Assembly: GCA_016871175.1 (NCBI GenBank)
Contig: VFZL01000025.1
Location: 1-57,393 of the forward strand
Length of the DNA stretch: 57,393 nucleotides
Reading direction: 5' to 3'
DNA from: Acidimicrobiia bacterium
GTDB taxonomy: Bacteria; Acidobacteriota; Vicinamibacteria; Vicinamibacterales; CAVVIG01
Shown: piece after piece, positions 1 to 57,393 of the stretch
Layout of the letters: each line of letters begins with the position of its first letter
Position numbering within the stretch: position 1 is the stretch's first letter
Program-made: the position numbers and the translations under genes
The notes under the pieces: model-generated
Told to the model about the DNA's origin: nothing
Database searches by the model: none
Seen by the model: the letters and a program-made list of their open reading frames with translations, nothing else

Positions 1-1373
1 CGCGAGCGATCGTCCCGCTTCTAGCCGTCGGGGTGGTGTCGGTGGTGCTCACCGCGTGTGCAGCCAGAACGATACCTGCGCCGGTTGTCACCACTCCTCG
101 TTACCCGGACTTCCTCGCCCCGCCGGTGCCGCAGGCGTTCACGGGGACGGCAGCGGCCGCCGCACACGATCGCGCCTGGCGGTTCCTGCAGGCTGGTGAT
201 TTGCGCGGCGCCGAGCGAGAAGTCGGCGTGGCGCTCCAGGCCGCTGCGGCTTTCTATCCGGCCGAGGCGGCGAGCGGGTACATTGCGTTGGCACGCAAGG
301 ATCCGAAGGGCGCGCTGAGCCACTTCGACAGGGCGCTGGAGCGACGAGCCGACTATGTGTCGGCCTTGGTCGGACGGGGTCGGTCGCTCCAAGCGCTCGA
401 GCGGGACGAGGAGGCGATCGCCGCGTATCAGGCCGCGCTGATACAGGACGCCGGACTGACCGACCTGCCGCGTCAAATCGATCTCTTGCGCTTCCGGAGC
501 GCCGAACGACAAATCGCGCAGGCGAGACAAGCGGCACGCGCCAATCAGCTCGACGAGGCACGCAGCGCATACGCGCGCGCCATCGTGACGTCACCAGACA
601 GCGCATTTCTGTATCGAGAGCTGGCGATCCTCGAGCGGCAAGCCGGGGAGCCGGACGCCGCGCTCGAGCGTTTTCGCAAAGCCGTGGAGCTCGACCCGTC
701 GGACGCGGTGGCGATTGGGCAGATCGCGGAAATCCTCGAGGCCAAGGGTGATGTGGAGGGCGCTCTCAAGGCGTACGCAGAGGCCCTCGCGCTCGACCCG
801 AGCGATCGCGTGCGGCAGCGCAGCGATGCCCTGACCGCGCGTCTCGAGCTGACGCGGCTACCCGAGGAGTACCGGGCCATCGAGTCCGCCCCGGCCATCA
901 CACGCGCGCAGCTGGCAGCGCTGATTGGTGTGCGATTGGCCAAACAACTGGACGCGTTTCCCACAACCGAACCCAGCGTCATCACTGACATCCGCGGTGA
1001 TTGGGCTGAGCGCTGGATCGTCAGCGTGGCGCGCGCGGGCGTGATGGAACCTTACCCGAACCACACGTTCGAGCCGCGTGCCGTCGTGCAGCGAGGCGAG
1101 CTGGCTCCCATCGCCGGTCGCTTGATTCTGCGCCTCTCTCCGCCACAACAGGCACGGGCCTGGCAGGCGACCCGCCCCTCATTCACCGATCTGTCCCCCG
1201 GACACCTGGCCTACCCAGCCGCCTCGACCGCCGTCGCGTCTGGTGCGATGACGAGCACGGCCGATGGCGCGTTTCGGCCCGGCCAGCCGGTGACTGGCGC
1301 CGAGGCGATCGCCATGGTCGATCGCGTGTTGCGCCTTGCTGGACCGATCGATCCAGCCGCCCGGACCCGATGA
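1..1373 (+). CDS. TPR lipoprotein with C-terminal SLH-like repeats (5' end cut by window)
   Basis: The frame is open to the first base of the window. It reads through a hydrophobic stretch ending in LTAC at about base 60, a lipobox, so the true start lies upstream; the GTG at 33 falls inside this signal peptide. After the lipidated Cys come tetratricopeptide-type helical repeats, for example around bases 640-830 with the DPSDAVAIGQIAEILE pattern. Two S-layer-homology-like segments follow near bases 960-1140 and 1180-1350. TPRs act in protein-protein contact, and SLH domains usually bind cell-wall or secondary polymers. I infer an envelope-anchored scaffold. The stop overlaps the next start as ATGA, so the two genes are translationally coupled. 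The SLH assignment is by eye and less certain than the TPR and lipoprotein calls. Confidence 0.8.
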   Translation, partial: RAIVPLLAVGVVSVVLTACAARTIPAPVVTTPRYPDFLAPPVPQAFTGTAAAAAHDRAWRFLQAGDLRGAEREVGVALQAAAAFYPAEAASGYIALARKDPKGALSHFDRALERRADYVSALVGRGRSLQALERDEEAIAAYQAALIQDAGLTDLPRQIDLLRFRSAERQIAQARQAARANQLDEARSAYARAIVTSPDSAFLYRELAILERQAGEPDAALERFRKAVELDPSDAVAIGQIAEILEAKGDVEGALKAYAEALALDPSDRVRQRSDALTARLELTRLPEEYRAIESAPAITRAQLAALIGVRLAKQLDAFPTTEPSVITDIRGDWAERWIVSVARAGVMEPYPNHTFEPRAVVQRGELAPIAGRLILRLSPPQQARAWQATRPSFTDLSPGHLAYPAASTAVASGAMTSTADGAFRPGQPVTGAEAIAMVDRVLRLAGPIDPAARTR

Positions 1374-1924
1374 ACAGCGTCTTCACGCTCGCGAACCAGC
1401 TCACGTTGTTGCGGATGCTCTTGATCCCCGCGTTCGTGCTGCTCGTCATCTATGAACAGCTTGGTTGGGCGCTAACGGTGTTCATCGTCGCGGGCGTCAC
1501 CGATGGGCTCGACGGCCTGGCCGCTCGCTATACAGGCCAGAAGACGAGCCTGGGGGCGTGGTTCGACCCGGCCGCCGACAAGCTGCTGCTCGTCACCACG
1601 TTCATCGTGCTCACGTTGCCGGGGTTGGGGCTCGAGAACCGCCTGCCGATCTGGCTCACGATTCTCATCATCAGCCGTGACGTGGGCATCGTGCTGACCG
1701 TCGCGGTTATCAACCTGGTGATCGGTCCACGGACGTTCCGGCCGTCGATCTATGGGAAGATTGCCACGGTCACCTACATCGTCACGGCGGTGGTCGCCAT
1801 GTTCTTCAACTATCGCGGGTACGCTTCGCCGGTCGTGACCGTGTTCGTGTATGCGTCCTTGGCCATCACGCTGATCTCCGGACTGCACTACGTGTTCCAC
1901 GCCTCACGCATCGTCAACACCTGA
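1370..1924 (+). CDS. pgsA: CDP-alcohol phosphatidyltransferase (PgsA-like)
   Basis: The product is a 184-residue integral membrane protein with about five hydrophobic segments. It shows the CDP-alcohol phosphotransferase signature D-G-x2-A-R-x8-G-x3-D-x3-D, seen as DGLDGLAARYTG followed by GAWFDPAADK at about residues 44-68. Enzymes of this family swap CMP for an alcohol on CDP-diacylglycerol. Size and sequence are closest in style to glycerol-3-phosphate 3-phosphatidyltransferase, the first committed step to phosphatidylglycerol at the inner membrane. A phosphatidylinositol-type relative cannot be excluded without alignment. The start overlaps the upstream stop by four bases. Confidence 0.85.
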   Translation: MNSVFTLANQLTLLRMLLIPAFVLLVIYEQLGWALTVFIVAGVTDGLDGLAARYTGQKTSLGAWFDPAADKLLLVTTFIVLTLPGLGLENRLPIWLTILIISRDVGIVLTVAVINLVIGPRTFRPSIYGKIATVTYIVTAVVAMFFNYRGYASPVVTVFVYASLAITLISGLHYVFHASRIVNT

Positions 1925-1937
1925 GGGGACGACGGTC

Positions 1938-3095
1938 GTGCGGCCATCCGTTGGAGCTGTCATGCGGCGCGTAATCACTCGGACTCTTTGGCTCCTTGAC
2001 ACCGGCCCGCTCGCGATCGGCCTGGCGTTCTGGCTCGCTGGATCCGGCCCCGTCGCGGCTCAAACCGGCACCTCACCGAAACAAGCGGTGGTCGAGACGA
2101 CACTGGGGACCTTCATTGTGGACATCACGCCGGAGACGGGCCCCACTCACGCGGCGTACTTCCTCAAGCAGGCGGAAGCCGGTGCCTACGACGGCACGAC
2201 GTTCCACCGCATGGTCAAGAACGGCATGATCATGGGTGGCGATCCGATCTCCAAGGACCCGGCCAAGCAAGCCCAATACGGTACGGGCGGACAGAATGCC
2301 CTGAAAGCCGAAGCGCGAGCGCCAAAGATGACGGGCGGGTCGGTCGCAGCCGTCTTGGTGCCAGGCCGGCCCGACAGTGGCGGCGCGCAGTTCTTCATCG
2401 TTCTCGTCGACCAGCCTGCATTGGACAATCAGTACACCGTGTTTGCCCGGGTGAATGACGGCATGGGCGTCCTTCAGAAGATCTCCGAGACGCCGATCGA
2501 CACCAATGGAAAAGCCACGGCACGCGTGGAAATCACGCGGATCACCATTCGTGACACGCCGCCGCCCGAGCCCGAGCCCTTCGTCAACGAAACCGCACAG
2601 GAGCTCGGCACCTATCGGGCGATTCTCGACACCTCCGCCGGGCCAATCATGCTCGAGTTCCTCATCGACAAGGCGCCGGAGCACGTACGGCAATTCCTCA
2701 AGCTGGCGAAGGCAGGCGTGTACGACGGCATGGCGTTCCACCGCGTGGCACCGGGATTCGTGATCCAGACCGGCGCCCTGAACACGCGGGAGCAACCGCT
2801 GACACCCAAGCAGCACGCGCTCGTCCACAACATGCGGCCCGAGATCAACGACACCAAACACGTCAAGGGTATCGTGTCGCTGGCACGCGGCGATGCGCCG
2901 GACAGCGGCACCACGTCGTTCTTCATCTGCACCGGGACGTCGACCGCCCTCGACGGCGTCTATACGGCCTTCGCGCGCGTGGTGGACGGCATGGCCGCCG
3001 TCGAGGCCATCGAGGCGTCACCTCGGACGGGAGAGACACCGAATGTGCGCATCGATCTGAAGGCGGTTCGCCTGGTCAAGAAGGACATCCAGTAG
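1938..3095 (+). CDS. Exported peptidyl-prolyl isomerase with two cyclophilin domains
   Basis: The product has 385 residues from the GTG at 1938. An ATG at 1962, preceded by GGAG, is an equally good start and gives a cleaner signal peptide ending near PVAAQ. Two cyclophilin-type domains follow in tandem, roughly residues 48-205 and 225-380. Each has the family landmarks: TFHRMVKNGMIMGGDP and AQFFIVLVDQPALDNQYTVF in the first, AFHRVAPGFVIQTG and TSFFICTGTSTALDGVYTAFA in the second. Cyclophilins catalyse cis-trans isomerisation of X-Pro bonds; the signal peptide places this one outside the cytoplasm as a folding factor. Some active-site positions differ from the eukaryotic pattern, as is usual in bacterial forms. 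It lies 13 bases after pgsA and is probably co-transcribed. Confidence 0.88.
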   Translation: MRPSVGAVMRRVITRTLWLLDTGPLAIGLAFWLAGSGPVAAQTGTSPKQAVVETTLGTFIVDITPETGPTHAAYFLKQAEAGAYDGTTFHRMVKNGMIMGGDPISKDPAKQAQYGTGGQNALKAEARAPKMTGGSVAAVLVPGRPDSGGAQFFIVLVDQPALDNQYTVFARVNDGMGVLQKISETPIDTNGKATARVEITRITIRDTPPPEPEPFVNETAQELGTYRAILDTSAGPIMLEFLIDKAPEHVRQFLKLAKAGVYDGMAFHRVAPGFVIQTGALNTREQPLTPKQHALVHNMRPEINDTKHVKGIVSLARGDAPDSGTTSFFICTGTSTALDGVYTAFARVVDGMAAVEAIEASPRTGETPNVRIDLKAVRLVKKDIQ

Positions 3096-3114
3096 AGCAG
3101 GCTGCGGAGGTCCG

Positions 3115-5464
3115 TCAATCGCCCCTCACGGGCGGCTTGAGGAGGAGCGGCTCCAGCGGCACCGGGGGTGGCGCGACCCACGAGTGCGGTGCACCCTTGC
3201 CAACCGCCGGGGCGGCCGGCGCGGTGCGGGATTCGGTGAGATCGAACAGCAGAACGCTGCCCGGCTCCCGATACACAGCAAGCGGCGGCTGGTCCACGAT
3301 GGCACTGCGCCGCTGCAACGCGTAGCGCGTTTTGAATTCGTCCATCTCCCGGTCCTCGATGAGGGCGTAGGTCCGCACGCCGCGGCCGGCCAGTCGACCG
3401 CGGTATCGAGCGACTGCTCATCGAGCCAGGGAAAATAGAGTGTCATCCGCCCGCCGTAATAGCGCAGCGATCCGCTGTGAATCAGGCAGATGACGACGCT
3501 GTTGGGCGGCGTCATGTGCGCCACCAATCGCGCGATCGCCACGCTGCGATCCTCGCCCCATCCTTGGTCCAGGACCCTCCGCTGGCCTCCATACCGCACC
3601 TGGATCAACAACACCATGGCCACGGCGCCAACAGTGAGAGGACGAGCCGCCCGCGTGCGCACGCTCATGCACGCGACGGAGACCGCGCCGATACCTATCA
3701 TGAAGAAGGGTCACGATGAGAGCATGAAGCGCAGGAACAGCCACGTGTCGAATACGTACCAGGCGAGGTAGATGCTCCAGAGCGTGGCAACGAAGGCGCC
3801 GATCACGATGAACACGCGGCGGTCCGGCACGCGGGGCCAGATCGGCCGCAGCGGCACGACAATCGCCGCAACGCCGATCAGGACAGCCGGGGTTTGCGAC
3901 TGCACCATCCAGGCGAGGTAGTTCAGGGCATTCGTGCCCATCCGACTCCACGCGAACAGGTCACCCAGCGCGCCGTATCCCGACGTGAACGGCGACCCAT
4001 ACAGCTCGCGATTGATCAGGTCCACAGCAAACACGCTCGGGAGTACCCCGACCCCATAGGCGAGGCAGAGCCCCGGCACTCGGCGCCGCTCGAATGACGT
4101 CTAGAACTACAGGGCGTAGTGGAGTCCGAGGATCGCCGCAAGCGGCGCGAGATTCGGGCGAATGAGCACTGCCAGGCCGGCAGCCAGGCCCGCACCTACG
4201 GCGTGGCGCAGGCGGAGCGGCCCAGCGCTGCGTAGAACGCCACGGCCCACGCCGCCGCGACCGGCATGTCCGTCATGGCCACCAGCGCGTATGTCACCAA
4301 CACCGGGCTTGCTGCCAGGAGGTACGCCCCAATCAGGCCGGCCGTATCTGACCCGAGTCGCCGGTCCAGCCCGAAGGTGGCCAGCACCAGCACCGCAGTA
4401 GAGAACGGCACGACGAAGTGCATCGCCGTCTGACCACCCACACGCTTTGCGAGCGCAAGGAGCAGCGGAAGCCCGGGTGCATAGGTCGGCACAATAACCC
4501 GATTGTCCTGCGGCGACGGCTGATAGCCGAGCGGCGCGAAAGCGCGATCGGCGTTGGGCCATGGGGCCTCGACGGTGAAGGGCTGTGGGATCTTCAAGTC
4601 GCCTCGAAGCCACAGATCCGCTTGGCTCACGTAGCCGTAGCTGTCAGCCCCACTCAGGGCTCGAGTCCCCATGCTCGCGGTCAGGACGAACATGCCTATC
4701 GTGAGGAGCCCTGCGACTTGGGGGACGGTAATCCGTGTGGAGAGAGAGTAAACCAATCGTAGGACGCCAATCGCGACAACCCACTCCACGACGGTCCCTG
4801 TCCAAATCACCACGCGATATGCTGAGACCAACGGCGCCACGAGGACGATGGCGATCAACGAGAGGGCCAGTGCACCGACAACGCGCGAGGCAACCTGAAC
4901 GGCCACGGGGTCTGCGGTCGCTGGGCCGAGAAGCAAGAGCGCCGCAACGGCGGCGAACGTCAGGAAGCCCCACAGCCGGGACGGGCGAACAAAAGTTGCC
5001 CCATCGGCGGGGATCACGTACGACATCAGCGGGCCCGTCGTGTTGCCGTGATGGGTCGCGATCTCCAGGTATTCGAGGGTCCACGGACCGGCGGCGACCA
5101 CACCGATCTCAGGAGCCTCGGAGGCTCGCCGCCAAGGTCCGGTGACGGCGCAGTCGATTCGCGTGGAACCGCCGGCTGATACCGACCGCTCGCAGGCCGG
5201 CTCGCCGCCGACTGTGACGCGAAAAAGCATCGGGGTCGCGCTGGCGTGCCTGACGCGCGCGATGAGCGCCCACGGGGCGATGAGATCGTCCGCCATCCGG
5301 TCGTTCAGGCTCACCACGACGCGACCATCGGACGCTTCGATTGACCGCTCGACGAGCTTGACCCGAACATGGGCGATGTCGACGTAGACACTTGTCGCCA
5401 CGAACACCGCGAAGGTCGTAGCAACAGCCGCCGTCCAGATGGCCTGTCGCAGATTCGGAAGCAC
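3115..5464 (-). pseudogene. Decayed polytopic membrane glycosyltransferase (GT39/ArnT-like)
   Basis: Reading - strand from GTG 5464, the first 420 codons encode a TM protein with a DSYGYVSQADLWLRG segment and a PTYAPGLPLLLALAKRVGG loop, typical of GT-C fold dolichyl/polyprenyl-phosphate sugar transferases. The frame is lost near 4215 by the equivalent of a one-base deletion, and the adjacent frame continues with RLRHAVGAGLAAGLAVLIRPN. Two TAG codons interrupt it at 4107-4109 and 4101-4103. It continues to an in-frame TGA at 3711-3713, is open again, and shifts frame once more near 3398, ending at 3115. Joined, the product would be about 780 residues, a normal length for the family. The hydrophobic pattern is continuous across every lesion, so this is one ancestral gene. 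The 74-residue gene at 5470-5694 precedes it by five bases. Family naming is by motif style only. Confidence 0.8.
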
Positions 5465-5469
5465 AACGG

Positions 5470-5694
5470 TCAGGGCACGCGCTCGACCTTTACGGCAACG
5501 CCGACCAGGTACTCCAGTCGAATCCGGTCGCCTGGCTCAAGATGGCGGGTCACCGCCTCAGACCCCATGCGGGCGACGTGCGTCTGACCGTCGGGATCCT
5601 CCACGTCGGTGAAGAAGATGTCGAGGGACACCTGTCCGTGGATGCTGACAGGTTGCACTTTCTTCAGGATGCCGTATCGGGTGCCCTTCAACAT
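5470..5694 (-). CDS. 74-residue conserved-looking protein of unknown function
   Basis: The ATG at 5694 is preferred over a longer frame from 5790, because the longer version overlaps the end of dinB and adds only proline/arginine-rich sequence. The protein is beta-rich in style, with alternating hydrophobics (VSLDIFFTDVEDPDGQTHVA, then RIRLEYLVGVAVKVERV), and has no TM segment or signal. I do not recognise the family; an OB- or SH3-like small barrel is possible. A TATACT hexamer on the - strand lies ten bases upstream of the ATG. The stop is followed five bases later by the start of the broken glycosyltransferase, so the two probably formed an operon. Confidence 0.55.
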   Translation of the reverse strand: MLKGTRYGILKKVQPVSIHGQVSLDIFFTDVEDPDGQTHVARMGSEAVTRHLEPGDRIRLEYLVGVAVKVERVP

Positions 5695-5746
5695 CGCGTC
5701 ACTCAGTATACGCGGAGAACCGCGACACGCGGGCAGACACGTGGGT

Positions 5747-6829
5747 TCAATCGGAGAACGGGAGGCGGGGCGGGCCCGGCGACCTGGCATCAGGATCCAC
5801 CAGGTTGTGCACGCTGACGCCGAGCAAGCGGACAGGCCGACCGCCCGCCTCGGTCCGGGTCAGCAACTCAAGGGCACGAGTGACCAGGGCATCAGCGTTC
5901 TGCGTGGGCAGGGCGCTGTGGCTTCGCGTCACGGTTGTGAAGTCCGAATACCGCACTTTGATCACAACGGTTCGGGCGAAGAGTCGGCGCCGAGCCAGCC
6001 ATGCCGCGGCATCGGCGGCCATCTCAGCCAGTTCGCGTCGCATCCGAGCGACGTCTGTCAGGTCCTCCGCGTACGTGGTCTCGGAGCCCGACGATTTCGT
6101 CTCGCGGTGTGGGGTCACTGGCCGCTCATCGACGCCGTACGAGAGCTGAATCAGCCAATCCGCGAGGCTCCCGACGGTCTCTCGCAACTGGTCGACATCG
6201 ATGGTTCGCACGTCCACCAGCCGTTCGATGCCACGCGCGCGTAGCTTCCCAGCGGTCACCGGACCGACGCCCCGCAAGGCGTCGACCGGCAGGCGCTGGA
6301 GGAATGGCTCGACACGCTCCGGACTGATCACCGTGAGGCCGTCGGGCTTCTTCCACCCCGAGGCGATCTTCGCGAGAAACTTGTTCGGGGCGGCGCCGGC
6401 CGAGGCGGTGAGCGCCGTCGCCTCGCGGATACCGGCCTTCAGGCGGCGTGCGACGTTGACGGCGAATGGCTCGTTCCACGCGTTCTCGGTCACGTCGAGA
6501 TAGGCCTCGTCGAGCGACAGCGGTTCGACCAGCGGCGTGACCTCACGGAAGAGTGCGAAGACGGCGTCCGATGCCGCCTTGTAGCGGGAGAAGTCCGGTC
6601 GGACAATGACGAGAGAGGGGCAGAGCCTGACGGCCTTGGCCATCGACATGGCCGAGCGGACGCCGAACGTTCGCGCCTCATAGCTGGCAGCGGCCACCAC
6701 GCCTCGCCGGTCGGGCTGGCCACCGACTGCCACGGGCCGCCCCTTCAACGACGGATCGTCGCGCTGCTCCACCGACGCATAGAAGGCGTCCATGTCGATG
6801 TGCAGAATGCGTCGGAGACCACCAGACAT
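5747..6829 (-). CDS. dinB: DNA polymerase IV (Y-family translesion polymerase)
   Basis: The product has 360 residues. Y-family motifs are complete: HIDMDAFYASVEQRDD at residues 10-25 with the metal-binding Asp, the YEAR motif, and SLDEAYLDVTE near residue 105 with the catalytic Asp-Glu pair. Helix-hairpin-helix sequence (LPVDALRGVGPVTAGKL) and a little-finger domain follow. The C-terminus ends in LPFSD, resembling a weak beta-clamp-binding tail. The enzyme performs error-prone synthesis past lesions. No LexA-type box is evident to me in the 190 bases upstream. It stands alone, divergent from ettA. Confidence 0.95.
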   Translation of the reverse strand: MSGGLRRILHIDMDAFYASVEQRDDPSLKGRPVAVGGQPDRRGVVAAASYEARTFGVRSAMSMAKAVRLCPSLVIVRPDFSRYKAASDAVFALFREVTPLVEPLSLDEAYLDVTENAWNEPFAVNVARRLKAGIREATALTASAGAAPNKFLAKIASGWKKPDGLTVISPERVEPFLQRLPVDALRGVGPVTAGKLRARGIERLVDVRTIDVDQLRETVGSLADWLIQLSYGVDERPVTPHRETKSSGSETTYAEDLTDVARMRRELAEMAADAAAWLARRRLFARTVVIKVRYSDFTTVTRSHSALPTQNADALVTRALELLTRTEAGGRPVRLLGVSVHNLVDPDARSPGPPRLPFSD

Positions 6830-6951
6830 CGTTGGAAACTCAAGATCTCGCGTGAAAACTGCTTCGCCGCCGGATCCGTTGCAGACTCATCGACTCGAAT
6901 TGTAAACTTGACATCTGCACGATCGGCTGCGCACCGGCGTACCGTCGGAAT

Positions 6952-7002
6952 CCCTGAACCCTTGAACCCCTGAACCTGCGAACCCCAGAACCCTAGAACC
7001 TC
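6952..7002 (+). repeat. Degenerate 8-9 base tandem repeat, CCYTGAAC-like
   Basis: Six imperfect copies of a unit resembling CCCTGAAC, CCTTGAAC, CCCTGAAC, CTGCGAAC, CCCAGAAC and CCTAGAAC follow each other directly upstream of ettA. The rest of the dinB-ettA spacer is not repetitive. The run ends 17 bases before the ettA ATG, so it would lie in the ettA promoter or leader. Confidence 0.65.
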
Positions 7003-7019
7003 TGCGATCGCTGCGACTT

Positions 7020-8693
<1,674 letters not shown>

Positions 8694-8738
8694 GCCAGGC
8701 GTGTCCCGAAGCCGCAAGAGCCACCCGGCCTGCCCGGC

Positions 8739-9683
8739 CTACGTGGTCTTCTGGATCTTCCCCAGGAAGTACGCGAGCGTCGGCACGAGGCCTTCTTCAA
8801 GCGAGACCTTCGGTTCCCAGCCGAGCAACGTGCGTGCCCGAGTGATGTCCGGCTGGCGCACCTTGGGATCGTCGACCGGAAGGGGCTTGTGGACAATGCG
8901 GCTCTTCGAACCCGTCATGGCGATGATCGTCTTGGCGATCTGCTCGATCGTCATCTCCCGCGGGTTGCCGATGTTCACCGGGTCGTTGACGGTCGACACC
9001 ATCAGACGCAGGATCCCGTCCACGAGATCGCTGATGTACGTGAAGCTCCGCGTCTGCGTACCGTCGCCGAAGATGGTCACGTCCTCGCCTCGGAGGGCTT
9101 GAGACGCGAACGCCGGCACGGCACGACCGTCATTCAGCCGCATCCGTGGACCATAGGTATTGAAGATTCTTACGATCTTGGCATCGAGACCATGATAGCG
9201 GTGGTACGCGACCGTCATTGCTTCGGCAAACCGCTTCGCCTCATCGTAGACACCGCGCGGACCGATCGGGTTCACGTTCCCCCAGTAGGTCTCCTTTTGC
9301 GGATGCTCCAGCGGATCGCCATAGACCTCTGATGTGGACGCGAGGACGAATGTCGCGCCCTTCTCCTTGGCAAGGCCCAACGCTTTGTGTGTGCCGAGCG
9401 CGCCAACTTTCAGCGTTGGAATCGGGAGTTCGAGGTAGTCGATGGGGCTCGCTGGGCTGGCCCAGTGCAGCACGGAGTGCACCGGCCCGGGGACGTGTAT
9501 GTAGTTCGTCACATCGTGCTTGATGAATGTAAAGTCCCGATTCACCAAGTGGGCGATGTTGTCGGTCGTCCCTGTCAACAAGTTGTCGATGCCGATGACC
9601 TCATAGCCCCGGTCGAGCAAGACCTCCGACAGGTGGGAGCCGATGAACCCGGCGGCCCCGGTGATGACGACGCGTTGCTGCAT
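8739..9683 (-). CDS. UDP-glucuronate decarboxylase (UDP-xylose synthase), SDR family
   Basis: The ATG at 9683 ([20 protein letters not shown]) puts the Rossmann GxxGxxG motif at residues 8-14, as expected; the open frame extends 23 codons further upstream without likely function. The 314 residues carry the UXS-type landmarks: [25 protein letters not shown] with the catalytic Ser/Thr, and YDEAKRFAE as the YxxxK pair. Later come [10 protein letters not shown] and [13 protein letters not shown]. The enzyme oxidises, decarboxylates and reduces UDP-glucuronate to UDP-xylose using bound NAD+. It lies at the 3' end of the polysaccharide block and would supply xylose donor. No UDP-glucose dehydrogenase is visible here to make its substrate. 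Confidence 0.9.
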
Positions 9684-9706
9684 GAGTGAGCGCTTTTCGC
9701 TGGGGA

Positions 9707-11143
9707 TCAGTACGCGTGTTTGTGGAAGAAGCCCCGAATGAGCGTCAACCACATGATCTTGAGATCGAGGCGAACGGACCAGTTCTCGATGTAGTACAAA
9801 TCGTACTCGATCCGTTTGTCGAGCGGCGTGTTGCCGCGCCAGCCGTTCACTTGTGCCCAGCCCGTGAGGCCCGCCTTGACCTTGTGGCGCAGCATGTACT
9901 GCGGCACCTTGTGTTTGAACTGCGCCACGAAGTACGGACGTTCCGGACGCGGGCCCACGATCGACATGTCCCCGCGCAACACATTCCAGAGCTGCGGCAG
10001 CTCGTCAATGTTGGATCGCCGCAAGAAACGCCCGAGGGGCGTCACGCGCGGGTCGTCTTCGAACGCCCACATCGGGCCGGTTCCCCGTTCGGCATGATCG
10101 TGCATCGAGCGGAACTTGATGATCGTGAACGGCTTGCCATCGAGCCCCATGCGTTCCTGCCGGTAGAATACCGGGCCGCGCGACGAGAGCTTGACGACAA
10201 GGGCGACAAGTGCCAGCGGCAACGCCAGAATCAGCAAAGCCGCGCCCGAGATGACGACGTCGATCATGCGCTTCAGGATCGCGTTGAAGCCTTGCAACGG
10301 CACATCGTTGACGTTGATCACCGGAACGCCGTCGAGGTCCTCGAGGCGCGCCCGCAGCGCGATGACCTGGAGCAGGTCCGGCACGACCTTGACGTCCACC
10401 ATCTCCCGACTCGTGCTCTCGAGGAGCGCGATCATTCGCAAGTGCTGCTCGGGCGGCAGCGCGACGTAGAGATGATCGATGGCCTCACGCGACGCGATAT
10501 CGGCCGCCTGGTCCAGCGTGCCCAGAAGGGGCAGACCACGGTACCCAAGACGGTCGCCCGCAGCGCGGTCGTCCACGAACCCCACAATCTGATAGCCAAG
10601 CTCGCGGTGCTCGAGGATCTTGTCTGCGATGATTCGGCTCAGCTCGCCCGAGCCGGCAATCAGGATCCGCTTCAGCCCGATTCCTGCGCGCCATCGTCGT
10701 TCCAGCACTTCGCGAACGAGCTCGCGAGAAGCGAACGCCAGAACGACGTTCAGCCCGAGAAACGTGGCCCAGACCAGCTGCGACACCTCGAACGTGCCGG
10801 CGTCCTTCGCCGCATCGGTGACGAAGTAGGTCTGGACGTAGAGCGTGGCGACGATCCCAAACACGACCGCGAGAATGCTGCCGACGAACACGGCGAAGAA
10901 GTCGTCGACGCGAGACCGGCCACGCCGCAGCCGGTACAGCCCCTGTAGCTGGAAGCCGAGCGGCACCAGCACGGCGATGAACGGCACGACGTTCAAGTAC
11001 TGCGTCAGGGGAGGAAGCCCTTTCGTGATCGGGATGAGACCGGAATGGAATCGGAAGGCGTAGGCCACGATGAACGCGCAGATGGCAAGCAGCGAGTCCG
11101 ACGCCACATGGAACGCGACGAGCAGCCGATTGTGGCGGATCAT
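9707..11143 (-). CDS. Undecaprenyl-phosphate sugar-1-phosphate transferase (WcaJ/WbaP-type)
   Basis: The start at 11143 is fixed by an ATGA overlap with the upstream stop. The 478 residues have four N-terminal TM helices, then a CoA-binding-like Rossmann region ([40 protein letters not shown]). The C-terminal bacterial sugar transferase domain includes a membrane-anchoring helix ([19 protein letters not shown]), then [30 protein letters not shown] and the catalytic-core [20 protein letters not shown]. The enzyme starts glycan assembly by loading sugar-1-phosphate on undecaprenyl phosphate at the inner membrane. Glucose-1-P is the usual substrate of the full-length five-TM form, but galactose-1-P is possible. 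It is last but one in the operon. Confidence 0.93.
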
Positions 11144-12258
11144 GTCGCCGCCTCGGTCAACTGCGCGCGCACGAGCGCCTCGATTTCGTCGCCAAATCGA
11201 TCGCGTCCAAAGCGCTCCGCGTGCGCGCGAATGCGCGCGGCGTCGTATCGACAATGGAGCGCCCGATCGAGGGTCGTCGCAAAGGCATCTGGTCCGAGAT
11301 CGTCGACCAACTCACCGGTTTCACCCGGAATGACGGTTTCACACGCGCCCCCGCGCCCCAGCGCGACCACCGGACGGCCGCAGGCTTGCGCCTCCAGGGG
11401 CACGATGCCGAAGTCCTCTTCGCCGGGGAAGAGGACCACCGTCGCTCGGCGATACAGGTTCCGCAGCTCGTGATCGGTCACACGACCGAAGAACTCGGCG
11501 CTGGACGCGGCGCGCCTCTCGAGCGTGGCGCGCTCGGGGCCATCGCCGGCGACCTTCAGCGGGATGCCGACCCGGTGGCACGCTTCGATGGCCACTTCGA
11601 GGCGCTTGTACGGCACAAGGGCCGAAACGACGAGCGCAAACGGCTCTGGTCGGGACACATCCGACGTGTCGTCGGGTCGAAAGAACTCGGTGTCGACGGG
11701 TGGATACACCACGGTCGCCTGGCGATTATAGTATCGGCCGATCCTGCCCGCAACGTACTGAGAGATAGCCACATAGCGGTCAACACGGCCGGCGGTCCTG
11801 CGGTCCCACCTCGCAAGCTGCGCCATGACGGGCCGCATCAGTCGGCTCCAGCCCGCGCCAATCCGGTCCGGACCGAAGTACGCATCGAACTGATCCCAGG
11901 CGTAGCGCATTGGGGTCAGGCAATAGCAGATGTGCTGGGCGCGCGGGGCGCGGATGACGGACTTTGCCACGCAGTGACTAATGCTGAGCACGAGGTCGAA
12001 GCGGTCGAGATCGAACTGTTCGATGGCGCTCGGGAACAGCGGCAGACACTGGCGGTAGTAACGACCGACGCCCGGTAGGCGCTGCACGAACGAGGTGTGA
12101 ATCCGTCTCTGCTCGATTGTGGGTGACACGCTGCCGCGAACATGGACGAGGGTGAACAGCTCCGCCGAGGGGAACCGCTCGCACACGATCTCCAGGGCTT
12201 TCTCACCGCCACGCATTCCGGTGAGCCAGTCATGGACCAGCGCAATGCGCGCGCTCAT
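11140..12258 (-). CDS. GT4-family glycosyltransferase
   Basis: The start at 12258 ([20 protein letters not shown]) overlaps the upstream stop as ATGA; the longer frame from 12390 is coding sequence of the neighbour. The 372 residues show GT-B architecture: an N-terminal acceptor-side domain beginning VHDWLTGMRGGEKALE, and a C-terminal donor domain with VSALVPYKRLEVAIEA. The EX7E motif of the retaining GT4 family appears in FPGEEDFGIVPLEAQACG. It transfers a sugar from a nucleotide-sugar donor to the growing lipid-linked glycan. Donor and linkage cannot be read from the sequence. Confidence 0.9.
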   Translation of the reverse strand: MSARIALVHDWLTGMRGGEKALEIVCERFPSAELFTLVHVRGSVSPTIEQRRIHTSFVQRLPGVGRYYRQCLPLFPSAIEQFDLDRFDLVLSISHCVAKSVIRAPRAQHICYCLTPMRYAWDQFDAYFGPDRIGAGWSRLMRPVMAQLARWDRRTAGRVDRYVAISQYVAGRIGRYYNRQATVVYPPVDTEFFRPDDTSDVSRPEPFALVVSALVPYKRLEVAIEACHRVGIPLKVAGDGPERATLERRAASSAEFFGRVTDHELRNLYRRATVVLFPGEEDFGIVPLEAQACGRPVVALGRGGACETVIPGETGELVDDLGPDAFATTLDRALHCRYDAARIRAHAERFGRDRFGDEIEALVRAQLTEAAT

Positions 12259-13445
12259 TCGGTAGGCGCCTTGCGACGACCCACCGCTTCCGCCGGCTCG
12301 ACGCTCCGCGGCAGCGGCGCAGACACGACCGTCTCGGGCGCCCCGACCTGCGCGTAGATCTCGCGTACCCGTCGAGCCGACGCCTCCCACGAGAATTGGC
12401 GAGCCCGGCCGAGACCCCTTCGACGCAGCTCCCGGCGCAGATCGTCGTTCGTCAACACCCGCATAATCCCGTCCGCGATGTCGACCGGGTCGAGCGGATT
12501 GACGAGGACCGCGGCATCGCCAGCCACCTCCGGGAGCGACGAGACGTTCGACACGACGACCGGCGTGCCGCTGGCCATCGCCTCGAGCGGCGGCAACCCG
12601 AACCCCTCATACAGCGACGGAAACACGAAGACGCCTGCGAGGCGGTACATGATGGCCAACGTGTCCTCCGGCATGTACCCGAGGAAGCGGACATGGCGGT
12701 GCAGATTGTAGCGATGCACCGCGCGGCGCAATGACGCATAGTGGGACACCTCGTCGCCGATGACCACGAGCTTCAGGTGATCCAGGCCGCGCTGCCGTAC
12801 GAGGTGGAACGCATCGATCAGCCGCTCGACATTCTTGTGCGGCTTGACGTTGCCGGCGTACAGAACGAACTCGCCCTGCAACTGATACCGCTCACGAACG
12901 CGAACCACCGCCTCCTCCTGCGGTTCTTCCCCGAACCGTTCGTCGTACGCGTTGTAGATGACGTCGATCTTGTCGGGCGTCGTGTCCACGAAACGGAGGA
13001 TGTCCCGCTTCGAGCTTTCCGACACCGTGATCACCCGCGTGGCCCGGCGCGCGGCGAGCGAGATCGATGTCCGAGCGTAGGTGAGCGCGAAGCGGCTCGG
13101 CAAGTACTGCGGAAACATCAAATGGATACAGTCGTGAATCGTTGCGACCGACGGGCAGGCGACAAGCGGCGACAGCACGTAGTGCGGCGTATGGAACAGC
13201 GTCACCCCCTCACGCCGAAGCGCAAGCGGTACTTTGAGCTGCTCTGCGATGGAGTAGTTGCCCGCCGTCTCGATGACAGGCCGGAAATTCTGACCCAGCT
13301 GCCTGAGGGTCTCGACATCGTCGGGCCGGCACAGCAGCACGAACTCGGTCTCGCAGTCGAGCCGGGCAAGCTGGCGCAGCACGTTACGGATGTACGTACC
13401 AATACCGAAGTCGTGCAGCTTTCGCGCGTCGAAGCCGATGCGCAC
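12255..13445 (-). CDS. GT4-family glycosyltransferase
   Basis: The product has 396 residues starting at a GTG ([20 protein letters not shown]). This opening, a glycine-rich loop after a short beta strand, is typical of GT4 mannosyl/glucosyl-type transferases. The donor domain has [18 protein letters not shown] and the EX7E motif in [25 protein letters not shown] hexamer on the - strand sits six bases upstream of the GTG, which would place transcription start at or next to the start codon. The 104 bases between this gene and the upstream GT2 gene are the only real gap in the glycosyltransferase string. It overlaps the next gene as ATGA. Confidence 0.9.
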
Positions 13446-13451
13446 GGGCCG

Positions 13452-13457
13452 ATCATA
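13452..13457 (-). promoter_or_regulatory. -10 element (TATGAT) six bases before a GTG start
   Basis: TATGAT reads on the - strand and is separated from the GTG of the downstream GT4 gene by six bases. Transcription would then begin at about the first base of the start codon, implying a leaderless message. No convincing -35 hexamer lies 17 bases upstream. Confidence 0.4.
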
Positions 13458-13549
13458 TCAAGGGTCCGCGCCGAGTACCAGCTCGGCGACGAACCAGACC
13501 ATGACTGGGCTGTGCCTGGCTCGGCCTGCGGCGGGCGGCTGCCCCTCCA

Positions 13550-14359
13550 CTAGCGATCGCGCACACGTGTGTACCAGCGGAGCAGCAGTGCCCAACGCGG
13601 GTGATGCTTCTCGTAAAAGGCCAGGTGGCTGCGCCGATACGCGGCTTGAGTGGCCTGCAGCGCGGTAGCCTTGGAACGGCCCCCGACGTGCACGATCTCC
13701 GGTACCGGCGTGAAGAGCACCCGTCCCCCGCGTGCGCGAATCGCGGCGCAGAAGTCCACGTCCTCCGTGTACATGAAGAACCGTTCGTCAAGCAGGCCTA
13801 CGGCTTCGGCGGCCGCCCGACGCACGAGGAGACACGCGCCAGTCACCCAGTCTGGCCAACCTTCCTGCCGGGTCCACGCCTCGATGCGTGCCACCGTCGC
13901 CACATCGCCGGCCGCCAGTCGACGCATCAGGCGCCCCTGACGAAATTCGGCCAACGGACCGATCATCGGGCCGAACGACAGCTCCGCGCGACCCTGTCCA
14001 TCGACCAGGCGCGGACCGACCACGGTCGCGTCCGGGTGACGTTCGAGCACACCCATGAGAACGTCGATTGCCCCAGGCGGCACGATCGTGTCGCTGTTGA
14101 GGAGCAGGAGATTCGTGCCTCGAGACGCGCGAATGCCACGGTTGTTGGCGGCCGAGAAGCCGAGGTTCTCGCCCGCGTCGATCACGTGGACACCCGGGAA
14201 CCGTCGGGCCGCATCGGCACTCCCGTCGGTCGACGCGTTCTCGACGACGATGATCTCGTGTGAGACCTGCGGGGGCGGCTGCTGGAGCGAGATCAGGCAC
14301 CGTTGCAGATGTGCGCGCGTGTTGAAGCTCACGATGATGATCGACAGAGCGGGCGTCAT
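13550..14359 (-). CDS. GT2-family glycosyltransferase (rhamnosyltransferase-like)
   Basis: The start at 14359 (MTPALSIIIVSFNTRAHLQR) overlaps the preceding stop as ATGA. The 269-residue protein is a GT-A fold enzyme with the SIIIVSFN opening and IIVVENASTDGS. The metal/nucleotide-binding LLLLNSDT stands in for DXD. Further landmarks are GACLLVRRAAAEAVG and FFMYTEDVDFCAAIRARG with the ED motif. It is soluble and inverting, and this subgroup often contains dTDP-rhamnose transferases, but the donor is unknown here. Confidence 0.9.
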   Translation of the reverse strand: MTPALSIIIVSFNTRAHLQRCLISLQQPPPQVSHEIIVVENASTDGSADAARRFPGVHVIDAGENLGFSAANNRGIRASRGTNLLLLNSDTIVPPGAIDVLMGVLERHPDATVVGPRLVDGQGRAELSFGPMIGPLAEFRQGRLMRRLAAGDVATVARIEAWTRQEGWPDWVTGACLLVRRAAAEAVGLLDERFFMYTEDVDFCAAIRARGGRVLFTPVPEIVHVGGRSKATALQATQAAYRRSHLAFYEKHHPRWALLLRWYTRVRDR

Positions 14360-15441
14360 ACGTGTGCCCCGGCCGCCGTCAGGAGCGTCGCCAAGGTCTC
14401 GCGAGCCGCGAGCGTCCAATCGAAACGGGCCAAGGCGTGCGGCGCCTGTGTCAGGAGGCGTCGGCGCGTCGGCTCGTCAAAGAGCGCGGTCCGGAGTGCC
14501 TCGGTGATCATCGGGACATCACCGGGAGGGACGTACAGCGCGGCGTCCCGGCAGCTCTCACGCGCGACACGCGTGTCGAGGACCACGACGGGAATGCCCG
14601 CCGCCAACGCTTCGAGCGGCGTCAGACCCAGGCCTTCGTACTCGGACAGGAAGGCGAAGGTCCGGGCGCTCTGGTACAAGGTCCGCAATGTCTCGTCGGG
14701 CACCCACGGCCGCCAACGTGCCTGCGCTTCCAGACGCTCAGCAGCGATGAGACCGAGCAGATCCTCGTGCGGGTACGTCCGATTGTCGCCCACGACATCG
14801 AGGGTCAGCGTCGGATGCTCGCGTGCCAGGGGCGCGAAGCCTCTGATGAGATCCGGCAGGTGACGCCGGTTGAAGACAGAGCCCACGTACAAGACGCCGC
14901 CTGCTTGCGTGCTGGGCTCACGGGTCACGCGCGTGACACCGGGCGGAATTACCGCGATCCGCTCCGGAGCCACTCCGAGTCGAGTGACGAGCTCGTCGCG
15001 CGTGAAGTCGGAGATGGTGATCACGGTGTTCGCGCGGCGCGCGGCCCGTCGCGTCAGCCAGCGTCTGCGCAGCCCCTCACGGACCGTGAACCACTCAGGG
15101 TGCGCGATGAACGAGATGTCGTGGATCGCCACGACCAGCGGGACAGTCAGGCGCAGCGGTGCCGTGTAGGCCGGTGCAAGGAAGACGTCCAGCGCGTCCT
15201 GGCCGACTGCTGCCGGCAGCGCGGTCTGCTCCCACCAGGTATTGCCTGGCCCGATGACCACGCGCGTGGCGAATCGATGAGGAGGCAGGGCCAACGACAG
15301 CGGCTCGATGCTGTACAGCACGAACTCACAGTCGGCGGCCTCGTCCATGGACGACCACCGTTCGAGTAGCCCTCCGAGGTAGCGGCCAACGCCGGTCGGG
15401 TGCCCAATCAGCTCGCGAGCGTCGATACCGATGCGAATCAC
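14356..15441 (-). CDS. GT4-family glycosyltransferase
   Basis: The GTG at 15441 overlaps the upstream stop as GTGA and gives IRIGIDARELIGHPTGVGRY, the normal N-terminus. The 361 residues have the GT-B plan: an N-terminal domain with VVAIHDISFIAHPEWF and a donor domain with LYVGSVFNRRHLPDLIRGF. The EX7E motif is in LSEYEGLGLTPLEALAAG. It is closely related in layout to the neighbour at 15438-16622, suggesting an old duplication that now supplies two steps in one repeat unit. Confidence 0.9.
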   Translation of the reverse strand: MIRIGIDARELIGHPTGVGRYLGGLLERWSSMDEAADCEFVLYSIEPLSLALPPHRFATRVVIGPGNTWWEQTALPAAVGQDALDVFLAPAYTAPLRLTVPLVVAIHDISFIAHPEWFTVREGLRRRWLTRRAARRANTVITISDFTRDELVTRLGVAPERIAVIPPGVTRVTREPSTQAGGVLYVGSVFNRRHLPDLIRGFAPLAREHPTLTLDVVGDNRTYPHEDLLGLIAAERLEAQARWRPWVPDETLRTLYQSARTFAFLSEYEGLGLTPLEALAAGIPVVVLDTRVARESCRDAALYVPPGDVPMITEALRTALFDEPTRRRLLTQAPHALARFDWTLAARETLATLLTAAGAHV

Positions 15442-16622
15442 GCGCGGCGTTCCTGGACGTGGCGCGTCACCGCGGCCCGATACGCGTCGTACGCGCAGCG
15501 GGCCGCATCCGTCCACCGAAAGCAGCCGACACGTGCGCGGCCGCGCTCCACGCAGCTCGCGGCACCATCGACATCGCTGTACACGCGGCGGAGGCCCGCC
15601 GCCAGATCCCGCGGGTCGAGCGGGTCCACCAGGACGCCGGCATCGCCGAGGACCTCGGGGAGCGCCCCGCGGCGAGCCGCGACGACAGGGACACCAGCGG
15701 CCATGGCCTCGAGGACCGGTATGCCAAACCCCTCATCGAGGGACGGCATGACCAGCAGCGACGCGCCCGCGTACAACGCCTCTCGCTTGTCGGGGTCGAC
15801 GTAGCCGATGTGTGAGACTCGACCCATGAGCGGCGGAGCCGTCAGACGAGAGAGCCACTGGGCTGCCTCGGGCCGCGCGTGGCCGGCGAGCACCAAGGGC
15901 GGCGGCGGTGGTCCCTCTTCCAGTAACCGGGTGTACGCGTCGAGGAGCACGCCGACGTTCTTCCGCGGTTCCAGGGTCCCGAAGAACAGCAAATAGCCTC
16001 CGCGCGGGGGCCGGCTGCGCGGACGCCAGTCCGGTGCGCCCGGCGAACACACCACTATGCGATCTGCGGGCACCCCCAGCCGGCGCTCGACTTCGCCAGC
16101 CGTGAAGCGCGACGGCACCACGACGGCGTGCGCGCGGGATGCGTGGCGACGAACGAGACTGGGGTAGTCGCGGCGGATCTCGGCCCGAGTCCGCTCGGGG
16201 TGCGACAGGAAGTCGAGGTCGTGAATCGTAATGACCTGCGCGGCATCGACGGCCGGCATCAGCAGTGGATGGGACGAGTGCACGACATCGAAGTGCCGGT
16301 GCGCCAGGCGATCGGCCGCGGGCCACTCCAGCCGATGCCAGAGCAGGTTCAGCAGCGCTACGGGAATACGGCGGTCCACACAGCAGGCGCCGCGGAGCTC
16401 CGGCGTCGTCGACAGGCGATCCTTCCAGGAGCTGGAGAAGATCGTCAGGTCCACCCGGCGAGCCACGTCGACAGCGGATCGTGCGAGCAGCGCCGCCGAG
16501 AGCTCGTGTGTGAAGACTCCAGCGCCTGTGCGACCGCGAAGGGCAGGCTGGTAGTCGATGAGGACGCGCAGCGGCGCCGCGGATGGCCGACGATTAGGGT
16601 CGCTTGAGTAAGTCGTTCGCAA
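15438..16622 (-). CDS. GT4-family glycosyltransferase, first gene of the polysaccharide operon
   Basis: The product has 394 residues from a TTG at 16622; no better start gives the LRVLIDYQPALRGRTGAGVF opening, which begins at about residue 18. Features are VITIHDLDFLSHPERTRAE, a donor domain with LFFGTLEPRKNVGVLLDAYT, and the EX7E motif in MPSLDEGFGIPVLEAMAAG. It is the promoter-proximal gene of a chain running to about 9707, transcribed divergently from galE across about 50 AT-rich bases. TTG as start and the lack of a strong ribosome-binding site suggest modest translation. Confidence 0.87.
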   Translation of the reverse strand: MRTTYSSDPNRRPSAAPLRVLIDYQPALRGRTGAGVFTHELSAALLARSAVDVARRVDLTIFSSSWKDRLSTTPELRGACCVDRRIPVALLNLLWHRLEWPAADRLAHRHFDVVHSSHPLLMPAVDAAQVITIHDLDFLSHPERTRAEIRRDYPSLVRRHASRAHAVVVPSRFTAGEVERRLGVPADRIVVCSPGAPDWRPRSRPPRGGYLLFFGTLEPRKNVGVLLDAYTRLLEEGPPPPPLVLAGHARPEAAQWLSRLTAPPLMGRVSHIGYVDPDKREALYAGASLLVMPSLDEGFGIPVLEAMAAGVPVVAARRGALPEVLGDAGVLVDPLDPRDLAAGLRRVYSDVDGAASCVERGRARVGCFRWTDAARCAYDAYRAAVTRHVQERRA

Positions 16623-16632
16623 TCAGTATCTT
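16604..16632 (+). promoter_or_regulatory. Candidate sigma-70-like promoter for galE-msbA
   Basis: TTGAGT at 16604-16609 and TATCTT at 16627-16632 are separated by exactly 17 bases and face galE. They lie in the AT-richest spot between the divergent galE and glycosyltransferase genes. Four of six bases match the consensus in each box. It overlaps the first codons of the - strand TTG-started gene. Confidence 0.4.
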
Positions 16633-16674
16633 ATTCTGATATGAAAGCCGTCGTCGTGGGAACCGCTCCCATCA

Positions 16675-17688
16675 GTGGTCCGCGTGCCTGCTGATCGCCG
16701 TGTCCTCGTGACCGGCGGAGCCGGCTATATCGGAAGCCACGCCTGCAAGGCGCTGGCGCAGGCCGGCTACGAGGTCGTCGTCTTTGATAACCTGTCGGCG
16801 GGTCACCGGGCGGCCGTCAGATACGGCACGCTCGTTCAGGGTGACATCACCGACCTCGCGGCGGTCCGCGCCGTGCTGCGCCATCACGAGATCGGCGCGG
16901 TCATGCACTTTGCCGCGTTTCTCGATGTCGGCGAATCGGTGCGGGAACCGATCAAGTACTACAGGAACAATGTCGGAGGCGCACTGACCGTGCTCGAGGC
17001 CATGGCCACCGAGTCCGTTCCGTCGTTCGTGTTCTCCTCGACCTGTGCAACCTACGGCGAGCCGCTGGAAACGCCGATTCCCGAGACGCATCCGCAGAAC
17101 CCGATCAACAGCTACGGCGACTCCAAGTTGGCGGTGGAGCGGGCGCTCCCGCATTTCGAGCGAGCCCACGGCATCCGCTGGACGGCCCTCCGGTACTTCA
17201 ACGCCAGCGGGGCCGATCCGGACGGCGAGTTGGGTGAAGACCACTCGCCGGAGATTCACCTGATTCCACGCGCCATCGACGCGGCGACAGGCGGGCTTGG
17301 CCTGACGGTCTTCGGTGATGACTACCCGACGCCAGACGGCACATGCCTGCGCGATTACATCCACGTGAGCGACCTCGCCGACGCGCACGTGAAGGCGCTG
17401 CAGCGCATCGCGGCCGGAGGCGCCTCGCGCGCGTACAATCTCGGAACGGGTACGCCGCACTCGGTGCGCGCAGTGATCGAGGCGGTGCAACGGGTCGCGG
17501 GTCGACCGGTGCCCTGGACGCTGGGGCCACGACGCGCCGGTGATCCGACGGCGCTCTACGCAGCTCCCGGCCGCGCCAGAGCCGAACTCGGCTGGAAGCC
17601 ACGGCTCGCGGATCTGGACACCATCGTCGCGAGCGCGTGGGCGTGGCATCGGACGCACCCGCGCGGTTATCGGACAGCCTCTTCATGA
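16675..17688 (+). CDS. galE: UDP-glucose 4-epimerase
   Basis: The product has 337 residues from GTG 16675; a second GTG at 16684 is possible. It is an extended SDR epimerase with VLVTGGAGYIGSHACKALA near the N-terminus, VFDNLSAGH and MHFAAFLDVGESV. The catalytic pair lies in INSYGDSKLAVE (YxxxK, about residue 145), and RYFNASGADPDGELGEDH is diagnostic of GalE over other epimerases. The enzyme interconverts UDP-glucose and UDP-galactose with bound NAD+. Its position at the head of the polysaccharide locus suggests it supplies a galactose donor. The stop overlaps the msbA start as ATGA. Confidence 0.94.
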   Translation: MVRVPADRRVLVTGGAGYIGSHACKALAQAGYEVVVFDNLSAGHRAAVRYGTLVQGDITDLAAVRAVLRHHEIGAVMHFAAFLDVGESVREPIKYYRNNVGGALTVLEAMATESVPSFVFSSTCATYGEPLETPIPETHPQNPINSYGDSKLAVERALPHFERAHGIRWTALRYFNASGADPDGELGEDHSPEIHLIPRAIDAATGGLGLTVFGDDYPTPDGTCLRDYIHVSDLADAHVKALQRIAAGGASRAYNLGTGTPHSVRAVIEAVQRVAGRPVPWTLGPRRAGDPTALYAAPGRARAELGWKPRLADLDTIVASAWAWHRTHPRGYRTASS

Positions 17689-19448
17689 CCGACACGACCT
17701 CGCTGAGACGGCTCTTTCGCTTCGCCCTGCCGTATCGCGGGCGCATGGCATGGGCCATCTTGGGAATGCTCGTGTACGCCATCGGATCGGCGGGGTTGGC
17801 CGCGCTGATCAAACCGATTCTCGATCATGTCCTACCCAATCAGCAGCGACTGAGCACGACCGCCTGGGAGATCGTCGGGCTCTACCTCCTGAAAGGCGTC
17901 GGATCGTACATCTCCTCGTACCTGATGGCCAGCGTGGGACAGCGAGTTGTCATGGACCTGCGCAACGCGCTCTACCGTCACATACTGGAGCAATCGGCGG
18001 CGTTCTTCTCACAGCGAACGACTGGGCAATTGATGTCGCGCCTGAACAACGACGTCGCGCACGTGCAACAGGTCGTCTCCGAAACGGTCGGCGACCTCGC
18101 TCGCGAGACGTTGGCCCTGATCGCGTACGCCGTTCTGCTCTTTTACTATGATGCGCGCCTGGCGCTGGTCTGCCTGACGAGCGCGCCGCTCATCGTGTAT
18201 CCGCTGATTCGACTCGGGCATCGCGTCCGCCGGACAACTCGGCGAAGCCAGGAGGCCCTCGAGCAGCTTTCGCACATCAGCGTAGAGGCCTTCACCGGCC
18301 AGCGCATTGTCAAGGCGTTCGGCACGGAGGCCGATGAGGCCGAGAAGTTCCGCAGAGCTGGCTACCACTTGTTTCGGACGAACATGAAGGTGACGGCGGC
18401 CCTGTCCAGTCTGCCGCCGCTGATGGAGCTGCTGGGTGGCGTCGCCATGGCGGCGGCGCTCTGGTACGGCAGTCGAGAGATTGCCGAAGGAGCCCTGACC
18501 CCGGGCGAGTTCACGTCCTTTATCGCGGCGCTCTTCTTCATGTACGGCCCGGCCAAGAAGCTGAGTCGGGTCAATGCCAATGTGCAGCAGGCCGTCGCCG
18601 CGTCGGACCGGATCTTCGAAATGCTCGACGTGCACACCGAAGTGCCGGACAAAACCGGGGCGCCGGCGCTGGCGCCGTTCCGCCGCACGATTGCCTTCGA
18701 AGACGTCTCGTTCGGGTACGATGACGGCGTTGGCCGCATCCTTCGTAACGTGTCGTTTCGCGTCCACGCCGGCCAGATGGTGGCCATCGTCGGCCGCAGC
18801 GGTGCCGGCAAGACGACGCTCGTGAATCTGCTGCCGCGCTTCTACGACGTCAGCGGCGGGCGAATCATTTTCGACGATGTTGACATCCGAGAGGTGCAGT
18901 TGGCGTCTCTTCGGCAGCAGATTGGCATCGTGACTCAGGAGACCGTCCTCTTCGACGACACGGTCGCGCGCAATATCGCGTATGGCTGCCCGGGCGCGTC
19001 GCGCAGCGCCACGGAGGCCGCAGCACGAGCCGCCCATGCGTACGAGTTCATCGCGGCGCTGCCGCAGGGATACGACACCGTGATTGGCGAGCGCGGACAG
19101 CGTCTGTCCGGAGGACAGCGACAGCGTCTGGCCATCGCCCGCGCACTCCTGAAGGACGCACCGATTCTGATCCTGGACGAAGCCACCTCGGCCCTCGACA
19201 CGGAATCCGAGCTCCTCGTCCATGAAGCGTTGGCCAACTTGATGAAGAATCGCACCTCGTTCGTCATCGCACATCGACTCTCGACCATTCGCCGGGCTGA
19301 CGCGATCGTGGTGCTCGAGCGAGGACGAATCGTTGAGGTCGGCCGCCACGACGAGCTCCTGGAGAGGCAATCGAGCACGTACGCGCTGCTGTATCAGATG
19401 CAGCTGCTCGAAGGGCGGAAGGCTGATCGAAAGATGGTGCCGTCGTAG
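17685..19448 (+). CDS. msbA: MsbA-type ABC exporter (fused TMD-NBD)
   Basis: The ATG at 17685 overlaps the galE stop. The 587 residues form a half-transporter: six TM helices (residues about 15-305), then an ATPase with Walker A GRSGAGKTTLVNLL near 370. The Q-loop is in GIVTQETVLFDD, the signature is LSGGQRQRLAIARALLKD near 474, Walker B is ILILDEATSALDTESE, and the H-loop is VIAHRLSTIRRAD. The arrangement matches lipid A flippase MsbA and related lipid-linked glycan exporters. As a homodimer it would flip a lipid-linked glycan or lipid A core across the inner membrane. Coupling to galE and adjacency to the glycan block make a polysaccharide role as likely as lipid A. Confidence 0.88.
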   Translation: MTDTTSLRRLFRFALPYRGRMAWAILGMLVYAIGSAGLAALIKPILDHVLPNQQRLSTTAWEIVGLYLLKGVGSYISSYLMASVGQRVVMDLRNALYRHILEQSAAFFSQRTTGQLMSRLNNDVAHVQQVVSETVGDLARETLALIAYAVLLFYYDARLALVCLTSAPLIVYPLIRLGHRVRRTTRRSQEALEQLSHISVEAFTGQRIVKAFGTEADEAEKFRRAGYHLFRTNMKVTAALSSLPPLMELLGGVAMAAALWYGSREIAEGALTPGEFTSFIAALFFMYGPAKKLSRVNANVQQAVAASDRIFEMLDVHTEVPDKTGAPALAPFRRTIAFEDVSFGYDDGVGRILRNVSFRVHAGQMVAIVGRSGAGKTTLVNLLPRFYDVSGGRIIFDDVDIREVQLASLRQQIGIVTQETVLFDDTVARNIAYGCPGASRSATEAAARAAHAYEFIAALPQGYDTVIGERGQRLSGGQRQRLAIARALLKDAPILILDEATSALDTESELLVHEALANLMKNRTSFVIAHRLSTIRRADAIVVLERGRIVEVGRHDELLERQSSTYALLYQMQLLEGRKADRKMVPS

Positions 19449-19459
19449 CGCGGGCATCC

Positions 19460-20353
19460 ATGATCAAGAGCATGACGGGATTCGCGGCGGTGACCCAAGA
19501 AGACGAGAGCGCGTCGCTGGCGGTCACCATCCGAGCCGTGAATCATCGCTTCCTGGATCTCCAGCTCCGCGTCCCGCAGGCGCTGGCGGCGCTGGAGACC
19601 GAGGTTCGGACGCTCGTGGCCAGGTACGTTGCGAGAGGGCGAGTCGAGCTCAGCCTCTCGCTACAGCTCCGGCAAGCGTCGACCATCGAGGTGGAGTTCA
19701 ACGAGCAATTCGGTCGGGCGTTGGAGGCGGCGCTCGACCGGGCGCGCGCCCGAGGGCTCGTCACGGGCGGATTGACCGCAGGCGATCTCCTGCGGCTCCC
19801 GCAGGCGCTCTCCATCCTTGAGCGGCCACCCGCAGACGACGAGACGCTCGCGGGCGCACTCGTCAACACGGGGCGACAGCTCATCGTGCGAGCGCTGAGC
19901 GAGCTGGACTCCATGCGCAAGCACGAGGGTGAGCACCTGCGCGCCGACCTCGACGCACACAAGGCGCAGGTCGCCGACCTCGTCGAACGCATCGCCTCGG
20001 CGGCTGACGAGGGCCGCAAGGCGATCGAACAGCGGCTGCTCGATCGCGTCGGCGAGCTTCGCGCCGTGATCCAGCCTGACGAGACCCTCGTCGCTCAGGA
20101 AGTCGTCCGGACGGCGGCCCGGTCCGATATCAGCGAGGAGACCGCTCGCTTCCGCGCGCACGTCGCACACTGGGACGCGCTCGTCCACAGCGCCGAACCG
20201 TGCGGCCGCAAGCTGGACTTTCTCCTCCAGGAGATGAACCGCGAGGTGAACACGATAGGCGCAAAGGCCGACGGGCTCCGCGTGTCGGAGCTCATCATCG
20301 CGGCCAAGGCGGAGCTCGAGAAAATGCGCGAGCAGGTCCAGAATGTCGAATAG
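19460..20353 (+). CDS. YicC/YloC-family endoribonuclease
   Basis: The product has 297 residues. The N-terminus MIKSMTGFAAVTQEDES and the AVNHRFLDLQLRVPQ segment are the family hallmarks, as is the C-terminal GRKLDFLLQEMNREVNTIGA followed by KAELEKMREQVQNVE. YicC members are metal-dependent endoribonucleases involved in RNA turnover and stress survival. The gene overlaps gmk by 11 bases, the standard yicC-gmk-rpoZ order of many bacteria. Confidence 0.93.
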   Translation: MIKSMTGFAAVTQEDESASLAVTIRAVNHRFLDLQLRVPQALAALETEVRTLVARYVARGRVELSLSLQLRQASTIEVEFNEQFGRALEAALDRARARGLVTGGLTAGDLLRLPQALSILERPPADDETLAGALVNTGRQLIVRALSELDSMRKHEGEHLRADLDAHKAQVADLVERIASAADEGRKAIEQRLLDRVGELRAVIQPDETLVAQEVVRTAARSDISEETARFRAHVAHWDALVHSAEPCGRKLDFLLQEMNREVNTIGAKADGLRVSELIIAAKAELEKMREQVQNVE

Positions 20354-20996
20354 CGTCCGCGGCCTCCTCTTCATCGTGTCCGCGCCCTCGGGTGCCGGCA
20401 AGACGACGTTGGTCGAGCGGCTGGTGGAACAGGTACCGCGCCTTCGCATGTCACGGTCGTACACGTCGCGGCCGGCGCGGCCCGGCGAGGCCGACGGCGT
20501 GGACTATAATTTCGTGAGCCGCGAGCGCTTCGAGTCGATGGTGGCTGCCGGCGAGTTCCTCGAGTGGGCCGACGTCTTCGGGAACCTCTACGGTACGCGC
20601 GCGCGCGACACGGAGCGCTTGCTCGCGGCTGGGGACGATGTAGTGCTCGTCATCGACGTCCAGGGGGCCCGAAAAGTGAGAGGACTGGGTCTCGATCTGT
20701 CGACCATCTTCGTGATGCCGCCTTCACTCACCGTGCTCGAGCAACGTTTGCGCGGGCGGAGCAAGGACAGCGAAGAAGCGGTGCAGCGTCGCCTCGCGGT
20801 GGCGCGAGACGAAGTGGTTGCATTCCTCGAGTACGACTACATCGTGTTGAACGACGAGCTTCCGGCGGCTGTCGATCGACTCCGGTCCATCGTCGTCGCG
20901 GAACGGCTCAAGCTGCGACGGATGCGGGCGGCCGCGGAGCTGGTCGGAGGGACGTTTGCCACGGCGGCCAAGGGCACTGGGGAGCTACGGGGATAG
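20343..20996 (+). CDS. gmk: Guanylate kinase
   Basis: The product has 217 residues. The P-loop is SAPSGAGKTTLVERL near residue 14, followed by the GMP-binding RSYTSRPARPGEADGVDYNF, with FLEWADVFGNLYGT and VVLVIDVQGARKVR further on. It phosphorylates GMP to GDP with ATP. The start lies inside the yicC 3' end. The C-terminal tail is slightly extended (AAELVGGTFATAAKGTGELRG). Confidence 0.96.
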   Translation: MSNSVRGLLFIVSAPSGAGKTTLVERLVEQVPRLRMSRSYTSRPARPGEADGVDYNFVSRERFESMVAAGEFLEWADVFGNLYGTRARDTERLLAAGDDVVLVIDVQGARKVRGLGLDLSTIFVMPPSLTVLEQRLRGRSKDSEEAVQRRLAVARDEVVAFLEYDYIVLNDELPAAVDRLRSIVVAERLKLRRMRAAAELVGGTFATAAKGTGELRG

Positions 20997-21007
20997 GGAC
21001 CAACGAT

Positions 21008-21208
21008 ATGACGACACCAAAGACGGCGCCCGGTCGGTTCGAGTTTGTGGTGACAGCCGGCGCGCGCGCGCGCCAGCTGCTCAATGGCTCGACGCCTCGC
21101 GTCGAGGTGGGTGGCCGGAAGAAGACGACCGTCGCACAGCACGAAGTCCTCACTCAGGTCGTGCAAAAAGTAGAGCCGGTACCCCCCAATCCGGACGGGA
21201 CCGAATGA
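21008..21208 (+). CDS. rpoZ: RNA polymerase omega subunit
   Basis: The product has 66 residues from ATG 21008, 11 bases after gmk. The diagnostic segment is VVTAGARARQLLNGS followed by KTTVAQHEVLTQVV. Omega helps fold and retain the beta-prime subunit in RNA polymerase. The protein is shorter than the E. coli form but normal for compact omega subunits. Position after gmk supports the call. Confidence 0.93.
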   Translation: MTTPKTAPGRFEFVVTAGARARQLLNGSTPRVEVGGRKKTTVAQHEVLTQVVQKVEPVPPNPDGTE

Positions 21209-21221
21209 GCGACGGCGCACC

Positions 21222-22457
21222 ATGCTGATTGCTCTCGGAGTCACCGGAGGCGTCGGCGCCTACAAGGCGGTCGAGGTCGCGCGCGGACTGCAGAAGCACG
21301 GTCATGACATCGTCGCCATCATGACGGCTTCGGCGACGCAGTTCGTGGGTCCGCTGACGTTCGAGGCGATCACACGTCGACGTGTCATCACCGGACAGTT
21401 CGAGACCGGCGCCAACGCTGACATCGAACACATCGCGCTCGCCTCGTCCATAGACCTGCTGCTCATCGCACCAGCGACGGCCAACGTCATCGGGAAGATG
21501 GCCCACGGCATTGCCGACGACTTCCTGACCACGCTCTACACCGCGACGCGAACGCCGGTCGTCTTGGCACCCGCGATGAACTCGCAGATGTTCAGTCACC
21601 CGGCTATCGCCGAGAACATGAGGACGTTGGAACGACGCGGTGTCCGATTCGTCGAATCGGGTGAAGGCTACCTCGCGTGCGGGTGGATCGGGAAAGGGCG
21701 CCTAGCCGAACCCGAGGCCATCGTCGCCACCGTGGTCGCCGTGCTGCGTCCGGCGACCGCGCTGACAGGTCGACGCGTGCTTGTGACGGCCGGTCCGACG
21801 TACGAGGACCTCGACCCCGTGCGATACCTCGGCAACCGATCGAGCGGACGGATGGGATTCGCCGTCGCTGAAGAGGCGGCGCGTCGAGGCGCTGCGGTGA
21901 CGCTCATCAGTGGCCCCACATCGGTGACGCCACCCGCCCGTTGTGAGGTGGTCCGGGTCCGTACTGCCGTCGAGATGCATGCGGAAGTCATGGCGCGAGC
22001 CGACGCGGCGGATGCCGTCGTGATGGCGGCCGCCGTCGCTGACTACCGACCGAGCGTGCGAGCGGATCAGAAGATCTCAAAGGGAAGCGAGGACCTCACG
22101 ATCCAACTCACGCGCAACCCAGATGTCCTGGCCGAGTTGGGGGCTCGTCGTGCCACTCGCGGGCACGGCCCGGTCCTCGTCGGCTTCGCGGCCGAGACGG
22201 AGCAGGTCGTCGCGCGCGCGCGGGCGAAGCGTGAGCACAAACAAGTCGACCTCATTGTGGCCAACGACGTGTCGCGCGGAGACGCCGGCTTCGATGTCGA
22301 GACCAATGCGGTCACGCTCGTCGGAGCGACCCTGACGGAGGAGCTGCCGTTGCAGTCGAAGTCTCGCGTCGCGGAGGCCATCCTCGACCGGGTCGAACCC
22401 CTGCTCGCGGCACGCGCCGTGCGCGTGCAAGCGCGCCGACGGACCAGCAGAAGATGA
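21222..22457 (+). CDS. coaBC: Bifunctional phosphopantothenoylcysteine decarboxylase/synthetase
   Basis: The product has 411 residues. The N-terminal flavoprotein decarboxylase domain (CoaC) begins [20 protein letters not shown]. It includes the substrate-binding [10 protein letters not shown] and the catalytic-Cys flap [13 protein letters not shown]. The C-terminal CoaB domain has [20 protein letters not shown] followed by [13 protein letters not shown], then [10 protein letters not shown]. It converts 4'-phosphopantothenate plus cysteine to 4'-phosphopantetheine in coenzyme A synthesis. It overlaps the next gene as ATGA. Confidence 0.95.
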
Positions 22458-23209
22458 CACGCGATCAGATCGCCGAACACCTGCGGTTCGCCGCCGAGCT
22501 CGGCGTAGCGGGCGTGAGCCGTGATCCCGCCTGGCGGCTCCGCACGACGGCCCCCTCGATCCCGCCGGCGAGCCACTCCGTGGACGACGCACAGGTTGAG
22601 CCCCCGCCAGTCGCCGCTCCACACTGCGTGGATCACGCCGAGGCCCTTGCCGCCATCAAGGCCGAGATTGGTCCTGATTGCTCACGCTGCAAGCTGCACG
22701 CGCTGGGGCGAACCCAGGTCGTGTTCGGAGTCGGCAACCCGGACGCACGCCTGATGTTCGTTGGCGAAGCCCCTGGTGGCGACGAAGACACTCAGGGCGT
22801 GCCGTTTGTCGGGCGGGCAGGTCAACTGCTGACGAAAATCATCGAGGCTATCGGGATGACACGAGACGAGGTGTACATCGCCAACGTGATCAAGTGCCGT
22901 CCTCCTCAAAACCGTAACCCGGAGCCGGACGAAGTCGCGCGGTGCGAGCCGTTTCTCTTCCATCAGATTGACGTCGTGCAGCCGCGCGTGATCGTCGCGC
23001 TCGGCAAGTTCGCGACGCAAGCGCTCCTTCGCACCCTTGACCCGATCTCGCGGCTGCGCGGTCGCGTGTTCGAGTATCGGGGCGCCAAGCTCATCCCGAC
23101 GTTTCATCCGGCGTTCCTCCTGCGCAATCCCGCGTCCAAACGCGAGGTCTGGGAGGACATGAAGCTCGTCAAACGCCTCCTCGCTGAGTCGTTCCCGCCG
23201 GAGTCGTGA
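22454..23209 (+). CDS. Family 4 uracil-DNA glycosylase (Fe-S)
   Basis: The product has 251 residues: a low-complexity N-terminal 65 residues, then the UDG4 domain. Iron-sulfur cysteines are in [19 protein letters not shown] and later [19 protein letters not shown]. The active-site motif is [20 protein letters not shown], and the C-terminal [14 protein letters not shown] contains the catalytic-loop His. It removes uracil from DNA as the first base-excision step. It overlaps coaBC (ATGA) and priA (GTGA), so translation is coupled along the operon. Confidence 0.93.
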
Positions 23210-25446
23210 CGCCCTTCATCAGGGTTGCGGTCCCGGTCCCGACCTTGGACCTGCTCACGTACCGCGTGCCGACGGGTCTGCCGCCGCCCCCGGTTGGGGC
23301 TCGGGTCATCGTGCCGGTCGGCGCGCGCGCCGTGACTGGCGTGGTCGTCGCCCATACCGACGCTATGCCGGGCCGAATGGCGGATGTGGCCATCAAGCCC
23401 TTCGTCCGCGCCCTGGACGAACGGCCGTTCGTCCCAGCACGAGTGGTGGAGCTGGCGCAGTGGACCGCGGAGTACTACGCCGCGGGTGCAGGTGCCACCA
23501 TCACCGCGGTCCTCCCGCCGAAAGCGCGCGGCGACCGTGCCGATGGGCACAAGGTGCGTCGCGTCGCCGCTCTCACGCCGGAGGGTAATCTGGCACTCCG
23601 TGCTGGCACCGCAATCTCGCCGCGCCAACGAGACGCGCTGCAGATGATCACCGAACAGGCAGAAGGAGTCCCGATCGCCGAGCTCGCGGATCGAGGCATC
23701 AGCGCCGATCGCGTGGCCCGACTCGCCAAGGCGGGATGGATCCACGTCCGAACGGAAACCGTGGAGCGCGATCCCTTTCAGGCCTCAGGCTTCGTTGGGC
23801 CGCCGCTCGACGACGCCCGTCGGCTCACAGCGGAGCAGAGGACGGCGCTCGACCGGCTCACCGCGTGGGCTGCGGCGGCGGCGTTCCGCGTGGCACTGCT
23901 TCACGGCGTGACGGGAAGCGGTAAGACGGAGGTCTACCTGCGTCTGGCCGCCTCCGTGCGCCGCTCCGGCCGACAGGTGCTGCTGCTCGTCCCGGAGATT
24001 GCACTGACGCCAGCGACGAGCGCGCTCTTTCACCGAGCCTTCGGTGGCGAAGTGGCAGTCCAGCACAGCGGGCTTTCGGAAGGCGAGCGGCACGACCAGT
24101 GGCAGCGCATCCGTCGTGGCTCAGTGGGCGTGGTCATCGGCACTCGATCGGCCGTGTTCGCGCCTCTAGAGCGTGTCGGTCTTATCGTGGTCGACGAGGA
24201 GCACGACGGATCGTACAAACAGGAGGAAACCCCGCGGTACAACGCGCGGGATGTCGCAATTGTCCGTGGCCAGCGGGCCGACGCGCTGGTCGTGCTGGGC
24301 TCAGCGACGCCGTCGCTGGAAACCTATCACCGAGCCATGCAGGGCAAGTACGACCGGGTGACGTTGACACGGCGGATCCACGACCGGCCGCTCGCGTCGG
24401 TGACGGTCGTGGACATGCGGGAAGAGTATGCGTCCGCAGGTCCCGACGTCATCCTGAGCCGCGCGCTGCGAGAGGCGCTGACGGATCGGCTCGAACGCCG
24501 GGAGCAGGCGGTGGTGCTGCTGAACCGCCGCGGGTACTCGACGGCGGTCTTCTGCCGCCAATGCGCCGGTACCGTCGACTGTCCCAACTGTAGCGTCTCC
24601 CTGGTCGTCCACGGCGTCAGTCCCGGCACGCGACGCGCCCAGTGTCACTACTGCAGCTACTCGGTCCGGGTGCCGCAGCTCTGCCAGGCCTGCGGCGGAT
24701 CCTTCCTTGAGCAAACCGGGTTCGGCACCGAACGTGTCGAGGCCGAGATCGGCCGGCTCTTACCGGTCGCTCGCGTCGCGCGCGTGGACCGTGACACCAT
24801 CCGGAGACGCGGCGCCCTGGATGCACTGCTGACGAGGTTTCGGCGTCAGGAGCTCGATGTGCTTGTGGGCACGCAGATGATCGCGAAAGGGCACGACTTC
24901 CCGAGTGTGACGCTGGTCGGCGTGATTTCGGCTGACGTGGGACTCGGCATGGCGGACTTTCGCGCAGCCGAACGGACCTTTCAGTTGCTCACGCAGGTCT
25001 CCGGACGCGCCGGACGGGGCGAAACGCCTGGCGAGGCCATCGTCCAGACGCTGTATCCCGATCACTACAGCATCCAGCTCGCTTGTCACCAGGACTACGT
25101 AGGGTTCTACGACCGCGAGCTGCGGTTCCGTCAAGCGATGCGGTACCCACCGACCGTCTCGCTCATTAACACGATCGTGCGCGCGAAGACGTTCAGCGGC
25201 GCCATGCAGGACGCCGCCGAGCTGGTGGCGCGCCTACGGGCGGCCAGTGCCGGCGGCTCGGAGTTTCGTGTACTCGGGCCAGCGCCCGCGCCGCTTGGTC
25301 GCCTCCGTGGCGAGTACCGCGTCCAGTTTCTCGTCAAAGGCAAGCATCGTCGGCACATGCGCGAGGCCCTGATGGCTGTCGTTGCCTCGCTGCCTGAGGT
25401 GAGCCGCCGCACAACGGTCGACGTCGACCCGCTCAGCGTGCTTTGA
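23206..25446 (+). CDS. priA: Primosomal replication restart helicase PriA
   Basis: The product has 746 residues from a GTG overlapping the previous stop. The N-terminal 3'-DNA-binding domain is followed by a superfamily 2 helicase core with Walker [17 protein letters not shown] near residue 235, the [14 protein letters not shown] Walker B and GSATPSLET. The zinc-binding insertion has [17 protein letters not shown] and [20 protein letters not shown]. The C-terminus contains [12 protein letters not shown]. PriA recognises stalled forks and reloads DnaB. The length is normal. Confidence 0.96.
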
Positions 25447-25466
25447 TCACAGGGGGCTTGGCCTCA

Positions 25467-26441
25467 TCAACCGCGATCCCGAAGCGCGGGGAGTTCGATG
25501 GGCGCTGGCGAGAAACACAGGATGAACATCACCAGCGCGAAGATCGCGAGCCAGTTGCGCGTGGCGTCGAGCGGGATCGCTTCGTCCCACGTCCGCGGGT
25601 GGTGCCGGCCAAAGACAAACAGCATCACGATCGTGAGGACCGTCCAGACCACCCAGCTGAGTGAGAGATACGACAGCACCACGGCACCCACCACGGTCGC
25701 CAGCGTCACGTGGGACGAACGTCGACCGAACACGGCGTAGGCGATGTGCCCGCCATCAAGCTGACCGATCGGAAACAGATTCAGTGCGGTGGCCAAGAGG
25801 CCGAACCAGGCTGCGAACGCGACCGGGTGCAGGTTGACATCGTAGCCCGCCGGCAGTGGACCCCAGAGCAACCAGGACACTCCCTTGAAAAGCAGCGGTT
25901 CGCCAAGCTCATAGGTGCCCGGAGGCAGGGGATCGGGCAACCGGATGACGCTCGACATCGCCAAGCCAACGACAAGCGCCGGTAACGCCACGAGAAACCC
26001 CGCGATCGGCCCGGCGATGCCAATATCGAATAGGATCCGCTTGGAGGCGATCGGCTCCCGGATGCGAATGAACGCGCCGAGCGTGCCGGTAAGCGTGATC
26101 GGAACCGGCAGGAAGTAAGGCAGAGACGCGTCGACGTCATAATGGCGACACGCGAGGTAGTGGCCCAGTTCGTGGCATCCCAAGATGATGAGGACAGTCC
26201 CGCTATACCAGAACCCGCCCAGGAGCGACTGCATCCAGGATAGGTCTGAAGGGATCGGTGAGAAGCCGGCGTCTGCCGAGAACGCGAGGTAGTTCTCGAT
26301 GCCAGCAACGCTCGTCGTGCCGATCGTCAAGACAAAGAGGAGCGCGTGGACCCACAGCTTGTTGCGAAACTTCCGCCGTGGCCTCGGCTCTGCCAGGTCG
26401 AGCGTGGCGGGCCGTTCTGGGTCGACCGAGACTGGCTCCAC
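25467..26441 (-). CDS. Site-2-type intramembrane metalloprotease (M50)
   Basis: The product has 324 residues with about seven TM helices. The zinc motif HELGHYLACRHYD lies near residue 90, and the second conserved motif NLFPIGQLDGGHIAYAVFG near 220 supplies the Asp ligand. These two place it in the S2P/M50 family, which cuts membrane-embedded substrates. Family members often release anti-sigma factors or trim signal-peptide remnants. It is convergent with priA, 20 bases from its stop. No PDZ domain is seen. Confidence 0.9.
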   Translation of the reverse strand: MEPVSVDPERPATLDLAEPRPRRKFRNKLWVHALLFVLTIGTTSVAGIENYLAFSADAGFSPIPSDLSWMQSLLGGFWYSGTVLIILGCHELGHYLACRHYDVDASLPYFLPVPITLTGTLGAFIRIREPIASKRILFDIGIAGPIAGFLVALPALVVGLAMSSVIRLPDPLPPGTYELGEPLLFKGVSWLLWGPLPAGYDVNLHPVAFAAWFGLLATALNLFPIGQLDGGHIAYAVFGRRSSHVTLATVVGAVVLSYLSLSWVVWTVLTIVMLFVFGRHHPRTWDEAIPLDATRNWLAIFALVMFILCFSPAPIELPALRDRG

Positions 26442-26473
26442 TTGGTGGTCCGAACTGCAGGCTAACTCGGGGC

Positions 26474-26743
26474 TTACCCGATGTTCTGAAGATCTTTGCC
26501 GGGCTTGAAGCGAACCGTCCGGCCGGGCGGGATGCGCACCTCCTTGCCGGTCCGTGGGTTACGGCCGATGCCGCGCTTACGAGGCTTGACTTGGAAGACA
26601 CCGAAGCCGCGAAGCTCGATTCGTTCGCCACGTTGCATCGACGTGCGGATCGCGTCGAACACGGCGTCGACGGCCACCTCGGCTTTGACCTTCGTGATGT
26701 CCGCGATCCTCGAAACCTCGTTGACGATGTCGACCTTGATCAT
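26474..26743 (-). CDS. HU/IHF-family DNA-binding protein
   Basis: The ATG at 26743 (MIKVDIVNEVSRIADITKVK) gives 89 residues, normal for HU/IHF. The DNA-intercalating beta arm has GRNPRTGKEVRIPPGRTVRF, with the conserved RNP before it loops into the minor groove. The body has RIELRGFGVFQVKPRKRG. As a dimer it bends DNA and compacts the nucleoid. A strong sigma-70-like promoter lies about 96 bases upstream, leaving an unusually long leader for such a small abundant protein. Confidence 0.94.
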   Translation of the reverse strand: MIKVDIVNEVSRIADITKVKAEVAVDAVFDAIRTSMQRGERIELRGFGVFQVKPRKRGIGRNPRTGKEVRIPPGRTVRFKPGKDLQNIG

Positions 26744-26838
26744 CCGAGGGTCTCCTGGCAAGCGGCGTGAGCGGCAGGGTGGAAGGGACGCGTCCCTGGG
26801 ACCACGCACACCCCGCGCTTGGCTAGAAACTGGTAACT

Positions 26839-26867
26839 AGCATAAATTGTGACACTTACACTGTCAA
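26839..26867 (-). promoter_or_regulatory. Near-consensus sigma-70 promoter for the HU gene with overlapping dyad
   Basis: On the - strand, TTGACA (26867-26862) and TATGCT (26844-26839) are spaced by exactly 17 bases. The -35 box is a perfect consensus match and the -10 matches five of six. A dyad with arms TGACA and TGTCA (26850-26866) overlaps the -35 box and spacer and could be an operator. This is the strongest promoter I can see in the window. Confidence 0.75.
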
Positions 26868-26893
26868 GGCAGAGCTGAGCTCGAGCACGTATT

Positions 26894-28303
26894 ATGGCGA
26901 GGAAGAGCGCCACTGTCGTACTGGTCGGCCGCCCGAACGTCGGGAAATCGACTCTTTTCAACCGCATGACCGGCTCGCGACGCGCGATCGTGACGCCCGT
27001 GCCCGGAACGACTCGGGATACGCTCTACCGGCCCGTCACGTGGCGCGGCCGGTCGTTCGAGCTGACGGACACCGGTGGCTTGTACGGCGCAAGTGAGGAC
27101 CCTCTACACGAACTCGTCGTCCGGCAGGGGCAGCGGACCATTGCCGCAGCAGACGCATTCGTCATGGTCGTTGACGGACGAGAGGGCCTGGTTCCCGGGG
27201 ATATCTCCATCGCAAAGGATCTGCGGAGCACGGGGAAGCCGGTCGTAGTCGCGGCGAACAAAACGGACGACAAGCGGGCGCGCGGCACTGCGCTCGAGTT
27301 CTATCAGCTCGGGTTCGAACCAATCGTCGAGATCTCTGCCGAGCACGGAAACGGTATCGGCGACCTCCTCGACGAGATTCTCGCCCGGCTCCCGGCGCGC
27401 ACTTCCACCGCGCCCCGCGGAGCGGACTCCGAGGCTGTCGAGCCCGACGGGAATGACGCGCCTCGCGCCGGACGAGACGACGGTCGAACAGCCGTGAAGC
27501 TCGAGACCGCAGTGGCGATCGTCGGTCGCCCGAATGTCGGGAAGTCCTCGCTCTTGAACAAGCTCCTGCACGAGGAGCGCGTCCTCGTCAGCGACCTTCC
27601 GGGCACCACGCGAGATCCGATTGACGCCGTCGTGGTGTGGCACCGCCGCCGCTTTCGCATCGTGGATACCGCAGGCATGCGACGGCCCGGGCGTGTACGC
27701 GGTGGTGGGCAGGTCGAGCTGGTCAGCGTTGCCGGTGCGAGGAAATCGATCGTCGAGGCAGACGTCGTCGCGCTCGTCATTGATGCCGAAGAAGGCGCCA
27801 CGGATCAGGACGCCGCCATCGCTGGCGAGGCCGATCGCGCGGGACGCGGTGTCGTCATCGTTGCCAACAAGTGGGACCTCGTCAAAAGCGACGATCCCCT
27901 GTTCGCTAAGCGGTTCGACGAAGAAGTGCGGCGAAAGATGAAGTTCCTCGACTACGCGCTCATCCTGCACATCTCCGCGCTAACCGGCGAGCGTGCGCCG
28001 AAGGTGCTCGACGCGATTGATAAGATCGCCGAGACGCGGCGTAAACGCATTCCGACACCCACGCTCAATCGTTTCCTGGCGGACGTCACGGCGGCGAACC
28101 CGCCCACTAGTCCCGGTCGGAGGCACGTCCGCATTCTGTACGCCGCCCAAGTTGGCGTGGCGCCCCCCGCCTTCGTGTTCTTCACGAACGTGGCGACGAC
28201 CTTCCATTTCTCATACGAGCGGTTCTTGGTGAACCGGCTGCGCGAGCAGTTCGGGTTCCTCGGAACGCCCATCCGCGTCCAGGTTCGACGACGGGCGACG
28301 TAA
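26894..28303 (+). CDS. der: Ribosome biogenesis GTPase Der (EngA)
   Basis: The product has 469 residues with two tandem GTPase domains, the signature of Der. G1 motifs are GRPNVGKSTLFNR near residue 12 and GRPNVGKSSLLNK near 210. G3 motifs are DTGG and DTAG, and G4 motifs are NKTD and NKWD. A C-terminal KH-like domain runs from about residue 375, with RRHVRILYAAQVGVAPPAFV. Der assists 50S subunit assembly. The inter-domain linker is long and acidic. It is divergent from hup. Confidence 0.96.
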   Translation: MARKSATVVLVGRPNVGKSTLFNRMTGSRRAIVTPVPGTTRDTLYRPVTWRGRSFELTDTGGLYGASEDPLHELVVRQGQRTIAAADAFVMVVDGREGLVPGDISIAKDLRSTGKPVVVAANKTDDKRARGTALEFYQLGFEPIVEISAEHGNGIGDLLDEILARLPARTSTAPRGADSEAVEPDGNDAPRAGRDDGRTAVKLETAVAIVGRPNVGKSSLLNKLLHEERVLVSDLPGTTRDPIDAVVVWHRRRFRIVDTAGMRRPGRVRGGGQVELVSVAGARKSIVEADVVALVIDAEEGATDQDAAIAGEADRAGRGVVIVANKWDLVKSDDPLFAKRFDEEVRRKMKFLDYALILHISALTGERAPKVLDAIDKIAETRRKRIPTPTLNRFLADVTAANPPTSPGRRHVRILYAAQVGVAPPAFVFFTNVATTFHFSYERFLVNRLREQFGFLGTPIRVQVRRRAT

Positions 28304-28415
28304 GCTCAGCGGGCCGCTCGCATCGGACCTGGTGCGGAAGGTTTCGGCCGTCGTCTGACCCTGCAACTCGCTGTCAGCGGACACCTTAGCAGCCTGGAGC
28401 TGAATGGCCCTCGTG

Positions 28416-28421
28416 ATATAC
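28416..28421 (+). promoter_or_regulatory. -10 element (TATACT) upstream of the MerR-type regulator
   Basis: TATACT lies 12 bases before the ATG at 28434, implying a very short leader. It falls inside the longer open frame from 28404 and therefore argues for the 28434 start. Confidence 0.4.
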
Positions 28422-28433
28422 TCGGCGCTACGG

Positions 28434-28988
28434 ATGCCGGACGGTTTCGTCACCCCAGTCGAAATCCCGAATCGCGCACTTTTCAAGGCGACGGAGGTTT
28501 GTGACCTCCTCAAGGTGCAGCCATACGTGCTCCGGACCTGGGAAGCCGAGTTTCCAGAGCTGGGTTTCGCCAAGACCGCCGGGGGACCGCGAGTCTACCG
28601 GCGGACCGACGTCGAGCAGGTCGTCAAGATCAAGCACTTGCTGTTGGTCGAGGGACTGACGTTAGCCGGCGCACGTCGGAAGCTGCAGGGTGAGTCGATG
28701 CCGGTAGCGGCTGACGCCCCGGTCATCGATAAGCTCATGGGGCGGCATGCCCGCGAGCGACTGACGGAGATCAAGCGCGGACTGCAATCAATCCTCGAGC
28801 TCCTCGCTGGTCGTGGGCAAGCCGGCGACTTCGGCTTGACGGCACCGAACACACATCTCGCCATGCGAGCCTCGGTGGCGTCCCGTGCGAGGCCCGCGCC
28901 CCCGGCCGCGGCGAAGAAATCGAAAAGGCCTGAGCCGAAAGCCAGGGAGAAGCCCAGCCCGATGGCAGCGGCTCGGCGAAAGCGATAG
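28434..28988 (+). CDS. MerR-family transcriptional regulator
   Basis: The ATG at 28434 is preferred over 28404 because a TATACT -10 box lies between them. The 184 residues begin with a MerR-type winged helix: LFKATEVCDLLKVQPYVLRT, then WEAEFPELGFAKTAGGPRVY and RRTDVEQVVKIKHLLLVEG. A short coiled segment follows, and then an alanine/lysine/proline-rich basic tail (from about residue 145) without a recognisable effector domain. No metal-binding cysteines are seen, so it is not a CueR/ZntR-type sensor. This compact form is common next to translation genes and resembles regulators sometimes annotated as heat-shock MerR types. The target is unknown. Confidence 0.85.
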   Translation: MPDGFVTPVEIPNRALFKATEVCDLLKVQPYVLRTWEAEFPELGFAKTAGGPRVYRRTDVEQVVKIKHLLLVEGLTLAGARRKLQGESMPVAADAPVIDKLMGRHARERLTEIKRGLQSILELLAGRGQAGDFGLTAPNTHLAMRASVASRARPAPPAAAKKSKRPEPKAREKPSPMAAARRKR

Positions 28989-28998
28989 CGCCGCTTTT
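28967..28998 (+). terminator. Candidate intrinsic terminator after the MerR-type gene
   Basis: AGCGGC at 28967-28972 can pair with GCCGCT at 28990-28995, followed by TTT. The stem straddles the stop codon. Six base pairs and a short T run make it weak. Confidence 0.35.
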
Positions 28999-29065
28999 CT
29001 GCTAGGCTTAGAACGCTTCTGCGCGCGGCCCCCACGTGCGCGGTCATATGGGATCGTCTCGTGTT

Positions 29066-29142
<77 letters not shown>

Positions 29143-29198
29143 ATTTCGGCACCGGGGGGCACATCAGGGACACACAGCCCACGGAAAAGAGTCCGACG

Positions 29199-30017
29199 AT
29201 GGGACGCACCGGCCCCTTCCTCGCCGTCTTGATGCTGGCTTTGACACGAATGCCTAGCGCTCAGCAGTCCGCAGGCGTCCTCAAGGTCACCTCCTTCCCT
29301 TCATCCGCTCAGGTCTTCGTCGACGGAGTCGCAACGGGCAAAGTGACCCCAATGAGCATCGCGCTCTCGCTGGGAGAACACACCGTCACGGTCCAGATCG
29401 CCGGGGGCGGCTGAAGCCCAGACACGAGGACCGTTACGATTGCCTCCGGCAACAACGATTTGAGCATCACCCTGTTGCCAACGCTGACGACGGGGCCTCA
29501 AGGCCCGCCCGGGCCCGCCGGCCCGCAGGGCAAACCAGGAGTAAATGGCACCGGTGCGTTACAACTCGTGGACGCATCTGGAAGTCGCCTTGGCTGGCGC
29601 CTCCGGACTGGACGGGCCATGACCGTGTACCTCTACATGCACTCCCTCGACCACGCGAGTGAGCGCCAGACGCTCCTGCGCCTCGAAGCGATGCGCCTCT
29701 TGCGCGACGAGCTCTCAGCGTACACGGCTGTCAAGGTGTGCGCGACGCCACAGACCGCCGACCTCGAAGTCGAAGTGGTCAATGTGGTCGTCAACGACGA
29801 CAGCGTAGACACCGGCAGCGAACACGTGCAGCGGATCCTCGTCGTGCGCATGACACGTAACGGCGAGCGCCTGGACTTCGTGTGCTCCGACGGCCGCGGT
29901 GAGCTGACCGCCGAACGGCAGGCGGCGCGGCGCATTCGAAATTGGGTCGCCGGCGGAGACTTTTTCTCGATGGCTCGCACCGCGCGCACCAGCCACGCCG
30001 TGCGCGCAATTGCGTGA
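29199..30017 (+). pseudogene. PEGA-domain plus collagen-like protein split by an in-frame TGA
   Basis: The ATG at 29199 gives a signal peptide (to about PSAQQ), then a PEGA domain: GVLKVTSFPSSAQVFVDGVA and SLGEHTVTVQIAGGG. A TGA at 29412-29414 interrupts it. The same frame resumes at once with SPDTRTVTIASGNNDLSITL, the expected end of a PEGA domain where tryptophan is common at the stop position (TGG to TGA). Gly-X-Y collagen-like triplets follow (GPQGPPGPAGPQGKPGVNG). The last 140 residues, with VKVCATPQTADLEVEVVNVV, are of unknown fold. If translated only to the TGA it would be a 71-residue secreted fragment. PEGA proteins are exported and thought to bind envelope polymers. The junction after the collagen part, near RTGRAMTVYLY, may itself be a fusion. 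Confidence 0.75.
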
Positions 30018-30023
30018 CTGCAC

Positions 30024-30245
30024 ATGGAACAACACCCGAAGATCACCGTTGCCTGGGCCGTTGCCTCGCTCGAGCGCGCCATGAGCGCGCTGGGAGACTC
30101 GTCCGACGAGGAGCGCACACGCCGGCAGTTTCACCAGCTCCTGCTCGCTCTCGAGCGTGACGGCCACGTGTTTCTCGAAGCGCGTCACTTACAGCCCGCC
30201 AGGCGTGGCGCGAAGATTCTGCCCATGCGACGCGCGCGAGTCTGA
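30024..30245 (+). CDS. 73-residue protein of unknown function
   Basis: ATG seven bases after the end of the PEGA/collagen frame. The sequence is helical and charged (VAWAVASLERAMSALGDSSD) with no signal or membrane segment. I do not recognise a family. Codon use resembles neighbouring genes. It may be a downstream operon member or an ORF by chance. Confidence 0.4.
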   Translation: MEQHPKITVAWAVASLERAMSALGDSSDEERTRRQFHQLLLALERDGHVFLEARHLQPARRGAKILPMRRARV

Positions 30246-30502
30246 GCGCCTGAAGGACTCGGGGCAACCATGGGTCCTCACGTAACGCACCTCATCTCCC
30301 GAAGTCCACTCGCCGCCCTCGTGACATCGTGGTCGGTTCCACGCAGCCCTTGGCAACATCATCGCTCCGACGAGCTCATCAGCTCCCGAGAACCGGGCCC
30401 CCTTGAGGGTGTTCTGGGGCCTGGTCGGCGCCGATAGACATCGTGTCGAGCCAGGTGGCTGATGGCCGTCGTGGTGGACTGGTTCTGCGAGGCATGTGAA
30501 CC

Positions 30503-32017
30503 GTGACTGAGGGGGCATTGGCACGGCACCAGTGGGCGCGCGACAAGACGGATCGCGCCCCGGACCAAACCGACCAGCCCCGACGCAACCCTGCTGGCAC
30601 CGGCAACGAGCGGCCACTTGTCCTCATCGCCGATGACGAGGCTCCGGTCCTGCGGGTGTTGGAGCGGATCGCCACCCGAGTCGGCTTCGATGTGGTCACG
30701 TGCTCGGCAGGGCAGGACGCGCTGCGCGCCATGCGCGAGCGAACACCGGACCTGGCGCTCGTCGACCTCCGCATGCCGGACTTGAGCGGCATGGACGTGC
30801 TGCGGCAGTTCCGCGGCGAGGTCTCCGCGTGTCCCGTCGTGATCATCACGGCGTACGGCGCCATCGAGTCTGCCGTCGAAGCGATGAAGCTGGGCGCGCG
30901 GGAGTACCTCACCAAACCGTTCGACTTCGCTCGACTTCGCGCGCTACTCGAGGACGTCCGCGACGAACGCCAGCCGAGCGGCTCGAGACGCCCCGAGGTC
31001 GGGGAGGCGCCAGACCTGTGCGCGCTCCTCGGGGCGACGCCGGTGGTGCAGGAGGTGTCCGCGCTCGTGCGCTCACTGGCATCGTCCGCGCGGGTGGTTC
31101 TGGTCAGCGGCGAGCGCGGGAGCGGGCAAGAGCTCGTCGCACGCACGTTTCATCAGTGCGGTCCCCGGGCGAACAAACCGTTTGTCACGATCAGCTGCTC
31201 GGCCCTCGTGGATTCGCTCTTCGAACGCAAGCTCTTCGGACACGAGAGGGGCGCCTTCCTGGGCGCCGAAGGGTCGGCACCGGGCCTCTTCGAGGTAGCC
31301 CACGGCGGCACCGTCTTCTTCGATGACGTCGGCGACTTGCCGCTCGCCGTCCAGGGCATGCTCGTCCAGACGCTCGAGACCGGAACGATTCAACGTGTGG
31401 GCGCGGAGCGGCCCCGCATGGTCGATGTCACCATCGTCGCGGCGACGCAGCGTGACCTGAGGGCCGACGTGGCCGCTGGACGTTTTCGCGCGGATCTCTA
31501 CTACCGGTTGAGCGTAGTCGGAATCGGGCTACCTCCGCTCCGGGAGCGGCGCGACGATATTCCGTTGCTGGCGATCGGCTGGCTCCGCGAATGCGCATTG
31601 ACGCTCGGCACGCTGCTCGTGGGCTTCACTGATGACGCGATGACCACACTCCGCGAGGCGCCGTGGGACGGCAACTTGCAGGAACTGCGCACGTGTGTCG
31701 AGCGCGCATGCGCTGTCGCAGCGGGTCCACTCGTCACGGCAGACGACGTGGCGGTGGCGTTTCGCGGCGAGCCCCGCGTGACCACGCCTCGTGGGGGCGG
31801 GTTGCACGTGGTCCGTTCCGGCGGCACGCCTGCGCCGCTCCAGGACGTCGAAAAAGAGCACATCTTGACGGTGCTGCGAGATGTCCGCGGCAATCGCATG
31901 GCGGCTGCGAAGGTCCTCGGGATCAGCCGACGGGCCCTGTACCGACGGCTCGCGCGACATCGAATCTCCGGCGGGACCCTTCACGCCGTACCGCCCCGTG
32001 GGGACGATCACCGCTAG
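30503..32017 (+). CDS. NtrC-like response regulator with degenerate sigma-54 activator ATPase
   Basis: The product has 504 residues from GTG. The order is an unstructured N-terminal 36 residues, a receiver domain with intact acidic pocket (LIADDEAPVLRVL), phospho-site (LVDLRMPD), Thr and Lys (LTKPF), then an AAA+ domain and a Fis-type HTH (GNRMAAAKVLGISRRALYRR). Several AAA+ residues are off consensus. Walker A reads GERGSGQELVA where GESGTGKELVA is normal, so the nucleotide-binding lysine is Gln. GAFTGA reads GAFLGA. Walker B ends DD instead of DE. The arginine-finger region (FRADLYYRL) is retained. I infer weak or no ATP hydrolysis and no normal sigma-54 contact. It may act as a DNA-binding regulator without remodelling activity. 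Confidence 0.88.
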   Translation: MTEGALARHQWARDKTDRAPDQTDQPRRNPAGTGNERPLVLIADDEAPVLRVLERIATRVGFDVVTCSAGQDALRAMRERTPDLALVDLRMPDLSGMDVLRQFRGEVSACPVVIITAYGAIESAVEAMKLGAREYLTKPFDFARLRALLEDVRDERQPSGSRRPEVGEAPDLCALLGATPVVQEVSALVRSLASSARVVLVSGERGSGQELVARTFHQCGPRANKPFVTISCSALVDSLFERKLFGHERGAFLGAEGSAPGLFEVAHGGTVFFDDVGDLPLAVQGMLVQTLETGTIQRVGAERPRMVDVTIVAATQRDLRADVAAGRFRADLYYRLSVVGIGLPPLRERRDDIPLLAIGWLRECALTLGTLLVGFTDDAMTTLREAPWDGNLQELRTCVERACAVAAGPLVTADDVAVAFRGEPRVTTPRGGGLHVVRSGGTPAPLQDVEKEHILTVLRDVRGNRMAAAKVLGISRRALYRRLARHRISGGTLHAVPPRGDDHR

Positions 32018-32289
32018 TGCCCTCTACGACTGCCGAACCTATTTCGCATCCGCCCGGCCCCCCCATGCGGAGACGGTGCACGCCGATGCACATGGGATCG
32101 CGGATCCACTCCCGATGATGAGAGATGACGAGTGCGGTTCATATCTCCGTGGCTTGGATTCAAGTTCTGATCGCGATCGCCGATTGGGCACAGTAGGGAT
32201 GCGTCCGCCAAGACAGCGCTCGCGATAGGAGCCCCTCGATGTTGCCGCACACGTCTTTCTTCAGCTTGATACGCGAGTACGCTGCATAA

Positions 32290-32727
32290 ATGCACCGGCA
32301 GGCTCCCGACCGCAAGCTGCGGGTCCTCGTGGTCGACGTTGACACGCTCACCCGACGCTTCGTGGACCGGGTGTTGCGCGAAGCCGGCTTCGAGACTGCG
32401 GTCGCCGAGGGCGAGCCCGAGGCGTTGGCGGTGGCGGAGTCTTTTCAGCCTCTCGATCTGGTCCTGACCGATCTGATGATGCCTGGCATGAATGGCGACG
32501 AGATCGCCCGACGACTTCGGACCATCGAGCCCGGTCTGAAGGTGCTGTACTTCACTGGTTACAGCGACTAACTGTTCCGCGAACGCCAGACCCTGTGGGA
32601 AGACGAGGCGTACCTCGAAAAGCCGGTGAGTGCGACGGGACTTCTTGAGGCCGTGTCGCTGCTGTCCTACGGACGGCTGGCGGCACCGGGGCACCCGTCG
32701 GGCACGGAGGTCGCGCAGGCCGCTTGA
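32290..32727 (+). pseudogene. Receiver-domain protein interrupted by TAA
   Basis: The ATG at 32290 opens a response-regulator receiver (RKLRVLVVDVDTLTRRFVDR, phospho-site VLTDLMMPGMNGDEI, then KVLYFTGYSD). A TAA at 32569-32571 follows. The same frame continues with LFRERQTLWEDEAYLEKPVS, which supplies the conserved Lys-Pro loop and final helix, and ends at TGA 32725-32727. One base change from a sense codon explains the break. The first acidic pocket reads VVDVD rather than the usual DD, a further sign of relaxed constraint. A truncated product would lack the switch lysine. Confidence 0.8.
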
Positions 32728-32772
32728 GCGGCCACCAGCAGGTCGACGAGGCTAATTTCAATAAAGCTGCGG

Positions 32773-32778
32773 TACAAT
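32773..32778 (+). promoter_or_regulatory. -10 element (TACAAT) seven bases before the bacilliredoxin ATG
   Basis: TACAAT ends seven bases before ATG 32786. Transcription would begin at the A of the start codon, implying a leaderless message. No Shine-Dalgarno sequence is present. Confidence 0.5.
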
Positions 32779-32785
32779 ACGCGGC

Positions 32786-33220
32786 ATGTACCCAGAACAT
32801 TTCGTGGCGCCCATGCGCGCCGAGCTGACGCGATTTGGCGTCGAGGAACTGCGTTCCGCCGCACAAGTGGACGCCGCGGTCACCAGCACACGTGGCACGT
32901 TGATGATCGTCGTGAATTCGGTCTGTGGTTGCGCCGCCGGGAAGGCTCGACCCGGCATTGCCATGGCGCTGCAGCACTCCACGCGGCCGGATCGCGTGGC
33001 AACGGTATTCGCCGGCGCCGACATCGAGGCCACCAGTCGCGCCCGCGAGTACTTCACCGGCTACCGCCCCTCGTCGCCTTCAGTCGCGATTCTCCGTGAC
33101 GGTCAACTCGTGTACATGCTCGAGCGCTACAACATCGAGAACCGCACCGCCGAACAGATTGCCATTGAGCTCACGGCCGCCTTCGACAGGCACTGTGCGG
33201 GCGCCGCTGCTACTCATTGA
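32786..33220 (+). CDS. BrxA/BrxB-family bacilliredoxin
   Basis: The product has 144 residues, the family length. The active-site CxC motif is in VVNSVCGCAAGKARPGIAMA near residues 50-60; MYPEHFVAPMRAEL at the start and EYFTGYRPSSPSVAILRDG are conserved. Bacilliredoxins remove bacillithiol from protein thiols after oxidative stress in Firmicutes; in other phyla the low-molecular-weight thiol partner is not always known. It is monocistronic and convergent with moaA. Confidence 0.92.
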   Translation: MYPEHFVAPMRAELTRFGVEELRSAAQVDAAVTSTRGTLMIVVNSVCGCAAGKARPGIAMALQHSTRPDRVATVFAGADIEATSRAREYFTGYRPSSPSVAILRDGQLVYMLERYNIENRTAEQIAIELTAAFDRHCAGAAATH

Positions 33221-33271
33221 AGAAGGCTGATTACGGCGAAGGGGCGCTGCTGGACGGCTGGCTGGCGAGCA

Positions 33272-34291
33272 TCACCCTCCCCGCGTGTGCATCTCGAGAT
33301 GCGGATCCTGGCGTAGCGAGCGGAGTGGCACGAAGGCGCGACGGTCGCCAAGCGCCAGCCTGACTTCAGCCCCTCGGTCCGTGCGCTCGGTCCACGCCTT
33401 CGTCATGATGCGGGCGAGTTCCTCACGCGAGGCCCCTCTGCGCAACGCGCCCCGCAAGTCAAGGCCTTGCGTCGCGTAGAGGCACAAGTACCACATGCCA
33501 TCTGCGGTCAGCCGACTGCGGTCGCAATCCCGGCAGAACGGCTCGGTCGTGGAGGAGATGATGCCGAACACCGTGCCGTCGGGCAGGCGATACCGATCGG
33601 CCGGCGCAGAGCTGGCCGCGATGACAGGCTCCACGCCTCCGTAGTGGGCAGCCAGGCGCTCGATCATCGTGCGACGAGTCAGCACCCGCTCGGGCGCCCA
33701 GCGTGTTGCGCCGCCCACGTCCATGTACTCGATGAAGCGAACCTCGGCGCTCACGGTCCGGCCGTATTCGATGAGATCGACCAATTCATCGTCATTCACA
33801 CCGCGGATCATCACCGTGTCGATCTTCAACCCACCAAACACCCGCGTGGCAGCCGCGATGCCCGCCTGGACGCGCGCCAGCTCGTTGTAGCGGGCGATCG
33901 CCGCAAAACGATCCGATCGCAGCGTGTCCAGACTCACCGTCACGCGTTGAACTCCGGCTGCTTTCAGCGTGTCCGCCTGATCGGCCAGGAGGATGCCGTT
34001 GGTGGTCATGGCGAGATCGGTGACGCCAGGCTTGTCCACGATCATCCGGATGAGTGTGGGTAGATCCCGACGCAGGAGCGGTTCGCCCCCTGTCACTCGG
34101 ATGCGGTCAACCCCCAGGCTTAGAAAGACGTCGACGAGAAGGGAGATCTCCTCGAAGTGGAGCACGTCCTCACGAGGCAGCCAGACGTAGTCCTCCTCCG
34201 GCATGCAGTACTCGCAGCGGAGATTGCAGCGGTCCGTGACCGACAGGCGGAGGTTCTTGAGGGGGCGCCCGAAAGCGTCCAGCAGGGACAT
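33272..34291 (-). CDS. moaA: GTP 3',8-cyclase MoaA (radical SAM)
   Basis: The ATG at 34291 ([20 protein letters not shown]) is the standard start. The 339 residues have the radical-SAM CxxxCxxC motif in [12 protein letters not shown]. The C-terminal second cluster ligands are in [16 protein letters not shown] and LCLYATQG, and the protein ends in Gly-Gly, which is needed for activity in this family. It converts GTP to 3',8-cyclo-7,8-dihydro-GTP, the first molybdenum-cofactor step. No other moa/moe genes are here. Confidence 0.95.
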
Positions 34292-34297
34292 GGGTGC

Positions 34298-34303
34298 ATT
34301 ATG
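34298..34303 (-). promoter_or_regulatory. -10 element (CATAAT) six bases before the moaA ATG
   Basis: CATAAT on the - strand is six bases from ATG 34291, placing the predicted transcription start at the start codon. No Shine-Dalgarno sequence is seen. Confidence 0.45.
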
Positions 34304-34536
34304 ACAGGCTCTGCCGCGATCCAAACACGCTCAGGAATCAATCGGCCGCATGCCCGTGGGGCACGGTCGACCCCCGTCATCGATGGCGAGTGATGCCCCT
34401 CCCACGCTGACTGGAGTCGGGCTGGCTGATGACTACTTCACTTACACTCCTGGCTCTTGGCAAGAACCTCCAGGCGGTTATACAGTCGCCTTGGCCTGAC
34501 TCCCCCAGTAGTCGAGCCGTTCACGGAGGTTGAATC

Positions 34537-35316
34537 ATGCGATCGCAGATTCTCGGGATCGCGCTTGCGGCGGTGATAGCCCCGCACGTGGGCTACGCAC
34601 AGGTCTACCTGCTTCCCGAAAGCAGTCCACCGCTGGTGACCGCCGCCCGCGCGCCTTGGCAGCTCAGAGGCGACGCCATCTTCTACAAAGGCGATTTCTA
34701 CTACCCGACTGGCCCGACGGAATTCTTCGATGGTCGGATCATGATCCGCAGCGGCACGCACGACGGCGTCCCACTGTACGAGAACACGACCCTGGTGCCC
34801 AACGACATCGTCTACGTGCCCGTGGCCGGTGGGCTGATGCGGCCGTACGAACGACGGCGTGAAGGGTGGTTCGCTGGGACCACGGGATCGCGGATGCCGT
34901 CGTTCGTCGTGGAACCCAGGCCGACCGATCTCGGCCAAATCGAGCGGACGTGGACCGAACGCGAACGCGCGATCGCTCGCATGGCTGTCGGCCGCGCGGG
35001 GTGGGAATGGCCGGAGCCAGTCGCCCCACGCGAGGTGCCTCCCCTGGCTACCACGCCTGGTCGCCGCGTCACGGCTCCGCCAAGTGGCGTCATCCGGTCG
35101 GTTCCTCGGCGCGACACGACTAACGTTGGCGCATACTTCAGCTTCGAGGGCGCGCGATACGTCGCGTCGGGACGTGCGGTACGGCGGGACGTCGATCGGT
35201 TCACTCGCATCGGCGGCATCCACGACTTGGCCGTCTTCCGCGAGATCAAGGGCGACCCGAATACGATCTACATCGAGTCGGTCCCAGGGGGTCTGCTGAC
35301 GCCCTACAGCCGCTAG
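34537..35316 (+). CDS. Secreted protein with two related 60-residue repeats, function unknown
   Basis: The ATG is preceded by GGAGG at a normal distance. A signal peptide covers residues 1-21 (ALAAVIAPHVGYAQ). Two related segments follow. One is near residues 47-108, ending DIVYVPVAGGLMRPYER. The other is near residues 198-259, ending NTIYIESVPGGLLTPYSR. Both contain a GxYY/GARY strand and an IYxxxVPGGLxxPY motif. A proline/arginine-rich linker separates them. I know no function. The repeats suggest a small beta domain that may bind ligand or wall polymer in the periplasm. Confidence 0.75.
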   Translation: MRSQILGIALAAVIAPHVGYAQVYLLPESSPPLVTAARAPWQLRGDAIFYKGDFYYPTGPTEFFDGRIMIRSGTHDGVPLYENTTLVPNDIVYVPVAGGLMRPYERRREGWFAGTTGSRMPSFVVEPRPTDLGQIERTWTERERAIARMAVGRAGWEWPEPVAPREVPPLATTPGRRVTAPPSGVIRSVPRRDTTNVGAYFSFEGARYVASGRAVRRDVDRFTRIGGIHDLAVFREIKGDPNTIYIESVPGGLLTPYSR

Positions 35317-35334
35317 CCGAGCCCGGTTGCTCTG

Positions 35335-36546
35335 ATGCAAGGCTCACCGTTGACCCGAGCCGTCTGGCTACTGGGCTGGGTGAGCCTCGCCACCGATGCC
35401 TCGAGCGAAGCTATCTATCCACTCCTCCCGTTCTTCTTGACCTCCATGCTCGGCGCGGGCGCCATGTCGCTCGGCGTGGTCGAGGGCGTGGCCGAGGCGG
35501 TCAACAGCCTCCTGAAAATCGTCGCCGGGCGCTGGTCGGATCGGGCGGTCAGACGTCGCCCACTCGTGCTCATCGGGTATCTGATCTCGTCCGCGGTGCG
35601 ACCGCTGATGAGTGTGGCTCAATCGGCGTCGCACGTTTTCGCGGTCCGCTTCATCGATCGCGTGGGCAAGGGCATTCGAAGCGCACCGAGAGACGCGCTG
35701 CTCGCCGCGCTCGCCACGTCGGCCACGCGCGGTCGTGTCTTCGGCTTCCACCGCGGCATGGACCACGCCGGCGCCATTCTCGGCCCAATCTTGGCCTCGC
35801 TCTTCCTGTTCTGGCAGCCGGGCCAGTATCGCACGTTGTTTGCGCTGGCGGTCGTTCCAGGCGCGATCGCGGTGATGTTGATCTTCCTGGTTCGTGAGCC
35901 CCCGGTGGTGCCTAACCGTCCTGCGATCACGGCGTCGACGGGGACCGGCGTCGTCGCTTCGACGATGCCGGGTGACCTTCGCACGTTTTTCCTCGTCCTG
36001 GCGCTTTTCACGGTCGGCAACTCCACCGACGCCTTTCTGCTCCTCACGCTCACCGACGCCGCCGGGAGTGTCGACATGGTCCCTCTCATGTGGGCCGGGT
36101 TGCACGTCGTCAAGGCCAGCATATCGTTCGTGGCACCCCGATGGTCGGATCGCGTCGGCCGTCGTCGCGTCATCGGCCTCGGATGGGTGGTGTTCGCGCT
36201 GGTCTACATTGGCTTCGCGGTGAGCAGCGCCCTATGGGCGCTGCTCGCCTGGTTCATGATGTACGGGGTGTACTTCGGTTGCGCGGAGGGCACGGAGAAA
36301 GCCCTCGTCGCAGATCTGACCCCTCTGTCCACCCGTGGGTGGGCTTTCGGCATCTACACGGCCGTCCAGGGCATCGGCATGTTGATCGCCAGCCTACTGT
36401 TCGGGCTCCTTTGGACGCTCTACGGCCGGCAGGTCGCCTTCGCCGCAGGCGCGACCCTCGCGCTCCTCGCCACCGGCGCGCTATTCGCACTCGTGTCGGA
36501 ACCCGAACGCGCCTCCGACACGAGCCTCGACCCTGCGAACACGTGA
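35335..36546 (+). CDS. Major facilitator superfamily transporter
   Basis: The product has 403 residues with about 12 TM helices. The cytosolic loop between TM2 and TM3 has GRWSDRAVRRRPLVLIGYLI, the MFS motif A. A second motif-A-like loop is in RWSDRVGRRRVIGLG between TM8 and TM9, the usual pseudo-twofold repeat. RFIDRVGKGIRSAPRDALLA resembles drug- and sugar-efflux subfamilies. The substrate is unknown. It lies 18 bases after the secreted repeat protein on the same strand. Confidence 0.88.
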   Translation: MQGSPLTRAVWLLGWVSLATDASSEAIYPLLPFFLTSMLGAGAMSLGVVEGVAEAVNSLLKIVAGRWSDRAVRRRPLVLIGYLISSAVRPLMSVAQSASHVFAVRFIDRVGKGIRSAPRDALLAALATSATRGRVFGFHRGMDHAGAILGPILASLFLFWQPGQYRTLFALAVVPGAIAVMLIFLVREPPVVPNRPAITASTGTGVVASTMPGDLRTFFLVLALFTVGNSTDAFLLLTLTDAAGSVDMVPLMWAGLHVVKASISFVAPRWSDRVGRRRVIGLGWVVFALVYIGFAVSSALWALLAWFMMYGVYFGCAEGTEKALVADLTPLSTRGWAFGIYTAVQGIGMLIASLLFGLLWTLYGRQVAFAAGATLALLATGALFALVSEPERASDTSLDPANT

Positions 36547-36594
36547 ACCGCTCAACCCGCGACCTCGTACCAAGAGCGGCACGTGAACCGTGCC

Positions 36595-36600
36595 TATAAT
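36595..36600 (+). promoter_or_regulatory. -10 element (TATAAT) next to the surE start
   Basis: Perfect TATAAT ends nine bases before ATG 36610, with a GGAG in between. Either the message has a leader of only a few bases or the GGAG is used from a longer transcript. No clear -35 box is seen. Confidence 0.45.
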
Positions 36601-36609
36601 TGGAGTTTC

Positions 36610-37365
36610 ATGCTGATCCTTGTGACAAACGACGATGGATATCGATCGGACGGTCTCACGACGCTGGCCGACGCCGCGCGGTCGCTTGGCGAGGTGATCA
36701 TTGTCGCGCCTGTGGACGAGGCGAGCGCCATCGGCCACGCCTTGACACTCAAGCGGCCGCTTCGCCTCGAGTTCATTCACGAGGGCCTGTACGCCGTCGA
36801 TGGCACACCGACCGATTGCGTGAACATCGCGGTCACGCAGGTGTTCAAGCGGCTGCCGGACCTCGTTCTGTCGGGCATCAACAAGGGCTATAACCTCGGA
36901 GACGACGTGACGTACTCAGGCACGGTCGCGGGCGCGCTGGAAGGGGCGCTGCTCGGGATCCCAAGCCTGGCGGTGTCGCTCCGCATGACGCGCGGGGCGT
37001 ACGATTTCGGCTACGCCGCGCAGGCGGCGGTGAACGTCGCCGGCGCGATGGTGCGCCACCCGCTGCCGCGGCGGACCTTCCTGAACCTCAACGTTCCAAA
37101 GGGCCAACCCAAGGGGTTCCGGGTGACCGTACAGGCGTCCCGGAATCACATTACGTCAGTGGCCGAGCGTCACGATCCTAAGGGGCGGCCATACTTCTGG
37201 ATCGAAGAAGGGCAGGACAGTTGGCATCCGCACGACCGGTCCGACTATGAGGCGGTTCGAGCCGGATTTGTCTCGGTCACCCCTCTGCAGCCGGACCTAA
37301 CGGCACACGACGCGTTGGCGGCCGTCGAGGCGCTTCCGCTTTGGGACGAAGCTGGGGTAAGATGA
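36610..37365 (+). CDS. surE: 5'/3'-nucleotidase SurE
   Basis: The start at 36610 gives MLILVTNDDGYRSDGLTTLA, the canonical N-terminus with the metal-binding NDDG. The 251 residues also have VDEASAIGHALTL, AVDGTPTDCVNIA and VLSGINKGYNLGDDVTYSGT, all SurE active-site segments. The enzyme removes phosphate from nucleoside monophosphates and is linked to stress survival. It runs into the tRNA-Pro(CGG) gene 55 bases later. Confidence 0.95.
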   Translation: MLILVTNDDGYRSDGLTTLADAARSLGEVIIVAPVDEASAIGHALTLKRPLRLEFIHEGLYAVDGTPTDCVNIAVTQVFKRLPDLVLSGINKGYNLGDDVTYSGTVAGALEGALLGIPSLAVSLRMTRGAYDFGYAAQAAVNVAGAMVRHPLPRRTFLNLNVPKGQPKGFRVTVQASRNHITSVAERHDPKGRPYFWIEEGQDSWHPHDRSDYEAVRAGFVSVTPLQPDLTAHDALAAVEALPLWDEAGVR

Positions 37366-37420
37366 TCGCGCGTCGTGCGGCATCCTGAGCCGCACGGGAA
37401 CACTCCCTCCTTACGCCTGT

Positions 37421-37497
37421 CGGGGCGTGGCTCAGCCTGGTAGAGCACTCGGTTCGGGACCGAGGGGTCGGTGGTTCGAATCCACTCGCCCCGACCA
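37421..37497 (+). tRNA. tRNA-Pro (anticodon CGG)
   Basis: The 77-base cloverleaf has acceptor arms CGGGGCG/CGCCCCG and anticodon stem CTCGG/CCGAG around loop TTCGGGA, giving anticodon CGG. The T loop is TTCGAAT, and CCA is encoded. It reads CCG proline codons, abundant in a high-GC genome. Confidence 0.96.
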
Positions 37498-37825
37498 CTT
37501 TCGCCGGTACGGCTTTGAACCTTTTTTGCGACCGGAATACCTGAGGGACGCTGATTGATCGACCCTCGGCTTCAGGCGAGGGTCGATCAAAGAATCTGAA
37601 CCGCCCAGAGTATGGCGATCGCATGCGACGGCGTGCCGTGATCGAACGGTCACCGCCGTCACACACAGTTCGATTGCAGCAGCGCTGGTGATCAATCGGC
37701 TGAAGCCGGCGATGAGAGGGGGAGAGACGTGACTTTCGCGGAGATGATTTCGCCGCGAGTTGATGCGGAACGGGACGGCCGGCCCTGCCGCCCTGCAGGC
37801 GGTCAAGGACCGGCCCCTCGCGCTA
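37498..37825. other. 328-base intergenic region after tRNA-Pro
   Basis: No convincing gene on either strand. It contains a T6 run at 37522-37527 and a perfect 14-bp inverted repeat at 37555-37590, listed separately. Neither makes a standard intrinsic terminator, because the T run precedes the hairpin. Confidence 0.6.
37555..37590. repeat. Perfect 14-bp inverted repeat with 8-base loop
   Basis: TTGATCGACCCTCG at 37555-37568 is the exact reverse complement of 37577-37590. The loop is GCTTCAGG. No T run follows on either strand, so it is not a classic terminator. The 58-base spacing from the tRNA 3' end is a position where processing signals, an operator or a mobile-element remnant could lie. 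Confidence 0.85.
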
Positions 37826-38299
37826 CTACTTGGTGGCGGGCGGCGGGGCGACGTCGCCCTTTGTCGACCGCTTCTTGAAGCGCCAGCCTTGCGGGGTCTT
37901 CACGAGCTCGTCGGAGTAGGTGGCCGAGGTGACGATCGACGCCGGCTTGGTGGCAAAGTCAACCAGTACGAGGTACACCTGACCGGCGGCACCTGCGGGC
38001 GTCGGCGTGATCATGAGGTTCGTGTTCCAGTGCTTCACGTGGGACCCGAGGCCCTTGTGGAAGCCGTCGGCGAACTTCACGATGGCCTCTTGGCCGACGT
38101 TGTTGTTGAAGACACCGTCGGGCGTGAAGGTCGCCGCATACCCTTGCGAGTCGCCCGAGTCGAGCGTCCAGTTGTACTTGGCGTACAGTTGCTGAATCTC
38201 AACCAGATCCTGCGCGGTTAACTGGCCGCCCTGCGCGAATGCGTTCGTGGCACCGAGCGCCAGCACGACGGCGGCGATTGCCATGGCTTTCCGAATCAT
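37826..38299 (-). CDS. Exported SnoaL/NTF2-like protein
   Basis: The ATG at 38299 has GGAGG at a good distance and gives a signal peptide MIRKAMAIAAVVLALGATNA. The mature part, with DLVEIQQLYAKYNWTLDSGD followed by AATFTPDGVFNN, matches the SnoaL-like/DUF4440-type cone fold often found in small ligand-binding or cyclase-like proteins. There are 157 residues in all. No specific reaction can be assigned. Monocistronic. Confidence 0.8.
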   Translation of the reverse strand: MIRKAMAIAAVVLALGATNAFAQGGQLTAQDLVEIQQLYAKYNWTLDSGDSQGYAATFTPDGVFNNNVGQEAIVKFADGFHKGLGSHVKHWNTNLMITPTPAGAAGQVYLVLVDFATKPASIVTSATYSDELVKTPQGWRFKKRSTKGDVAPPPATK

Positions 38300-38449
38300 C
38301 CTGACCTCCAAAGGGGCTCATCCCTTCACCCCGCGTGACGCGTGATCGTATCAGGACCAGCCCGATTCGCGCCAAAGAAGTGTGCGCAGGCTCATGCCGC
38401 CGTTCGCGACCCACACCGGTGGCGCTCCTTTCCGTGATAGTACAGGGCC

Positions 38450-39142
38450 ATGCCTGACTTGGGCTCGGCGGTGGTCTACTACATCGTGTTCCTCCTGTCG
38501 ACGACGCTCCACGAGGCCGGACATGCATGGGCTGCGCTGTTGGGGGGGGACCTGACCGCGTATCACGGCGGTCAGGTGTCGCTCGACCCACGCCCTCACA
38601 TTCGGCGGGAACCGTTCGGGATGGTCGTGCTCCCCATCCTGAGCGTGCTGGTATCTGGCTGGCCTATGGGGTTTGCCAGCGCGCCATTCGACCGGATCTG
38701 GGCCCTGCACCACCCGAAGCGCGCTGGTTGGATGGCACTGGCCGGCCCGGCCGCCAACCTATCGCTCGTGCTCGTCGCCGGCGGCGGCCTGCACGTCGGC
38801 ATGTTGGTCGGCGGCTTCGACACCCCTGGCTCTGCGGGATTCGATCATCTCGTCGCCGCGCAAGACGGTTGGGGCGGCCCGGCGTTCTTTTTGTCGGTCC
38901 TGTTCTCGATGAACTTGCTGCAGGCCTTCTTCAACCTGCTTCCGCTCCCACCGCTCGACGGAAGCGCGGCGATTCCCGTCCTCTTGAGCGACGGCCCGGC
39001 GCAGCGCTACCAGCGCTTCCTGCTCCAGAACGGCCAGACCTTTGCCATCGTCGGGATGCTCATCGCCTGGCGCGTGTTCGACGTCATCTTCGGGCCGATC
39101 TTCCTGACGGCCATCCGGCTGTTGCACTGGGGACGCTTCTAG
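38450..39142 (+). CDS. Short site-2-type membrane metalloprotease (M50)
   Basis: The product has 230 residues, compact, with five or so TM helices. The zinc motif HEAGHAWAALLGG lies near residue 21 and the second motif LLPLPPLDGSAAIPVL near residue 165. This minimal M50B-like layout resembles FtsH-independent S2P relatives of unknown substrate. Its stop overlaps the convergent YHS gene's stop in the sequence CTAG, so transcripts from the two strands must overlap at their 3' ends. Confidence 0.87.
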   Translation: MPDLGSAVVYYIVFLLSTTLHEAGHAWAALLGGDLTAYHGGQVSLDPRPHIRREPFGMVVLPILSVLVSGWPMGFASAPFDRIWALHHPKRAGWMALAGPAANLSLVLVAGGGLHVGMLVGGFDTPGSAGFDHLVAAQDGWGGPAFFLSVLFSMNLLQAFFNLLPLPPLDGSAAIPVLLSDGPAQRYQRFLLQNGQTFAIVGMLIAWRVFDVIFGPIFLTAIRLLHWGRF

Positions 39143-39294
39143 GGCTTTTCCTGCTTGACGTACGCCTGCGGGTTCGCATCGAACTTCCGCTTGCAGCCAG
39201 GCGCGCAGAAGTAGTACGTCGTGCCGTTGTATTCGCTCGTGCCGGCGTTCTTCTTCTCATCCACTTGCATCTTGCATACGGGATCGATCGCCAT
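39139..39294 (-). CDS. 51-residue YHS-domain protein
   Basis: Start ATG 39294, stop 39139. The protein opens MAIDPVCKMQVDEKKNAG and has TTYYFCAPGCKRKFDANPQ, the full YHS pattern with conserved cysteines (Cys-7, Cys-30, Cys-34) thought to bind Cu+ or similar metals. A free YHS protein beside a P-type ATPase that itself begins with a YHS domain suggests a metallochaperone feeding the pump. It lies 109 bases downstream of the ATPase on the same strand. Confidence 0.88.
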   Translation of the reverse strand: MAIDPVCKMQVDEKKNAGTSEYNGTTYYFCAPGCKRKFDANPQAYVKQEKP

Positions 39295-39403
39295 GAGAGG
39301 CTCCGCCTCTCACCATCCTCTCACGTGTTCAGCGAGGTGAGGCCGGGGAATCGCGGCCGGGCCCAATCTGCACGTCCTCGAGCGCAGGTGCCCGCTAGCC
39401 CCG

Positions 39404-41800
39404 CTAGAGCCGGGCGCGCCGGAGACGCAGCGCATTCCCGATCACCGAGACCGAGCTGAGCGTCATGGCAGCGCTCGCCCAGATCGGGCTGATGAGCACG
39501 CCGGTCCACGGATACAACACACCAGCCGCCACCGGCACGCCGACTGCGTTGTAGACGAAGGCGAGGAAGAGATTCTGTCTGATGTTGCGCATCGTCGCTC
39601 GGCTCAACCGCCGGGCGCGCACCATTCCACGTAGGTCGCCGCGCAGAAGCGTCACTCCCGCGCTCTCGATGGCCACGTCGGTGCCGGTCCCCATTGCGAT
39701 CCCGACATCCGCTTGTGCAAGCGCTGGGGAATCGTTGACGCCGTCCCCGGCCATGGCTACCACTCGTCCTTGCCGTTGGAGATCCTGAATCACGGCGCAC
39801 TTCTGAGCTGGCAACACTTCGGCCACGACGTCATCCACACCAAGGTGCGCGGCCACGGCCCGCGCAGTGGTCAGCGTGTCGCCGGTCACCATGATGACGC
39901 GGAGTCCCTCTGCCTTGAGGGCCTGCACGGCCTCAGGGGCGGTCGTTTTGATCGGATCCGCCACACCCACGAGCGCCGAGAGCCGACCCTCTACGGCCAG
40001 GTACAACACCGTCTGGCCCTCCCGACGGAGCCGTTCGGCGTCCCCCGCGGCGTCGTCCATTCGAATGCCCGAATCGGCCATCATGCCCGCGTTTCCAAGC
40101 CAAGCTCGAGCCCCATTGATGATGCCGCGAATGCCGCGACCGGGTTCGCTCTGGAACTGGTCGGCCCGCGGGATCGCCAGTCCGCGATCACGAGCGGCGG
40201 TAAGGATCGCCACCGCCAAGGGGTGCTCGCTCGGCTGCTCCAGCGCCGCAGCCAGGGTCAGGATGTCGCCTTCCGATCGGCCGTCGAGCGAAACGATCGT
40301 CGCCAGGGCGGGCCGGCCCTCGGTGAGAGTGCCCGTCTTGTCGACGACGACGGTGTCGACGGCTTCGAGCCGCTCCAGCGCCGCCGCATTCTTCACGAGG
40401 ACACCTGTCGTTGCGCCGCGTCCCGTTCCGACCATGATGGCCATCGGTGTCGCCAGACCAAGGGCGCACGGGCACGCGATGATGAGCACCGCGACCGCGC
40501 TGACGAGCGCGAAGCCGAGGCGTGGCTCTGGGCCCCACAGGAGCCAAGCCACAAAGGCCATCACCGCGACCGTGACCACGGCAGGTACGAACACCGCCGA
40601 CAGCCGATCGGCCGTCCGTTGAATCGGTGCGCGAGTCCGCTGCGCCTCCGACACCATGCGGACGATCTGCGCGAGAACGGTGTCAGCGCCGACGCGTTCG
40701 GCGCGAACGAGGAGCGACCCCGTCGTGTTTAGCGTGCCGCCGGTGACGTTCGCACCGGCGTCCTTTTCGACAGGAATCGACTCGCCCGTCACCATGGACT
40801 CATCCACGGCGCTCCGCCCGTCGACAACTACACCGTCCACCGGCACCTGTTCGCCTGGGCGCACGCGGCAGACATCACCCACACGTACCCGATCGAGGGG
40901 CACGTCGTGTTCCTCGCCGTGGCTCACGACCCGAGCGACGGGCGGGGCCAGACCCAGCAGCTGGCGCATGGCCGCCGACGTGCGGGCTCGCGCACGCAGC
41001 TCCAGGACCTGCCCGAGGAGAACCAGAGCGGTGATGACGACAGCGGTATCGAAGTAGGTTTCGACCACGCCATGGGGGCGAAGGTCGGACGGAAACAGCA
41101 GCGGCATGGCCGTGCCGAGAGCGCTGTACCCGAATGCCGCGCCGACGCCAAGCGCAATGAGCGTGAACATGTTCGGACTTCGGTTTACGATCGACGTCCA
41201 GGCTCGAGTGAAGAACGACCAACCGGCCCAGAAGACGACGGGCGCGGACAGCACGAGCCCCATCCAGTTGACCCACGCCAAGTGGCCCATCCCGCCACCG
41301 CGTAGCATGTCCGCCATCGTCACGACGAAGACCGGTGCGCCGCCGACGGCGGCCACCCAGAAGCGGCGCGTCATGTCCTCGAGTTCCGGATTGGGTGCGT
41401 CGACGCGCGTCACCGTCCGCGGCTCGAGTGCCATGCCACAGATGGGGCACGCGCCGGGCTCCGGTCGCACGATCTCTGGATGCATCGGGCACGTGTATTC
41501 GACGCTCGACATCGGGACGGTCGAGAGGTCGGGCTCGAGCGCCATGCCACACCGTGGGCACGCCCCAGGCACGCTCTGCCGGATCTCTGGATCCATCGGA
41601 CAGATGAAGGTGGCGCCCGGCGGCGCATCTGGCGTCGAGGCGGGGCCCTCAGGATGCAGGAACGTCAGTGGCTCGGCTTTGAAGCGATCGAGACAGCTCT
41701 CCGCACAGAAGTAGTAGCGGATGCCCTCATGCTCGTGAGAGCCGACGGCGTCCTCCTCTTCGATGGTCATCCCGCAGACCGGGTCCAGGTGCTCCGCCAT
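39404..41800 (-). CDS. copA: Cu+/Ag+-transporting P1B-type ATPase with N-terminal YHS and two HMBD domains
   Basis: Start ATG 41800 ([20 protein letters not shown]); the frame upstream is spurious. The 798 residues begin with a YHS domain (1-50) and two heavy-metal-binding domains, each with [18 protein letters not shown] and GACPxCGMALEP. Eight TM helices follow, with the Cu+ ion-path motif [11 protein letters not shown] near residue 441, phosphorylation site [11 protein letters not shown] near 485, the SEHPLA motif and [19 protein letters not shown]7 has YN and TM8 [10 protein letters not shown], both typical of Cu+ pumps. It exports Cu+/Ag+ from the cytosol. There is no ferredoxin-like CxxC domain; the YHS-HMBD-HMBD front end replaces it. 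Confidence 0.93.
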
Positions 41801-41932
41801 GTCGACCCCAGTATGCGCCACGGCGGGCCATCGAGCCACCTCCAGTTCCGTCGCGCCCAAGGGCGACACCCGCGGTATAACTGGCCCCGGTCGTTCCCGC
41901 TCCGTTGGCGGTTCAAGACTCGTCTGGGTCGT

Positions 41933-41952
41933 GAACCTGCGAACGCAGGTTC
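41933..41952. promoter_or_regulatory. 8-bp inverted repeat between copA and the histidine kinase
   Basis: GAACCTGC at 41933-41940 and GCAGGTTC at 41945-41952 form a perfect dyad with a GAAC loop. It lies in the 171-base divergent space between copA and the hybrid kinase, 19 bases before the kinase ATG. An operator for a metal or two-component regulator is plausible but unproven. Confidence 0.45.
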
Positions 41953-41971
41953 CTCTCGAATTCGTTCTACC

Positions 41972-44212
41972 ATGCGTCCATCTGCCATCGCGCCGTGGCT
42001 GCTCGGTCTCGCCACGGTGCTGGGCGTGGCGGCGATCGCGTGGGTGGTGATGCGCTGCGCAATGTCGCCCAGACCCGCGCGATCCTCGACAACGCTGCGC
42101 GAGCGTCGACGACACTCGAAGTGCAACGGCAACTGGACGAAGTGCTGCTTCGCGCGATAGAAGCCGAGACGGGCCAGCGAGGGTACGTCCTCACTGGTGA
42201 CGAGCGTGAGGACCACCGGGCGTCCGCTGCGATTCCACTGTCGGTCGATCAGCTCGAAGCGTTGACCGCTGGCAGCCCCAGTCAGAACGCCCGACTCCCG
42301 CACCTTCGACGCGCGGTCGAAGCGAGGCTATCTACCCTGGCCACGGCCATCGACCGCCGCAAGTCGGGAGGCTTCGCCGCCGGGCTTGTCGAGTTGCGAC
42401 GAGCCGAGGGCGAGCTGCAGATGAATGTCATCCGTCAGCTCGTGGCCCAAGTGGAACGAGAGGAGGGAGAGAACCTCCGCGCATGGCGCGAGGAGGCTGA
42501 AGCCGCCTATCGTCGGGCGCGAGTGGGTCGCATCGGCAGCGGGATCCTCAGCGCCCTCTTGCTCGTGGGCCTGGCGCTCTTCGCCATCGTGCTCGGGCGC
42601 GTCCGCGACAGCGCGGCTCGGCGCGTGGCCGCGGACCGCGAACATCTGAGCGTGACGCTGGCGAGCATCAGCGACGGGATCCTCGCCACCGACGTCGAAG
42701 GCCGGGTGACGCTGGTGAACTCCGTCGCCCAGGGTCTGGCAGGCTGTCGAGCCGACCAGGCCATCGGTCGATCATTCGAGGAGGTCTTTGCGCTGGTCGA
42801 CGAAACGACCGATGCGCGTGTAGCCAATCCGATCACCATCGCGCTCGAGACCGGCCAGGTCCATAGCGCGCCGCCCCACACACGGCTCATCGGACCGAAT
42901 GGACAGAGTCATCCGATCGACGCGAGCGCCGCGCCAATCCGATCCGGCGATGGCGTCCCCCGTGGGGCCGTCGTCGTGGTTCGGGACATCTCGGGCACCC
43001 GCGCCCACGAAGCGGCCTTGGCCGAAAGCGAGGCTCGGTATCGCGACGCCGCCGCGCAAGCCCAGGCTGCGAGGGCCGAAGCCGAGCAAGCCAACCGGCT
43101 CAAGGACGAGTTCCTCGCGGTTCTCTCGCACGAATTACGCACGCCGCTCAACGCGGTCCTCGGCTGGGCACAGATTCTTCTGGCTGGCGAGGTCGCCCCG
43201 ACGACGGTGAGCCGGGGCCTCGCGTCCATCAAACGCAACGCCGAAGCGCAGCAGCGCCTGGTCGAAGACCTGTTGGACGTGTCACGCATCATCACAGGCA
43301 AGTTCCCAATCGAGCGCAAACCCAGCGTGCTGCGGACGGTCATCGTGTCAGCCGTGGACGCGATCGGCCCGATGGCGGCAGGGAAGCGCGTCGCATTGCA
43401 TTTCGACCTGGCCGACGGCGCCATCGTCGACGCCGATCCTTACCGTCTGCAGCAGGTCGCCACCAACCTGCTCTCCAATGCGATCAAGTTCACGCCGTCA
43501 GGCGGGCGCGTTACGGTGAGGCTGATCGTCGCCGACGCCACCGCGGTTCTGTCGGTGTCAGATACTGGCCAAGGGATTCATCCGGAGCTCCTGCCCCACA
43601 TCTTCGATCGCTTCCGCCAGGGTGACGCCAGCTCGACGCGAATGCATGGGGGCCTGGGGCTTGGGCTCGCCATTGCTCGGTATATCGTACAGGCCCACGG
43701 GGGGGCACATTCGGGCGGAGAGCCGGGGCGAAGGCCACGGAGCGACATTCACCGTCACGCTGCCGGTGATGGACGCGAGTAGGGTGCCCAAGGCCTTCCG
43801 GGCAGGACGGTCCGCCTATGAAGGCGCTGGCGGCGGCCGGCTGCACGGCCGTCTCGTGCTGGTGGTGGACGACGAGGCCGACGCGCGCGAGCTGATGTCC
43901 TGGGCCCTTCAAGAGGCCGGCGCAGACGTCGTCGTGGCTGCGGACGGCGTCGAGGCGCTGGGCCTGCTCTCAGCCGACCGACCGGACGTCGTGCTGACCG
44001 ACGTCCACATGCCGCGCATGGACGGATTCGGCCTGCCCGGTGCCATGCGGGATCGGCTCGTCGGCACCGCCCCGCCTGCCATTGCGATCTCGGCCCGGGC
44101 CGCCAGCGATGATGCCAGGCGCGCCACCGACGCCGGGTTCGCCGCACACCTGACCAAACCAGTGGACCTGAACCTCCTCTTGGATACGATCGACCGGGTC
44201 ATCACGGTATGA
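41972..44212 (+). pseudogene. Hybrid sensor histidine kinase with two frameshifts
   Basis: The start ATG 41972 opens a TM anchor ([19 protein letters not shown]). A one-base loss near 42050 moves to the frame with [20 protein letters not shown] and [13 protein letters not shown], a CHASE3 periplasmic domain, and a second TM segment. A PAS domain with [19 protein letters not shown], HisKA with [15 protein letters not shown] and HATPase with [19 protein letters not shown] and GGLGLGLAI follow. At a G7 tract near 43699-43705 the frame goes to a premature stop at 43782. With six Gs the frame would run on through [12 protein letters not shown] into a receiver domain (LVVDDEADARELM, LTDVHMPRMDGFG) ending at 44212. 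The intact form would be about 745 residues, CHASE3-TM-PAS-HisKA-HATPase-REC. Both shifts could be sequencing errors. Confidence 0.85.
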
Positions 44213-44658
44213 ACGACACGGGCTCGGAACCTTCCGCGCGCAGGCCGCGTGCGGCGCAGGCGCGCGCCTTCGACGCGGCGCCTGTCGCACTCGTGTGTCT
44301 CGATCGCGTCGGTGCCGTGCTGGACGTCAACCCCGCCGCATCAAGGCTGCTCGGCGCCTCGAGGCGCGAGCTGGTCCGCCGGCCGGCCGTAGACGTCCTC
44401 TTCAACTCTGCCGCGAAGCTGAAGAATGTGCCGATGGTCGCAGCGATCCTGACCGGCATGGGCTCGGACGGCGCCGACGGGCTCTTGGCCTTGCGCCACG
44501 CGGGCGCCGAGACCATCGCCGAAGACGAGCACTCCTGCGTAGTCTTTGGCATGCCGAAGGAGGCCATTGCGCGCGGGGCCGCGAGACATGTCGCGACGCT
44601 GCTGAGGATGCCGAAAACCCTGATGGAGTGTCTGGACCGGCTGGCGGTAGCGGTATGA
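44209..44658 (+). CDS. PAS domain fused to a C-terminal CheB methylesterase fragment
   Basis: The product has 149 residues and the start overlaps the upstream stop as ATGA. Residues about 23-60 form a PAS-like start (PVALVCLDRVGAVLDVNPAA). From about residue 63 the sequence is the last third of a CheB catalytic domain: VDVLFNSAA, VAAILTGMGSDGADGLLALR and SCVVFGMPKEAIARGAA. The CheB aspartate (in GMGSDG) is present, but the region holding the catalytic Ser and His is missing. It cannot be a working methylesterase. An internal deletion joining two genes or domains is the simplest origin. Full-length CheB-CheR-PAS proteins exist and may be the parent. Confidence 0.8.
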   Translation: MNDTGSEPSARRPRAAQARAFDAAPVALVCLDRVGAVLDVNPAASRLLGASRRELVRRPAVDVLFNSAAKLKNVPMVAAILTGMGSDGADGLLALRHAGAETIAEDEHSCVVFGMPKEAIARGAARHVATLLRMPKTLMECLDRLAVAV

Positions 44659-45005
44659 CGATCCTGCTCGTCGAGGATGACCCGAACATTCGCGAGCTGC
44701 TGACACGTCTGCTCGAGCGTGACGACTACCGCGTGATGACGGCCACGAGCGGCGAAGAAGCCGAGTCGCTGGCCCAAACGGACTCCGTCGATCTGCTCGT
44801 GTGCGACGTGTGTCTTCCTGGGGTCAGTGGCCCGGTGCTCGCGCGTCGTCTCGCCGCATCGCAACCGACGTTGCGGACGCTGCTCATGTCAGGGGACCCG
44901 TCGCTCGATGACCTCATCGACGAAGGACTCGATGCAGAATTTCTGGGCAAGCCGTTCACCACAGGCACGTTCATCCAGAACGTGCGTAGCCTCCTGGCCC
45001 GCTGA
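44655..45005 (+). CDS. Single-domain response regulator (receiver only)
   Basis: The product has 116 residues, overlapping the previous stop as ATGA. All switch residues are present: the acidic pocket in ILLVEDDPNIRELL, phospho-Asp in LLVCDVCLPGVSG, Thr/Ser in LLMSGDP and Lys in LGKPFTT. There is no output domain. It probably relays phosphate from the adjacent hybrid kinase, and its message is coupled to the PAS-CheB fragment. Confidence 0.92.
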   Translation: MTILLVEDDPNIRELLTRLLERDDYRVMTATSGEEAESLAQTDSVDLLVCDVCLPGVSGPVLARRLAASQPTLRTLLMSGDPSLDDLIDEGLDAEFLGKPFTTGTFIQNVRSLLAR

Positions 45006-45135
45006 CCCACTCCGCGCCAAGTTCACAGTCGACAGCCCCACGGCTTTCGTGCAGAATTGATCTCATTCTTCCAGTTCGACGTTCACAGCTGGCCGCTGAT
45101 GGCTCTCGGCGTTCGTTCACTCGGAGTATGTCTTG

Positions 45136-45816
45136 ATGTCGAGTCGTGTCACTCTTGTCTCTCGATCTGCGCTCGCCCTGGCCCTCACGGCGACCCTGGT
45201 GGCCTGCTCGACGCCGTCGACGGAGCCTGCCGCGCCGCGCAAGTCGGGCGATCCCGAGGGGGATGCCGCCAAGGCCCGCGGCGAGGCGATCGTCGTCGGT
45301 AGGGCGCCAGCCGCGGCAGGCGGACTCTCCTCGATCGTGATCCTCGAGCCCAAGGAGCCGCGAGAGTTTCCGCCACAGACCGGCATGCCCATCATGGACC
45401 AGATCTCCCAGGTGTTCACACCAGGGGTCTTGTTCGTCCGCACGGGTCAGCCCGCCGAGTTCCGGAACAGCGACGAGATCCTGCACAACATTCGCGTGCG
45501 GAACGATGAGACCAAGGAAGCGGCCTTCAATATCGCACTGCCGACCGCTGGCACCTTCACGTACACCTTTCTGAAAGACGGCTTCTACGATGTCGGATGC
45601 GACATCCATCCCGCGATGGCGGCCGTCATCATCGCCTCGAAATCCCCGTACACGGCGCTCGCGGAAACCGACGGGCGATTCGTCGTCGACAGACCCGTGC
45701 CGGCCGGGGCGTATACGGCGACGGTCTTTGCCGACATTCGACGCGTCGATCTTGCTGTCGAGATCGTGGCGGGGCGGACGAATCTCGGTGAGATTACCTT
45801 TCCGCAGTCGAAGTAG
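45136..45816 (+). CDS. Cupredoxin-like lipoprotein
   Basis: ATG 45136 is favoured over the TTG at 45133; GGAG lies about ten bases upstream. The signal peptide ends in the lipobox LVACSTPS. The mature part has a plastocyanin/azurin-like fold: VLFVRTGQPAEFRNSDEILH with a His ligand, then GTFTYTFLKDGFYDVGCDIH ending in Cys-x2-His, with Met three residues later (PAM). This is the type-1 copper site pattern His/Cys-x2-His-x2-Met. A CarboxypepD-like beta domain may follow. It would sit in the periplasm bound to a membrane, in an electron-transfer or copper-handling role. It lies in the copper region with copA and YHS. Confidence 0.85.
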   Translation: MSSRVTLVSRSALALALTATLVACSTPSTEPAAPRKSGDPEGDAAKARGEAIVVGRAPAAAGGLSSIVILEPKEPREFPPQTGMPIMDQISQVFTPGVLFVRTGQPAEFRNSDEILHNIRVRNDETKEAAFNIALPTAGTFTYTFLKDGFYDVGCDIHPAMAAVIIASKSPYTALAETDGRFVVDRPVPAGAYTATVFADIRRVDLAVEIVAGRTNLGEITFPQSK

Positions 45817-45908
45817 CCTGACGCATCTGACGATCTTCTGTGGCTTCGCCGTTGCGCTGGCTAGCCTGGCCGGCCAGCTGAGGCCGGGCCCACCCGGTCG
45901 GCCTGCCT

Positions 45909-48900
45909 CTAGAAGCTGAAGAACACCAGAAAATCGATGCCGGCGCGTTCGACCCGCCTGAAGGGCGACCGTGCAAGCGACGAACCCGCATCCGAGAAGG
46001 TGGCGCGGACACGGAACAGACGTGACAGGAAGTACTCGATGCTCGCTTCGCTGTACTCCTGCGAGCCAAACTGCCGACTGAATCGTGCGACGAGCCCCGG
46101 AGCGATCTCGTCGCCGATCGTCACGCGAGGTGCGGCCGTCGATGCACCAGCCGAGCCGCTGGGTGCCAGTTCGATCTCGAGAATCTGCAGGCCCAGGGTC
46201 CGTTCCAGGGCACTCATCAGCGGTGTCGCCAAGAATCCGGCAGCCAGTGTCCCGGCTCGCACGGCGAGCTCCTGTTGTTGCACAGCGTTGAGCTCGTTCA
46301 CGTTGGTATTGAACACGATGAGCGACAGAATGTTCGAGTCGTCGAGCGGTGGCGTGCTGGCGAGCAGGAGCGCTGGCTCGTTGAGCGGCCCGACGATCGA
46401 CACACGGGTCTCGACTCCGGGGATCGTCCGTGCCACGGTGACGTACAGCTCCGGATTGAGGTCACCGCGAAAGACGATCGAGCTGGCCGGGTCGAGGTCG
46501 AACCGACGTCCCTGGAACGAGTAGGTGCCAATCAACGAGTCGAAGGATCCGGTCACGAAGAGCGGCTGGGCCGGATCCTTGTACAGATAGATCTCTCCGA
46601 ACGCCCGCACATTGACATTGCCCAGACCCAGCGGGGTTCCTGGGGATACCTGGACGTTCTCACCGACCAGGTGGAGCGTGCCGAGCGACCGGACGGCCAG
46701 GTCGATCCCCATCCGCCGCCAGGGGTTCAACACAGCGAGCGGATCGATCGGAATCGCCGGACCCGCGACTGGTTCCGGGGCCGCCTGCGTGGCGTACGGA
46801 CGGAGCAGGGCGCGATCCAGGATCTCGTCCGCGTTGAGGTCGCCACCAGTGATGGTGATGATCCCGGTCAACCGCGGCAATTCGAATTGCCCGCACAGAT
46901 CCAGGTCGGCGTCGACCTCTGTCGCTCCGAACTCGTTGCGCATCACCTCGAACTGCCGGGCCCTCACGTTGACGGCGAGGTCGCCGACGCGCAACTCATG
47001 CGTGCCAAGGCTTCCCGTCAGGTCGAGGGCATGACCGTCCGCATCCTCCATATGAAGCGCCTGGACATTCACCTTGTCGGTCGTGAGGTCCAAGCGGATC
47101 CGCGTGTTGCGATATCGCGCGCCCGTCGGGGCGACCGTGAACGCGCCGTTGGACAAACCGACGGTGCCGATGAGGTGTGGATCTCGCGCGGTGCCGACGA
47201 CGGTCACATCCAGTTGGAGTTCACCGCTGACTTCCCGCACGGTGTCGGTAAGCCCCGCCAGAATGCCCAGATCTACCGAGCTCGACGCCAGCGCTAGGTC
47301 CATCGGGAGATCCGGCTGCCCCTCCACGAACAGTCCGAGCGGCACCGTGCCCCGCGCGGTCAGCCAGACGCCGGGCGCCTGGTCGAGCCGGCCATCGACC
47401 AGGAAGCGACCATCGTCGTACTCGACGGTGGCCGTGAGGCGATCGTAGGTGAGGCGTTGAACCCGACCTTCGAGCACCGTCAGCGCCCCGGTCACAATGA
47501 GACGGCCCGCTTCGGCCGACCGACGAATGGTCGCGTCGGCGTCCAGCAGCCCGCCGAATCGTGGCGGGTCGGAGAAGATGCCCACAATCGGATCGAGATA
47601 CACGCCCCGTGCCTGCACGCGGAGCGCGGCTCCCGCGACCGTGGGCCGCCAGTCACCGGACACGGCTATCTGTTGTCGCCCGGTCGTGTCATCGGTCAGG
47701 ACGAGATCACCAATCGTGAGGCCGCTGGCATCCCAGCTCACGCGGGGCGAGGCGCCTTCCGCCAAACGCCACGACGCGTCCTCGAGCTGCACACGCAAGG
47801 TCGAGACGTCGGCCGCACGTCCTTGGTCGTGCAGTCGCAGTCGGCCGTCGAGCGTCGTGTTCAAGCCGCCCGCGCGCGCGCCTCTCAGCTCGAGCGCGAG
47901 GGTCCGTCGATCGTAGGTCGCGGCCCCTGTGATCTGGTTGATCGCTTGATCCCCAACGGTCAGCGGTCCCCACGCGCCCGAGAGCCGTGCGACCGCGTCG
48001 AGCGGCGCTTCAACAGGGAGAGTCGCGTCGTAGTCGAAACCGCCCGTCAGGATCTCCACGCCGGCAACGACGACGCGTGACACCCGCGCGTTGCCCGTCA
48101 CGCGCGGTGCGTCGATGAAGCCCGTCAGTCGCCCTTGACTGACGAGCGCGCCCGTCAGCGGCCGGCCGGTCATTTCGGTCAGGAACGACAGCTCGCCACG
48201 CTGGATGTCGTATTCGACCGAGGAGCCTGACGAGCCATCGAGGGCGACGGTACCCCGAGCCGAGGCCTGTAGCGCCGGCCCGCGCAGGTCTAGCGCGTCG
48301 ATGCGGAGCATCCGGTCCGCAAGACGCAGTCCAGTCGACACCTGGTCGAGCTCGAGCCCGCGCGCGCGCGACTTCGTGAGCATGGCGGTGGCGTCTATCG
48401 TGTAGTCCGCGACGCTCGTCGTGCGCATCAGCGCTTCCTTCACGGTCACGGAAACGCGGGCAGTGCCGCTCAGGCCCGACTGGAATCGATCGTCCGTGAG
48501 CGCTCGTGCCGCGTTGATCTGCTAGAAGCGGCCGTCGTACGAGGCTCGTAACGAACCGTCCGCGAGGTGAACCGCGACATCGGCATCGTTCAACGTGCCT
48601 TCGAAGAACCCGCCACGGGTGACGCGGCCCTCGGCATCGAGCGTCATCGTCGCTGCAGTGGTGCCGGTACCGCTGACGCGGAAGTGCCCGTCGAGGAACC
48701 CGTCGTAGCGGGGATCTCGCATCCAGGCGACGTCCAGCGCCTCACCGAACCGCCGAATGCTCACACCCGCGATGTCACCGTCGCCCGAGTATCGAACGGG
48801 CCTCGTGGAGGCGCCGAGCGAGCCCACCGCGCCTGCGCCCAACTGCGCGCCCAGGAACTCGGACCGATCCAAGACGGCCTCGCCGGCGAACCGGCCCGGC

Positions 48901-50387
48901 GCAAACTGTCCGCGCACGTCGAAGTCGAGCGCCAACGTACTCTCGACGTGTGGCACGGGCACGTCACGCGGCACGCGACGCAGGTCAACACCGTCCGCTC
49001 GCCCCGTGAAGCGATAGCGATACGGCGCGTCAACCCCGATCGCGCCTGCTCGCAAGCGAAGGTCGGCGCCGTAGGCGGTCGCGGTCGCCGCCGCTATCAC
49101 GGCGTCGTGGGCAGTCAGCGTGCCCCGAGCGCGGACGCGATCAGCGGCGTAGCCCAGGTACATCGCGTGGGGACCATCGAATGCGAACATGCCCCGTGGA
49201 AAGCGGCGTCCCAGATCCAGGTCGAGGTCGAAGGTCACGTACCCCGTAATGTCGGACGGCCGGTCGGGTCGGTTGAACCATCGTGCAAGGTTCACGCGGG
49301 TGACGTCCACCTCGCCAGAGCCGTGCCAGCCGGGCACGGAGCCGTCGAGCACGATGGCGCCTGTGATCGCGCCACCGTTCGACTGCATGTCCAACGCCAT
49401 GGTCATCTGTGTGAGCGGCCCCGAGAGCTTCGTCTTGAACGAAGACTCGATGGCGATGTTGCGCAGCCCCGGCACGAGACCGCCCCATTCCTCGAAGGCG
49501 AAACGGTCGGCCTTGATGTCGAGATCGAACGTGGTGGGACCGGATTGCCGCCGCACCGACCCGCCGAGCGGAAACGCACTCCGCGACGTCTCCACCTGCA
49601 GATCGTCGAAGGTCCAGCCCCGCTCGTCGATACCGATGCCGCCCGCGAGCCGAGTGACGGGCAGATCGGGTTCGTGGCCAGTCCACGAGGCCTTGTCCAG
49701 TTCGACGCGCCAGCTCGACCCACGCCAGTCGAACCGGAGCGCGGCATTGAGCCCGTCGAAACGGGACGGCACTCGCACGGCGCCAAACAGCAGCGGATCG
49801 AGGAACCCGATCGTGCTGTCGACGACCTCGATTCGCTCGAACAGAATGAGAGACGGGGGAAGCGCGCCGGGAGGACGTGGAGGGCGCGGCCTGACGAGGC
49901 GCCCCACGTTCCATCGACCATCGGCGTCTTTGGCCACCTCGACTCGCAAGCCCTGCAGACGGAGGTGTCGGATCGTGGTTCCGCCGTTCGCATCCCGATA
50001 GAGCTCACGCCAGCTGTAGGCGACGGATGCCGACTCGATGGTGACCACCGAGATCCTGTCCTGGACGACCCGCACGCCGTGCAGGACGACCCCGCGAAGA
50101 ATCGATCCGCCGATGCGATCGATTTCGAGCGTGCCGGTGAGGAACCGACTGGACTGCGACACGATCAGCCGACGGATGCGCTCTTGGCCCCAGGGTGTGG
50201 TCAATGCGATCCGCCCGGCCACGACGGCCAGGATGGACAGCCCGACGACCACTGCGACGCCGAAACCGAGGACGCGGAGAATCTGCCGAGGGAAGACCAT
50301 CGACCGCTTGACGCGATCTTGCGCCCGACCTTCGGTGGTTTCCGTCGAAGTGCGGGAGCCAGCCCCGGCGAGCGGCCCGCCCAGCAT
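45909..50387 (-). pseudogene. TamB/AsmA-like translocation protein split by one amber codon
   Basis: From ATG 50387 the protein has an N-terminal TM helix (VLGFGVAVVVGLSILAVVAG) and long repetitive beta sequence typical of the bridge-like AsmA/TamB group. A TAG at 48522-48524 stops translation after 621 codons. The same frame then continues as QINAARALTDDRFQSGLSGT for another 870 codons, including the C-terminal TamB domain (FDSLIGTYSFQGRRFDLDPA, ILSLIVFNTNVNELN) and ending in a beta-signal-like FLVFFSF. Intact, it would be about 1490 residues, normal for TamB. TamB-like proteins span the periplasm and move phospholipids toward the outer membrane. The C-terminal half has its own open frame from 48449 but no clear ribosome-binding site. 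No TamA/BamA partner is beside it. Confidence 0.85.
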
Positions 50388-50388
50388 C

Positions 50389-50787
50389 TCAGCGCGTGTC
50401 GCGACAGTGCTGACGCACGAGCTCGAGCAGACGATCGAAGTCGAGCGGCTTCTTCAGGAATGCCGTGCCCCCCAGGTCCGCCGCCCGGGCCTGATCGAGC
50501 GCGGAGAGGACCACCATCGGGACGGACGCCAGCGCCGGATCCTCACGCTGCCTGCGACGGAACTCCCACCCGTCCATGACCGGCATCATCAGATCGAGCA
50601 GGATGAGGTCCGGTCGCCCTCCCCGGTGGAGATACTCGAGCGCATCGCGGCCGTTGGCCACGGCCTCCGCACAGTAGCCCTCCAGCGTCAGGAGTTGCGC
50701 CATCATCTCTCGCAGGTCCGCGTCGTCTTCGACGATGAGGATCGGACGGTGAGGCGTGGTGGACGTGGCGCGCACGTCTGAGGACAT
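50389..50787 (-). CDS. CheY-like response regulator
   Basis: The product has 132 residues. Receiver residues are complete: acidic pair in PILIVEDDADLREMM, phospho-Asp in ILLDLMMPVMDGWEF, Ser in VVLSALD and Lys in AFLKKPLDF. There is no output domain. Its stop is one base from the ATG of the TamB-like gene, so the two are probably co-transcribed, an unusual pairing. Confidence 0.9.
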   Translation of the reverse strand: MSSDVRATSTTPHRPILIVEDDADLREMMAQLLTLEGYCAEAVANGRDALEYLHRGGRPDLILLDLMMPVMDGWEFRRRQREDPALASVPMVVLSALDQARAADLGGTAFLKKPLDFDRLLELVRQHCRDTR

Positions 50788-50994
50788 GGTGTGCTTGGCG
50801 AAGCGACCGTCTCGACTTGCAACACCGGGTAGGCTGACACGCTCAGCGCCGTTCGTGACCCTGGGTGGAGCGATTGTAGGCTTTCGGGCCGATCATGCCA
50901 ACTCAACCAAAAGGGGCTCCGGCCCGAACCTCGGCGCGATCGTCCTTCGACAGGCCCGGGAGCACCCATCTCAGGGCCGATGGTGGGGCCGCGC

Positions 50995-51000
50995 TATAAT
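50995..51000 (+). promoter_or_regulatory. -10 element (TATAAT) for acylphosphatase-apt
   Basis: Perfect TATAAT 18 bases before ATG 51019, implying a leader of about 12 bases. No good -35 match is seen. Confidence 0.45.
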
Positions 51001-51018
51001 CGGTCCACTTCCCGACTC

Positions 51019-51290
51019 ATGCTTGTCGGCCGTCTTTACGTCGTGTCAGGCCGCGTTCAGCGGGTCGGTTTTCGCGCGTTCGTGCAGTCGGCGGCAGCGG
51101 CCGAAGGGCTCCATGGCTGGGTGCGTAACACCCACGACGGTCGCGTTGAAGTCGTCGCCGAAGGGGAGTCCGAAGCGCTCCGGCGCTTCGAGCATCGTCT
51201 GCGGCACGGGCCGCCGGCGGCGCGTGTGGATGACGTAGACGTGACCGAGACCGGCGTGGGCGGCCGCGCCACAGGCTTCGAGGTGCGAGA

Positions 51291-51294
<4 letters not shown>
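51019..51294 (+). CDS. acyP: Acylphosphatase
   Basis: The product has 91 residues. The acylphosphatase signature is intact: GRVQRVGFRAFVQSAAAAEG with the catalytic Arg, and GWVRNTHDGRVEVVAEGE with the catalytic Asn. It hydrolyses acyl phosphates such as carbamoyl or acetyl phosphate. The stop overlaps the apt start as GTGA. Confidence 0.93.
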
Positions 51295-51833
<539 letters not shown>

Positions 51834-51844
51834 GCTCGACCGCG

Positions 51845-52489
51845 ATGCGGCGGCCCATCGGAGGAGTTCTGTTCTCGCTGTCACCGCAGCCGACGCCCCT
51901 TCAACCCGCTCCGGCGCGGCGTCTCGGGCCTCTCATGGCTTACGCTGGTGTCCTCGTCTGGACCGTGGCGGCCTCGGTAGGCCTCCTCGGCCAGGCGGCG
52001 GGGGGGAAGCGCACGCCGGATATTCACTACGTACCGACTCCGAACCGCGTGGTCGACGCCATGCTGACGATCGCCGATGTGGGGCCCACGGACGTCGTCT
52101 ACGATCTTGGATCCGGGGACGGGCGGATTCCGATTGCCGCGGCCAGACGTGGTGCACGGGGCGTCGGGATCGAGGTCGAGCCCGCGTTGGTCGCACAGGC
52201 GCGCCGTAACGCGGTGAGGGCTGGCGTCGCCGATCGCGTCGAGTTCTTCGAGGGCGACATGTTCAAGAGCGATCCGTCACCCGCGACCGTCGTGACCTTG
52301 TATCTCCTGGGCTCGCTGAACCAACGGCTGAGGCCGAAGCTCCTTCGTGAGCTGAAACCCGGCACGCGCATCGTGTCTCATCGGTTCCCGATGGGCTCCT
52401 GGGAGCCGGAGCGATCGATCGAAGTCGGCCGTGCCGACGTCGTCCTGTGGCGGGTGCCCTCCTCGCCGGAGCCGGCGAACCCCAATTGA
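51845..52489 (+). CDS. Exported or membrane-bound SAM-dependent methyltransferase
   Basis: The product has 214 residues from 51845. An ATG at 51935 would give a cleaner N-terminal hydrophobic segment (VLVWTVAASVGLLG), so the true start is uncertain. The class I methyltransferase motif I is VVYDLGSGDGRIPIAAARRG, followed by the acidic GVGIEVEPALVAQARRNAV. The hydrophobic leader suggests the enzyme faces the periplasm or is membrane-tethered, which is odd given the cytosolic location of S-adenosylmethionine. The substrate is unknown; the neighbouring haem protein gene may be relevant. Confidence 0.8.
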   Translation: MRRPIGGVLFSLSPQPTPLQPAPARRLGPLMAYAGVLVWTVAASVGLLGQAAGGKRTPDIHYVPTPNRVVDAMLTIADVGPTDVVYDLGSGDGRIPIAAARRGARGVGIEVEPALVAQARRNAVRAGVADRVEFFEGDMFKSDPSPATVVTLYLLGSLNQRLRPKLLRELKPGTRIVSHRFPMGSWEPERSIEVGRADVVLWRVPSSPEPANPN

Positions 52490-52499
52490 AGGCATGCCT

Positions 52500-52988
52500 A
52501 TGCGATCCGCTGAGTGGCTCTTCGGTGTCAGCGCCGTCTTGTTCGTTTTCGGCATCGGCTTTGTCGTTGTCGGCGCACGGAGCGCCCGCCATCCAACGAC
52601 GGCGATGCGGCCGTCCGCCCCGGATCTGGTGCCCGTGGCCAGCATCAGACAGATCATGCAGGGCATCGTCACGCCCGGGGCGACGGCCATCTTCGAATCC
52701 GTCAGTACGACGATCACCCTCGAGGGCACGACCGAAAAGGCGCCCAGGACGAATGAGGAGTGGGCGGCCGTCGCCAACGGTGCCGCCGCGCTGGCCGAGG
52801 CGGGTAACCTGATGTTGATGGAGGGCCGCGCGCTCGACGGCGACTGGATCAAGATGTCCCAAGCGATGATCGATGCGGCGAAATTGACGCTGACCGCCGT
52901 CCAGGCACGGAACCCTCAGCAGGTGTTCGACGCGGGCGGCGAGGTGTACACCAGTTGCAATGGCTGCCACGCGCAATACATGCGCTGA
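52500..52988 (+). CDS. Membrane-anchored cytochrome-c-like protein (one CxxCH)
   Basis: The ATG at 52500 has GAAGG seven bases upstream. The 162 residues have an N-terminal TM helix (WLFGVSAVLFVFGIGFVVVG) and a four-helix-like body. A C-terminal haem site is in VYTSCNGCHAQYMR, placed as in cytochrome c' / c556. Only one haem motif is present, close to the end, as expected for that group. It probably carries electrons or binds gases in the periplasm. Confidence 0.83.
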   Translation: MRSAEWLFGVSAVLFVFGIGFVVVGARSARHPTTAMRPSAPDLVPVASIRQIMQGIVTPGATAIFESVSTTITLEGTTEKAPRTNEEWAAVANGAAALAEAGNLMLMEGRALDGDWIKMSQAMIDAAKLTLTAVQARNPQQVFDAGGEVYTSCNGCHAQYMR

Positions 52989-53025
52989 CCCTCGGCGCAT
53001 GCCATGTTTGGATAGGAGCGAGCCC

Positions 53026-53727
53026 TTGACCCAACGCAGCACACGGCGCTCGATGATCGTCGCGCTCGTGCTCTCGACCGGCGCTGCCGACGCGACGCTC
53101 GTGGCCCACGGCGTATCGGGGAAAGACGCCGTTTTTCTGCAGGGGATCGACGGCGCAGCCGTCGGTCCGTTCATGTATCTCGGGGCCAAGCACATGGTGA
53201 CCGGCTACGACCACCTGCTGTTTCTGTGCGGCGTGATCTTCTTTCTCTATCGCGCGAAGGACGTGCTGGTGTACGTCAGCCTGTTCACCCTCGGACACAG
53301 TGCCACCCTTCTGCTCGGCGTGCTGGGTGGTATCAAGGCGAACCCGTACCTCATTGATGCGGTGATCGGCTTTTCGGTGGTGTACAAGGCGTTCGAGAAC
53401 ATGGAGGGCCTCCATCGCTTCCTGCCGTATCAACCTGACAGTCGCCTGGTGGTTCTCGTCTTCGGGCTGTTCCACGGCTTCGGCCTCGCGACGAAGCTGC
53501 AGGAATTCCAGCTCTCGCCAAAGGGCCTGGTGGTGAACATCTTGAGTTTCAACCTCGGCGTCGAGATTGGCCAGGCGCTGGCACTCGGTGCGATTCTGAT
53601 CGTGTTCAGCTACTGGCGGACACGCCCAGGCTTCGTTCGACACGCCTTCGCGACCAACGGGTTCGTGATGGCATGTGGGTTCCTCCTGATCGGCTACCAG
53701 CTCTCCGGGTACGTCCTTCTCTCTTGA
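53026..53727 (+). CDS. HupE/UreJ-like membrane protein
   Basis: A TTG at 53026 with AGGAG seven bases upstream is the likeliest start, giving 233 residues. About six TM helices follow an N-terminal signal-like segment. Family landmarks are YLGAKHMVTGYDHLLFLCGV with the conserved His-Asp-His, and LFTLGHSATLLLGVLGGI and FGLFHGFGLATKLQEF, all rich in TM histidines. HupE and UreJ are nickel- or cobalt-handling permeases. Here there are no hydrogenase or urease genes nearby, so another metal or a secretory role is possible. Confidence 0.85.
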   Translation: MTQRSTRRSMIVALVLSTGAADATLVAHGVSGKDAVFLQGIDGAAVGPFMYLGAKHMVTGYDHLLFLCGVIFFLYRAKDVLVYVSLFTLGHSATLLLGVLGGIKANPYLIDAVIGFSVVYKAFENMEGLHRFLPYQPDSRLVVLVFGLFHGFGLATKLQEFQLSPKGLVVNILSFNLGVEIGQALALGAILIVFSYWRTRPGFVRHAFATNGFVMACGFLLIGYQLSGYVLLS

Positions 53728-53743
53728 GTCCTCGAGTCGGCTG

Positions 53744-54379
53744 ATGCTGTCCAATCCCCGTGTCTACACGCTTCCCGACACCCTGACCAACGCGAGGCAC
53801 CGCATCGCGCTCGCCAGTGGCATCGCCCTGCTCGTTGCCGGTTTGGTGTTGGTGTTCTTCGTGCTGCCGGCCGAGTTCGCTGTCGATCCGTTCGGCGTGG
53901 GCGCGCGCACCGGGCTGCTCGATCTGGGTGTGACTGGCCAGCACGTGGCTGCGCTCGACGCAGCCGCATCACAGGGAGGCGCAGCGGGCGAGACACCTAT
54001 CATCGCGCCGGACGAGAAGACCGTTCGGCATGAGTCGGTCACGTTCTCGCTCAGGCCGCGAGAAGGGATGGAGTACAAGTACCGCCTCGCGAAGGGTCAG
54101 GTGTTGCTCTTCACATGGACAGCATCGGTCCCGGTCAACTACGAGGCACACGCCGAGCCGGACGGAGCGCCACGGGGGTACGCCCAGACGTACGAGAAGG
54201 GGACCGCGCGCCAATCCGCATCGGGCACATTGACGGCACCCTTTTCAGGCATCCACGGGTGGTTCTGGGAGAACACGACGGATCAACCGGCGACTGTCAC
54301 TCTGGAGGCTTCAGGTTTCTACACGCTCTCCCACGAGTTCCGCGCCGAGGAGGCAGTCAAGACGAAGACGTTTCGCTAG
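53744..54379 (+). CDS. Single-TM anchored protein next to the HupE-like gene
   Basis: The product has 211 residues. One N-terminal TM segment (IALASGIALLVAGLVLVFFV) is followed by a soluble beta-rich domain with EYKYRLAKGQVLLFTWTASV and GTLTAPFSGIHGWFWENTT. This pairing of a HupE/UreJ-like gene with a small anchored partner recurs in other bacteria as far as I recall, but no activity is known to me. The gap to the previous gene is 16 bases, so the two are probably co-transcribed. Confidence 0.7.
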   Translation: MLSNPRVYTLPDTLTNARHRIALASGIALLVAGLVLVFFVLPAEFAVDPFGVGARTGLLDLGVTGQHVAALDAAASQGGAAGETPIIAPDEKTVRHESVTFSLRPREGMEYKYRLAKGQVLLFTWTASVPVNYEAHAEPDGAPRGYAQTYEKGTARQSASGTLTAPFSGIHGWFWENTTDQPATVTLEASGFYTLSHEFRAEEAVKTKTFR

Positions 54380-54756
54380 CCCGCAAATGTCGTAACCACC
54401 GGGGTCACTTCGACGGCTGCGTCGTCGGCCTGGACGAAGACCGGGCGAACACGACCTGTACCGGCCATGCGCGCATCGAGCCCCGCGTCGGCAATCAGGC
54501 CCCGCATCATCTAGTCGGCGAGTAGCTGCAAAGGGCCGCCGAAGCCTGGGTTATAGGGTCCGTCGAAGCACGACGCCAGTGAGATGGCGGTCTGAACAGG
54601 CTCAGGCGGGCGCGCGCACTGGAGAGCCTAGGAAGGTCGCGCCTGACTCGCTGACACCAAGGGACGCGGCTGTAAAACGGGGAGATGGGGTCCCTTGGTT
54701 TTGCAGCCGTTTGCTTTTCGACGCCACGCAGCTGCTGAGACTCAGCAGCATCCCGC
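54380..54756. other. 377-base intergenic region with interlocked inverted repeats
   Basis: No convincing gene. The only strong structure is the A-B-A'-B' inverted repeat set at 54656-54709, listed separately. Convergent neighbours make it a 3'-end region for both strands. Confidence 0.55.
54656..54709. repeat. Interlocked inverted repeats in A-B-A'-B' order (pseudoknot-type)
   Basis: A is ACCAAGGGAC (54656-54665), pairing perfectly with A' at 54690-54699. B is CGGCTGTAAAAC (54667-54678), pairing with B' GTTTTGCAGCCG (54698-54709) with one T-G position that is a wobble in RNA. The two stems cross in pseudoknot order, and A' and B' share two bases, so both stems cannot form in full at once. 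B-B' is followed by TTTGCTTTT, terminator-like on the + strand. Read as RNA, this is either a pseudoknot or a two-state switch. Confidence 0.75.
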
Positions 54757-57183
54757 CTAGCGAACCGTGATGGCGCGTGCTTCGTTCCCCTCCCTCGCGC
54801 CGTTCGCGCCCGTGTTGAGAAGGAGCAGCGCACCTGTCTCGCTGGTGCCGCTCGGGGCGCCAACCGCGATCGGCAGCGAGACCGACGTGCCCGCAGGCAC
54901 CGAGGTATCCGGGGCCCTGAAGCGCTCCGCCCCGAGCACGAAGATCATTGGCTCGACGGAATTCAGCGCTCGACCAGTGAAGTAGTTATCGTAGGTCGTG
55001 AGCCGCATGCCGATCCTTCGGCCAAGCGGAACGCCACCAAGCTGACTGCTGCACAGCGTCAGGACCCAGTCCGCGCTGTTGGTGGTGTGATTGGTGAAGA
55101 ACCGCGCCGTCCCACTGAGGCCGGGGAACGCTCCGACGGCGAAGATGTTTTGCCCGCTGGCCGCGAAGCCACCCGCTTCGACCGTGAAGCCGGTGTAGTC
55201 ATAGATCCCGTCGCCGGTGGTGTCGAAATCGACGTTAACTTCCACCGGGTAGTTGGCGTGGCTCACGCGCTGGTAGGCGTTGAGGCCCACTTGAATGGCC
55301 GTATCGCCGGGCCCACACACATTGGGGAACGACCGCACGCCGACGTAGCGCGGGTCGACCGCGATCAGCCCCTGGCCGGCGCCGCCCGACGCGGTCACGA
55401 GCGAGCTCGTGCCGATCAGGCTGAAGGCCTCAACGAACGCTGGGGCCGCACCATTGTTGGTCAACGTCGCCGCGGCGATCCCGCCTGCGGAGAGCACGTC
55501 CGACGGAGCCGTGACATCGCTCGCTCGTCGCGGCATGACATGCCATGGCAGGGCGAGGTCGTTGGCGGATCCATCGGCATCGAGCAGCACATAGCCGTCG
55601 TACTCTGCCGCCGTCAGCGCGTCCCCATTTCCCCCTTGGGGCCCCGAGTTGAGCGGCCACGAGGTGAGCCTTGTCGGGTCGATCGCCATGACGATCCTGA
55701 AGCTTCTGCTGGAGCGAGCCCCGACTGAGATCGACGTCGGCGCGTTCAACATGACCGCCCCCGTGGCGGCATCATTGGCGAAGCGGAACGTCGGCGTGAT
55801 GCTGTAGGTGATCGGCGCGTTGCCGTAGTTGCGAACAACAACGATGCGGCTCAGCGACGTCGGGTTCCTGAACGCGTCCACCATCCCGAAGGACAGCGCG
55901 CCACTCCGGCTGATCGACTCCCAGGCTGCTGCCTGTGCGCCAATCGCGCGGTCGATGCGTACTTCGCCACCACCAATGCGGGTGATCGGCGCGAGCTGTC
56001 CACCAAAGACCGCCGGGGAGTCGAAAATCTGGCGCTCGCCGGTGTTCATCAATCGGCTCTTCAACTCGAACGGCGACAATTGCCACCCGGTCGCGTCCAT
56101 GAGCAGCGCCGCGGCGCCGGCCACCATTGGCGCCGCGCCCGAGGTGCCACCGAACGGTTCGACTCCGGTACCGCTGCCGGCGACCGCTGAGAGGCTGGCG
56201 CCCGGCGCTCCGATTTCGGGCTTGATGACCTGACCGTACTGAGTCTGGTTCCCGTAGAACATCTGGCCGGCGGTTGGTCCGCGCGACGAGGTCGCGACGA
56301 CACTGCCGGTCAGATTCGGGGCGGAGCCGGCGTCGATGGTCGCCGGTTGGCCGGCGAGTGGTCTCAGTATGGCTCCAGCCGCCTGGGTGATCGAAAGTGC
56401 GGGCACGGTGGGAGTGCCGCCACCAAACCCGAACGTCGGAGGCACGTTGCCCGCCACATTGTTGGCGATGATCACGGCCGCCGCACCCGCAGCTGCGCCG
56501 TTGGAGGCTTTGACGCTCACAGCGCAAGTGCCCCGATCGACCAAGAGCACCCTGCCAGCGAGCGATCCAGTCGCGAAGGGGACGCAGCCAAGCGGGTTAC
56601 CGACCGATCCGCCGTAGACGAGCAGACCGCTGGTCACGCCAGAGGGTGCTGGTGCCCACGATGTACGGGCGGTTCGCGCTGTTGCCCGCCGATATCACGA
56701 CCATTGCGCCGATTGTCATCAGGTTGTCTACGGCGATCGACGAGTCGTCGTCATAGTTCTGGCCATAGGACAAACCCAACGACATGTTCACCACGTTCAT
56801 GTGGTCGCTCGTCTCGCCGTCCCCATTCGGGTCGGCTGCCCACTCGAGGCCCCGCAGGATGGCAGCGCCGCTGCACGCGGAGGAGACCGCAGAGCACACC
56901 TTCACCGCGTACAGGTTGGCCTAGGGAGCCACGCCCTGCTCACCCCCAATGATGTCGGCGACGTGGGTACCGTGACCCTCGAAGGCAATCGGGTCGGGGT
57001 CCTCCGCCAGTGGGCCATTGGGCCAGACCTCGCCAACAAAGTCGTAGCCCCCTTTCACGCGCGCGGTTAGGAACAGCCCGTCCAATGTCGTGTTGCGAGG
57101 ATCGGCGGGCGAGGTGCCATAGGCGGCGATGTAGGCCGGTATAGTGCCCAGACCGCCGACTGAAGCATGCGTGTAGTCGATGC
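54757..57183 (-). pseudogene. Truncated PA-domain subtilase interrupted by IS, amber codon and frame break
   Basis: The 5' (N-terminal) end is cut at 57183 by an insertion sequence, just before IDYTHASVGG. The catalytic His motif FEGHGTHVADIIGG follows. A TAG at 56921-56923 then breaks the frame where GVAPxANLYAVKVC is expected. The frame continues with VINMSLG-type sequence (VNMSLGLSYGQNYDDD) and SAGNS, then shifts near 56645. The other frame runs from about SGVTSGLLVYGG through a PA domain (LVDRGTCAVSVKASNG) and the catalytic Ser in GGTSGAAPMVAG to the stop at 54757. The protease would have been a large secreted S8 enzyme. The sequence normally between SAGNS and the PA domain looks shortened, so a deletion there is likely. 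Confidence 0.88.
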
Positions 57184-57393
57184 TGAAGCGTACCGGGTTC
57201 TCGCGAGACCTCATTTCTTGGGAGGATGGGGTCTATGGGACGTCCAAGTCGGTGTTCGCCGGAGGTGCGTGAGCGCGCGGTCCGGCTGGTGATGGAGCAG
57301 CGGCCGGCGCACCCGTCGGAGTGGGCGGCGCGGCAGGCGGTGGCGACGAAGCTGGGCATGACGGGCGAGACGCTACGGAAGTGGGTGCGCCAG
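57184..57393 (+). mobile_element. Left end of an IS3-family insertion sequence (runs off the window)
   Basis: The subtilase homology ends at 57183/57184. The next bases, TGAAGCGTACCGGGTTCTCG, begin with TG and resemble IS3-family terminal repeats, and an IS3-type OrfA begins about 50 bases in, the usual layout. The element sits in the subtilase codons just after the catalytic-Asp region. The right end and target duplication lie outside the window. The boundary could be off by a few bases. Confidence 0.75.
57235..57393 (+). CDS. IS3-family transposase OrfA (partial, N-terminal 53 codons)
   Basis: ATG 57235 with GGAGG nine bases upstream. It encodes MGRPSRCSPEVRERAVRLVM and then VATKLGMTGETLRKWVRQ, the helix-turn-helix of IS3-family OrfA proteins. 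The frame is open to the end of the window. OrfB with the DDE domain should follow beyond it, normally reached by a programmed -1 frameshift. Confidence 0.88.
   Translation, partial: MGRPSRCSPEVRERAVRLVMEQRPAHPSEWAARQAVATKLGMTGETLRKWVRQ

Follow-up and report, generated by a model that had tools for sequence, protein, structure and literature searches.

The gene on the forward strand at positions 30503–32017 of the window, by which we mean the whole analyzed stretch of 57,393 nucleotides, encodes an NtrC-type response regulator of 504 amino acids with a GTG start and a degenerate AAA+ domain, as identified from the open reading frame list and Pfam. Constraint has been lost mostly in the motor and the lid and kept in the helix-turn-helix (HTH) domain, with the receiver less strictly kept. 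We favor the reading, at a probability of roughly one half, that the protein is an ATP-independent DNA-binding regulator; early decay of the gene is its close rival.

Pfam divides the protein into a Response_reg domain (residues 40–149), a Sigma54_activat domain (residues 176–341, E 8e-55), an AAA_lid_14 domain (residues 347–425) and an HTH_8 domain (residues 446–485), which gives the order of receiver, Sigma54_activat AAA+ and Fis HTH found in NtrC-type sigma-54 enhancer-binding proteins with a receiver. The receiver domain (PF00072; positions 30620–30949, forward strand) has an intact pocket, with D44, D45, the phospho-acceptor D88, T116 and K138 all present in the residue table. The AAA+ core (residues 176–346; positions 31028–31540, forward strand) is recognized by PF00158 and by its predicted fold, for which the NtrC1 and ZraR AAA+ domains give TM-scores by target length of up to 0.84–0.86. 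The predicted structure as a whole has a mean pLDDT of 71 and a pTM of 0.47, and its domain arrangement is unreliable. In the Fis-type HTH (PF02954; positions 31838–31957, forward strand), the 21 residues GNRMAAAKVLGISRRALYRRL recur unchanged in 10 of 11 family homologues, and GISRRALYRRL is identical in all 13 sequences, comprising these 11, the same-genus counterpart and the window protein itself. The preliminary description, in which the receiver and the Fis HTH looked intact, is borne out by these residues. The frame runs through 504 codons without interruption, has a base pattern like that of coding DNA and shows none of the breaks of a pseudogene. The same-genus counterpart, which reads MTEGALARH at the aligned position, supports the GTG start.

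Altered residues of the AAA+ domain

We refer to the genome of the window as G000 and to the single further genome of the genus included in the comparison as G001. Matches were found in 49 genomes, and the alignment was restricted to 41 homologues: the G001 counterpart (L105), the 11 closest family homologues, which are 52–56% identical to the window protein in local alignments, and 29 further sequences from the family or order. L153, L159 and L178 (partial) were omitted from the tree and the column counts and kept in the residue table, and L017 to L021 and L023 are absent from the motif table. A search of the genome contigs with the window protein alone returned only remote regulators (24–43% identity).

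Outside the genus, residues 209, 231, 253, 275, 289 and 393 are K, N, T, E, R and R in 40 of 40 homologues, and residue 316 is Asn in 39 of the 40, with one exception. All seven of these key residues are altered in the window protein (coordinates on the forward strand). The Walker A motif (31109–31141) reads GERGSGQELVA, with Gln209 (31127–31129) in place of the Lys that G001 retains, and Ser231 (31193–31195) replaces the glutamate-switch Asn, equivalent to PspF N64 and also retained in G001. The loop 1 motif (31250–31267) is GAFLGA, where Leu253 occupies the position of the Thr (PspF T86) that is Ser in G001. The Walker B acids Asp274-Asp275 (31322–31327, in VFFDDVG) have the second Glu changed to Asp, as in G001. 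Two further substitutions are common to G001. Gln289 (31367–31369) takes the place of an Arg that corresponds to PspF R122, a position assigned by its spacing of 14 residues from the second Walker B acid, and Gln316 (31448–31450) takes that of the sensor I Asn. Gln393 (31679–31681, in GNLQEL) stands for the sensor II Arg that G001 keeps. Positions 316 and 393 are presumably those that bear the sensor I and sensor II names in PspF. The RxDxxxR arginine-finger motif (31487–31507; R329, D331 and R335) is intact, and the residue table shows E210 and D274 to be retained as well.

The preliminary description had picked out the Walker A Gln, GAFLGA and the Walker B DD in this open reading frame, and all three are real according to the translation, the residue table and the 40 canonical homologues out of 40; it had missed the four altered sites Ser231, Gln289, Gln316 and Gln393. 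Because K, T and E occur in 40 of 40 homologues besides the same-genus one, the substitutions reflect neither chance nor misalignment. The Walker A Lys is also kept in all 14 other G000 activators of the motif table with a readable motif, one more being split by a frameshift. Among the features that define sigma-54 enhancer-binding proteins, the finger motif is present, and the GxxGxGK of Walker A (Gln209), the GAFTGA of loop 1 (GAFLGA), the Walker B DE, the switch Asn, the sensor I Asn and the sensor II Arg are missing. The ancestry of the window protein lies with the sigma-54 activators, several of whose hallmarks it no longer has. PspF, NtrC1 and ZraR, which have the same AAA+ fold and are among its listed sequence and fold matches, differ from it in the ATP-site and sigma-54 contact residues that it has lost.

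PspF biochemistry bears on most of these positions. Excerpts of PMC3419264 report no detectable ATPase for PspF K42A and, against 39.5 per min in the wild type, rates of 1.5 for N64Q and 1.26 for R122A, with N64Q, R122A and E108A each cutting ATPase 26-fold or more. Excerpts of PMC4132715 describe E108D as close to wild type in transcription from duplex DNA, with reduced ATPase, and N64S as able to engage polymerase, with T86A failing to engage the closed complex; T86S has a lower affinity for the closed complex (excerpt of PMC7229158). Since E108D transcribes near wild type and the same-genus relative has DD too, the Walker B DD alone is a mild change and weak evidence. Judged by homology, the combined substitutions should leave the window protein dead as a sigma-54 activator, and we infer that it no longer uses ATP or engages sigma-54 closed complexes. 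The proposal that it would take phosphate and bind DNA but could not remodel sigma-54 holoenzyme is well supported at the level of sequence, with seven AAA+ residues changed.

The G001 counterpart is 65% identical to the window protein and carries GERGTGKELVA, GAFSGA, FLDDVAELP and GNVREL. Sites 253, 275, 289 and 316 are altered in both members of the genus, and 209, 231 and 393 only in the window protein. By its residues the relative is an intermediate, with DD, Arg289Gln, the sensor I Gln and GAFSGA on the one hand and the Lys, the Asn and the sensor II Arg kept on the other; it may still work, poorly. Because this sister is intermediate, the loss is stepwise and genus-specific; the Gln and Leu are unshared, and the four sites altered in both indicate that the change began early in the genus. 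A clade with common Gln and Leu, an idea raised in the preliminary description, is ruled out by the Lys and Ser of the G001 counterpart. The opposite case, a lone copy without shared substitutions, does not apply either, as DD, Arg289Gln and the sensor I Gln are common to the two proteins.

Constraint across the domains

The losses are unevenly distributed along the protein. Relative to the distances that separate the 11 family homologues from one another, its distance to them is 3.1 times as large for the receiver, 5.0 times for the AAA+ domain, 6.5 times for the lid and 1.6 times for the HTH. Among the columns that do not vary between these 11, a different residue stands in the window protein at 13 of 51 receiver columns, 40 of 127 AAA+ columns, 19 of 42 lid columns and 2 of 32 HTH columns (HTH versus AAA+, Fisher p 0.003); for the sister the numbers are 10, 37, 20 and 4. 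Both HTH departures of the window protein are common to the sister, and none lies on its own branch. Over all 267 invariant columns, 24 departures belong to the window protein alone and 23 to the sister alone. The tree has a long genus stem (0.93) and tips of similar length (window 0.54, sister 0.46). In the HTH region the tips are unequal, short for the window protein (0.03) and long for the sister (0.58). A constraint lost mainly in the AAA+ domain and lid, with the HTH kept, would also fit a protein that takes phosphate and binds DNA without remodeling.

This pattern bears on the close rival of our favored reading, in which the gene is a relic in early decay: its circuit of kinase, partner and local sigma-54 targets would have fallen apart, and the gene would be drifting with its frame still open. 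We consider this quite possible. The pairwise dN/dS against G001 is 0.22 over both branches, a rough value with dS near 1; it is far from the value near 1 of a pseudogene and is compatible with a short recent drift phase. Among the neighbors, moaA, surE and brxA have dN/dS values of 0.09–0.13 and two unknown genes have 0.20 and 0.41, and the partner regulator, read across its stop, has 0.15. The dN/dS of 0.22, a branch like that of the sister and the conserved HTH speak against a long-dead gene, and uniform drift that struck the ATP-site Lys, Asn and Arg yet spared the conserved HTH columns is unlikely. Against the favored reading, the dN of the window gene is 0.24, versus 0.03–0.10 in five other activator pairs of G000 and G001 (2.4 to 9 times as high).

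Neighborhood, operators and the state of the genome

In G001 the regulator is followed by a PAS-PAS-HisKA-HATPase-receiver kinase, a single-domain regulator and then brxA, moaA and surE. The kinase, which thus lies between regulator and partner in G001, directly follows the regulator in 6 of the 11 family loci (L188–L193). The partner is present in 9 of the 11 and was not found in L194, and moaA is nearby in 9; in a tenth (L188) it sits where the contig ends. Loci L189, L192 and L195 carry a second kinase-like gene after the partner regulator, as does L197 in part. In the window, positions 32018–32289 correspond to the site of the hybrid histidine kinase gene and hold no kinase remnant (the strongest tblastn hit in the stretch has E 0.37). 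Relocation of the kinase elsewhere in G000 was considered and rejected, the best kinase match being 39% identical and not an ortholog. Positions 32290–32727 (forward strand) hold a relic of the partner single-domain response regulator, with an in-frame TAA at 32569–32571 and its second acidic pocket residue changed to Val. Upstream of the regulator, a segment at about 30025–30240 is conserved with G001 and reads as a small protein.

The stopped partner and the missing kinase are what decay would predict. The kinase, however, is also absent from 5 of the 11 family loci (L194, L195, L196, L197 and L144), all with canonical regulators, so it is dispensable or replaced there, and its absence alone is no mark of a dead or wrecked circuit. 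For this reason we weigh decay slightly lower and an ATP-independent regulator slightly higher. XibR is likewise an NtrC-type regulator without a linked sensor (excerpt of PMC5130282), so that orphan status is not decay by itself. A further point against decay is the sister, which has its kinase, and its partner regulator open, and already has an altered AAA+ site. As an observation in its own right, the five loci without a kinase suggest repeated kinase loss or exchange in the family.

The operators and promoters of the family are also gone from the window locus, as decay would have it. A palindrome, TGTGCG-N4-CGCACA, lies upstream of the regulator in 7 of the 11 family loci with at most one mismatch, and in four of these loci the copy is exact. 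Sigma-54-like sites precede a receiver-HD-GYP gene in 8 family loci and an HlyD gene in 8, in a scan that kept GG and GC, allowed at most one mismatch, had no shuffle control and yielded 2 sites over all 57 kb of the window; some of the family sites overlap a predicted gene start, and the HD-GYP gene of L144 is seen only in part. Neither the palindrome nor the HD-GYP and HlyD genes occur beside the window gene (27001–40000) or in 17 kb of G001, and the window contains no relic operator with 0–1 mismatch. Wider scans found no exact palindrome in 1.03 Mb (23%) of G000, with three copies at one mismatch, and none with 0–1 mismatch in 230 kb of G001. The absence of the operator is weak evidence, as the family's use of the palindrome is known at the regulator locus alone. 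No sigma-70-like sites or terminators were found by a scan of 29900–33000, a result that decides nothing on sigma-70 action.

Several features of the family loci deserve separate mention. The palindrome and sigma-54-like promoters lie between the regulator and the divergent receiver-HD-GYP gene at L191:7370–7640, L193:8100–8420 and L195:10280–10560, and a further sigma-54-like site lies before the HlyD gene in family genomes. This arrangement suggests a c-di-GMP phosphodiesterase (the receiver-HD-GYP protein) as a target of the family regulator. An element like GGGCACGGTTCTTGGA is conserved in most of the 11 aligned sequences upstream of the regulators; its likeness to a sigma-54 promoter is imperfect, with TTGG in place of the expected TTGC.

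The condition of G000 as a whole also enters the argument. Of 181 G001 genes in the compared stretches, 63 have a counterpart in the compared G000 stretches or the window, and 12 of these 63 were flagged as frame-broken or stopped in G000. When G000 genes were taken as the starting point, 5 of 78 (from 184) were flagged as broken in G001, two of which look like extra paralogous matches. Among ten activator pairs, seven have a frame lesion or a key-residue loss in G000 versus one in G001 (Fisher p 0.02, post hoc): four of the seven are frame-broken, two have lost a key residue and the seventh is the window gene. Frame lesions alone affect 4 of 10 activator pairs and 8 of 53 others, which is no clear difference (p 0.086). 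The NtrC-type regulators L003 (G000:C23:68261), L014/L022 (G000:C16:50630), L005 (G000:C24:3217) and L010 (G000:C3:1465) look frame-broken or internally stopped, with open counterparts in G001. Of L013 (G000:C38:25279) and L009 (G000:C16:35808), one has GAFAGA and the other a Cys at an arginine-finger position, and both have canonical G001 counterparts. L015 (G000:C6:48585) is sigma-54-activator-like, with Walker A and B kept and an unrecognizable GAFTGA loop. These lesions make decay more likely, or else errors in the assembly. A genome-wide decay of all activators is only suggested by them, given the post hoc key-residue criterion, the possible assembly errors and the frame-lesion p of 0.086.

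PF04552 (rpoN) was detected in 22 of 27 family genomes, G001 among them; G000 has no match, and neither do G013, G015, G022 and G024. In G001, rpoN lies in a block (L201) with tolB-, pal-, ssb-, hprK-, hpf-, lptB-, recJ- and dnaE-like genes, named by eye except for rpoN. A DNA search for this block in G000 gave two short matches, both inside lptB (among the best 40 of 282–315 candidates). RecJ gave no match in G000, in a search without a positive control whose empty result shows nothing, DnaE gave one partial match of 34% and TolB gave partial matches of 23–49% only. As the neighbors of rpoN are missing too, loss of sigma-54 in G000 is rejected as a conclusion on what caused the motor loss, and the missing rpoN and L201 block probably represent an assembly gap (the assembly is 96.8% complete).

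The preliminary description had further suggested that the protein was repurposed as a repressor or sigma-70 regulator. This is no more than a possibility, because the partner has a stop codon, no exact operator occurs in 23% of the genome and several other activators look broken.

Related regulators and significance

The favored reading of an ATP-independent regulator has a precedent in VpsR of Vibrio cholerae, which is likewise a response regulator of the NtrC class without GAFTGA, and which regulates sigma-70 promoters and needs no ATP (excerpt of PMC10274813). The VpsR structure 7v2b matches the window protein by sequence (E 4e-33) and by fold. The two are not close (23% in the fold match), and the window protein has kept its loop length, with point substitutions instead. 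NtrC of Rhodobacter capsulatus and of Caulobacter also act at sigma-70 promoters without GAFTGA, which they lost through loop deletions, as opposed to substitution in the window protein (excerpts of PMC10274813 and, for Caulobacter, PMC12421884). The R. capsulatus protein depends on ATP binding and the Caulobacter one on its Walker A and B residues (excerpt of PMC10274813), unlike the window protein, in which the Walker A Lys itself is gone. The window protein resembles such sigma-70-acting regulators, in that it has no intact GAFTGA, a state reached by point changes and not by deletion. The 11 family homologues share its receiver and HTH and have a canonical AAA+ domain. TyrR and HupR are further comparison regulators. 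Our literature search found no case of the same combination of substitutions, which is not proof of absence.

In the mechanism that we propose, an NtrC-type sigma-54 activator would have had its AAA+ motor switched off stepwise, by point substitutions within one genus, with the DNA-binding domain and, less strictly, the receiver staying under selection. The remaining protein would bind DNA under the control of its receiver or constitutively, and would work without ATP, as VpsR is reported to do, either as a repressor or by assisting sigma-70 polymerase. With no adjoining kinase, it would be phosphorylated by another kinase or be active unphosphorylated.

Two other readings fare far worse than decay. 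It is very improbable that the protein serves in trans as an ATP-dead subunit, forming mixed rings with another activator and either lending arginine fingers or poisoning its partner. The loss of cis ATP-site residues with RxDxxxR kept would suit such a role, and PspF R162 and R168 variants complement Walker B variants in mixed rings; R122, however, is also a trans residue in PspF and is lost in the window protein (excerpts of PMC3419264). No candidate partner gene was seen beside the window gene. Mixed rings of different activators are rare. Also very improbable is that the protein still works as a sigma-54 activator despite its substitutions, a reading for which the kept arginine fingers, E210 and D274, the function left in PspF E108D, N64S and the only weakened T86S, and the Caulobacter NtrC variants without GAFTGA that reportedly promote some sigma-54-dependent expression (excerpt of PMC12421884) can be cited, against the lack of detectable ATPase in PspF K42A, the joint change of the Lys, the sensor II Arg, R122 and the loop 1 Thr, and the sigma-54 promoter matches in the window, which are not above chance (6 with at most two mismatches versus 8.9 expected).

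NtrC-type regulators that have departed from sigma-54 are already known, and the compared NtrC cases lost the loop by deletion (excerpts of PMC10274813 and PMC12421884). With somewhat less than an even chance, we suggest that this genus has been caught in the course of converting a sigma-54 activator, through nothing but point substitutions, into a transcription factor that needs no ATP, the motor being canonical in the family, half-disabled with a kinase in G001 and fully disabled without a kinase in the window. If the gene is decaying instead, the locus matters little. As a graded series of 11 canonical family homologues, one intermediate and one disabled protein, in which the losses can be ordered, it could reveal which of sigma-54 contact and ATP use is lost earlier, and what purpose an AAA+ domain still serves after its use of ATP has ended.
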